Part shown: in pieces, positions 1-33,226 of the stretch | How positions within the stretch are numbered: position 1 is the stretch's first letter | How the letters are laid out: the number at the start of each line of letters is the position of its first letter | Virus record (IMG/VR): IMGVR_UViG_3300007735_000633 | Span: 1-33,226 of that record | DNA: 33,226 bases | Source: a virus | Direction: 5' to 3' (one strand) | The notes under the pieces: model-generated | Told to the model about the DNA's origin: nothing | Database searches by the model: none | Seen by the model: the letters and a program-made list of their open reading frames with translations, nothing else | Program-made: the position numbers and the translations under genes

Positions 1-477
1 AGATCACTCGCGCATCTTTCGGCACACCCTTGCCGCGCACATCCACCTTGTACGAGACGAACTGACCCGGCAACTCGTCTTGGATGTACGTAGTTGTACG
101 TAGTACGTCTTCAATGAACGCCTGATCGCCGCCCTTCATCTTCATGTAGCGAGCCGCATCGATGGCGAACACCGTGTAGAGCGGGCGGATGTTCTCGTTC
201 CACATCATCACGCTGGACTGCATGGCATAGGGGTTGTGCTTGCCCCGGTAGGCGTCACGCAGGATCGCGAATGGAACCGTTCTGGCTAGTTCGCCGGCTT
301 GTTCGAGCGAGCCACAGACGATGGTGTCCAGATCGAAATAGATGCACGGTCCCGGCAGCTTGAACATTTCCATCTTGGACCACCAGATGGGCCAGTTCTC
401 CGTCAGCGGCACCACGTCGCCACGCTTCAAATCCGACAGACACACGAAGTCGTGCGGAATACCCGCATGGTCGGCGC
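1..477. repeat. Left copy of imperfect terminal direct repeat
   Basis: Bases 1-477 align without gaps to 32740-33216. I count 15 substitutions (about 97% identity), e.g. at 68, 113, 119, 131, 149, 152, 154, 158 and 233. Most are silent in the glycosyltransferase frame; the cluster at 149-158 changes one Ala to Pro. The likely cause is overlap of the two ends of a circular or circularly permuted assembly from a mixed population. Confidence 0.9.
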
Positions 478-553
478 ACATTTGGCGCAGCGCCTCGACG
501 TGCCTATAGGTGTACTCGCCGCCGCTCTTCAGGACGGTCACGATCCTAATCAT
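1..553 (-). CDS. Glycosyltransferase-like protein, C-terminus cut by window start
   Basis: Predicted nucleotide-sugar transferase of GT-A type. The visible 184 codons start MIRIVTVLKSGGEYTYRHVE and carry a hydrophobic strand ending in FDLDT at about residues 73-77, the usual DxD metal/nucleotide-sugar site, followed by a conserved GGDQAFIEDVL-like segment. The ATG overlaps the TGA of the preceding gene (ATGA), so the two are translationally coupled. The frame runs off base 1. The nearly identical frame at 32657-33226 supplies the missing 3' end: joining base 1 to base 32739 keeps frame and gives 211 residues. Position between capsid and tail-tube genes is a place where phages carry accessory genes. 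The sugar and acceptor (virion protein, host surface glycan or DNA) are unknown. The GT-A fold call is fairly firm; the biological role is inference. Confidence 0.75.
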   Translation of the reverse strand, partial: MIRIVTVLKSGGEYTYRHVEALRQMCADHAGIPHDFVCLSDLKRGDVVPLTENWPIWWSKMEMFKLPGPCIYFDLDTIVCGSLEQAGELARTVPFAILRDAYRGKHNPYAMQSSVMMWNENIRPLYTVFAIDAARYMKMKGGDQAFIEDVLRTTTYIQDELPGQFVSYKVDVRGKGVPKDARVI

Positions 554-1107
554 TTCGGCGATCCGAATGTTTCTCGCGTCCAACCGGACATCGACGTGAT
601 GCCGACAAAGCGGCCTTCATCTTTTCGAATGAGTACCTGACGATGCCACGTATTGAAGTTGCCGTCGTGCGCCCATTCCGTTTGACTGTTTCGCATCGGC
701 TTGGTCGGATACCCATCGATGTATGTCTTGCTCTCCGGGGTCAGCGGAATGCCGCACATAATGACTTCATCGTAGCCTAAGAGCCATCGCGCCCACAAAG
801 CCGATCCCACGCCCGACGAACCGCAGATCCAATGCGCGGGCCAGAAGTAGTCGATGTCGGGGTACTGGGTGTTCCCATGCACGAAGATCGGGCGCTTTGC
901 ATCCCGCTTGAACTGGCCAGCCAATGTAGGATGATGAGTCCAGACATGTTCGATTTCCGGCACAAGTGCGGCGGTGTTATTGCACCCGTATATGTCGGCA
1001 CCGGGGCGCAATCGCCGTGCTTCTTCTAGATCGACAAATAGAGAAGGGGCTGCGCCACATACGATGGCGCAACCCCGGTGTTTCGTCTCATAGATGGCGT
1101 TTGCCAT
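550..1107 (-). CDS. Rossmann-like protein, possibly DUF115/MptE-like, linked to glycosyltransferase
   Basis: 185 residues. The N-terminus has a beta strand and glycine-containing loop (CAIVCGAAPSL, about residues 13-23), then YGCNNTA; near residue 95 comes ICGSSGVGSALWARWLLGYD followed by EVIMCGIPL. This pattern, a GxxPSL nucleotide-binding-like loop plus a later SSG...A..LG..xVxLxG segment, resembles phage and bacterial proteins of the DUF115/MptE-like superfamily found beside glycosyltransferase genes. No catalytic residue can be assigned. The gene follows the small putative decoration gene by six bases with no clear Shine-Dalgarno, and its TGA overlaps the glycosyltransferase ATG, so the two probably act together. 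The family assignment is tentative. Confidence 0.6.
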   Translation of the reverse strand: MANAIYETKHRGCAIVCGAAPSLFVDLEEARRLRPGADIYGCNNTAALVPEIEHVWTHHPTLAGQFKRDAKRPIFVHGNTQYPDIDYFWPAHWICGSSGVGSALWARWLLGYDEVIMCGIPLTPESKTYIDGYPTKPMRNSQTEWAHDGNFNTWHRQVLIRKDEGRFVGITSMSGWTRETFGSPK

Positions 1108-1113
1108 CAGAGA

Positions 1114-1419
1114 TTAGTCGGAGTCGGTGACCACAAGGGCCGTGACGTTCGTCACGTCCACCGTGCCGGAAGCCTTGTCCTTAACGACATGGAAGCCGGC
1201 CGTCTGGAGAACACCGCTGCCGTTGACAACGACGACATAGATCTTGTCGCCGATCTCAAGGTGGTTGTAGACGCCACCGAAAGCCGTGCCCGCATTGAAG
1301 TAGCCGGCACCGTCAACAACAGTGTGGGCATCAGTGGTCTTGTAGTTCCAGTTCATCGGGACATTGCCCCGACGAGACTGGCCACCAGCAGGACCGAAGT
1401 TGGTGATTTCGAATGCCAT
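1114..1419 (-). CDS. Small putative head decoration / structural protein
   Basis: 101 residues, rich in Gly, Val, Thr and Asn, with alternating hydrophobic segments (e.g. KIYVVVVNGSGVLQTAGFHVV) typical of an all-beta virion protein. A strong AAGGAGAG ribosome binding site precedes the ATG. It lies only 12 bases after the capsid gene and would be on the capsid transcript, where podoviruses often place a head fibre or capsid-cementing protein. No specific family recognised; the structural role is inferred from position and composition. Confidence 0.6.
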   Translation of the reverse strand: MAFEITNFGPAGGQSRRGNVPMNWNYKTTDAHTVVDGAGYFNAGTAFGGVYNHLEIGDKIYVVVVNGSGVLQTAGFHVVKDKASGTVDVTNVTALVVTDSD

Positions 1420-1431
1420 AATGGTCTCTCC

Positions 1432-2274
1432 TTACGATTCGAAGGTTTCGACCTTCACGATGCCTTCGGGGTCGATGGCAACCGCACCAGCCGAGAACAT
1501 CGAGGCCACGAGGAACGACGTCTTTTCGGGGACGTAGTTGATCTCGGTCTTCGAGTTCATGCCGATGCCCATACCGACGGCATCACGATGGAAGAACCAG
1601 TTCTGGCGGATGTTCGCCGAGCCGAAGCCGAGACCACCTTCATCGCGGTCGCCGATGGTGACGAACCGGAAGCCGAGGAAGGTATCGATCTCGCCCGCGA
1701 CGAGCGCGCGAACCGTGTTGAAATCAGCCGACGTAGCAGCCGTTTCACCGAGCAGACCTTCCAGCGAACGCGCATGGATGAGGCCAACGCGGCCATCCAT
1801 CGGCACGTTGTTCGCATCAAGCAGACGCTTGGCACGACGCAGTTTGGTCACGGTCAGCGAAGAGTCAGCCGCGCCAAGGTCTTCATCGACCGTGAGCGTA
1901 GTGCCCGACGCTTCAAGCGCGGCGATCACGATCTGGTCCATGCGGCGACCGATGGCACCGGACACGACCTGAACCAGTTCGCGACGGTCATCGAAGTTGA
2001 CCTTCTGCTGGTTGAAGATGTCCGAGTATTCGGCGGCGATGAAGTCCTGCATCGTGGCCGTGACCTGAGAGTAGGACACGTTCAGAGGCGTGACATCGGC
2101 TTGCGGGATGCGCTGCTGGGCAACGCCTTTACCGATCTTGGGGAATCGGACGGTGGAACCTTCGACACCGGAACGCTCGCGGATAAGGCCGGCAAGGGCA
2201 CGCTGGCCCTGATACGCCTGCTTAACTTCCGCGTCGAACAGGGTGACAAAGGCGCTCGAAATCTGAAGCGACAT
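1432..2274 (-). CDS. Major capsid protein
   Basis: 280 residues beginning MSLQISSAFVTLFDAEVKQAYQGQ. The sequence has the look of the T7-like/N4-like podovirus major capsid family: an N-terminal helical arm (FDAEVKQAYQ), an early RFPKIGKG strand, a central stretch predicting the long spine helix (RRELVQVVSGAIGRRMDQIVIAALE), and a late ...FFHRDAVGMGIGMNSKTEINYVPEKTSFLVASMFSAGAVAIDPEGIVKV strand region, where 'FFHRDAVG' near the C-terminus is typical of these capsids. Shine-Dalgarno AGGAG sits 9 bases from ATG. It follows the scaffold gene, as in T7 (gp9-gp10), but is separated from it by a 158-base gap holding a promoter. It forms the icosahedral shell around the DNA. Confidence 0.88.
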   Translation of the reverse strand: MSLQISSAFVTLFDAEVKQAYQGQRALAGLIRERSGVEGSTVRFPKIGKGVAQQRIPQADVTPLNVSYSQVTATMQDFIAAEYSDIFNQQKVNFDDRRELVQVVSGAIGRRMDQIVIAALEASGTTLTVDEDLGAADSSLTVTKLRRAKRLLDANNVPMDGRVGLIHARSLEGLLGETAATSADFNTVRALVAGEIDTFLGFRFVTIGDRDEGGLGFGSANIRQNWFFHRDAVGMGIGMNSKTEINYVPEKTSFLVASMFSAGAVAIDPEGIVKVETFES

Positions 2275-2402
2275 TGTGTTTCTCCTGATGGAGTTCGACT
2301 AGGGGTTCGGCGCGACAGTTCTCCGCGAGGGGCTGTCTACTTGGACTTTAAGGTGTCCCGACCTTGGGCTGTCCGGTCTATCGCTAGGTTGTCGGACGGG
2401 GG

Positions 2403-2432
2403 ACTATATGCACCCCCGCCCGATTTAGTCAA
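2403..2432 (-). promoter_or_regulatory. Sigma70-type promoter for the capsid gene
   Basis: On the minus strand, TTGACT (2427-2432) and TATAGT (2403-2408) are separated by 18 bases, with a TG one base upstream of an extended -10 (TGCATATAGT). The -35 abuts the scaffold stop codon (the last base of the -35 is next to the TGA at 2433-2435). A GC-rich inverted repeat (arms 2394-2402 and 2413-2421, one G.U pair) overlaps the -10. Predicted start near 2396, leaving a leader of about 120 bases before the capsid ATG. Confidence 0.6.
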
Positions 2433-3269
2433 TCAGCGCATCGGCGTGGAGTCGAATGCTTTGGCGAACAGGCCTTCGACTTGCCGCGTGAACTGCATGT
2501 CTTTGCCGTAACGCGGATCGCCGACCATGGCGTACAGATCTTCCTTGGACGGAGCGCCGCTGTCCGCAGCAGACACGTCGGTCGGGATCGCCATTTCACC
2601 CGAAGCCTGACGGATCTTGTTCAGAGCGGACACGAACGCCGCAGAGCCGGAAGCCCTTACGATTGCATCGGTTTCCGACTGAGTCAGCACGCTGCGTGAC
2701 AACTTGGTCAGCCACTGATTGTTGGCCTTCAAGATGTCGTCAGCTTTCGGACCCAACTTCTTCAGTTCAGCGTCACGATTGACCGCGACCTGTTCGAAAG
2801 AAGCACCGACCTCTTCCATGTACAGCTTCGCCATCTCTTCGAAGGCGTCCTGCGACATGCCGAGATCCTTGGCCTTCGACACGTACTTCTGAAGAAGGTC
2901 ATCGCCCTCATCGACCCCGGCGCTCTTGAACACGCCCAGATCATACTTGCCGTCCGCAGGAGCCTTGTGCTTGCCCTGAGACATTTTGGCGCGAAGTTCC
3001 TGATAGCTCTTCGCCAGCTTCTCGACATCGGGACCGTCACTATCCGACCAGAACTGTTCCGGCCAGTAGTCGGGGCGTACCCACTCTTCGATCTCTTCGT
3101 CGGACTTTTCCTCCGTCTGCTGGGGCTGCTGCCCTTCCAGATGGGGGATCTCTACCTTGTTGGGATCGGCTTCGGCTTCGGGTTCGATAGCCAACAGGCC
3201 CCGGTTGTCCTGAGTGTCTTCGGCTGCCGCCTCAGACCCTTGGGCCAGAGTTGTCTGTTCGTCTGCCAT
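2433..3269 (-). CDS. Capsid assembly scaffolding protein (T7 gp9-like)
   Basis: 278 residues, strongly acidic N-terminus (many Glu, Gln and Asp to residue 60), then mostly predicted helix. The motif WVRPDYWPEQFW followed by VEKLAKSYQELRAKM and a 'GKYDLGVF' linker is characteristic of podovirus scaffolds. The C-terminal 25 residues (DPRYGKDMQFTRQVEGLFAKAF) match the usual capsid-binding tail of this family. It guides procapsid assembly and is released before DNA fills the head. ATG overlaps the TAA of the preceding gene by one base (TAATG), with GAGGA upstream. Lies between portal/Bbp19-like genes and capsid as in T7 and relatives. Confidence 0.88.
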   Translation of the reverse strand: MADEQTTLAQGSEAAAEDTQDNRGLLAIEPEAEADPNKVEIPHLEGQQPQQTEEKSDEEIEEWVRPDYWPEQFWSDSDGPDVEKLAKSYQELRAKMSQGKHKAPADGKYDLGVFKSAGVDEGDDLLQKYVSKAKDLGMSQDAFEEMAKLYMEEVGASFEQVAVNRDAELKKLGPKADDILKANNQWLTKLSRSVLTQSETDAIVRASGSAAFVSALNKIRQASGEMAIPTDVSAADSGAPSKEDLYAMVGDPRYGKDMQFTRQVEGLFAKAFDSTPMR

Positions 3270-3523
3270 TACATCCTCGCGCGTTTGATCCGCTCTTCAA
3301 TCATCCGCACAATCGAGTTCTGGCCCTCGCGCGCAAACCCATGCGAAGGATCTTCGCCGGGATACCACGAGGGCTGTTCGATAGTGCGACTCCGAAGGTC
3401 AGCTAGAACCTTCAGACCTTCGGGCGACCCGAACAAGTGAGCGTACAACTTGTCCATGTCGGATTGTGCATCGCCACCCTTGGTCGGGTTGGCGAAGTCT
3501 CTAATCACATCCCAGTCGTTCAC
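3269..3523 (-). CDS. Bbp19-like small protein between portal and scaffold
   Basis: 84 residues, MNDWDVIRDFANPTKGG... The core YAHLFGSPEGLKVLADLRSRT matches the recurring 'F.tpeG..vL..L' pattern of the Bbp19 family, small proteins found between portal and scaffold genes in many podoviruses (named after Bordetella phage BPP-1). Function unknown. A GTG start overlaps the portal TGA (GTGA), and the stop overlaps the scaffold start, so it is part of a coupled portal-Bbp19-scaffold unit. The family call rests on one motif plus position. Confidence 0.7.
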   Translation of the reverse strand: MNDWDVIRDFANPTKGGDAQSDMDKLYAHLFGSPEGLKVLADLRSRTIEQPSWYPGEDPSHGFAREGQNSIVRMIEERIKRARM

Positions 3524-5091
3524 TGCATCATCCCTGCTTCAGGAGGAGCCATCTGGCCTTCAGCACCGCCTTGCATCGCCATGGCTTGCTGCGCGGCCTG
3601 AGCCATCTGCTGCATCAGCATCTGGCGCTCTTCCTGCGTGGTGAGCAGGTTGGCCGGAACGCCGAGGCGCTGGGCGATGAAGTCGATGATGTTGTCTTTC
3701 TTCAGCGCGATCTGCGCCTCCGGTCCCATCATCTGCACGACCTGCATGAACTGGAGCACATCGTTCACTTCATCCATGTTCTGCGCCTGAGCCAGCGGGC
3801 TGACAGGCACGACCTTGACCTGCTGACCATCGACTTTGAGCGGCATCTGGATCAAGCCCTGCTCGTCCATGATGAACAGGATGCGGTTGATGATCGGGAT
3901 CATGGCTTCGGTAATCAGACGACCGAACGCGCTGCCGAGATTCTGCGACAGTTCCTTCATGCGCTGCACGATCTCGGTGGCCGAGCGGGCAGACATGTTG
4001 TCGGGGGGAAGCGTGTCGTCGAGCAGTACTTTCTTTACGTTCATCCGCAGGTCTTGGATCACGATCTGGGACACGTTGAAGTCGGCAGCCTTGGGCAGCG
4101 GCATCAGCGACGGCCCGGTCGGGCCACCGTTGCGCGCAACCGGGATGATCGCACCCGGCTGGATGCGGACGGTCTGCGGGTTCAGCACGCCGTCATCAGC
4201 CGCCGTATATACGCCCGCGATAGCCAGCGAGGCATTCTTCAGCAGCAGTTCCAGCGTCTTGTTCAGCGTCTTGATGTCGGGCATCGCCGAGATCAGCGGG
4301 CCACGACCGTAGACCTCGCCGGCCACCTTCATATAGCGGGCCACGATCCACGGGCTGACGCGCATCGTGCGATACACAAGCTCGCTGCGGGTCTTCTCGT
4401 GGATGACGTGGTAGCAGTACAAACCCATGGCCTTGTTGTAGACGGTCGCTTCCAGCAACTCGACATCGTCGGTCGGCTTGCGAGCGATCTGCGCCTTCAG
4501 ATCCGGCGGGATCTTGGCGTCCGTCCACTGGCGTTCGATGACCTCGCCCTTGATCCGCAGCTTGCGGTAGACGTTGTCCACGGTGCCGTGCGGGCCTTCT
4601 TCCAGCGCCACCAGATACTGGGGCACAGGCGTAAAGCGGATGGGCGTGGTCTCGTCACCCGGCTGGATCAGCATCACGGCGGTGCCCACAGCCAGATCCA
4701 GCAGGAACTCCGACATCGCAAGGTCGAAATTGGTCTGCCGCATCACGTTGAACATCTGCTCGTTGTAGGCGTCCAGAATGATCTGGATCTCGCCACGACG
4801 CTGGGCCGGGATGGCGTTGCCCGCTTGCAGACGGCACCACGACCGATAGGGCGGGAACAGGCCCGACTGGATACGATTGGCGAAACGCTGGGTAGAATCG
4901 ATGGCGGTTGAGTCGAAGACCCGCTGCATTTTCTTCTGACCCGGCGTGCCGCCCTCGTAGTATCCGTCGTACAAGTTGCGCTGCGGGAGCGCATACTCGT
5001 AGCACTCTTCGTAGATCGTACGCCATTCGTCCTTGCGCGCATTGGCAAGCGAAGAACGCTTCATCACTTCTTCGATTTTCATGCGCGCCAT
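3520..5091 (-). CDS. Head-to-tail connector (portal) protein, T7 gp8-like
   Basis: 523 residues from ATG at 5091 (MARMKIEEVMKRSSLANARKD), chosen because AAGGA lies 8 bases upstream; a longer frame to 5154 would overlap the preceding gene and lacks a signal. Features of the 'bacteriophage head-to-tail connecting protein' family: WRTIYEECYEYALPQRN near the start, FDSTAIDSTQRFANRIQSGLFPP, then GEVYGRGPLISAMPDIKTLNKTLE, and the conserved NMSARSATEIVQRMKELSQNLG near residue 390. The C-terminus is Gln/Met/Ala-rich (QMLMQQMAQAAQQAMAMQGG), as usual for this family. Forms the dodecameric portal ring through which DNA is packaged and ejected. First large gene after the packaging block. Confidence 0.93.
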   Translation of the reverse strand: MARMKIEEVMKRSSLANARKDEWRTIYEECYEYALPQRNLYDGYYEGGTPGQKKMQRVFDSTAIDSTQRFANRIQSGLFPPYRSWCRLQAGNAIPAQRRGEIQIILDAYNEQMFNVMRQTNFDLAMSEFLLDLAVGTAVMLIQPGDETTPIRFTPVPQYLVALEEGPHGTVDNVYRKLRIKGEVIERQWTDAKIPPDLKAQIARKPTDDVELLEATVYNKAMGLYCYHVIHEKTRSELVYRTMRVSPWIVARYMKVAGEVYGRGPLISAMPDIKTLNKTLELLLKNASLAIAGVYTAADDGVLNPQTVRIQPGAIIPVARNGGPTGPSLMPLPKAADFNVSQIVIQDLRMNVKKVLLDDTLPPDNMSARSATEIVQRMKELSQNLGSAFGRLITEAMIPIINRILFIMDEQGLIQMPLKVDGQQVKVVPVSPLAQAQNMDEVNDVLQFMQVVQMMGPEAQIALKKDNIIDFIAQRLGVPANLLTTQEERQMLMQQMAQAAQQAMAMQGGAEGQMAPPEAGMMQ

Positions 5092-5101
5092 GACTGTGTC
5101 C

Positions 5102-5242
5102 TTACTTGCTCTTCTGCTTCTGAGCCTTGCCCGCCTTGGAAAGCGCGATGGCAATAGCCTGTTTCTGCGGCTTACCCGCCTTCATTTCGGTGCGGATGTT
5201 CTGCGAGATGGTTTTCTGGGAGGAACCGGACTTGAGAGGCAT
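5102..5242 (-). CDS. 46-residue basic conserved phage protein
   Basis: [20 protein letters not shown]... then [19 protein letters not shown] and a Lys-rich tail. The '[31 protein letters not shown]..AGK' pattern is a very common small phage protein of unknown function; in this position (upstream of the portal) it recurs in podoviruses. ATG overlaps the previous TGA by one base (TGATG), and the TAA lies ten bases before the portal ATG. Strongly basic, so nucleic-acid contact is possible but not shown. Confidence 0.75.
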
Positions 5243-5427
5243 CACTTCTTTCCTTTGCCGTTGTTCTCACCGACGTTGATTTCGATCTTGACCAGAGACA
5301 TTTCGGTCTCGCTCTCCATCTCGGGCGATTCCTCTTCCATCTTCTTGGCCTTCATGGCGCGCATCATCTTGCGCTTCGCCATCATCGGGAAGGTGTCTTC
5401 CTCGTCGTCCTCATAGTGCATGGGCAT
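5242..5427 (-). CDS. 61-residue charged hypothetical protein
   Basis: [20 protein letters not shown]..., an acidic head, a Met/Lys-rich middle ([14 protein letters not shown]) and a C-terminal strand [13 protein letters not shown]. The start at 5427 is preferred over the longer frame because GGGAATGTAAG lies just upstream and the longer frame overlaps the neighbour. Member of the coupled run of tiny genes between TerL and portal. No family recognised; small mixed-charge proteins of this kind occur in the same place in related podoviruses. Confidence 0.65.
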
Positions 5428-5428
5428 C

Positions 5429-5674
5429 TTACATTCCCTTCTTGCGGAACGACCGAACCTTGTCGGCAATGGTCTTCGGCTGCTTCACGAACTGCTCACC
5501 CTTGGCCTTGCCTTCGCGCTTGGCGCGGGTGGTGGCCGCATATTCCTGCGGAGACAGCGACTTGATAGCCGCTTCCGGTAGATACCGCTCTCCGGTTTCG
5601 GAAGAGGGCTTACCGGACTTGGTGCGCCACTTCTGTTCGGTCCATGCCTTCAGGGATTTCTGGGGGGCTTTCAT
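5429..5674 (-). CDS. DUF5872-like small basic protein
   Basis: 81 residues: MKAPQKSLKAWTEQKWRTKSG..., then GERYLPEAAIKSLSPQEYAATTRAKREGK. The KSLKxWTxQKWRTKSGKPSxxTGERYLPExAIxxLxxxEYAATTxxKR pattern matches the DUF5872 family, which is common in phages and of unknown function. ATG overlaps the TGA of the preceding gene (TGATG), so coupling replaces a strong Shine-Dalgarno. The frame stays open upstream to 5935 but that part is out of register with a better gene. Confidence 0.75.
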   Translation of the reverse strand: MKAPQKSLKAWTEQKWRTKSGKPSSETGERYLPEAAIKSLSPQEYAATTRAKREGKAKGEQFVKQPKTIADKVRSFRKKGM

Positions 5675-5853
5675 CAGCTTGTATAACCCCCACCCTTGGC
5701 CTTGTACTCTTTGGCAAGCAACTGCGCCTTGCGGGCAGACCACTGACCCGCAGCCGTGCCCTGCACGTTCGCGGCCTTGATCTTTTCGAACAGCATCTTC
5801 CGCATACCGGGCTTGTCGTAGTTCCCCGCAGCGTTGACCGTGCTCTTCGCCAT
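5674..5853 (-). CDS. 59-residue basic conserved phage protein
   Basis: MAKSTVNAAGNYDKPGMRKM..., then LFEKIKAANVQGTAAGQWSARKAQLLAKEYKAKGGGYTS. The 'NAAGNYxKPGMRKxLFxxIKAA...GTxAGQWSARKAQLLAKxYKxxGGGY' signature is a widespread small phage protein of unknown function. Clear AAGGA seven bases before the ATG. It overlaps the next gene by TGATG. It is too short for a 60-residue ORF filter, but the codon structure and ribosome binding site are good. Confidence 0.78.
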   Translation of the reverse strand: MAKSTVNAAGNYDKPGMRKMLFEKIKAANVQGTAAGQWSARKAQLLAKEYKAKGGGYTS

Positions 5854-5856
5854 GGC

Positions 5857-6162
5857 TCAGTCCTTCATGTTCTTCAGGCGCTCGGACAGACGCTTGGCCT
5901 TGGCCTTTGCATCCGCCGTCGAACTTGCGCCCCATGCCCGCAGCGACAGCAGCTTGCGAGTGGGACGACCCTTCTCGTCGAAGTCAGGACCGGGGTTGCC
6001 CGCCATGCGCGCCAAGAAGCTGGCCTTGCGGCCCAGCGCCTCGCGGCTCTTGGGGGCACCCTTGACGGGGGCTTTCAGATTTGCGCCTTCGGTGCGCTTG
6101 AAGAAAGCACGCCCCGCCGCGTTCAGCCCGCCCTCGGGGTTCTGATACTTCTTCGCAACCAT
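5857..6162 (-). CDS. DUF6321-like conserved phage protein
   Basis: 101 residues: NPEGGLNAAGRAFFKRTEG near the start, then KAPVKGAPKS, RKASFLARMAGNPGPDFDEKGRPTRKLLSLRAWG. This fits the DUF6321 pattern (NPxGGLxxxGRxxF...G.NLKxPVK...SPxx...RKSFxARMxGxxGP...KGRPTRKxLSLRxW), found in many phages next to portal/terminase genes and without known function. Very basic. Start overlaps the preceding TAA (TAATG); stop is three bases before the next ATG. Confidence 0.78.
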   Translation of the reverse strand: MVAKKYQNPEGGLNAAGRAFFKRTEGANLKAPVKGAPKSREALGRKASFLARMAGNPGPDFDEKGRPTRKLLSLRAWGASSTADAKAKAKRLSERLKNMKD

Positions 6163-6386
6163 TACATGCCGCCCGGTCCAAGCGTGGACTGCAAGCCCAT
6201 CTCGGCGTTGGGACGCTCGGGGCTGAGAAGCGCGGCCATGCCGCTGCGACCGACAGCCCGACGCCGCGCCTGAAGCTGACGGGTCTTCTCCGTCTCCTGC
6301 TGAGCGACACGCTCTTCCTGCTTCGCCATGATCGCTTCCTGCTTGGAAGTGTCAGGCATCTTCGGCTTAGAGAACATCGCACCCAT
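6162..6386 (-). CDS. 74-residue small structural-type hypothetical protein
   Basis: Starts MGAMFSKPKMPDTSKQEAIM, with GAGGGT five bases ahead of the ATG; the longer frame to 6500 would lie inside the GNAT-like gene. The middle (AKQEERVAQQETEKTRQLQARRRAVGR) is a charged amphipathic helix and probable coiled coil; the end is Gly/Pro rich. Similar 'MGxxFSKPKxP' proteins lie beside podovirus GNAT/terminase genes and may be minor virion proteins. Role not established. Confidence 0.65.
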   Translation of the reverse strand: MGAMFSKPKMPDTSKQEAIMAKQEERVAQQETEKTRQLQARRRAVGRSGMAALLSPERPNAEMGLQSTLGPGGM

Positions 6387-6387
6387 G

Positions 6388-6876
6388 TCAGACCCTCGCG
6401 TAGAAGACGCAGTCGCGTCCATCCGGTGTATACTTCCGAACGGTGCCTTCTTCTTCGAAGCCGATGGCACGCGCCCATTTGCAAGCCGAGAAATTATCAC
6501 GGCGCACTACTAGCTGCAAACGCTGCGGCTGAAGCATGAACTCTACGATGCGGACTGCGCGGATCGCGTACTTCGTCAGGGTCTTCGGCCTCTTCTTCAC
6601 CGCTACCTGATCGGCGATCATCCAAAGCTCGAAGACGTTGGGCCACAGCTTGATCGTGCCGAAAGCCAAGGCGGGCTTGCCGTCCAGTAGAATCGTGCAG
6701 CTATGGCCGACATCAGCGTAATGCTGGATCGTCTTGCCGTAGTCGGGGATGTGCTGCATGGTCAGCTTCTGATCTTCCGCCAGTTCCATCAGATGAAGAT
6801 GGCCCCAGTGGAAGATGACCGCTCTGCACTCGGGCGGCAGTACCTTGTTCATCTTGTCGATCAGCTCAAAAGACAT
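6388..6876 (-). CDS. GNAT-fold phage protein (T7 gp13-type position)
   Basis: 162 residues. Core strands and helices resemble an acetyltransferase fold: ADVGHSCTILLDGKPALAFGTIKLWPNVFELWMIAD, a helix YAIRAVRIVEFMLQ, then QRLQLVVRRDNFSACKWARAIGFEEEGTVRKYTPDG, which is the usual GNAT C-terminal signature (N..A..W....GF..EG..R.Y). The acetyl-CoA loop (Q/R-x-x-G-x-A) is not obvious, so catalytic activity is uncertain. T7 gp13 and many podovirus genomes carry a similar protein tied to virion assembly. The start overlaps TerL by 11 bases. Confidence 0.7.
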   Translation of the reverse strand: MSFELIDKMNKVLPPECRAVIFHWGHLHLMELAEDQKLTMQHIPDYGKTIQHYADVGHSCTILLDGKPALAFGTIKLWPNVFELWMIADQVAVKKRPKTLTKYAIRAVRIVEFMLQPQRLQLVVRRDNFSACKWARAIGFEEEGTVRKYTPDGRDCVFYARV

Positions 6877-8407
6877 TGAAGTCCATCGGGGCTACATGAG
6901 TGCGCTGCGGATGATGTGCCGTCTGCCCGCGTGTCAGAACACGATATTCCCCGCCACCGAGCATGAGATAACCGTAGGCATCGCCCACGTGCGAATGTTC
7001 GTTCTTGTTTGGTGCATCACGAAAGCGATCCGTGCCACCCCCAACGCCGATGCGCTTAAAGTGATAACCACCGCCGAGAGACTTCCGAACACGAACACAG
7101 CTAGAGTCCACCAGAAGGCCCGGCTTGCCATCGATCAACCTCTGCATCGGTGCTGCGCCCGCCTCGCGACGGACCATGAAGTCGTTGCTCTGGGTAGGCT
7201 GGGCATTCAAGCCCAGCGACTTCAGGTGCTGGAACGCCGTGACCTCGAAGATGCCGTCGCGCGCCATACCCGCCGGGTCGCCCCAGATGAAGATCTGCGC
7301 CTTCGGGAACCGCTGATGGATGTCGCCGATCAGCATGTGGCCGAACCGCTCAAGGCCCATGTCGAAGGCCACGATCTCGTGGATGATGTTCCAGCGTCCG
7401 GACCGCGTGCGCTGTCCGAAGACGGCTGCCGGGGTAAGACCAAAGTCGATACCGATGTGCAGCGGAAGATCCGGCGCGTAGTCGATCTTGTCCACGTTCA
7501 TCTGGCTGTCGGAATATTCCGGCCAGACGGGCTTGCCCTCTTGGACGTAGACATACTCGCCCGCGACGTAGCACTTGATCCAGTCGAGATTCTTTCCGCC
7601 AAGCTGCTGGTCGTAATAGCCGACCGGAAGGTTGTTGATGTTCTCGGCTTCGGGATTGATGCGCCAGTATTTGCCCGCGCCAAGGATGGCGTCCGGTTCA
7701 TCGGCCAGCGCCTCGACCATGCCGGGGGGCTGCTTGAAGAAGGTCCACTTGTATTTGCCCTTGATGGTTTCCTTCTCGGACAGCCGGAACCACCAGTGAT
7801 CCGAATCCATCGGGTTCGTGTCGGCCCAGATGCCGCGCCACGGGGCACCGCCGTTCGCCTTGGTGGGATAGCGCCCCACTCGGTGCGTCAAGCCTTGGAT
7901 CACCGCCAGCGGCAGTTCGCGAGCTTCGTTGACCCATGCCCCTGTAAGCTCAAGCGAAAGTAGCTTACGCACGTCTTTGGGCTGGTCGAGGGCAAGGAAG
8001 ATGACCTCCGCGTCCAGACCGGGGATGCCGTCGCGCGGCGGCAGCTTCAGGTGGTGCGTGATCGGAGGCGACCAGCGCATCGGACCCCAGACGTTCTCGG
8101 GGAAGATCTCGGTCCACGTCTTGATCGTGGTCGTCCGCAGTTCTGGGTACGAGTTTCGCACCACGACGAAGCGGCTGTAGCGGATGTTGTCGATGGGGCT
8201 GGGCGGCTGCTTTACCGCCCGCAGGATGACTTCCGCAGCGCACGCATAGGACTTGCCGCTTCCGACCGGGCCGAGCAGCCCACGAAAGAACGAGTCGTCG
8301 TGCAGGAACGACCAGACGGTCGGGCTTTGCGAGAAGTCGAAGTTCATGCCCGATAGGGCTTCGTGATCCACGTCCTTCTTGCGGGCAGTCGCGCCTTTGG
8401 CTCTCAC
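6866..8407 (-). CDS. Terminase large subunit
   Basis: 513 residues, GTG start overlapping the TerS TGA (GTGA) with AGGAAGA upstream. ATPase: Walker A GPVGSGKS at residues 46-53, Walker B-like LTGAWVNEARE with Glu161, coupling-type motif ADTNP at about 195-199. Nuclease half: GIDFG with Asp321, WGDPAG with Asp377 and HVGDAYGY with Asp476, the three acidic positions expected of the RNase H-like nuclease. It pumps DNA into the procapsid through the portal and cuts concatemers. The motif set is complete, so the enzyme should be active. Normal length for podovirus-type terminases. Confidence 0.95.
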   Translation of the reverse strand: MRAKGATARKKDVDHEALSGMNFDFSQSPTVWSFLHDDSFFRGLLGPVGSGKSYACAAEVILRAVKQPPSPIDNIRYSRFVVVRNSYPELRTTTIKTWTEIFPENVWGPMRWSPPITHHLKLPPRDGIPGLDAEVIFLALDQPKDVRKLLSLELTGAWVNEARELPLAVIQGLTHRVGRYPTKANGGAPWRGIWADTNPMDSDHWWFRLSEKETIKGKYKWTFFKQPPGMVEALADEPDAILGAGKYWRINPEAENINNLPVGYYDQQLGGKNLDWIKCYVAGEYVYVQEGKPVWPEYSDSQMNVDKIDYAPDLPLHIGIDFGLTPAAVFGQRTRSGRWNIIHEIVAFDMGLERFGHMLIGDIHQRFPKAQIFIWGDPAGMARDGIFEVTAFQHLKSLGLNAQPTQSNDFMVRREAGAAPMQRLIDGKPGLLVDSSCVRVRKSLGGGYHFKRIGVGGGTDRFRDAPNKNEHSHVGDAYGYLMLGGGEYRVLTRGQTAHHPQRTHVAPMDFNVF

Positions 8408-8808
8408 TCGTCTTCTTCCTGTTTGTCGGCAACCTGATACGTCGTTACGGGCGCACCCGGTCCATGCAGATTGATGCCGATGATCGACGGACGGTTCGTG
8501 TCTTCCGCGACTTCCATCAGGCCGTGGTGCTTCGCCAGCATCCGCAGCGCCGACAGCTTGTCGTGCATCTCGACCTCGATGGAGTTCAGCCCTTCCTTGT
8601 TGGGCGTGACCTTCACCTTCTTGATCGCCCGCTTGACGTGGTCAGGCAGTTGATCCGTCGCCGTCAGATACACGTTGCCCGACGAATCCCATTGCAGCAC
8701 GTCGGTGATCTTGGAGCCGCCGATCAACTCCAACTCGCCCATGACCGCCGCCTTCTTGCCCTCGTCAGGCGAAGACAAGCCGGAACGATACTTCCGAACA
8801 CCGCGCAT
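8404..8808 (-). CDS. Terminase small subunit, short form
   Basis: 134 residues. The C-terminal two thirds contain LPDHVKRAIKKVKVTPNKEG, then SIEVEMHDKLSALRMLAKHHGL, the typical end of Terminase_2-type small subunits ('IK.vk.t..G...e..DK..AL..L.k..Gl'). It ends with an acidic tail. The usual N-terminal helix-turn-helix is not seen: an in-frame TGA lies only two codons before the ATG. Good GGAG ribosome binding site. It should recognise phage DNA and regulate TerL; how it binds DNA without the HTH is unclear. Confidence 0.82.
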   Translation of the reverse strand: MRGVRKYRSGLSSPDEGKKAAVMGELELIGGSKITDVLQWDSSGNVYLTATDQLPDHVKRAIKKVKVTPNKEGLNSIEVEMHDKLSALRMLAKHHGLMEVAEDTNRPSIIGINLHGPGAPVTTYQVADKQEEDE

Positions 8809-9229
8809 CCGTCACTCCATGGGTCAACGAGAAAGTTGTAACACAGCGGCGTTCAAAGGAAAGCCCAACTCCCTGTGGACAAGCCGGAACCTCGACCCCA
8901 GTCCACGCCTCAGATCGGAGCCGTATTAGACTAATCCCTATCTTGACAAGAATCGTGATTCGGCCAAATGAGGGGGTGAGGGGGAGAGCGAAGCATCCAG
9001 AACAACCTGAGAGCGGTTGATGGATGGTACGCCAGACAGCGACCGCCAAGGCTGAGCCCAAGGGGCTACCGAGGAAGAGCGGTTGGACCAGCGCAGAACA
9101 GCGGCTGATGTCGAGCCTCCGAAAACAAGAAAAAAGTTTAGTGGGTTACCCCGCTACATAGCGCAGGGGCCGGGGGGGCAAGGGGTGTGTTCTGCCCCGG
9201 CCGCGCTGCACAAGGGGTGTCTGACCGTC
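8809..9229. other. 421-base non-coding region upstream of terminase
   Basis: No convincing gene on either strand. Contents: a near-consensus DnaA box (TGTGGACAA, 8874-8882; one base from TGTGGATAA); adjoining palindromes CTTGACAAG and AATCGTGATT (8942-8959); a purine run with G5 tracts (8967-8992); a 10-base direct repeat AGAGCGGTTG (9010-9019 and 9076-9085); an A-rich stretch (9121-9138) that is T-rich on the minus strand next to a weak hairpin (AGTGGG/CCCGCT, 9140-9155), a possible weak leftward terminator; and an 8-base inverted repeat GGCCGGGG/CCCCGGCC (9168-9175, 9195-9202). Could hold the packaging site or an origin. Confidence 0.5.
8923..8949 (-). promoter_or_regulatory. Candidate promoter for the terminase/late leftward operon
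   Basis: Minus-strand TTGTCA (8944-8949) and TAATAC (8923-8928) with a short 15-base spacer. The -35 lies in the palindrome CTTGACAAG. The -10 is good, the spacing is poor, so this is a weak call. It would give a leader of about 110 bases before TerS. Confidence 0.35.
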
Positions 9230-9889
9230 CTAGGGTTGTAGGATCTGCGTGAGGCGAGAAGGTACTGACCCTCTCGAGGCGACGTACCTTCGAAGCCTGT
9301 CAGCGATTGCGGTTTCAGCGTTTGCACCGTCGAGCGATGCGAGGAAGGATGCGGCGTCGGAGCGAGCGAGAGAGAGATCGGCGAAGGAACCATAAGCACC
9401 AAGCGCTCTGTTAAAGGCCGCTGCTACACCCTCAAGCTCCCTTTCGGTGTATGTCTGATCCGGCTTCGCGCTGGGCGTTGGTGCGATCTCCGCTTGTGCC
9501 GCGCGATCTTCCTCGGGGTCTTCTCCGGCGTTGTAGAGCCGGGCGTCGCGAAGCTCTTCCAGACGCGGCAGCGGATCCTTGCCGCGCCAAAGCACCTGAT
9601 ACCGATTGGTCAGCCATTTCGATTTCTGCCCGGGGTAGTACTCGGGTTTCAGCGGGCGCACGTACCCATGAGCCTCGAGGCGCTTTATCGCCGCCATGAC
9701 GGCCGCTCTCCCCAGCTTGGTATGACGTTGCAGGGTCTCATGCGTGGGCCAACAGACGCCCGCGCCGTTCGTGTAGAGGCCTAAGCCCAACAGGACCAGC
9801 CGGTCATTATGAGACAAACGCTTGTCGCCGACGCTGCGGGCAGGAACCACCGCCCAATTCCGCAGGTCTACAGGCTTTCCGTCTTCCAT
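9230..9889 (-). CDS. Winged-helix replication-initiator-like protein
   Basis: 219 residues. The N-terminal half (LSHNDRLVLLGLGLYTNGAGVCWPTHETLQRHTKLGRAAVMAAIKRLEAHGYVRPL, about residues 26-81) is a HTH_36-type winged helix as found in phage and plasmid replication initiators, followed by the wing strand KWLTNRYQVLW. The C-terminal half is Ala-rich helix without a recognised domain. GAGGG precedes the ATG. It faces away from the plus-strand cassette and could start leftward transcription into the terminase gap. Likely binds an origin or acts as a regulator; which is not decided by sequence. Confidence 0.65.
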   Translation of the reverse strand: MEDGKPVDLRNWAVVPARSVGDKRLSHNDRLVLLGLGLYTNGAGVCWPTHETLQRHTKLGRAAVMAAIKRLEAHGYVRPLKPEYYPGQKSKWLTNRYQVLWRGKDPLPRLEELRDARLYNAGEDPEEDRAAQAEIAPTPSAKPDQTYTERELEGVAAAFNRALGAYGSFADLSLARSDAASFLASLDGANAETAIADRLRRYVASRGSVPSRLTQILQP

Positions 9890-9958
9890 TTTTCCCTCGT
9901 GTTTTCAACGCCTTGCCACATTGATCGAACTTTTTTCGGTTGTCCTGTAATTTTTTTG

Positions 9959-9987
9959 TTGACGCCCGATCCGGCCTGTGACATTCT
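9959..9987 (+). promoter_or_regulatory. Promoter of the inverted DUF7227 cassette
   Basis: TTGACG (9959-9964), 17 bases, CATTCT (9982-9987). The -35 matches five of six consensus bases; the -10 is weaker. T-rich DNA (TTTTTT and TTTTTTT runs at 9931-9957) lies upstream and could act as an UP element. Predicted start near 9994, about 30 bases before the first ATG. Confidence 0.5.
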
Positions 9988-10023
9988 GTTTACACGGTCG
10001 CAATGACCACATGGGAGAGAACG

Positions 10024-10215
10024 ATGCACACCGCCGAATATCACGACGTCTACATGGGCTGGCAGAAGGCGACGCTCATCAAGAAGCGGAACGGGCGTTT
10101 CGTGTGGCGCGTCGTCGAGGGGGCGCAATGCGGGTTCGCCGCCACGGGTTTCCCTACTATCGACCGCGCAATCAAAGCGGCCGCGTCGGCGAAGAACTTC
10201 CGAAACGTCAAGTAA
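10024..10215 (+). CDS. 63-residue hypothetical protein, first gene of the inverted cassette
   Basis: MHTAEYHDVYMGWQKATLIK..., then NGRFVWRVVEGAQCGFAATGFPTIDRAIKAA. The ATG at 10024 is chosen because GGGAGAG lies six bases upstream; an upstream ATG at 10003 has no signal. Predicted as a small alpha/beta protein with a basic character. No family recognised. Directly follows the cassette promoter and precedes the DUF7227-type gene by 37 bases. Confidence 0.6.
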   Translation: MHTAEYHDVYMGWQKATLIKKRNGRFVWRVVEGAQCGFAATGFPTIDRAIKAAASAKNFRNVK

Positions 10216-10252
10216 TCGAACCGCCAAGGCGGCACAATGGGAGAAGACGACA

Positions 10253-10987
10253 ATGCAAAACCGCATCTTTTCTTTCGATAGCGCGAAAGCCGTGAAGGCT
10301 CAGGGTTATGGCTATCTCAACGCGATTCACTATATGGCACCCGCTTCTCTCGCCGGCGTCGGTAATCTCTGCCCGGACGCATCCGACGGATGCAAGGCGC
10401 TTTGTCTCGGCTGGCATAGTGGCCAAGCCGGCATGGTCGCGGACGACGCCGACCTTAATTCCGTCCGCCGTTCTCGCATCGACAAGGCGCGGCGTTTCAT
10501 GCGCGATCGCGCGGTTTATATGCGGGATGTGGTTCGATCGATCGAACTGGGCATTCTCAAAGCCCACAAGCTTGGCATGATGCTATGCGTCCGAATGAAC
10601 GGGTCCACCGATATCGCATGGCAAGGTATCGCGTGCGTCCGAAACGGCGTCCGGTATCGCAATTTGATGGAGGCTTTCCCCGATATTCAATTCGTCGATT
10701 ATACCAAGAGCGCGCGGCGTTTCGAACGCGCCTTGCCGGCGAATTATTCGCTCACTCTTTCGCGCCATGAGCACAACGAAGATGCGGCCGTCGCTCTTGT
10801 CGCGTCCGGTCGCGGCAATGCCGCCGTGGTATTCAAATCCGTACCGGAAACGTGGCGCGGCCTCACCGTCATCGACGGCGACAAGCACGATTTGCGGCAT
10901 TTGGATCCGCGCGGCGTTATCGTCGGACTGACGCCGAAAGGACGCAAAGCGAAACGCGACACTTCCGGTTTCGTGATCGCGGCATAA
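10253..10987 (+). CDS. DUF7227 / GP88-type protein
   Basis: 244 residues. Recognisable family features: YGYLNAIHYMAPASLAGVGNLCPDASDGCKALCLG with cysteines C40, C47 and C51, then SGQAG, RRSRIDKARRF, LCVRMNGSTDIAW (near 111-123), LMEAFPDIQFVDYTKSARRF, LPANYSLTLSRHEHNED, VVFKS, VIDGDKHDLRHLDPRGVIVGLTPKGRKAKRDTSGFV. This arrangement matches the DUF7227 / 'gene product 88' proteins of phages and plasmids. Function is unknown; the three close cysteines suggest a metal or Fe-S site, and the strongly conserved RxNGTSD-, YTK- and DGD-like motifs suggest an enzyme (inference). Good GGGAGAAG ribosome binding site. Largest gene of the cassette. Confidence 0.8.
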   Translation: MQNRIFSFDSAKAVKAQGYGYLNAIHYMAPASLAGVGNLCPDASDGCKALCLGWHSGQAGMVADDADLNSVRRSRIDKARRFMRDRAVYMRDVVRSIELGILKAHKLGMMLCVRMNGSTDIAWQGIACVRNGVRYRNLMEAFPDIQFVDYTKSARRFERALPANYSLTLSRHEHNEDAAVALVASGRGNAAVVFKSVPETWRGLTVIDGDKHDLRHLDPRGVIVGLTPKGRKAKRDTSGFVIAA

Positions 10988-11002
10988 CAGGGAGCAATGA
11001 CC

Positions 11003-11170
11003 ATGGACCGCACCATGATTAAGCACGTCTCCGCCTATCACCGCGCTATCGCACGCCGCAACGCCGCGCGCGAACTGGCAATCGATATCATCGAAACAAT
11101 CGCCGCGATATGCGGCGCTATCGGAATTGTCGCAATCGTGGCGCTTGTCGCGCTGGTAATGGGAGCCTGA
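11003..11170 (+). CDS. 55-residue single-pass membrane protein
   Basis: MDRTMIKHVSAYHRAIARRN..., a basic amphipathic N-terminus followed by one hydrophobic segment IAAICGAIGIVAIVALVALVMG at about residues 33-54, ending at once after it. GGGAG lies eight bases before the ATG at 11003; another in-frame ATG at 10997 is too close to that signal. The layout (cytoplasmic basic head, C-terminal anchor) suggests an inner-membrane protein with its bulk inside. Sits between the DUF7227-type gene and the cassette's last gene. Role unknown. Confidence 0.6.
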   Translation: MDRTMIKHVSAYHRAIARRNAARELAIDIIETIAAICGAIGIVAIVALVALVMGA

Positions 11171-11173
11171 ACC

Positions 11174-11500
11174 ATGAAAACCTATAAGCCGAAAAAAGGA
11201 CACGTCGTCGCGATTGAGCGGGTGCATTCCAACCATTTTCTACCGCTCGGAAAGCGAGAAGAATATCGCGACTGGACACTAGGGCGCGCGGCGCGCGTCA
11301 CCCGTGCCGGAATTGTCGAGGCTTTCTATCTCGGATCAACCGATCAACCCGGCATGCTATGGTCAGTAGATCGCACGACACGCGTCGCCGTCATCAGCGA
11401 TGACGCGTTGCGCGACAAAGCCAAGCGATTGCTGGAATCGCGTGGCCATGAACCCTTCGAAACCGCCGACGAATTGAAGGCCGCAATCGTCGCGGCGTAA
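11174..11500 (+). CDS. 108-residue hypothetical protein, last gene of the inverted cassette
   Basis: MKTYKPKKGHVVAIERVHSN..., with beta-rich N-terminal half (WTLGRAARVTRAGIVEAFYLG, MLWSVDRTTRVAVISDDAL) and a C-terminal helix pair (LRDKAKRLLESRGHEPFETADELKAAIVAA). GGGAGCCTGAACC precedes the ATG, using the same ribosome binding site style as its neighbours. Three bases separate it from the membrane-protein stop. Followed by the cassette terminator. No family recognised. Confidence 0.6.
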   Translation: MKTYKPKKGHVVAIERVHSNHFLPLGKREEYRDWTLGRAARVTRAGIVEAFYLGSTDQPGMLWSVDRTTRVAVISDDALRDKAKRLLESRGHEPFETADELKAAIVAA

Positions 11501-11521
11501 CCCGGCAAGCAGGAACGAATT

Positions 11522-11550
11522 AGAGGGCCAAGCACGGCCCTCTTTTTTTT
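11522..11550 (+). terminator. Strong rho-independent terminator of the inverted cassette
   Basis: Perfect 8-base stem AGAGGGCC (11522-11529) / GGCCCTCT (11536-11543), 6-base loop AAGCAC, then seven more T (11544-11550). The minus strand lacks a T tract, so it acts only on rightward transcripts and ends the 10024-11500 unit. Confidence 0.92.
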
Positions 11551-11620
11551 CGGCTGGTATAGTAGCGCCCGCCCCATCGAAGCCCGCTCAGCGGCGCTCT
11601 ATGTGGCGCGGCGCGATATC

Positions 11621-11941
11621 TCAAAACGGCAAAGAGTCGTCCAACTCATCGCGCAGCGCAGGGGCGGGCGATGCAGCACCACGACCCGCGACCGTTCGAG
11701 CGCGCGGCGCGTCCTGCGCGGGAACCGAGCGCGGAGCATCCGAGCGCGGCTCTTTCCGGCGCACCTTCAACGCCATGTAGCGCGTCCCATCCGGCCATTG
11801 TTTCAGGGTCGCATCGATCCAAAAATCCGTTCCTTCGACGTTCAATTCGCCCCGATAGTCCGGGTGCCAGTCTTCCTGCTTCTTGTCGTTTTTCCGAAGC
11901 TTGCCTTTGTTCGTCGCGTCGTACTGTCCCGAGATTGCCAT
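11621..11941 (-). CDS. SSB-like protein with acidic C-terminal tip
   Basis: 106 residues. The N-terminal half (NKGKLRKNDKKQEDWHPDYRGELNVEGTDFWIDATLKQWPDGTRYMALKVRRKE) resembles the short OB-fold-like phage proteins with an 'HPDYxGxxxVxGxxxWxxxxxK...GxxxLxLxVxxK' pattern. A disordered Pro/Ala/Arg linker follows, then the end DELDDSLPF, which closely matches the bacterial SSB tip (D-D-x-[IL]-P-F) that recruits DNA-processing partners. Likely coats ssDNA and loads host proteins. GGGAGA ribosome binding site. Last gene of a replication operon with the initiator-like gene. The OB fold is inferred; the tip is seen directly. Confidence 0.72.
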   Translation of the reverse strand: MAISGQYDATNKGKLRKNDKKQEDWHPDYRGELNVEGTDFWIDATLKQWPDGTRYMALKVRRKEPRSDAPRSVPAQDAPRARTVAGRGAASPAPALRDELDDSLPF

Positions 11942-11944
11942 GGG

Positions 11945-12436
11945 TCATTCTCCCAGTTCGGCGTTGCAAAAATCGCGATACTCTTTCGAGTTCACGTCGA
12001 TCATTTCACCCGGCTTGCGCGAGCGGCAATACCGTTGAAACACGTCGGGCGAGAAGCGGTCCGCTTGTCCGGACCCTTTCATCGAGCGCGCAAGACGGTC
12101 GAACTCTGCGATCAATCGAGCGCGGGTTTCCGCTGTTTCGACGTCCGCCGAGCGACCGAGCGCGAGCACCTGATATTCGCGGCGCGGATACGCGGTGTCG
12201 TATTGCCAGGGATACAGGGTCGGAACCGTGTACGTTCCCCCGGTGACGACCCGGTACCGCAGGTGCGCGGCCTTCTTCGTCAAGCCGTTGACGGTGAAGT
12301 AATGGTGCCACGCGACGGCGGGCAATCCGTCCGTCAGCATCACGCCGATCATCCCGTCCGGGCCGACGCGACGTTTCATGTATTCGAGCGCGAGCTTGTC
12401 CCACTCGGGCATAGTGCTTTCAGCGCCAACCTTCAT
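11945..12436 (-). CDS. Unknown protein in replication operon
   Basis: 163 residues. Starts MKVGAESTMPEWDKLALEYM; ATG at 12436 has AGGAGG seven bases away, but MPEWDK at 12412 is possible. Visible features are LTDGLPAVAWHHYFTVNGLTKKAAHLRYRVV, a Tyr/Pro-rich segment (YTVPTLYPWQYDTAYPRREYQVLAL), then a long helix (ADVETAETRARLIAEFDRLARSM) and a basic C-terminal part. It overlaps the upstream initiator-like gene by 17 bases and is four bases from the SSB-like gene, so it probably belongs to the replication unit. No family recognised. Confidence 0.6.
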   Translation of the reverse strand: MKVGAESTMPEWDKLALEYMKRRVGPDGMIGVMLTDGLPAVAWHHYFTVNGLTKKAAHLRYRVVTGGTYTVPTLYPWQYDTAYPRREYQVLALGRSADVETAETRARLIAEFDRLARSMKGSGQADRFSPDVFQRYCRSRKPGEMIDVNSKEYRDFCNAELGE

Positions 12437-13172
12437 TGGCCTTCCTCCTCATGAACACCGCGTGTAAACGGTCGTACTCTTCGTATTCGTGAGGCTCCAG
12501 CGCGGTGCCCCGATCATTGTACCACTGGTAAAGAACCACCGGATCGTCGGTCGCCGGGCGCGGAGCGGTTTTCCCCGACACCGTGCTCGCCTCGTCCAAG
12601 AAGCTGCCACGGTTGAGCCACGTCGCCGGGTGCGGAACGAACTGGATCTCGTCCGAGAAAGTGTAGCTACCGAGAGCCGCCATGATCGTCGCATGATCGA
12701 CGGACTTCCGCGCCTTGGTATACGCCTTCTCGGCAGCCACCTTCCCTACCTTCCTCGGATAGATCTTCCAGAAGCTTTCGAAGTCAGCGAGCGCGAGCGA
12801 GCGAGAAGGTTTCTCTTTACCTGTTTCTTTTACAGGTTTGGGTAGCACGGTGCCACCCTCGGGGGTAGCACCATGCAACCCTAGGGGTAGCACCATGCTA
12901 TCCCCCATATGCAGATTGTACCTGTACCCGAGCGTCCGACCTTGAAGGTCAGTGACCAGCACCCTCGACAAGAAACCCTTCTGTTCAAGAGACTGGGTCG
13001 CACGCCGCGCGGTGTCCCGGCTAGTGCATGTGTCGTCCGCGATGCGATCCAAGCTCGGAAAGCAATCGCCCGTATCGGCGTTGTGCCGATCAGCAAGCGC
13101 CAGCAAGATCAGCTTCTCGGACGACGAGATGCCGCTTACTGACCAAGCCCAGTGTGTGGCCTTGTGAGACAT
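12420..13172 (-). CDS. Phage O-like replication initiator / replisome organiser
   Basis: 250 residues. N-terminal winged helix (SSEKLILLALADRHNADTGDCFPSLDRIADDTCTSRDTARRATQSLEQKGFLSRV, about residues 16-70) of HTH_36 type. After a Lys/Pro linker, the C-terminal domain shows FESFWKIYPRKVGKVAAEKAYTKARK and FVPHPATWLNRGSFLDE, the standard motifs of phage O-like / DnaD-like replication proteins. It should bind the origin and help load the host helicase. GATAGGAG is upstream of the ATG. First gene of a three-gene leftward operon with the unknown and SSB-like genes. Confidence 0.82.
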   Translation of the reverse strand: MSHKATHWAWSVSGISSSEKLILLALADRHNADTGDCFPSLDRIADDTCTSRDTARRATQSLEQKGFLSRVLVTDLQGRTLGYRYNLHMGDSMVLPLGLHGATPEGGTVLPKPVKETGKEKPSRSLALADFESFWKIYPRKVGKVAAEKAYTKARKSVDHATIMAALGSYTFSDEIQFVPHPATWLNRGSFLDEASTVSGKTAPRPATDDPVVLYQWYNDRGTALEPHEYEEYDRLHAVFMRRKANEGWR

Positions 13173-13252
13173 GGCCGACTCCTATCTTGCAGGGTCGGCA
13201 GCCGACGGATATGATCCACCCGTCGCTTGCCAACGCCCACCCGTTGGTATCA

Positions 13253-13291
13253 GGGCCAGTTGAGGTTCCCGCCTCGCTGGCCCACTCTTTT
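13253..13291 (+). terminator. Rightward terminator at the 3' end of RusA
   Basis: Stem GGGCCAG (13253-13259) / CTGGCCC (13277-13283) with an inner GAGG/CCTC pairing, followed on the plus strand by ACTCTTTTTT (13284-13293). The T tract points right although the surrounding genes read left, so it would stop antisense rightward transcripts. A second hairpin, CCAACG/CGTTGG, lies at 13230-13247. Confidence 0.6.
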
Positions 13292-13717
13292 TTACGCCGC
13301 ATTTTCGCGCGCTGCAAGCGTCCCGATCTGCACGATGGTCCGCGCTTCTTCGGCGTATTCCTTCAAGATCCACAGTTGCACGATCTGCGAGTCGTCCACG
13401 TACACGATCCCGTTGAGCGCATCCGCGATCAACTTGAGCACGTTGTCGAGATCCGGCTTCTTGGTCGGCAGCATCTCGCCCGCCAGCATCGCAGCGCGCA
13501 CGGCCTTCGACGCCGACTTCGGCGGGGCGGTGTAGACTATAACGCCCAGCGTTACGGGTCCGGTCAGCAGCGGGCGGTCGCCCATCGCCTCGCGCCCCAG
13601 CTTGGCGATCATCGCTTCGGCTTCGCGGGTCTGCGTCGGTGTGTAGACGTGACCGCCACGCGTCATGCGTGGACGTTGCTTGCCCTTCACCTCGCCCGAT
13701 ATCACGAACGATATCAT
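13292..13717 (-). CDS. rusA: RusA-type Holliday junction resolvase
   Basis: 141 residues. Family motifs: FVISGEVKGKQRPRMTRGG with the conserved K-x-R-PR block near residues 11-20, a TP-T region, then KKPDLDNVLKLIADALNGIVYVDDSQI with Asp89, Asp91 and Asp108/109 (the catalytic carboxylates of RusA). Length is close to the E. coli enzyme. It cuts four-way junctions during phage recombination and clears DNA before packaging; it fits with the ERF annealing protein. There is only a weak ribosome binding site, and a strong terminator lies 13 bases upstream of the ATG, so expression may be limited or need read-through. Confidence 0.92.
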   Translation of the reverse strand: MISFVISGEVKGKQRPRMTRGGHVYTPTQTREAEAMIAKLGREAMGDRPLLTGPVTLGVIVYTAPPKSASKAVRAAMLAGEMLPTKKPDLDNVLKLIADALNGIVYVDDSQIVQLWILKEYAEEARTIVQIGTLAARENAA

Positions 13718-13729
13718 GGCCGCACCACG

Positions 13730-13764
13730 AAAAAGACCCGGCGCGAGATACTCAGCGCCGGGTC
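13730..13764 (-). terminator. Leftward terminator after the HTH regulator gene
   Basis: Perfect 10-base stem: GACCCGGCGC (13735-13744) and GCGCCGGGTC (13755-13764), 10-base loop, followed on the minus strand by five T (complement of A13730-13734). It ends the short regulator transcript and lies just in front of RusA. Confidence 0.88.
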
Positions 13765-13803
13765 AAGGCTGGTGTTCTGGGAGGAGAACCGAAGCACCAT
13801 ATC

Positions 13804-14013
13804 TCAATGCCCCCTGATCCACAAAGTCATCAGCATGTGCGCGTCCACACCTTCCAAGCCCGCTTCCTTGGCAAGCTGGATGATGGTGGGCCAGTACTTC
13901 ACCGGGATGTGACCCCGGTAGCAGTAGCCCCGCACGTTGAACGATTCGATCCCGAGTCGTTCCGCCACGCGGACGTATCCGCCCAGCGCCTCGATCAGTT
14001 CTTTTGCCGTCAT
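13804..14013 (-). CDS. Cro/CI-type small HTH regulator
   Basis: 69 residues starting MTAKELIEALGGYVRVAERLG; the start at 14013 is fixed by ACGGAGGTTCAG just before the ATG (frame stays open further up to 14118). The helix-turn-helix spans roughly residues 10-35 (YVRVAERLGIESFNVRGYCYRGHIPVKYWPTIIQLAKEAGL), matching the small phage repressor/Cro family sometimes called carph-isopro domain. Likely binds the divergent promoter region right next to its own gene, repressing one or both directions. Its transcript is short and stopped by the hairpin at 13730-13764. Which gene set it represses is inference. Confidence 0.8.
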   Translation of the reverse strand: MTAKELIEALGGYVRVAERLGIESFNVRGYCYRGHIPVKYWPTIIQLAKEAGLEGVDAHMLMTLWIRGH

Positions 14014-14035
14014 CTGAACCTCCGTAACTTTTTTT

Positions 14036-14064
14036 CTCATACCGTGTAGATTTCCTGTTGACAA
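14036..14064 (-). promoter_or_regulatory. Leftward promoter of the HTH regulator
   Basis: Minus strand TTGTCA (14059-14064), 17 bases, TATGAG (14036-14041). Its -35 shares bases with the -35 of the rightward promoter, so the two cannot easily fire together. The leader to the ATG at 14013 is about 16 bases and contains the strong ribosome binding site. Confidence 0.55.
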
Positions 14065-14085
14065 GCCCGGTGCAACAATTATGTT
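14058..14085 (+). promoter_or_regulatory. Rightward early promoter
   Basis: TTGACA (14058-14063, perfect -35), 16 bases, TATGTT (14080-14085). Predicted start near 14092, 38 bases before the ATG of the first early gene. Would drive the 14130-18153 operon. Confidence 0.65.
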
Positions 14086-14086
14086 G
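14073..14086. promoter_or_regulatory. Operator-like palindrome over the early promoter
   Basis: CAACA-ATTA-TGTTG: 5-base arms and a 4-base centre, covering the -10 of the rightward promoter. Position and size suit a binding site for the adjacent HTH regulator. I saw no second full copy in the window. Confidence 0.45.
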
Positions 14087-14129
14087 TGAGCATCGCCGCA
14101 CAAAAAATCACGCGGCACGGGAGCAGAAC

Positions 14130-14516
14130 ATGAGCACTCTCAAGGACATGCTTGAATCCGTCATGGCTGGTCAGGCCGCTGCGCTGACCAAAGAGGACAA
14201 GTGGATTCAGCTCGAACGCGTGGACCAGATGCGGTCTGACGAGTTCAAAGAGATCGACGCGCATCTTAACGAGCAGGTTGAGCCTCACCATAAGGCGCGC
14301 TGGGCCGAGCAGAACGAGATCAACCAGATCTTCGCCGAGTTCGACGAGCATCTCGGCGAGCTTCGCCGGCGGCTGAACGAGTATCTCGAAGAGCGGTATC
14401 GCCGCGACACCCGCCCGTTGTTCACCGAGTACCAGCGTCGTTCGAATGAGATCAACACCGCGTGGCGCGAACTTCACGCCCGCATGTACACGCTTCTCAG
14501 CGAGGACGGGCAATGA
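14130..14516 (+). CDS. Helical hypothetical protein, first early gene
   Basis: 128 residues, almost all charged helix: HLNEQVEPHHKARWAEQNEINQIFAEFDEHLGELRRRLNEYLEERYRRD suggests a long coiled coil. GGGAG lies eight bases before the ATG. Highly expressed first position in the early operon. No family recognised; such first early proteins often interact with host factors, but this is not shown here. Confidence 0.62.
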   Translation: MSTLKDMLESVMAGQAAALTKEDKWIQLERVDQMRSDEFKEIDAHLNEQVEPHHKARWAEQNEINQIFAEFDEHLGELRRRLNEYLEERYRRDTRPLFTEYQRRSNEINTAWRELHARMYTLLSEDGQ

Positions 14517-14707
14517 CCATTCTTGAGATGGAGGGCATCCTGCACGACCTGATCGGCGCGTGCTTGGACTACATCACCAACCCGTCCGAAGACAACTTCA
14601 TGGATTTGCGCGACGTCACGATCCTCGCGTCCGCAGAGCTTATCAAGCACCGATACCAGCAGGATCAATACAACGATGAGGAAGAGAACAATGCAAATCG
14701 TCATTGA
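14513..14707 (+). CDS. 64-residue hypothetical early protein
   Basis: MTILEMEGILHDLIGACLDY..., acidic, mostly helical, ending in a DQYNDEEENNANRH tail. ATG overlaps the previous TGA (ATGA), so it is coupled to the coiled-coil gene. The longer frame upstream to 14462 lies in the previous gene and is rejected. Function unknown. Confidence 0.6.
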   Translation: MTILEMEGILHDLIGACLDYITNPSEDNFMDLRDVTILASAELIKHRYQQDQYNDEEENNANRH

Positions 14708-14927
14708 AAAGAACATCCCGATCCCCCCGAGGTCGAACAACCCTAGGGGCCGTCAGATGTCGGACATCACGCTTGCGTTGCTCGGCATGGAAGTCGGCGA
14801 TTCGTTCGTGACGGAGCGCCCCAGCAACAAGCTCAGTGGCTTCTTTGTGTTCGCGCGAAAGAAGAAAGGCTTCCGGTTTTGCACTCGGAAGGTCGAGGGC
14901 GGCACGCGTATTTGGAGGACCGCATGA
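14691..14927 (+). CDS. DUF7303-like small phage protein
   Basis: 78 residues: MQIVIEKNIPIPPRSNNPRG, then ALLGMEVGDSFVTERP, FFVFARKKKGFRFCTRKVEGGTRIWRTA. The 'IEKNIPIP...MEVGDSFxx....xxxxARKxGxxFxxRxxxGGxRIWRx' layout matches a common small phage protein (DUF7303-type) of unknown function. AGGAAGAG precedes the ATG; it overlaps the previous gene by 17 bases. Basic and beta-rich, possibly nucleic-acid binding. Confidence 0.72.
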   Translation: MQIVIEKNIPIPPRSNNPRGRQMSDITLALLGMEVGDSFVTERPSNKLSGFFVFARKKKGFRFCTRKVEGGTRIWRTA

Positions 14928-15541
14928 ACATTCATCAGCGTCTGGCTCAGGCGATGCGCAACATCACCTACATCCAGAAGGAGAAGAAGGCGGGGATGCG
15001 CTACAGCATCGTCAGCCACGATGCGGTGACGGCGAAGGTACGTCCCGCCCTGCTGGATGCGGGCATCGTCTACTACCCGGTCAGGACCATGTGCGCTCAG
15101 GCGGGCAACCGCACAGAGGCCATGATGACCATCCGCTTCGTCAACATCGACGACCCGGCGGATGCATTCGAGGTCGAGACGTTCGGCTACGGCATCGACG
15201 ATCAGGACAAGGGGCCGGGTAAGGCCATGTCCTACGCGGTGAAGTACGCGCTGCTGAAGACGCTCGGCCTTGAAACGGGCGACGATCCCGATCTCGATCA
15301 GGACGTGCGCTTCTCCGAGAAGGCCGACCCCGGCAAGCCGAAGTCCTCTTACTCGCTGAAGAAGGAGAACCCCGGTCGCTGGAACGAGGTCGAGCAGATG
15401 ATCCGTCAGTGCAACAGCGTGGATCTGCTGAAGGATCTGAAGACCATGCTGCGGGACGAAGCCATGACGTGGCCCACGACGTGGCGCGAAGCCTTCAACG
15501 AAGAGTATGAGGCGCGGCGCATCGCGTTGGCGGGCGAGTGA
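14924..15541 (+). CDS. erf: ERF-family single-strand annealing protein
   Basis: 205 residues. MNIHQRLAQAMRNITYIQKE, then GMRYSIVSHDAVTAKVRPALLDAGIVYYPV, VRFVNIDDPADAFEVETFGYGIDDQDKGPGKAMSYAVKYALLKTLGLETGDDPD, which is the typical ERF superfamily core (vxxxxxxAlxxxGixxxP ... gxgxDxxDKgxxKAxSYAxKYaLlklfxietgdDpD). It anneals complementary single strands during phage recombination and genome circularisation. Ideal GGAGG ribosome binding site and ATGA overlap with the previous gene. Works logically with the SSB-like protein and RusA. C-terminal 70 residues are variable. Confidence 0.9.
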   Translation: MNIHQRLAQAMRNITYIQKEKKAGMRYSIVSHDAVTAKVRPALLDAGIVYYPVRTMCAQAGNRTEAMMTIRFVNIDDPADAFEVETFGYGIDDQDKGPGKAMSYAVKYALLKTLGLETGDDPDLDQDVRFSEKADPGKPKSSYSLKKENPGRWNEVEQMIRQCNSVDLLKDLKTMLRDEAMTWPTTWREAFNEEYEARRIALAGE

Positions 15542-15822
15542 TGTCCGACATGATGGATCACTTCGACGAACTCACTGATGAGATCGATCGGCTGAAAGTC
15601 GTGCTCGACATCAAGCAGCGCGAATTGAAGGCAGCCCGCACCGTGGTGAAGGCGAGCTATTGGTGGCTCGCATACACCTATCAAGGGCATCTGGTCGATT
15701 TCTCAAAGAACATCGACATGACTGTCTTCGAACGCGGACTTCGCGATTTGATGCCGAACGTGGACAGAGACATGTTCGACGCGCTGGAAGAATACGCGAT
15801 AGCGATGGGGTTGCCGGCATGA
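15541..15822 (+). CDS. 93-residue hypothetical protein
   Basis: MSDMMDHFDELTDEIDRLKV..., helical N-terminus (probable coiled coil LTDEIDRLKVVLDIKQRELKAAR), then SYWWLAYTYQGHLVDF. ATG shares one base with the ERF TGA; a GTG one codon earlier is also possible. ATGA overlap with the next gene. No family recognised. Confidence 0.6.
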   Translation: MSDMMDHFDELTDEIDRLKVVLDIKQRELKAARTVVKASYWWLAYTYQGHLVDFSKNIDMTVFERGLRDLMPNVDRDMFDALEEYAIAMGLPA

Positions 15823-16130
15823 CACCCCTGTCCGAACGGTATAGGGAGGCGGCTAAGCGTTGGGTCGAAGCCGACGCGGCTGCCTCTCTGATGGAAGAGA
15901 GCAAGAGCCTGTGCCTTGCCGAGCGCATCAATCAGTTGCCTGACGACTGGTCGATGGCGAAAAGAGAAATGACCGTGAAAGCCTCACCCGGCTGGAAGGA
16001 CTACATCAAATCCATGGTGGACTTGCGGACCGAAGCGAACATGCGGAAGGCCGAGGTCGAGTGGGTGAAGATGCGCTTTCAGGAATGGGTGAGCGAGCAA
16101 GCCACGGCACGAACGGAGGCAAAGCTTTGA
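15819..16130 (+). CDS. 103-residue hypothetical helical protein
   Basis: MTPLSERYREAAKRWVEADA..., predicted helical throughout; middle part CLAERINQLPDDWSMAKREMTVKASPGWKDYIKSMVDLRTEANMRKAEVEWVKMRFQEWVSEQATAR resembles small phage proteins that accompany recombination genes. Starts in an ATGA overlap. The longer frame from 15660 belongs to the overlap with the previous gene. Function unknown. Confidence 0.62.
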   Translation: MTPLSERYREAAKRWVEADAAASLMEESKSLCLAERINQLPDDWSMAKREMTVKASPGWKDYIKSMVDLRTEANMRKAEVEWVKMRFQEWVSEQATARTEAKL

Positions 16131-16624
16131 ACGACTTGTCTTTCTTGAGCAATTACAGGAACTTGAAACAGAAGTTCTATCCCGCCCCGCCCGTGGTGAA
16201 CATCGCCGCCAAGCCGATGCCGCCCGAGCCGCCCGTCGAGGTCAAGCCGAAGAAGCCGCTGAGACGTAAGCTGATCGAGGCATCCGCCAAGTCTTCAGTC
16301 AAGAACATCGAGAAGATCATCTACGATCACGAGCAGACCCAGACCAGCTACGATCTCAGCAAGACCTCGATGAACCGTGCGCGGGCCATCGTGAAGGAAG
16401 TCGCGCGAGAAATGGAAGTGTCGGTGATGGACATCATCTCGACCCGCCGATGCAGAGACTATGTGATGGCCCGCCAGTACATCATGTGGCGGCTGAAGCG
16501 CGAGACGACATGGTCGCTTCCGCGTATCGGCCAGTTCTTGGGCGGTCGGGATCACACCACCATACTCCACGGCATCAGGCAGTGGGAGAAGAGAATGAAG
16601 GAAACGGACGATGCACTATCGTGA
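16127..16624 (+). CDS. Orphan DnaA domain IV (DnaA-box binding) protein
   Basis: 165 residues; TTG start at 16127 (TTGA overlap with the preceding TGA) with GGAGG six bases upstream; no ATG fits. The N-terminus is a Pro/Lys linker. Residues about 88-158 match the DnaA C-terminal domain: VAREMEVSVMDIISTRRCRDYVMARQYIMWRLKRETTWSLPRIGQFLGG, then RDHTTILHGIRQWEKR. The GGRDHTTILH block (139-148) is the DNA-contacting signature. There is no AAA+ ATPase (no Walker motifs), so it is a stand-alone DnaA-box reader. It may place phage replication under host-type origin rules, or compete with host DnaA (inference). Confidence 0.88.
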   Translation: MNDLSFLSNYRNLKQKFYPAPPVVNIAAKPMPPEPPVEVKPKKPLRRKLIEASAKSSVKNIEKIIYDHEQTQTSYDLSKTSMNRARAIVKEVAREMEVSVMDIISTRRCRDYVMARQYIMWRLKRETTWSLPRIGQFLGGRDHTTILHGIRQWEKRMKETDDALS

Positions 16625-16985
16625 GGTACTGAAGACCGCGCTGTCGATCACCGTGCAGCGTGGCGAGGAATACGGAGACGCGCTGCCGTCGTTCGTGCGT
16701 GCCGCGAACATCTCGTCGGCCATACTAGGAACGAAGCTCACGGCATTCGACATCGCGGTGGTGATGATGTCGGTGAAGATGTCCCGTCTCAGCCATCAGC
16801 GCGGGCACGAAGACAGTTGGATCGACCTTGCGGCCTACGTGGCGTTCGCCGCGCAGTTCTCTGGTCCTTCGACCAGCGACTTCAACGAGATCATATCGGC
16901 ACAGGTCCAAGCGGATCTGGAGAACCAGATCGAAAGCATCGTGAAGGGAGTGAAGAACAATGCCGAACATTCTGAAAAGACTTAA
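16611..16985 (+). CDS. DUF6378-like phage protein
   Basis: 124 residues. MHYREVLKTALSITVQRGEE, YGDALPSFVRAANISSAILG, LTAFDIAVVMMSVKMSRLSHQRGHEDSWIDLAAYVAFAA. The 'RGxxYGDxxxxFxxxA...LTxxDVAxxMxxxKxxRL...HxDSWxDxAxYxA' pattern is that of the DUF6378 family, widespread in phages and distantly reminiscent of all-alpha NTP pyrophosphatases (MazG type). Activity is unproven, but a nucleotide role would suit the nearby dCMP deaminase. Overlaps the DnaA-like gene by 14 bases. C-terminal tail is charged and probably flexible. Confidence 0.75.
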   Translation: MHYREVLKTALSITVQRGEEYGDALPSFVRAANISSAILGTKLTAFDIAVVMMSVKMSRLSHQRGHEDSWIDLAAYVAFAAQFSGPSTSDFNEIISAQVQADLENQIESIVKGVKNNAEHSEKT

Positions 16986-17163
16986 GTCGTATCTCAGCCA
17001 CGTCTCCTACATGGGCGATCACGACGAGCTTGAGGAAGTCCTGCGGGATGCGATCCGAGAGATCGAATACCTGAAGGAGCAGAACAAGCAGCTTCGCAAG
17101 TCTATCGGACACATGGTGAAAGCCGTGACGATGGCTTCCAATAGGCTGGAGGAGGAAGGCTGA
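16960..17163 (+). CDS. 67-residue coiled-coil hypothetical protein
   Basis: MPNILKRLKSYLSHVSYMGD, then HDELEEVLRDAIREIEYLKEQNKQLRKSIGHMVKAVTMASNRLEEEG: a clear heptad-type coiled coil. GGGAGTGAAG precedes the ATG; it overlaps the previous gene by 26 bases and the next by one (TGATG). Function unknown. Confidence 0.62.
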   Translation: MPNILKRLKSYLSHVSYMGDHDELEEVLRDAIREIEYLKEQNKQLRKSIGHMVKAVTMASNRLEEEG

Positions 17164-17423
17164 TGAACGATGACATCGTCTATGATCTGATCGGGTGGAT
17201 GTTCGATCACCCGGATCAGGACAAGCACACGTCAGACCTGATGCTGCGGGCGTGCAACGAGATCGAGAAGCTGCGCGGGGCGTTGGACTACTACGCAGAT
17301 CGGCTGAAGTCTCCGTATGTGGGCACCGGACCGTATGACCCCGCCACCCGCGATCCGGGGTCCGTCGCCCGCGCCGCTCTCGGGGATAACAAGCCTTTCG
17401 AGGATCGGTGGGACAATGCGTGA
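17163..17423 (+). CDS. 86-residue hypothetical protein
   Basis: MNDDIVYDLIGWMFDHPDQD..., with CNEIEKLRGALDYYADRLK as a probable helix and a loop-rich C-terminus containing AARAALGDNKP-like ending (VARAALGDNK). The 'EIEKLRxALxxYA......AR.AL' pattern is seen in many small phage proteins with no assigned role. Coupled by TGATG to the previous gene. Confidence 0.62.
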   Translation: MNDDIVYDLIGWMFDHPDQDKHTSDLMLRACNEIEKLRGALDYYADRLKSPYVGTGPYDPATRDPGSVARAALGDNKPFEDRWDNA

Positions 17424-17643
17424 CCGCTTCGAGATCGTCTGCATCGACGAAGACAGACGTGCGCGTGTTCTGTCGAGATCTGTGCCCAACAAGTACGGCA
17501 AGCGGTGGAAGATGGTGAAGGCGCTGGCCGTCGTGACCATCGGCACACCGCTGGAGGAAGCGCACGACAACGAGGCGGGGCTGCTGTTCGCCGTCCGCAG
17601 CCCGTTCAATCGCAGCATCGTCGGCATCAGGGAGAGAGACTGA
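17416..17643 (+). CDS. 75-residue hypothetical protein
   Basis: MRDRFEIVCIDEDRRARVLS..., then PNKYGKRWKMVKALAVVTIGTPLEEAHDNEAGLLFAVRSPFNRSIVGIRERD; a compact alpha/beta protein by pattern. GGTGGGAC precedes the ATG. Overlaps the previous gene by eight bases and the dCMP deaminase ATG by one (TGATG). No family recognised. Confidence 0.6.
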   Translation: MRDRFEIVCIDEDRRARVLSRSVPNKYGKRWKMVKALAVVTIGTPLEEAHDNEAGLLFAVRSPFNRSIVGIRERD

Positions 17644-18080
17644 TGGACTGGATCACGTACTACATGGGCTTTGCCGAGCACGCCGCTCAGAAGTCCAAGG
17701 ACACCACCAAGGTCGGCGCGGTTCTCGTCGGCTCCGGTGGTGAGGTCAGGCTGACGGCGTACAATGGCCCGCCGCGTGGCGTAGAAGACCGTCCAGACCG
17801 CTTCGAGCGTCCCGCCAAGTATCTCTATGCCTCGCACGCCGAAGCCAATCTGGTGGCCTTCGCTGCGCGAGAGGGCATCCGAACGTCGGACTGCACGGTC
17901 TATGTCACGCACATGCCCTGCGCGTCATGCGCTCGCACCCTGATCCAAGCCGGGGTGGCCGAAGTGATCTACGGACCCGGCAAGACATCCATGCCTGAAG
18001 CCGAGTTCGAAGCGGCGCAGCAGATGTTCGATGAGGCGCTGGTCAACCTGCGCGAGATCAGAGAGTACGCCGATGACTGA
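17643..18080 (+). CDS. dcd: Deoxycytidylate (dCMP) deaminase
   Basis: 145 residues. Zinc site: HAE at residues 65-67 (His65, Glu67) and PCASC at 92-96 (Cys93, Cys96), the classical CDA/dCMP deaminase fold motifs. N-terminal AAQKSKDTTKVGAVLVG also matches the family. It converts dCMP to dUMP, feeding thymidylate synthesis; no thymidylate synthase is seen here, so host ThyA/ThyX would be used. The start at 17643 is chosen for AGGGAGAGAGAC and TGATG coupling; the longer upstream frame is a shadow. Symbol used for function; many phages call it simply dCMP deaminase. Confidence 0.9.
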   Translation: MDWITYYMGFAEHAAQKSKDTTKVGAVLVGSGGEVRLTAYNGPPRGVEDRPDRFERPAKYLYASHAEANLVAFAAREGIRTSDCTVYVTHMPCASCARTLIQAGVAEVIYGPGKTSMPEAEFEAAQQMFDEALVNLREIREYADD

Positions 18081-18153
18081 CGGGATCTGCATCATCCTGC
18101 TGGGCGTGTTCTACATCGTCCTGATGGGGTGCCTTATCTGGGCGCTTCAGTAG
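18073..18153 (+). CDS. 26-residue membrane micropeptide
   Basis: MTDGICIILLGVFYIVLMGC plus LIWALQ: a nearly pure transmembrane segment. It overlaps the end of dCMP deaminase by eight bases, with GAGAG about ten bases upstream, and its stop overlaps the convergent phosphoesterase stop by seven bases. Last gene of the early operon. Real translation is not certain. Confidence 0.4.
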   Translation: MTDGICIILLGVFYIVLMGCLIWALQ

Positions 18154-19088
18154 ATGGGCTTTCCCCGGAACACGGGCCGTCCGCGAACCATCTCGCAGAA
18201 CTCGGGCGGCATCAGAGCACCATCATCATAAGAGAGCACAACAAAGCCTTCGTGAGCGCGGCTTGGTTGTCCTTCGTGATACTCGAATGCCCGCGACCGA
18301 GGATCGCCAAGCATTCCTGCCTCCACCCCCCAGTGTGATCCATTCCGATTGCGGACTGCTGTAATCTGAAGCTGGTGGGTATGTCCGGTGACGATAGAGA
18401 TGCCCGCGTGGAGAGCGTTGTTCCAACCAGTATGGATGCCGCCACGAAAACGGTGGCGCACTTCGACATCACCGAGCATCGCGGCATAGGCAAACTCCCA
18501 CTGCGGGAAGCGGTCTTCAAGCCGACCGACATACGTGTCCAACTCGGGCGCATTCGCCACCAGATAATTGTTCACCCGCTGGTCGTGATTGCCGATGGTC
18601 CAGATCCGCAGCGAGGACTTCGGCAGCATCGCCAGACATGCGTGCAGCGCGTCGATCTCTTCGTCGATCTTCGGCGCACGCGCGCCCAGCATCGCACCGT
18701 GGCGAGAGACCCGCGCACCGTCCAGCATGTCGCCGTTCAGCACGATGGCCTTGGGCCGTATCTTATGGGCTACAGCGCAGAAGGCCTTCCACATCAGAGG
18801 GACTTCACCCGGCCAGATGTGCAGATCGTTTCCGACCATGACGATGCCATCGCCGATGTCGTGCGCGATCATCTGCGGCAGCGTCCACTCGGCCAGCCTC
18901 TTGTGCGCTTGGCCCGCTTCGTACTCGAACAGATGCGGGAACTTGACCCGCGCCGTAATCAACTGGTCCTTGACCGTTGATGGTGACAGACCAAGCATCC
19001 TGCCCAGTGCCGCCGAGTTCCCGCCCATCTGGTTGTACTGGCGGATGCGTTCTTTCAGAAGGTCGTCGCTCAGAGGGGCAGGAGACAT
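18147..19088 (-). CDS. HTH-fused calcineurin-like metallophosphoesterase
   Basis: 313 residues. N-terminal helix-turn-helix at about 15-48 (QYNQMGGNSAALGRMLGLSPSTVKDQLITARVKF). Then the metallophosphoesterase core: NDLH (Asp88, His90), NGDMLDG (Asp120), GNHD (167-169), IHTGW and GHTHQ (236-238), so the two-metal site looks complete. Substrate unknown: phosphodiester, possibly nucleic acid because of the HTH. It is the last gene of the leftward lysis/tail unit, four bases after the endolysin gene. Similar HTH-phosphoesterase proteins occur in other phages next to lysis or head genes; the role is not settled. Confidence 0.85.
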   Translation of the reverse strand: MSPAPLSDDLLKERIRQYNQMGGNSAALGRMLGLSPSTVKDQLITARVKFPHLFEYEAGQAHKRLAEWTLPQMIAHDIGDGIVMVGNDLHIWPGEVPLMWKAFCAVAHKIRPKAIVLNGDMLDGARVSRHGAMLGARAPKIDEEIDALHACLAMLPKSSLRIWTIGNHDQRVNNYLVANAPELDTYVGRLEDRFPQWEFAYAAMLGDVEVRHRFRGGIHTGWNNALHAGISIVTGHTHQLQITAVRNRNGSHWGVEAGMLGDPRSRAFEYHEGQPSRAHEGFVVLSYDDGALMPPEFCEMVRGRPVFRGKPIY

Positions 19089-19092
19089 GAGG

Positions 19093-19605
19093 TCATCCGA
19101 TCATGGATTTGGCCGTGTCTTCGACTTCATTGACACGCCGGGTCCAGCCTCTCCCGAACGTGTCCCAATGCGGGAGATCACGCAGAAAGGCCATGCGAGC
19201 ATTGCACAGGTCTTCGATGAGATCGGCGCTGTCCACCGCCTTGATCGCGCCCAACGTAAACGGACCCATCGAACCATCGTCATGCACACCGACGATGCGC
19301 TGCACTGTCCGCACGGCACGACGCACACCGCTGTTCACAGCGAAGTCGAACAGGGCATAGTCCACGCCGAGCGGCAGATCATTGCCGCGAATGCGGTTCC
19401 AGTACTCGGCACGATAGATCGGCGCGACATCGTCCGTCCTCAGTGCCTTCATCTCGGACTCAGTGACCATGCGCCCGACCCACTGCTCGTAGGTCGCCTG
19501 TGTCACGCCAAGGTTGGTACGGCCACCGGGGTCTTTCGGATGATCGACATACCTGCCTTCGTGCTTCAGCATGAAAGCAAGCGAGCGTTCGAAGTTGTTA
19601 GCCAC
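19093..19605 (-). CDS. GH108-family endolysin
   Basis: 170 residues. KHEGRYVDHPKDPGGRTNLGVTQATYEQW near the start has the catalytic Glu16 (EGxY/G) and the 'DPGGxTNxGxT' block of glycosyl hydrolase family 108 (ZliS/TtsA type muramidases). The C-terminal part (YALFDFAVNSGVRRAVRTVQRIVGVHDDGSMGPFTLGAI) matches the small peptidoglycan-binding half found with this family. It cleaves the cell wall at lysis. There is no N-terminal signal peptide or anchor, so it needs the holin. Overlaps the holin gene by eight bases. Confidence 0.93.
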   Translation of the reverse strand: MANNFERSLAFMLKHEGRYVDHPKDPGGRTNLGVTQATYEQWVGRMVTESEMKALRTDDVAPIYRAEYWNRIRGNDLPLGVDYALFDFAVNSGVRRAVRTVQRIVGVHDDGSMGPFTLGAIKAVDSADLIEDLCNARMAFLRDLPHWDTFGRGWTRRVNEVEDTAKSMIG

Positions 19606-20002
19606 GCGCTACGCCCTTGACCTTTTCGAAGGTACGAAACCCGGCAATGCCCAGCATGCCGAACGTCAGTGACATCAGCGCGTCGGCATCGAACTTGGGC
19701 TGCGGGAGAGTGAAGCCGAAGATGCCGCCGAGCCAGACGACCATCGGGCTGATGACGTACATGAACGCAAATGCCAGGGCACAAGACCATCCGATAGCAG
19801 GACGCCAACCAGACACGAAGACGGACGCATTGCCCGCCTCGACCTTGTTGATCTCGACCTGCCCGCGCATCTCTTCGACGGATGCCGCCAGCAGAGTGGC
19901 TTCCGCTTCCAGCTTCGCACGTTCACGCGCCGCCGGATCGGGGATGCGATCCACCAGCTTGTCGATGACAGTGCCTACGATAGGCAGCAGAGCCTGAATC
20001 AT
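19598..20002 (-). CDS. 3TM holin (GTA-type)
   Basis: 134 residues. A hydrophobic start (MIQALLPIVGTVIDKLVD), a charged region (DPAARERAKLEAEATLLAASVEEM), then two strong membrane segments: WRPAIGWSCALAFAFMYVISPMVVWLGGIFG (about 66-96) and MSLTFGMLGIAGFRTFEK (about 109-126). The 'GWRPxxGWxCA.ay...' motif is diagnostic of the 'holin of 3TMs, for gene-transfer release' family common in alphaproteobacterial phages and gene transfer agents. Forms lesions that let the GH108 enzyme reach the wall. ATGA overlap with the upstream membrane gene. Confidence 0.92.
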   Translation of the reverse strand: MIQALLPIVGTVIDKLVDRIPDPAARERAKLEAEATLLAASVEEMRGQVEINKVEAGNASVFVSGWRPAIGWSCALAFAFMYVISPMVVWLGGIFGFTLPQPKFDADALMSLTFGMLGIAGFRTFEKVKGVARG

Positions 20003-20181
20003 TGCTTCTTGCCCAGCATCCTCTGGACCGTATCGGTCTCATAAATGCGGATCGAAGTCCAGACGATGGTGATCAGGGCGGCAATGGCGGGCAGTAACCC
20101 GGCCAATGTTCCTACAACAGTTCCAACGCTCACGGCATCACCGATGGCTTTGGTGGTCTCGGTCAGGTGAGCATCGGCCAT
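19999..20181 (-). CDS. 60-residue membrane protein of the lysis cassette
   Basis: MADAHLTETTKAIGDAVSVG, then TVVGTLAGLLPAIAALITIVWTSIRIYETDTVQRML: one long membrane segment (about 19-47) followed by a basic tail. GGAGG lies six to seven bases before the ATG. The start at 20181 is set by that signal rather than the longer frame. Position before the holin suggests an antiholin, second holin or pinholin-type partner (inference). Confidence 0.68.
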   Translation of the reverse strand: MADAHLTETTKAIGDAVSVGTVVGTLAGLLPAIAALITIVWTSIRIYETDTVQRMLGKKQ

Positions 20182-20182
20182 A

Positions 20183-20416
20183 TCACGCCTCCAAGGCTGC
20201 CTTGATGTCTTCGGGAGACGCTGCGGTATCGATGGCCGTCTGCATCGCGGCATACTTGGCTCGGATATCTGCGCGGGCCGCTTCTGCCGCAGCAGCGTCG
20301 GCACCGGGAATCTGCGCCGCAATCACCCGGTCATGCGGCGCGAACTCATCGGCACGGGCTGCACGGCGCATGTCGTGGGCGATCTGTTTCGCCTTGTCGA
20401 TGTTGATGCGGATCAT
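20183..20416 (-). CDS. 77-residue conserved tail-region phage protein
   Basis: MIRINIDKAKQIAHDMRRAA..., RADEFAPHDRVIAAQIPGADAAAAEAARADIRAKYAAMQTAIDTAASPEDIKAALEA. This 'I.ID..KAK.IAHDxRRAARxxEFxPxDxxIAxQIPG' pattern is a recurrent small phage protein, usually right after the tail fibre, with no known role (tail assembly is a guess). ATGA overlap with the preceding gene. Confidence 0.72.
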   Translation of the reverse strand: MIRINIDKAKQIAHDMRRAARADEFAPHDRVIAAQIPGADAAAAEAARADIRAKYAAMQTAIDTAASPEDIKAALEA

Positions 20417-20604
20417 TCCACGTACTCCCATGCGGCGCGGAAGGTGCGGTCGGACGGCACGTCCTCGATAGGCACAATCTTGTAGGGCTTGCCCGCCGGA
20501 ACGTCTTTGGCCGCGATTTCCTCAATCGTCAGACCGCAATCGGCAGCCGGAATGATTACCGCTACGCCACCTTCGTCAGTCGGGTAGATGATACGCTGAT
20601 CCAT
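20413..20604 (-). CDS. 63-residue conserved tail-region phage protein
   Basis: MDQRIIYPTDEGGVAVIIPA..., CGLTIEEIAAKDVPAGKPYKIVPIEDVPSDRTFRAAWEYVE. The 'GGVAVIxP......xxEIAxKDVPxGxPYxIVxxxDxPxDRTFRxAWE' signature often accompanies phage fibre or tail genes and pairs with the 77-residue protein. GGGAG precedes the ATG. It lies 12 bases after the fibre gene. Function unknown. Confidence 0.72.
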   Translation of the reverse strand: MDQRIIYPTDEGGVAVIIPAADCGLTIEEIAAKDVPAGKPYKIVPIEDVPSDRTFRAAWEYVE

Positions 20605-20616
20605 GATGGCTCCCTG

Positions 20617-23238
20617 TCAGCGGATGATGGCGACGAAGATATTCGGGTTATCGATGGCACCCGAATTGTTCGTGACCAAGTTATAGAGACGAACGGCGGT
20701 CGTGGACTGAACCGAGTTGTCCAAATTGCGGCCCACGCAGTTCATGTTGGACACGGCGGCGCTCTGACCCGATGTGCCGAGGACAGCGTAGTTCGCGTCA
20801 GGCATGGCCGTGGTGAAGTTCACCGAATAGTCGCCCACAGCATGATCGGTAATTGAAGACACGTTGCCCGAGGCGCGAATCGCTACAGTTCCGGTGCCGT
20901 TGAAGTTGACCCAAGCACGGCAACCGTAGGCGACGGCAACAGAGCCGTAGCCGCTGTTGAATTGGAAGTTGCCGGATGCATCAAACTCAGCGCGTTGGAC
21001 TCCGCCCGTTGCGACTCCAATACGATCAGCGCCCGGAGAATAGATGCCGGTATTGGTATCGCCCGTTATCGTAACAGCAGGAAGAGATGCAGTGCCGGCC
21101 GTGGTAACGATCTGAGCACTACTGTTGATCCGCATCGCCTCCGTGCCGCCTTCAGCGAACGCGATGGTGTCGGCGGCAGGGAAGAAGATGCCTGTATTGG
21201 TGTCAGAAAGCACGCTCAGAGCAGGAGCGCCAACTGTGCCAGCGTCAATCCGCACCTGACCAGCGCTGTCGATCCGCATCCGCTCGGTGGGCGTGGCCGC
21301 GCCATCAGCCGTCGTGCTGAACACGAGACGACCGGGCATGTCGTCCGCGCCGGGGGTTCCGTCTACTTCCCCCGAAATGGCCGCGCCATAAGATTGAAGA
21401 TCAACGCCATCCGCTCCGGCAAACCTGATTTGCCCAAGCAAGTCGTTGCTTTGTACAATCGTTGTGCCTCCCGCCGCCGTAGAGCGGGATTTGCCCATCA
21501 TAAGCGTTGCGCCAACGGTGTCAGTGCGATTTCCAACAATCGCAACGCCGATACCGGGGCTTTGGATTTGAAGGGTAGCTGACGCGCTCGTAGCAACAGC
21601 TTGACTTGCTGTAGCGCCTACAAGAACGGTTCCATCAGCGTTGACCACAAACGGCGTGGCATCCGGGTTCGCACTGTCCTCGACCACAAGCGCGTTGCCC
21701 GCGCCCGTCTGCGTGATGCGCAGCATATCGGAAGAAGACGATCCGCTGATGATCGTTGCGTTGTCATCGGCAATCGTCACGCCAGAGTTCTGAAGCAGCT
21801 TGCCGCTGGTCAGGTCGAAACGAGCAACCGCGTTATCGGTCGAAGAGGCAGGACCGACGACGTCGCCGCCACCTGCGGGAGAACTCCACGAGAGGACACC
21901 GCTACCGTTGGTGGACAGGAACTGACCGGACCCACCATCAGTCGCAGGAAGCGTCCAAGACAGATTGGCAGAGATCGATACCGGGGCTTTGAAGCCTACG
22001 TAGTTCGTGCCGTTGTCGGTGTCTTCCGCGAGTCGAATCTCACCCGTAGAGGAAGAAGTGCCGGGAATCGTCACGGGGGTTGCGTAGGTAAACGTCACGC
22101 CACTGATCGAACCACCCGTGATAGACACGTTGTTCGCATCTTGCGTGGCAATAGTGCCAAGGCCGAGCGACGTGCGAGCGGTCGCACCGGACTCGGTTAC
22201 GAAGTTCGTGCCGTTGCCGACGATGAAATTGTTGTCGGACGGAGTAAGCCCAGCAATGTCTGCAAGCTGCGGATCATAGGCTTGCACGTCCGAACCGATG
22301 GTCAAGCCCAGAGAAGCACGCGCCGTCGCACCGGATTCAGTGACAAAGTTGGTGCCGTTGCCTACGATAAAGTTGTTGTCGGTGGGCGTCAGGCCCGCGA
22401 TATCCGCAAGCTGCGGATCGTAGGCTTGAACGTCGGTGCCGATGGCGAGGCCCAGATTGTTGCGAGCCGCAGAGGCGCTCGACGCCCCGGTGCCGCCGTC
22501 AGCAATCGCCAAATCGGTGATGCCCGTGATTGAGCCGCTAGTGATCGTGACGTTCGTCAGCGTCTTACCGTCGATGGTGGTGGGCAAACGCGAATCAGAC
22601 ACCGTACCGCTGGTCAGATTCGACGCATTGTCCGCGCCGATGTCCGAACGCACGTTGGCAGGAGCGCGAAGCTCATAAGCCGTGCCGCCCGTATTGACGC
22701 GCGGATAGTAGGTAGCGGTCAGGCTGGTCGGCAGGGACACCGCACCCGCAGACGGGTTGCCGTTGGAGTCGAATGCCAGAACCTTACCCGCACGATCCGC
22801 CTTGGCGGGCAGCGTCATGTTCAGCGTGCCGCCGTCCACCGTCGCTTCGGGATCGTAGGGCGGAGCCTTCAGCGTGCGCTTGTTCTCTTCGGCAAGCTGC
22901 TGGGTCATGATGATGTTGGCGTCCAACTGCTCATTGAGCGAGGACGCGGCAAGATCACCCGCAGTCACGAAGTCGGTCGTGCGCTGGATCGCCCGCGAGC
23001 CGATGATCGTGATTCTGTCAGCCCCGGTCGCAGCCGAGACGAGCGTAATGGAGCCGGTGCCGTTCGTGCCGTTGATCGTCACCGAGTAGTCGGTGGTCAG
23101 CGTCAGCAACGTCGCGTTCTTGTACACGACGATGTCGGTCTGCACGAGAATCGGGAAGGTGAAGGCATACGGGCCGACGCCCGCCGAGCCGGAATAGACC
23201 TTGCGCCTAGTAACGGCTGTGATGGGGTAGTCAGCCAT
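20617..23238 (-). CDS. Tail fibre protein (T7 gp17-like N-terminus)
   Basis: 873 residues. Residues 1-130 match the phage T7 tail fibre N-terminal anchoring domain: TRRKVYSGSAGVGPYAFTFPI, then VVYKNATLLTLTTDYSVTIN and RAIQRTTDFVTAGDLAASSLNEQLDANIIMTQQLAEE. The middle is Gly/Ser/Thr rich with repeats (two 48-residue DVQAYDPQLADIAGLTP repeats and two TNTGIxxPxADxIxxAxGG modules). The C-terminus (RAWVNFNGTGTVAIRASGNVSSI, then AMPDANYAVLGTSG) is a common fibre tip domain. Forms a trimeric host-binding fibre. GAGGTGA upstream of the ATG, with its own promoter. Confidence 0.92.
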   Translation of the reverse strand: MADYPITAVTRRKVYSGSAGVGPYAFTFPILVQTDIVVYKNATLLTLTTDYSVTINGTNGTGSITLVSAATGADRITIIGSRAIQRTTDFVTAGDLAASSLNEQLDANIIMTQQLAEENKRTLKAPPYDPEATVDGGTLNMTLPAKADRAGKVLAFDSNGNPSAGAVSLPTSLTATYYPRVNTGGTAYELRAPANVRSDIGADNASNLTSGTVSDSRLPTTIDGKTLTNVTITSGSITGITDLAIADGGTGASSASAARNNLGLAIGTDVQAYDPQLADIAGLTPTDNNFIVGNGTNFVTESGATARASLGLTIGSDVQAYDPQLADIAGLTPSDNNFIVGNGTNFVTESGATARTSLGLGTIATQDANNVSITGGSISGVTFTYATPVTIPGTSSSTGEIRLAEDTDNGTNYVGFKAPVSISANLSWTLPATDGGSGQFLSTNGSGVLSWSSPAGGGDVVGPASSTDNAVARFDLTSGKLLQNSGVTIADDNATIISGSSSSDMLRITQTGAGNALVVEDSANPDATPFVVNADGTVLVGATASQAVATSASATLQIQSPGIGVAIVGNRTDTVGATLMMGKSRSTAAGGTTIVQSNDLLGQIRFAGADGVDLQSYGAAISGEVDGTPGADDMPGRLVFSTTADGAATPTERMRIDSAGQVRIDAGTVGAPALSVLSDTNTGIFFPAADTIAFAEGGTEAMRINSSAQIVTTAGTASLPAVTITGDTNTGIYSPGADRIGVATGGVQRAEFDASGNFQFNSGYGSVAVAYGCRAWVNFNGTGTVAIRASGNVSSITDHAVGDYSVNFTTAMPDANYAVLGTSGQSAAVSNMNCVGRNLDNSVQSTTAVRLYNLVTNNSGAIDNPNIFVAIIR
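22168..22455 (-). repeat. Two 144-base tandem repeats in the tail fibre gene
   Basis: Units 22312-22455 and 22168-22311 each encode 48 residues starting LGL.IG.DVQAYDPQLADIAGLTP. The protein repeats differ at only a few positions, but many third-codon positions differ in the DNA, pointing to an old duplication held by selection. Confidence 0.9.
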
Positions 23239-23257
23239 GGCTCACCTCGCTGGTAGT

Positions 23258-23286
23258 CTTATACTGATTTCCGGCCGATCTCGCAA
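23258..23286 (-). promoter_or_regulatory. Sigma70-type promoter for the tail fibre gene
   Basis: Minus strand TTGCGA (23281-23286), 17 bases, TATAAG (23258-23263) in the 51-base gap between the internal protein gene and the fibre ATG. Start predicted near 23251, about 13 bases before the ATG, with the GAGGTGA ribosome binding site inside. Confidence 0.5.
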
Positions 23287-23289
23287 ACA

Positions 23290-26200
23290 TCAGCGGCCCT
23301 CCGCCCTATCCTTCAGCGTATCCATGATCTCGACGCCCGCACGAGCCGTATTGATCATCAGGTAATACTGCTGGTCGATGGCCTGACGCTTCTCTTTCGG
23401 GCTGAGATTGGGGTCTTTCGTGATGTTGCGGATGACACGGGCCTGTTGCGACATCATCTCTCGAATGCCCTTGGGGCTGACCGCGTACTGCGTGTAGAAG
23501 TCGAGGCTCATCTCGCGCTCGAGAGCGTCGGCATTCCCGGCCTTCGCTTGCGAGCGGATCGTGTTCTCGATCTTCTCGAACTTCTTGTACCGCTCATAGA
23601 ACTCGGTGATCGGCTTGGCGTCCATCGACGGATAGCGCACAACGAACGCCTTGACGAAGGGGATGTCCGACAACGTGTCTTCGGGTTTGACGGGGTCAGG
23701 AAATACGCCCGCCTTTACCAAAGCCCGCTCCGACAAGTTCAACGCCAACGGGCCGAGCGTTCCGGTCCAATTGCGAATGTAGTTCTCCATGACCACGGGT
23801 GACGCAGTCTCATTGAACTTCAACCACTCGATGCCTGTCGCGTTGGCGACCGAAGCAAAACCTTCACTGACCTTGCGGACAAGCATGTTGGTCGTCGGAG
23901 TGTACTGGTATTCAGGAAGCTGCTTCTCAAGTTCATAGGTTATGAGAGGGCGATCAGTGAAGAGGCTCTTGTTGGCAAATTGCTCGATGACGGGCTTGGC
24001 AAAAGTAGGGATAACATCGACTGCCGCAGCCTCGAACAACGACTTGCCGAATGCATCAAGCTCCTTCTTGGGCCTGTTGGAGAAGTAGGCCTCCAACATA
24101 CGTTCAGGCAGCGAGCCGAAGATCAAGCCGTACTCGAAGGGCTTGGGTATCCGATAAATCGCGTTGTCAGTCATCACGATCCAGAACAGATCTTTCTGCC
24201 AGTCAGGAATATCCTTCCAGCGCGGATCTTGGCTGTTTTGCCACCACAGCAGAACGGACGGCAGTGTGATCGTAGCAACGCCCTTGACGGTGGTCTCAAG
24301 CGGCTTCTCACGCAGGGTCTGTATCAGCTTGTCGTAGCCTTGCACGCGGGCGTTCAAGAAGGCCGTAATCATGTTCATGGCCTTCATCTTCGAACCCATC
24401 TTCGCAAAGTCGAGCGTGACCTCGCGAGCTTCGAATCCGGCACGATAAAGATCGTCAAGCGTGTTGCCCTTCCCGGCAGTGCGACGGAACGCGCCGACGC
24501 GGGTAGAGTTCTCGATCAATTCACTGGCAACACGCAGTGCCTCAATCGGGCTTTTGATGACGTTGACGGTCGAGTCGATAATCCCGGTCTCTTTGGAAAG
24601 GCCAAGGATCTTGCTCTGAATGTAGTTCCGGTCCAGCGAAACCATTGCTGAGTTGGCACCGCCCGACATCAAGAAGTTATAGTAGTTGTCCGACTTCGTG
24701 ATGATGTCCTTGAAGCCCAGCATGGCGTCGAAAATCGGCACATAGCCGTTGCCTTGTATAAAGGCGACGAACTGGTCACGGATGGTATTGCGGGCCATGA
24801 AGTCGGGAGACAGCGTAACGCCAGCCCTGAGAAGGCGAGCGGGGGCAGCCATGATCCTCGTCAGAAGGTTGGCAGAACCCTGATCCATCCCCTTGATGGC
24901 GTCAGCGATATCCGGATCAACCTTGTAGACCTCGCGCTTGCCGTCTCGGAATACCGCCACCTCATCCGGCCCAAGTTGAAAGCCGTTGCGGCGAAAGATC
25001 GTGAAAGCCTCGGCTTCCGCCGGGTCAATGCCGTGCTCTTTCAGCACCTTGCCGATCTCGGCCTTGCTGACCTCAATCGGACGAACAGGTCGGTCCGCCT
25101 TGACCATAAAACTCTGGCCTTCAGGCGCTCTCTCGGACAAGTTGACCATCGCCGTCATCACACGATTTTTCTCGGCAATGTCGGTGAACAGGTAGATGTT
25201 CTTGACGATGGATTCGATGGGGTCAACGATATCGAGATCCGCGCCACGAATGGCCTTGACCGGATTTCGGACATTCAATCCTGCCGTCTTGCTGGGACGC
25301 CCGGTGTCGTCCAACGCGCGATAGAACGGAACGTAGGACTTATTGGCCTCCAGCATTACGTCATACGTCTCTTTCGAGATGACGCCGGCATCGACAAGAT
25401 ACTTCGTGGTCTGGTTCAGGTATTCGGTAAGCTGCTTGAACGCCGGATCAAACTTGTCCTTCGACTCGGCAACGACCTTGCGCGCCGCCTCCACATTGAA
25501 GCCGCTGGTGATACCGCGAGACTCAAGTTCAAGCGCACGCTGAGAGATCGCGTATGCTTTAAACGCGTCGATGTCCTGTCGAACAGGGTTCAAGATTTCT
25601 TTGAGGCCGGGTCCAACTTTCTCAAGCGTGTTGAAGTCTCTGACGCCGCTCTCCAGAAACACATCCGCACGACCAATGTTTCCGGCGGTCAACCGAGCCA
25701 TGGTATAGGGGTTCTGGCTGTCAGGAATGTCCTTCCCACCAAGCGCCTCGGTAAAGACCTTCAACGGGTGGAGGCGGTCAACAAAGTCCGTGTAGAGTTC
25801 AGACCCCTTCGGAAGCTCGACCGTCTTCTCGGATGACCTTACCCGACCAAGTATCTCTTTCTGAGCATCCGACAGCGTCTCAGGAATCTTCGGCTGCACG
25901 GGTTCAGGCAGCGGCTCAGGCTTCAAGACGGCGACAGGAGAAGCAGGACGTTCAGGGGCTACCAGCGCCTCGGTATTGTCGGCCAAGATGATTTGCTTGT
26001 AGGCCGGATCAGCAGAGGCATCCCGTAGAATATCAAGCGGCTTCTTCCCGGTGTCGGCATAGATAGTCTGTAACTTGCTCGCAATCTTGCCGCTGGCTTT
26101 GACGCCGCCGAGCAGAATGGCTGCATCGGTGAAGTCAGTTACTTGCGGCATCTGGCCTTCAAAAGTCCGCATCAACGTCGCCATCGTGGCGATCTCGGTG

Positions 26201-26949
26201 CCAAGATCAACAGTCGTGCGAATGACAGGCGCTGTCGCGACAGGAAGGGCACCAGCCGCCAACTGTCCTGCGCCACGGCTAGCCGCACCAGTAGCAAACG
26301 CTTTGCCGAACTCGATGCCGACAGAGCCGACCCGCGTCAGGTAATCCTCAAGATCTTGGACTTCGCCCTTCTGCAAGGAGTTGATATACGCCTTGCGCAA
26401 CCCGGCAGGAACGGCAAAGGCTGCACCAGAGACAACAGCCGGGGCTGCGGGACCACTGGCTGCCGCAAACGGCAACGAGGCAATCGCACCACCCGCCATG
26501 TATGGCAGATCACCCGCCGTCTGACCAACCAGATATGCGATGCGGTTGGCAAACTTCGCCTCTTCCGGCGACAGTTCTTCCGGCATCCGTTTGCGGATCT
26601 GGAGACCCGTCACCGACGCGCCGAAACCGCGATTTAAAGCCGTCACGAAGTCTACTTCTTGCGGCTGCTCCTCGCGCGGGGTCATATCAATAAGACCCAC
26701 GCCTTCCGGCATCATGCTGGGAGGCAAGTCCGATATGCCGCCAAAGGCTGGCGTTGCAACCGTCTGCTCAATGTACTTTCGCGTCTCGGTCAGTTCCGGT
26801 TCTTTGCGGCCAAAGTATTTATCGATCTCAGATTCAGTAAATCCAGCAGACGAAAACTTTTGGCGTTGGCCGACAAGCCAATCATTGATCTCGGCATCCG
26901 AGAACCCAGCAGACTTAAACAGTTCAATTTTTTCTGCACCTTCAGCCAT
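23290..26949 (-). CDS. Large internal virion protein with LPD38-type domain
   Basis: 1219 residues, the biggest protein here. The N-terminus has two copies of a short motif (LFKSAGFSDAEINDWL and KFSSAGFTESEIDKYFG, residues 9-48). After an Ala/Gly-rich region (about 130-180, membrane-active type) comes a long helical body. Around residues 890-990, NSQDPRWKDIPDWQKDLFWIVMTDNAIYRIPKPFEYGLIFGSLPERMLEAYF matches the large polyvalent-protein associated domain LPD38. By position and size it replaces T7 gp16, the ejectosome protein that helps pass DNA into the cell. No lysozyme/transglycosylase motif is visible, unlike T7 gp16. ATG overlaps the previous TAA (TAATG). Confidence 0.8.
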   Translation of the reverse strand: MAEGAEKIELFKSAGFSDAEINDWLVGQRQKFSSAGFTESEIDKYFGRKEPELTETRKYIEQTVATPAFGGISDLPPSMMPEGVGLIDMTPREEQPQEVDFVTALNRGFGASVTGLQIRKRMPEELSPEEAKFANRIAYLVGQTAGDLPYMAGGAIASLPFAAASGPAAPAVVSGAAFAVPAGLRKAYINSLQKGEVQDLEDYLTRVGSVGIEFGKAFATGAASRGAGQLAAGALPVATAPVIRTTVDLGTEIATMATLMRTFEGQMPQVTDFTDAAILLGGVKASGKIASKLQTIYADTGKKPLDILRDASADPAYKQIILADNTEALVAPERPASPVAVLKPEPLPEPVQPKIPETLSDAQKEILGRVRSSEKTVELPKGSELYTDFVDRLHPLKVFTEALGGKDIPDSQNPYTMARLTAGNIGRADVFLESGVRDFNTLEKVGPGLKEILNPVRQDIDAFKAYAISQRALELESRGITSGFNVEAARKVVAESKDKFDPAFKQLTEYLNQTTKYLVDAGVISKETYDVMLEANKSYVPFYRALDDTGRPSKTAGLNVRNPVKAIRGADLDIVDPIESIVKNIYLFTDIAEKNRVMTAMVNLSERAPEGQSFMVKADRPVRPIEVSKAEIGKVLKEHGIDPAEAEAFTIFRRNGFQLGPDEVAVFRDGKREVYKVDPDIADAIKGMDQGSANLLTRIMAAPARLLRAGVTLSPDFMARNTIRDQFVAFIQGNGYVPIFDAMLGFKDIITKSDNYYNFLMSGGANSAMVSLDRNYIQSKILGLSKETGIIDSTVNVIKSPIEALRVASELIENSTRVGAFRRTAGKGNTLDDLYRAGFEAREVTLDFAKMGSKMKAMNMITAFLNARVQGYDKLIQTLREKPLETTVKGVATITLPSVLLWWQNSQDPRWKDIPDWQKDLFWIVMTDNAIYRIPKPFEYGLIFGSLPERMLEAYFSNRPKKELDAFGKSLFEAAAVDVIPTFAKPVIEQFANKSLFTDRPLITYELEKQLPEYQYTPTTNMLVRKVSEGFASVANATGIEWLKFNETASPVVMENYIRNWTGTLGPLALNLSERALVKAGVFPDPVKPEDTLSDIPFVKAFVVRYPSMDAKPITEFYERYKKFEKIENTIRSQAKAGNADALEREMSLDFYTQYAVSPKGIREMMSQQARVIRNITKDPNLSPKEKRQAIDQQYYLMINTARAGVEIMDTLKDRAEGR

Positions 26950-28697
26950 TACTGGTTTATCCTCTTGGCATAATCATCAAGTGACTCACCGGGCCGACGA
27001 GCCGGAATATTCCCCTTAGGAACTTGTGTCCGCTTCAGCGCATCAACCTGATCCCGCAGGATCTCTTGCGCGGTGCGCTGGTAGCTCCTGACGCTCGGCC
27101 ACAAACTTTTGGGGTTCTTCACATCCAAAAGATCGGAGACGGGTTCACCCGCCGCCCTGCGCCGTTCGAACTCGTTCAAGAATTCCTGTTCAAACGCAAC
27201 GTAATTCTCAGCGCTCATCGGATCGACAAGACCAGTCGTCGGATCTTTGCGTTCAATGGTATTGCGAGCCGCACGGAGAAACGTCTTCTTGGCTTGCTCT
27301 TCGGCGCGACCTTGCGGAGTGCCTGTGTTCTGGAGAACCTTCAACAGCTTGGCTTCATCTGCCACATCAATGCGTCGTGCCGTAACGGCTTCACGAATCA
27401 TGCGCGGGTCAAGACGACGCGGATCGTCGGGCGGCAGAGCAGCGCGCTCATAGAGGTCCGCGAACACGGCATTGTCGCGCTTCACTGGACCGAACTCGAC
27501 CTGACGGATGCGATCAAGCAGGGCTTGCTTGTTGACACCCTCATTGCCCGTGATCGGAATGTTCAGGTTCATCACGTCTTCACTGGTCGGCATTCCCTGC
27601 CCACCGGAACGACGTGCAGCTTCAATGCGAAAGATGATGTCTTCATACGACCGCGTCTGCGCCGCTGTCTGAGCATCCATGGTGCGCTTGACCAGACGCT
27701 CGTCTTCTTTGGTCCGCAGTTCAATGGCATCCGAGGTCATCTTCCGCGTATCGCGGATTTCCTTCACGTCCATCTCCCGCATAACGCGAGTCACTTCCCC
27801 GGTCGGGTCAAGCCGTTCATCGATGCTCTTCTTGGCAAAGAAGTCGTCAATCGACTGGCTGCGGGTAAGGCGCTCTTCCGGCGTTGCTCCGGACAGAACC
27901 CAACTTGTGACGAAGTCCTTCTGCTGCGCAATGACCTCATTGTTGAACTTATCGACAAGAGGCTTCGCCATCGAAGGCGGCAGTCGAGAGATAGCTTGCT
28001 CAAACTGCTGCTGACGGATTTTCAGCTTCTCAGAGATAGGAAGCAGCGGACCCTGCTCACCCTCTCGCACGTCACCAGAACGAAAGTCGGTCTGAATGTT
28101 GTTGATAAGGTCCACAGCCGAAACAACAGTCTCGGTTTTTGCAGCACTGGCAGCTCTTTGGGCGACAGCCTTGGTTGCAGCCAAGTATGCGTTGTTGCCC
28201 TCATAGGCCAACAAGGCTTCAGTCTTCCTTGCAAGAACAGGGTCTACATCGCGCATTGCAGACGAATACCCGGAAATCAGGGCGTTCATCTTGGGAACAA
28301 CATCTGCAACCTTGATACGACCTTCAGCCACGTCGCGTTGGATGCGATCAATGTCCCCGCGCGCTGCATAGTTAACTTGCTGCACAAGAAGATCGGAGTA
28401 CGCGCGATTAGCCGCTTTGCCGAAGTAAGTGCGCGAATCGCCGACAGGCTCCAAGGGAGTCCCAGTTTCAATCGCTTGGCGCAGTTGTTCAGCGGTCGGA
28501 GCTTTTTCAGCACCGTACTTCTCGCCCTCTGCCGTCGCGGCGACCTTGGCTTCGCCGAAGAAAGCTTCAGACATGGTGTTGAGCGCAGCGGACAGCGTAT
28601 CCAGTCCGCGCGTGGCTTCGCCCCTGTTGGGGAAGTCGATAGGACCGACACCCGTGCCAGCCGCTACACCGATGTTCTGATACCGAGGAAGTGCCAT
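26949..28697 (-). CDS. Internal virion protein (gp15-like position)
   Basis: 582 residues, predicted almost entirely helical and charged: MALPRYQNIGVAAGTGVGPI, an N-terminal Ala/Gly region, then long helices (e.g. LVQQVNYAARGDIDRIQRDVAEGRIKVADVVPKMNALISGY). This composition and position (between gp14-like and gp16-like genes) match T7 gp15-type ejectosome proteins. A few bases separate it from the gp14-like gene. No enzymatic motif seen. Sequence similarity to T7 gp15 itself is not evident; the assignment is by synteny. Confidence 0.7.
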   Translation of the reverse strand: MALPRYQNIGVAAGTGVGPIDFPNRGEATRGLDTLSAALNTMSEAFFGEAKVAATAEGEKYGAEKAPTAEQLRQAIETGTPLEPVGDSRTYFGKAANRAYSDLLVQQVNYAARGDIDRIQRDVAEGRIKVADVVPKMNALISGYSSAMRDVDPVLARKTEALLAYEGNNAYLAATKAVAQRAASAAKTETVVSAVDLINNIQTDFRSGDVREGEQGPLLPISEKLKIRQQQFEQAISRLPPSMAKPLVDKFNNEVIAQQKDFVTSWVLSGATPEERLTRSQSIDDFFAKKSIDERLDPTGEVTRVMREMDVKEIRDTRKMTSDAIELRTKEDERLVKRTMDAQTAAQTRSYEDIIFRIEAARRSGGQGMPTSEDVMNLNIPITGNEGVNKQALLDRIRQVEFGPVKRDNAVFADLYERAALPPDDPRRLDPRMIREAVTARRIDVADEAKLLKVLQNTGTPQGRAEEQAKKTFLRAARNTIERKDPTTGLVDPMSAENYVAFEQEFLNEFERRRAAGEPVSDLLDVKNPKSLWPSVRSYQRTAQEILRDQVDALKRTQVPKGNIPARRPGESLDDYAKRINQ

Positions 28698-28703
28698 GTC
28701 TGA

Positions 28704-29282
28704 TTATCCGATGGGGCGACCAGTGGGAGGAAGCGGGACGTTGGCAGTCAGAAGAGAACTCTGTGCGCCGGGTCCACCGATCTTGCTGAACTCGGTCAGA
28801 CCACTGAATGCAGACGTGATGCCCTTGACGGTTCCAGCCATCGCGGCCTGTTCCCCGGTCATGCGATAGAGGTCGGCCTGTACACCGCCCTGCAAGCCTG
28901 TCAGTGCCGCGCTCTCTTGCGCCAGATTGAACTCGCCGAAGCCCTTGCCGAAAGCAAACGTGGTCAGAGCACCCGCCGAGCCGCTGAAGGGGTCAATGGA
29001 CCCGGCACCCGCCCGTGCTGCAATCGTGGCAGCCGTGGACAGCGTGCGATCCAGAGCGGCTACACCCTGCTGGCGATAGCGGATCTCGTCACCCTTGGCG
29101 CGCAGTTGGGCTTGGCGAGCCTGTATGTCGGCCACCGCTTGCTGCTGCTGACCGCTGGCGAAGCTGGCGACACCGCTGGCAACAGTGCCGAGTGCGCCGA
29201 GCGCAGAGAACACACCCGACGCCGTAGTGACACCCGCCGTTGCACCTGCTGCGCTGAGAAGAGGGATGATGATGGCTTCCAT
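28704..29282 (-). CDS. gp14-like internal virion protein
   Basis: 192 residues. Hydrophobic, Gly/Ala-rich N-terminus (IIPLLSAAGATAGVTTASGVFSALGALGTVASGVASFASG, residues 4-43), followed by QQQQAVADIQARQAQLRAKGDEIRYRQQG, the pattern of T7 gp14-type 'internal virion protein B' homologues, which forms the outer-membrane part of the ejection channel. Order gp12-gp14-gp15-gp16 is conserved. The C-terminus (TGEQAAMAGTVKGITSAFSGLTEFSKIG) also fits. One base separates it from the tail tubular B gene. Confidence 0.82.
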   Translation of the reverse strand: MEAIIIPLLSAAGATAGVTTASGVFSALGALGTVASGVASFASGQQQQAVADIQARQAQLRAKGDEIRYRQQGVAALDRTLSTAATIAARAGAGSIDPFSGSAGALTTFAFGKGFGEFNLAQESAALTGLQGGVQADLYRMTGEQAAMAGTVKGITSAFSGLTEFSKIGGPGAQSSLLTANVPLPPTGRPIG

Positions 29283-29283
29283 C

Positions 29284-31464
29284 TTACTGGCCCGCGCTCA
29301 CTTGAAAGTCCAAGAATAGCAGAGTCATCTTCAAAGGTATCGTCTGCGTTACCGTGATGACGCCCTCGTAGTCGAAGCCGAGCAGAGGCCCGATCTTCTT
29401 CAGGCCCGTAAACTCTTCCACCGCTTCGTCCAAGACCTGCGTGTCGAAACGGCGGAACTGCACTTCCTGACCATTGATGGTGCAGGACTGCGTCTTGTAG
29501 AACTCGGGGTTCACTTCGATGATGCGCTTCTTGAAGCCGCGCAGATTCCCGCTCTGCAAGCGCGGCTCGACGGGCATCGTCTTGATCTCGACCGAATAGT
29601 TCAGTCCGGTCTGGAAGGACGTGACGGATTCACGCGCAAAGGTGATGACACCGCTGCCGTTGGCCGTCGAGTCAGCCAGCACGACACCGTCCGCGATCAC
29701 CTTCACGGTCTTCCCGGCAAGGTTCGCAGCAGTCACACCGCCCGCGCTGCCGCCCGTCACCGCGCTGTCCAGCGTCAGGGTGTTGTCGAACCGCTCTACG
29801 AAATATTTGTCGGTGCCGCTGATGACACGCTTAACCACCACATAGACCGTGTCCACGTCCACGCCGACAGCCTTGAACTGTCCGTCAGTGATGAACTCGG
29901 ACGGCGCGATCACCTGCTGAGAGCGCAGCATCGAGAACGCAGCGATGGTGCCGTCATCCCCGTTGACGATGAACAACTGGTCGCTCTCGTCAGTCGAGGT
30001 CGCACGGCGGATCGCCATGTCGGTCGGCGTCTTCAGCAGATGCGACGACAGCAGCGAAATGCGGTTCGTCACGTAAGCCGCTTCGGTGTCCGTAAACACG
30101 AACTCGTTCAGCGACTTGCCCTGCCGCTGCACGAACAGCGTACCGGAGTCGAGACCCACAGGCTTGATCGACGGCTTGCACCCGTTTCGCGTGGCGATCT
30201 TCACGAAGAAGTTCGTAGGCGTGATCGGCTCAAGCTGGCCCTGCGGCACGTAGAACTCAGACCCGGTCGTAAAGAACTGGAGATCACGACCAGAGATGCA
30301 GTTCACGATGGCGTTGAACTGATTGGTATCGACCGTGCTCTCGACCGCCTCGTCGTCAAGAGACTGGCCCTTATCGAAGTCGAAGAAGCGACCGACGACC
30401 GATCCCCAAATCGTAGACGGGCGACTCCTGCTGCCGCCGAAATACAAGCGGCCCTCGTGGAACGTCACGCTCTTGGGCCAGCCACGGCCCGCCGACCATA
30501 CATCTTCATACCCGCTTTCGACTTCCCAGGCGCCTGATGCATAGGCGCTGATCTTGTCGAACGGCACTTCCGTTACGACCAGAACCTTCGAGGACGAAAT
30601 GAAGCTGATGATGCGGGCGATGCCGAAGCCGTAGCCTTCTTTGATGCGGATGTACTGGTTAACATCGGCAGCCGTGAACGCACCACCGCCAGCCGTCAGT
30701 TCGACCGTGCCTTCCTTGGCTGAAGGCGTCAGCGAGTGGGTGGGGCTGGTCAGTGTGATCGTGAAGGCGTGCTTCGGGATATAGTCGAACGTAATCGACG
30801 AGAGCGTCCAGCTTGCATCGTTCGCACCGCGCACCAGCTTCAGCGGCACCAGATCTTCATGGACGAAGAGCATGGTATCCGCCGATTGCGCGAAGTTCAG
30901 ATCCGGCAGCATCGCAGACGTGATCGTCGGGGCGATGATGTGATTCGGCTTCAGGGTCACGTTGCCGCTGGTCGTCAGCGCAGCGCCAGCCGTCACGGTA
31001 AATGAGCCGGATGCAGCGGTGGCCACCGTAAAGGAGCCATCGACCGCAGTTCCGGTCGTGAAGTCGAGATAGACCGTGTCGCCCGCAATCAGGCCGTGGT
31101 TTGCAGCCGTGACGGTGATAGTCGTTCCGCTCTGCGTATAGGTCGCAGCGTTCACATGCGTGATCTGCGTGATCTGCGCGCCGTTCTTGAAGACATGGAT
31201 GCGCTTGTCCGTCAGCACGAACATGTACGAGTCGTTGACGCTGAACTCGAACGGAGCCATTGCCACACCATCGGACGCAGCAGCCGGAAGCTGGGCTACG
31301 TACCGCAGACCGGGACGACGACGCACGCCACCCTGCGGGATGATCGTTACGTTCGTCGCCTTCTGAAGCGCCGAGTAGTACTGAGTCAGATCGATACGAC
31401 CGCGAATCAGCGGATCGACCTCTCCGACGCTGAAGTTGGTCTGGATCTGGATCAGCCTCGACAT
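29284..31464 (-). CDS. Tail tubular protein B (T7 gp12-like) with inserted HGL-GD domain
   Basis: 726 residues from ATG at 31464 (TGATG overlap); the longer frame upstream (to 31941) is out of frame with the true gene order. N-terminus MSRLIQIQTNFSVGEVDPLI and YYSALQKATNVTIIPQGGVRRRPGLRYVAQL is the standard start of the gp12 family. Around residues 104-172 there is an insert with HGLIAGDTVYL (123-133), of the E1 FCCH-like 'HGL..GD.V.L' type. Later GWPKSVTFHEGRLYFGGSRSRPSTIWGS, again typical. Forms the tail nozzle. Follows tail tubular A as in T7. Confidence 0.9.
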   Translation of the reverse strand: MSRLIQIQTNFSVGEVDPLIRGRIDLTQYYSALQKATNVTIIPQGGVRRRPGLRYVAQLPAAASDGVAMAPFEFSVNDSYMFVLTDKRIHVFKNGAQITQITHVNAATYTQSGTTITVTAANHGLIAGDTVYLDFTTGTAVDGSFTVATAASGSFTVTAGAALTTSGNVTLKPNHIIAPTITSAMLPDLNFAQSADTMLFVHEDLVPLKLVRGANDASWTLSSITFDYIPKHAFTITLTSPTHSLTPSAKEGTVELTAGGGAFTAADVNQYIRIKEGYGFGIARIISFISSSKVLVVTEVPFDKISAYASGAWEVESGYEDVWSAGRGWPKSVTFHEGRLYFGGSRSRPSTIWGSVVGRFFDFDKGQSLDDEAVESTVDTNQFNAIVNCISGRDLQFFTTGSEFYVPQGQLEPITPTNFFVKIATRNGCKPSIKPVGLDSGTLFVQRQGKSLNEFVFTDTEAAYVTNRISLLSSHLLKTPTDMAIRRATSTDESDQLFIVNGDDGTIAAFSMLRSQQVIAPSEFITDGQFKAVGVDVDTVYVVVKRVISGTDKYFVERFDNTLTLDSAVTGGSAGGVTAANLAGKTVKVIADGVVLADSTANGSGVITFARESVTSFQTGLNYSVEIKTMPVEPRLQSGNLRGFKKRIIEVNPEFYKTQSCTINGQEVQFRRFDTQVLDEAVEEFTGLKKIGPLLGFDYEGVITVTQTIPLKMTLLFLDFQVSAGQ

Positions 31465-32078
31465 CAGTACCTCACGGCCACAAGGCTGAAGTCTTCGATC
31501 ATCTGATTCGGCTGGTTCTGCCCGTCGATGTTCATCGCCTGACGGAAATAGCCGCCACGACCGTTCTCCGCTGGCGTGCCCATGGCAATCGCGCGCCAGT
31601 ACTCGGCCTTGGTGGTCTGGTCGGTGACAGGCTCGGCGAAGTGCCAAGCCAGCATGTACTTCAGAAGCTGGACGAAATACGAGGGCAGACGATCCTCGCC
31701 GGGATCGTACTGGTAGTCGATCCACACCTGCTCGTAGCTGGTCAGCACCTTGTCCTCGAACACTTCCCACCACTTCACGGGACGGGCGCCGGGGCTGGAC
31801 GAGTCGAACAGGGCACGCGGGCCAGCAATCACGTCGCCGGGGATCTGGTACTCGTACTTCCACTCCGTCACTGGCGTATTCAGCGTGCGAGCAAGCTGGA
31901 CCTTCTTGAAGCTGAAGGACCACGGGTACATCGTCAGGCACATGACCTTGATGTCATCGTACAGGCGGTCAGCCACCTGCGCGTTGTCGGTGCCTTCGCT
32001 GAAGGATGAGATCACACGACCGCCCAGCATGATGAGCGCGTCGTTGCAGATGGTGAGTTTGGTATCGCCCGTTGCCAC
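31464..32078 (-). CDS. Tail tubular protein A (T7 gp11-like)
   Basis: 204 residues, GTG start, GAGGG six bases upstream. MATGDTKLTICNDALIMLGG, the charged VADRLYDDIKVMCLTMYPWSFSFKKVQLAR and WKYEYQIPGDVIAGPRALFDSS are family hallmarks of T7 gp11-type adaptors. C-terminal part contains the LPSYFVQLLKYMLAWHFAEPVTDQ helix that packs against the portal. It links portal and nozzle. Overlaps tail tubular B by one base. Confidence 0.92.
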   Translation of the reverse strand: MATGDTKLTICNDALIMLGGRVISSFSEGTDNAQVADRLYDDIKVMCLTMYPWSFSFKKVQLARTLNTPVTEWKYEYQIPGDVIAGPRALFDSSSPGARPVKWWEVFEDKVLTSYEQVWIDYQYDPGEDRLPSYFVQLLKYMLAWHFAEPVTDQTTKAEYWRAIAMGTPAENGRGGYFRQAMNIDGQNQPNQMIEDFSLVAVRY

Positions 32079-32079
32079 G

Positions 32080-32694
32080 TCACGCCCTCACGAAGATGTA
32101 ATCGCGTCCGATCTTCTCAGAGACCTTATACCCCAAAGCATCCATCAGGTCGAATGTCTGCTGATCCGAATGCCCGTATCGTTGTCCCAGCCCTTTAAGC
32201 TCCAGCACGACCACAGGCAAGCACTGATGAATGGTCTTCGTTGCGCCCAAGATTGCCGAATGCTCGGACCCTTCGATGTCCAGCCAGAGCAGATCAAGAT
32301 CTTCCAGACCGAGGTCATCAATGGTCACAGTGGGGATCGTGCCGCTGCTGGAGACCTGATGCGCCCCGATATTGTTGGGCTTGATCCGGTCCACGCCGAC
32401 CGTGCCGTGAAAGTCGGTCAGCGCCGCATTGCGCGTAATGATGTTCTCGATCTCGCCCACATTCATCTTCAGCGCGGTGAAGTTGTCGGGGTCAAGCTCG
32501 AACGTATGCACGGTCTGGAAGAAGCGCGACAGAATGCTGGGGAAGATCCCGATGTTGCCGCCCGCTTGCAGACAGGTACGACGATGCACGCACTTCCGCG
32601 CCACATGCGGGATCATGCCCGCTTCGATCATGATCGCACCGAAAGCGCGCTTGTCGTCAGCCGGAACGTGCCAGCCGTCGATCATCGTAAACAT
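32080..32694 (-). CDS. FkbM-type SAM methyltransferase
   Basis: 204 residues starting MFTMIDGWHVPADDKRAFGA; ATG at 32694 preceded by GAGGTG; a start at 32706 lies four codons further up. SAM site: QAGGNIGIFP (about 43-52), FELDPDNF (about 65-72), LLWLDIEGSEHSAILG (about 135-150) and IPTVTIDDLGLEDLDLLWL form the FkbM family set. Methyltransferases of this type modify sugars, including phage or host surface glycans. Overlaps the glycosyltransferase gene by 38 bases, hinting at shared use with it. Substrate unknown. Confidence 0.85.
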   Translation of the reverse strand: MFTMIDGWHVPADDKRAFGAIMIEAGMIPHVARKCVHRRTCLQAGGNIGIFPSILSRFFQTVHTFELDPDNFTALKMNVGEIENIITRNAALTDFHGTVGVDRIKPNNIGAHQVSSSGTIPTVTIDDLGLEDLDLLWLDIEGSEHSAILGATKTIHQCLPVVVLELKGLGQRYGHSDQQTFDLMDALGYKVSEKIGRDYIFVRA

Positions 32695-33226
32695 ACGGCA
32701 CCTCATCCTGTTCCCATGGCCGGGGCTGGCCGTGGAAGAAGATCACTCGCGCATCTTTCGGCACACCCTTGCCGCGCACATCCACCTTGTACGAGACGAA
32801 CTGACCGGGCAACTCGTCTTGGATGTACGTAGTTGTACGTAGTACGTCTTCGATGAATGCCTGATCGCCACCCTTCATCTTCATGTATCGGGGCGCGTCG
32901 ATGGCGAACACCGTGTAGAGCGGGCGGATGTTCTCGTTCCACATCATCACGCTGGACTGCATGGCATAGGGATTGTGCTTGCCCCGGTAGGCATCACGCA
33001 GGATCGCGAACGGAACCGTTCTGGCTAGTTCGCCGGCTTGTTCGAGCGAGCCGCAGACGATGGTGTCCAGATCGAAATAGATGCACGGTCCCGGCAGCTT
33101 GAACATCTCCATCTTGGACCACCAGATGGGCCAGTTCTCCGTCAGCGGCACCACGTCGCCACGCTTCAGATCCGACAGACACACGAAGTCGTGCGGGATA
33201 CCCGCATGGTCGGCGCTCACAAAAGT
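32657..33226 (-). CDS. Glycosyltransferase-like protein, 5' end cut by window end
   Basis: Same protein as the gene at the window start, here with its 3' end: FDLDTIVCG, GGDQAFIEDVL, then QFVSYKVDVRGKGVPKDARVIFFHGQPRPW (the FFHGQPRPW-like C-terminal block is usual for this phage glycosyltransferase type). Stop at 32657. The frame is open to 33226 and beyond; a GTG at 33218-33220 is available but probably not the real start, because the left copy has 25 more residues upstream. The last ten bases (33217-33226) no longer match the left copy. Most likely the same gene as at 1-553, split by linearisation. Confidence 0.78.
   Translation of the reverse strand, partial: TFVSADHAGIPHDFVCLSDLKRGDVVPLTENWPIWWSKMEMFKLPGPCIYFDLDTIVCGSLEQAGELARTVPFAILRDAYRGKHNPYAMQSSVMMWNENIRPLYTVFAIDAPRYMKMKGGDQAFIEDVLRTTTYIQDELPGQFVSYKVDVRGKGVPKDARVIFFHGQPRPWEQDEVPYVYDDRRLARSG
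32740..33216. repeat. Right copy of imperfect terminal direct repeat
   Basis: Ungapped match to 1-477 with 15 substitutions. Homology stops sharply at 33217, ten bases before the window end. Contains the same internal microrepeat (two TGTACGTAGT units, 32824-32843). Confidence 0.9.

Follow-up and report, generated by a model that had tools for sequence, protein, structure and literature searches.

A lineage-fixed, inverted accessory slot in a tailed phage and its exchangeable cargo, including a GP88 protein with a predicted radical-SAM-like fold

Four genes of a tailed phage run against the direction of the replication genes on either side of them, which raises the question of whether they form a self-contained unit that arrived as a whole and of what the largest of them does for the phage. 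The window analysed here is a stretch of 33,226 bases, an IMG/VR virus record, that encodes a head-tail connector, tail proteins and an Erf-type recombinase. An earlier note on this DNA had described the four genes as a moron-like cassette built around a DUF7227-type protein. We compared the segment with homologous loci of related phages, and modelled and classified its main product.

An inverted gene block within a conserved transcriptional frame

The cassette consists of four plus-strand genes, inverted relative to the leftward repA and SSB genes that flank it, and a GGGAG site is present upstream of each of them. Gene coordinates and upstream sites thus agree with the layout first described. 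The earlier note had also placed the block between two replication-initiator-like genes; both HTH_36 initiators are indeed present, but the immediate neighbours are repA and SSB. The features are the following.

9230-9889, minus strand: repA-like HTH_36 replication initiator (PF13730, E 3e-11; PHROG 270), divergent, bounding the promoter side of the slot
9959-9987, plus strand: slot promoter, TTGACG-17-CATTCT, supported by comparison of homologous loci with shuffles
10024-10215, plus strand: 63-aa gene with a GGGAG site, orphan cargo, no relatives found
10253-10987, plus strand: GP88 (PF17338), 244 aa, with cysteines 40, 47 and 51; assigned by Pfam, PHROG and models, radical-SAM-like fold predicted
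11003-11170, plus strand: 55-aa single-pass membrane protein, recurrent slot component with a homolog in L400
11174-11500, plus strand: 108-aa gene, orphan cargo, no relatives found
11522-11551, plus strand (sense only): one-way intrinsic terminator AGAGGGCC-AAGCAC-GGCCCTCT-T8, stem at 11522-11543, 11511-11551 with its GAATTA flank; conserved in relatives
11621-11941, minus strand: SSB, single-strand DNA-binding protein (PHROG 18154, E 6e-10), bounding the terminator side of the slot
11945-12436, minus strand: backbone gene of 163 aa, also found with SSB in relatives
12420-13172, minus strand: second HTH_36 replication initiator, repB (PF13730, E 5e-16; PHROG 270, E 2e-40)

The membrane protein most likely starts at 11003: the ATG at 10997 leaves too little distance to the ribosome site, and 11003 is also where the alignment with the L400 homolog begins. 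Elsewhere in the window, a YdaS-like/Cro-type regulator (13804-14118, minus strand; PF15943, E 1e-4, below cut-off) lies at the boundary to a rightward block with the Erf-like recombinase (14879-15541), and a methyltransferase-like protein is encoded at 32080-32706 on the minus strand (PHROG 8156, E 4e-26). Rfam and tRNA scans of the window gave no match, and neither did NCBIfam and PADLOC searches.

Relatives were gathered by TerL and repA, many of them being contig fragments, and their neighbour and slot genes were called by simple open-frame rules. The same inverted region was found in them between SSB (or repB) and repA. In 20 of 24 homologous loci the stretch from repA to the first gene contains a TTGAC-type promoter at the same place, whereas shuffled sequences gave 2.0 on average and never more than 7. 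Since a generic sigma-70 scan did not call the site in the window, the evidence for the promoter that the earlier note had proposed is comparative. The strong one-way terminator that it had placed behind the cassette was borne out as well. A generic scan gave about as many sites in the sequence as in shuffles (5 against 4.3), but the slot terminator, which acts in the plus sense only, is the strongest of them. Ten aligned slots share this terminator beside SSB, along with the flank GAATTAGAGGGGC, and where its stem differs among relatives the changes come in matching pairs (GGGCC/GGCCC, GGGGC/GCCCC). Promoter and terminator are, firmly, a conserved frame of the phage lineage, inside which the genes are exchanged. 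The base composition of the cassette equals that of its surroundings (GC 58-59%). Site-specific insertion of the cassette is unsupported, as no obvious repeats were found framing it.

Exchange of cargo among related phages

Comparison of the slots revealed different main genes at the same place. GP88 is the cargo in the window and in L002, L083, L084, L086, L404, L416 and L421. ArdC was identified by Pfam, with both domains (PF08401 and PF18818), in L082, L089 and L091, and by sequence match in L088, L102, L397, L413, L414 and L419. DUF7249 (PF23907) occupies the slots of L400 (3854-4081), L401 (3909-4241), L399 (3729-3998; match below the curated cut-off) and L096 (4482-4814), DUF7227 that of L410 (E 1e-83), and the slot of L394 holds small genes only. 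The families GP88, ArdC, DUF7249 and DUF7227 never occur two together in any slot examined; under independence, such exclusivity would have a chance of 9e-7 for 23 slots and of about 1e-3 for a conservative 13, both figures being inflated by shared ancestry in this small sample of related loci. The exchange is most direct between L404 and L410, where GP88 is replaced by DUF7227 between flanks that are about 85% identical on both sides. In the GP88 protein tree, the slot members are spread over four separate branches, and the GP88 of the window is 80% identical to that of L003, in which no backbone genes of the window phage were found, but only 41% identical to that of its slot-mate L083. Scattered positions and identities of this kind point to repeated horizontal exchange of GP88, which would proceed by recombination within the slot frame.

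The small genes of the cassette behave differently from one another. Searches of 80 GP88 loci, of the slot loci and of phage records gave no homolog of the 63-aa gene, and GP88 loci, slots and phage records likewise gave no relative of the 108-aa gene. The 55-aa membrane protein has a homolog in L400 (E 1.6e-12), whose slot lacks GP88, and similar single-pass proteins of 27-31 aa are present in the slots of L002, L083, L084, L396, L397, L399 and L401, with GP88, ArdC or neither. The mini membrane protein belongs to the slot and not to GP88. The comparison of neighbourhoods suggested in the earlier note therefore gave a divided answer: most GP88 neighbours, the 63- and 108-aa genes among them, do not recur, which the note had itself named as an outcome against its reading, and the small membrane protein does recur, following the slot. 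Its presence in slots without GP88 is the reason for rejecting a GP88-membrane protein pair and leaves the proposed tethering of the system to the envelope unsupported.

Further small genes were observed in the relatives. A gene of 70-74 aa stands just before the terminator in L084, L404 and L410, beside different main genes, its L084 and L404 versions ending in DRGxxxxRAWxDxNxEL. Another, of 76-79 aa and starting M(R/K)xIQVxYL, is a mix-and-match member of the L394, L400 and L410 slots. A gene of 105-108 aa (MRNLDAIINQLANEQ...), without a Pfam match, is kept in L396, L397 and L399 (3033-3356 in L399) while ArdC or DUF7249 changes alongside.

These comparisons bear on whether the block is a classical moron, that is, whether its four genes arrived together with their signals and either benefit the lysogen or, by way of the membrane protein, keep other phages out. 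The promoter and terminator of its own, as in morons, the inverted orientation and the existence of relatives without the slot would fit such an origin. However, the slot is absent only from distant relatives (MEP301 and nine more distant loci, L115 included), and every close relative examined has it with some cargo. The frame is common to relatives with other cargo, so that promoter and terminator do not travel with the genes; neither the 63-aa nor the 108-aa gene turned up again beside GP88; the membrane protein is found in slots without GP88; and the composition is native. A co-transferred four-gene unit is thus largely refuted and we regard a classical moron as very improbable. What remains of the original description is an independent transcription unit with accessory cargo, for which "accessory slot" is the better term than moron, because the promoter/terminator frame is conserved while the genes inside are exchanged.

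GP88 family and predicted fold

The 244-aa product had been described as a DUF7227-type protein. Pfam assigns it instead to GP88 (PF17338; E 5e-36, 125.1 bits against a cut-off of 24.4, covering positions 8-228 of the 230 of the profile), with no match to DUF7227 (PF23872) at E up to 1, yet it is DUF7227 that replaces GP88 in L410. The match to PHROG 1617 (E 5e-57) agrees with the GP88 assignment. GP88 was present in 264 of 50,697 phage records, cluster-A mycobacteriophages and pelagiphages among them, and in 1 of 72,556 plasmids. It is thus common in phages and nearly absent from plasmids, and a functional description of GP88, DUF7227 or DUF5131 was not found in the literature searched. In a tally around diverse GP88 genes, the neighbours were mostly replication, packaging or unknown genes; no single partner emerged among the neighbour families (DUF932, primase/Toprim, terminases, DNA methylases), nor a strong link to anti-restriction genes.

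The earlier note had recognized a three-cysteine, metal-type motif in a probable enzyme, and both conservation and modelling are in keeping with this. Of 58 diverse GP88 homologs (identity filter 65%), all have C40 and C47 and 98% have C51, and R114, D120, Y150, T151, S170, D213, K229 and G230 are invariant. AlphaFold models of the window GP88 (46 sequences) and of the divergent L083 GP88 (57 sequences) both reached a pLDDT of 92 and a pTM of 0.89. In a structural second look, radical-SAM enzymes, among them PFL activase, viperin, NifB, QueE, TYW1, RlmN, EpeE and spore photoproduct lyase, filled every rank from 1 to 16 with one model and from 1 to 32 with the other, above unrelated barrels; the Z values of 4.9-6.7 are modest and, being below 8, may mean only a common arrangement according to the warning of the tool. 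Direct Foldseek comparison of GP88 with the PDB gave no match below E 0.07, and a plain sequence search of solved structures gave none. In the model of the window GP88, a strand at 21-25 is followed by a loop containing cysteines 40, 47 and 51, and the next long helix begins at 70. The GP88 fold is likely to be radical-SAM-like, rather than proven to be so, because the Z values are modest and Foldseek returned no significant match.

Alternatively, the cysteines might bind zinc or a structural iron-sulfur cluster in another TIM-like barrel. The spacing CX6-7CX3C, which departs from the canonical CX3CX2C, would allow this, as would the middling Z values and the Foldseek result. In contrast, with both models the best-ranked structures are radical-SAM enzymes alone, ahead of other TIM barrels; the cysteine loop has the position seen in those enzymes, after strand 1; and GP88 has a weak profile similarity to DUF5131, another three-cysteine family. 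Such a barrel is therefore unlikely. The similarity to DUF5131 is suggestive, not significant: real GP88 proteins score better against its profile (8e-6) than shuffled or reversed ones (0.036), but the window GP88 has no Pfam match to it, and the profile-profile probability is under 3%. DUF5131 was found in 17 of 198 and 32 of 299 sampled bacterial genomes. At the level of sequence profiles there are hints of a distant tie of GP88 to both DUF7227 and DUF5131. A tentative and rather doubtful extension would join GP88, DUF7227 and perhaps DUF5131 in one phage-centred superfamily of radical-SAM-like proteins with a non-canonical three-cysteine motif, chemically disarming restriction or related defences and interchangeable with ArdC. 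If true, this would be an anti-defence enzyme class without description in the literature searched.

Possible role of the slot and comparison with known systems

ArdC overcomes host restriction in conjugation (PMC7213743). Because it fills the same slot in relatives of the window phage, an anti-restriction role of GP88 can be inferred, by this association only, and the anti-defence function that the earlier note had offered is a plausible one. Taken with the exchange series, this is most simply read as a slot for early counter-defence cargo, in which GP88 would be a SAM-dependent counterpart to ArdC. According to this proposal, the slot promoter would drive early synthesis of GP88, a [4Fe-4S] cluster cleaving S-adenosylmethionine would be bound by the three cysteines that follow the first strand, and the enzyme would chemically alter a nucleic acid, a nucleotide or a host protein, so that incoming phage DNA might escape restriction or a similar defence; GP88 would thus fill the place held by ArdC in sister phages. 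The first (early) genes of T7-like phages, including anti-restriction genes, usually lie near the genome end. In HMO-2011, HTVC120P, HTVC134P, HTVC309P, HTVC115P, Lo5R7ANS, CRP-6 and cluster-A mycobacteriophages, GP88 lies no more than about 2 kb from an end of the genome. The exchange of GP88 for ArdC in the slot suggests that GP88 may help a phage through its first minutes inside a cell with active defences. Counting against such a role are the PADLOC search, which had no match, and the neighbours of GP88 elsewhere, among which no strong link to anti-restriction genes was seen.

The main rival to this proposal keeps a radical-SAM-like enzyme and gives it a task in host takeover or metabolism, acting for example on host tRNA, protein or the nucleotide pool and not against restriction, in a slot that accepts any early cargo. 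Slots also hold cargo unrelated to ArdC, namely DUF7249 and orphan genes, for which no anti-restriction function is known, and the enzymes nearest in fold vary widely in function (PFL activase, QueE, TYW1, viperin, RlmN, NifB). On the other hand, the four main families exclude one another and DUF7227 replaces GP88 precisely, which suggests shared selection, although limited slot space may also explain the exclusivity. We consider host takeover a real possibility, if one of less than even probability. The reading as a whole, in which a fixed slot with exchanged cargo carries in GP88 a radical-SAM-like enzyme that counters host defence, stands at about an even chance. The segment itself is firmly a lineage-fixed, inverted accessory slot, and anti-defence or host-takeover genes are the best reading of its cargo. 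The natural exchange series of GP88, DUF7227, ArdC and DUF7249 at one site is a reason to test families of unknown function as counter-defence genes, and the fold prediction for GP88 names a chemistry to assay.

Compared with known systems, the product of the window shares with Pfam GP88 and PHROG 1617 a full-length, significant match and the same conserved residues; what the present analysis adds to the family is a location in an exchangeable slot and a predicted radical-SAM-like fold. DUF7227 takes its place in a near-identical slot and has a weak, colinear profile similarity to it over 191 columns (hhalign E 9e-4, probability 23%), but differs in lacking a direct sequence match to the window GP88, in the spacing of its first three cysteines (CX3CX6C) and in having a second cysteine group. 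DUF5131 (phage Gp37/Gp68, PF07505) shares a three-cysteine motif (CX6CX2C in the members aligned) and similarly ordered later motifs. With PFL activase, viperin, QueE, TYW1 and NifB, GP88 would share the predicted barrel and the cysteine loop after strand 1, unlike them in its cysteine spacing and with Z values of only about 5-6.7. Phage morons are likewise extra transcription units with their own promoter and terminator, whereas the slot of the window has a lineage-fixed frame, exchanged cargo and native composition. Finally, ArdC (PMC7213743) occupies the same slot in sister phages, although it is a protein unrelated to GP88, with ssDNA-binding and metalloprotease domains.
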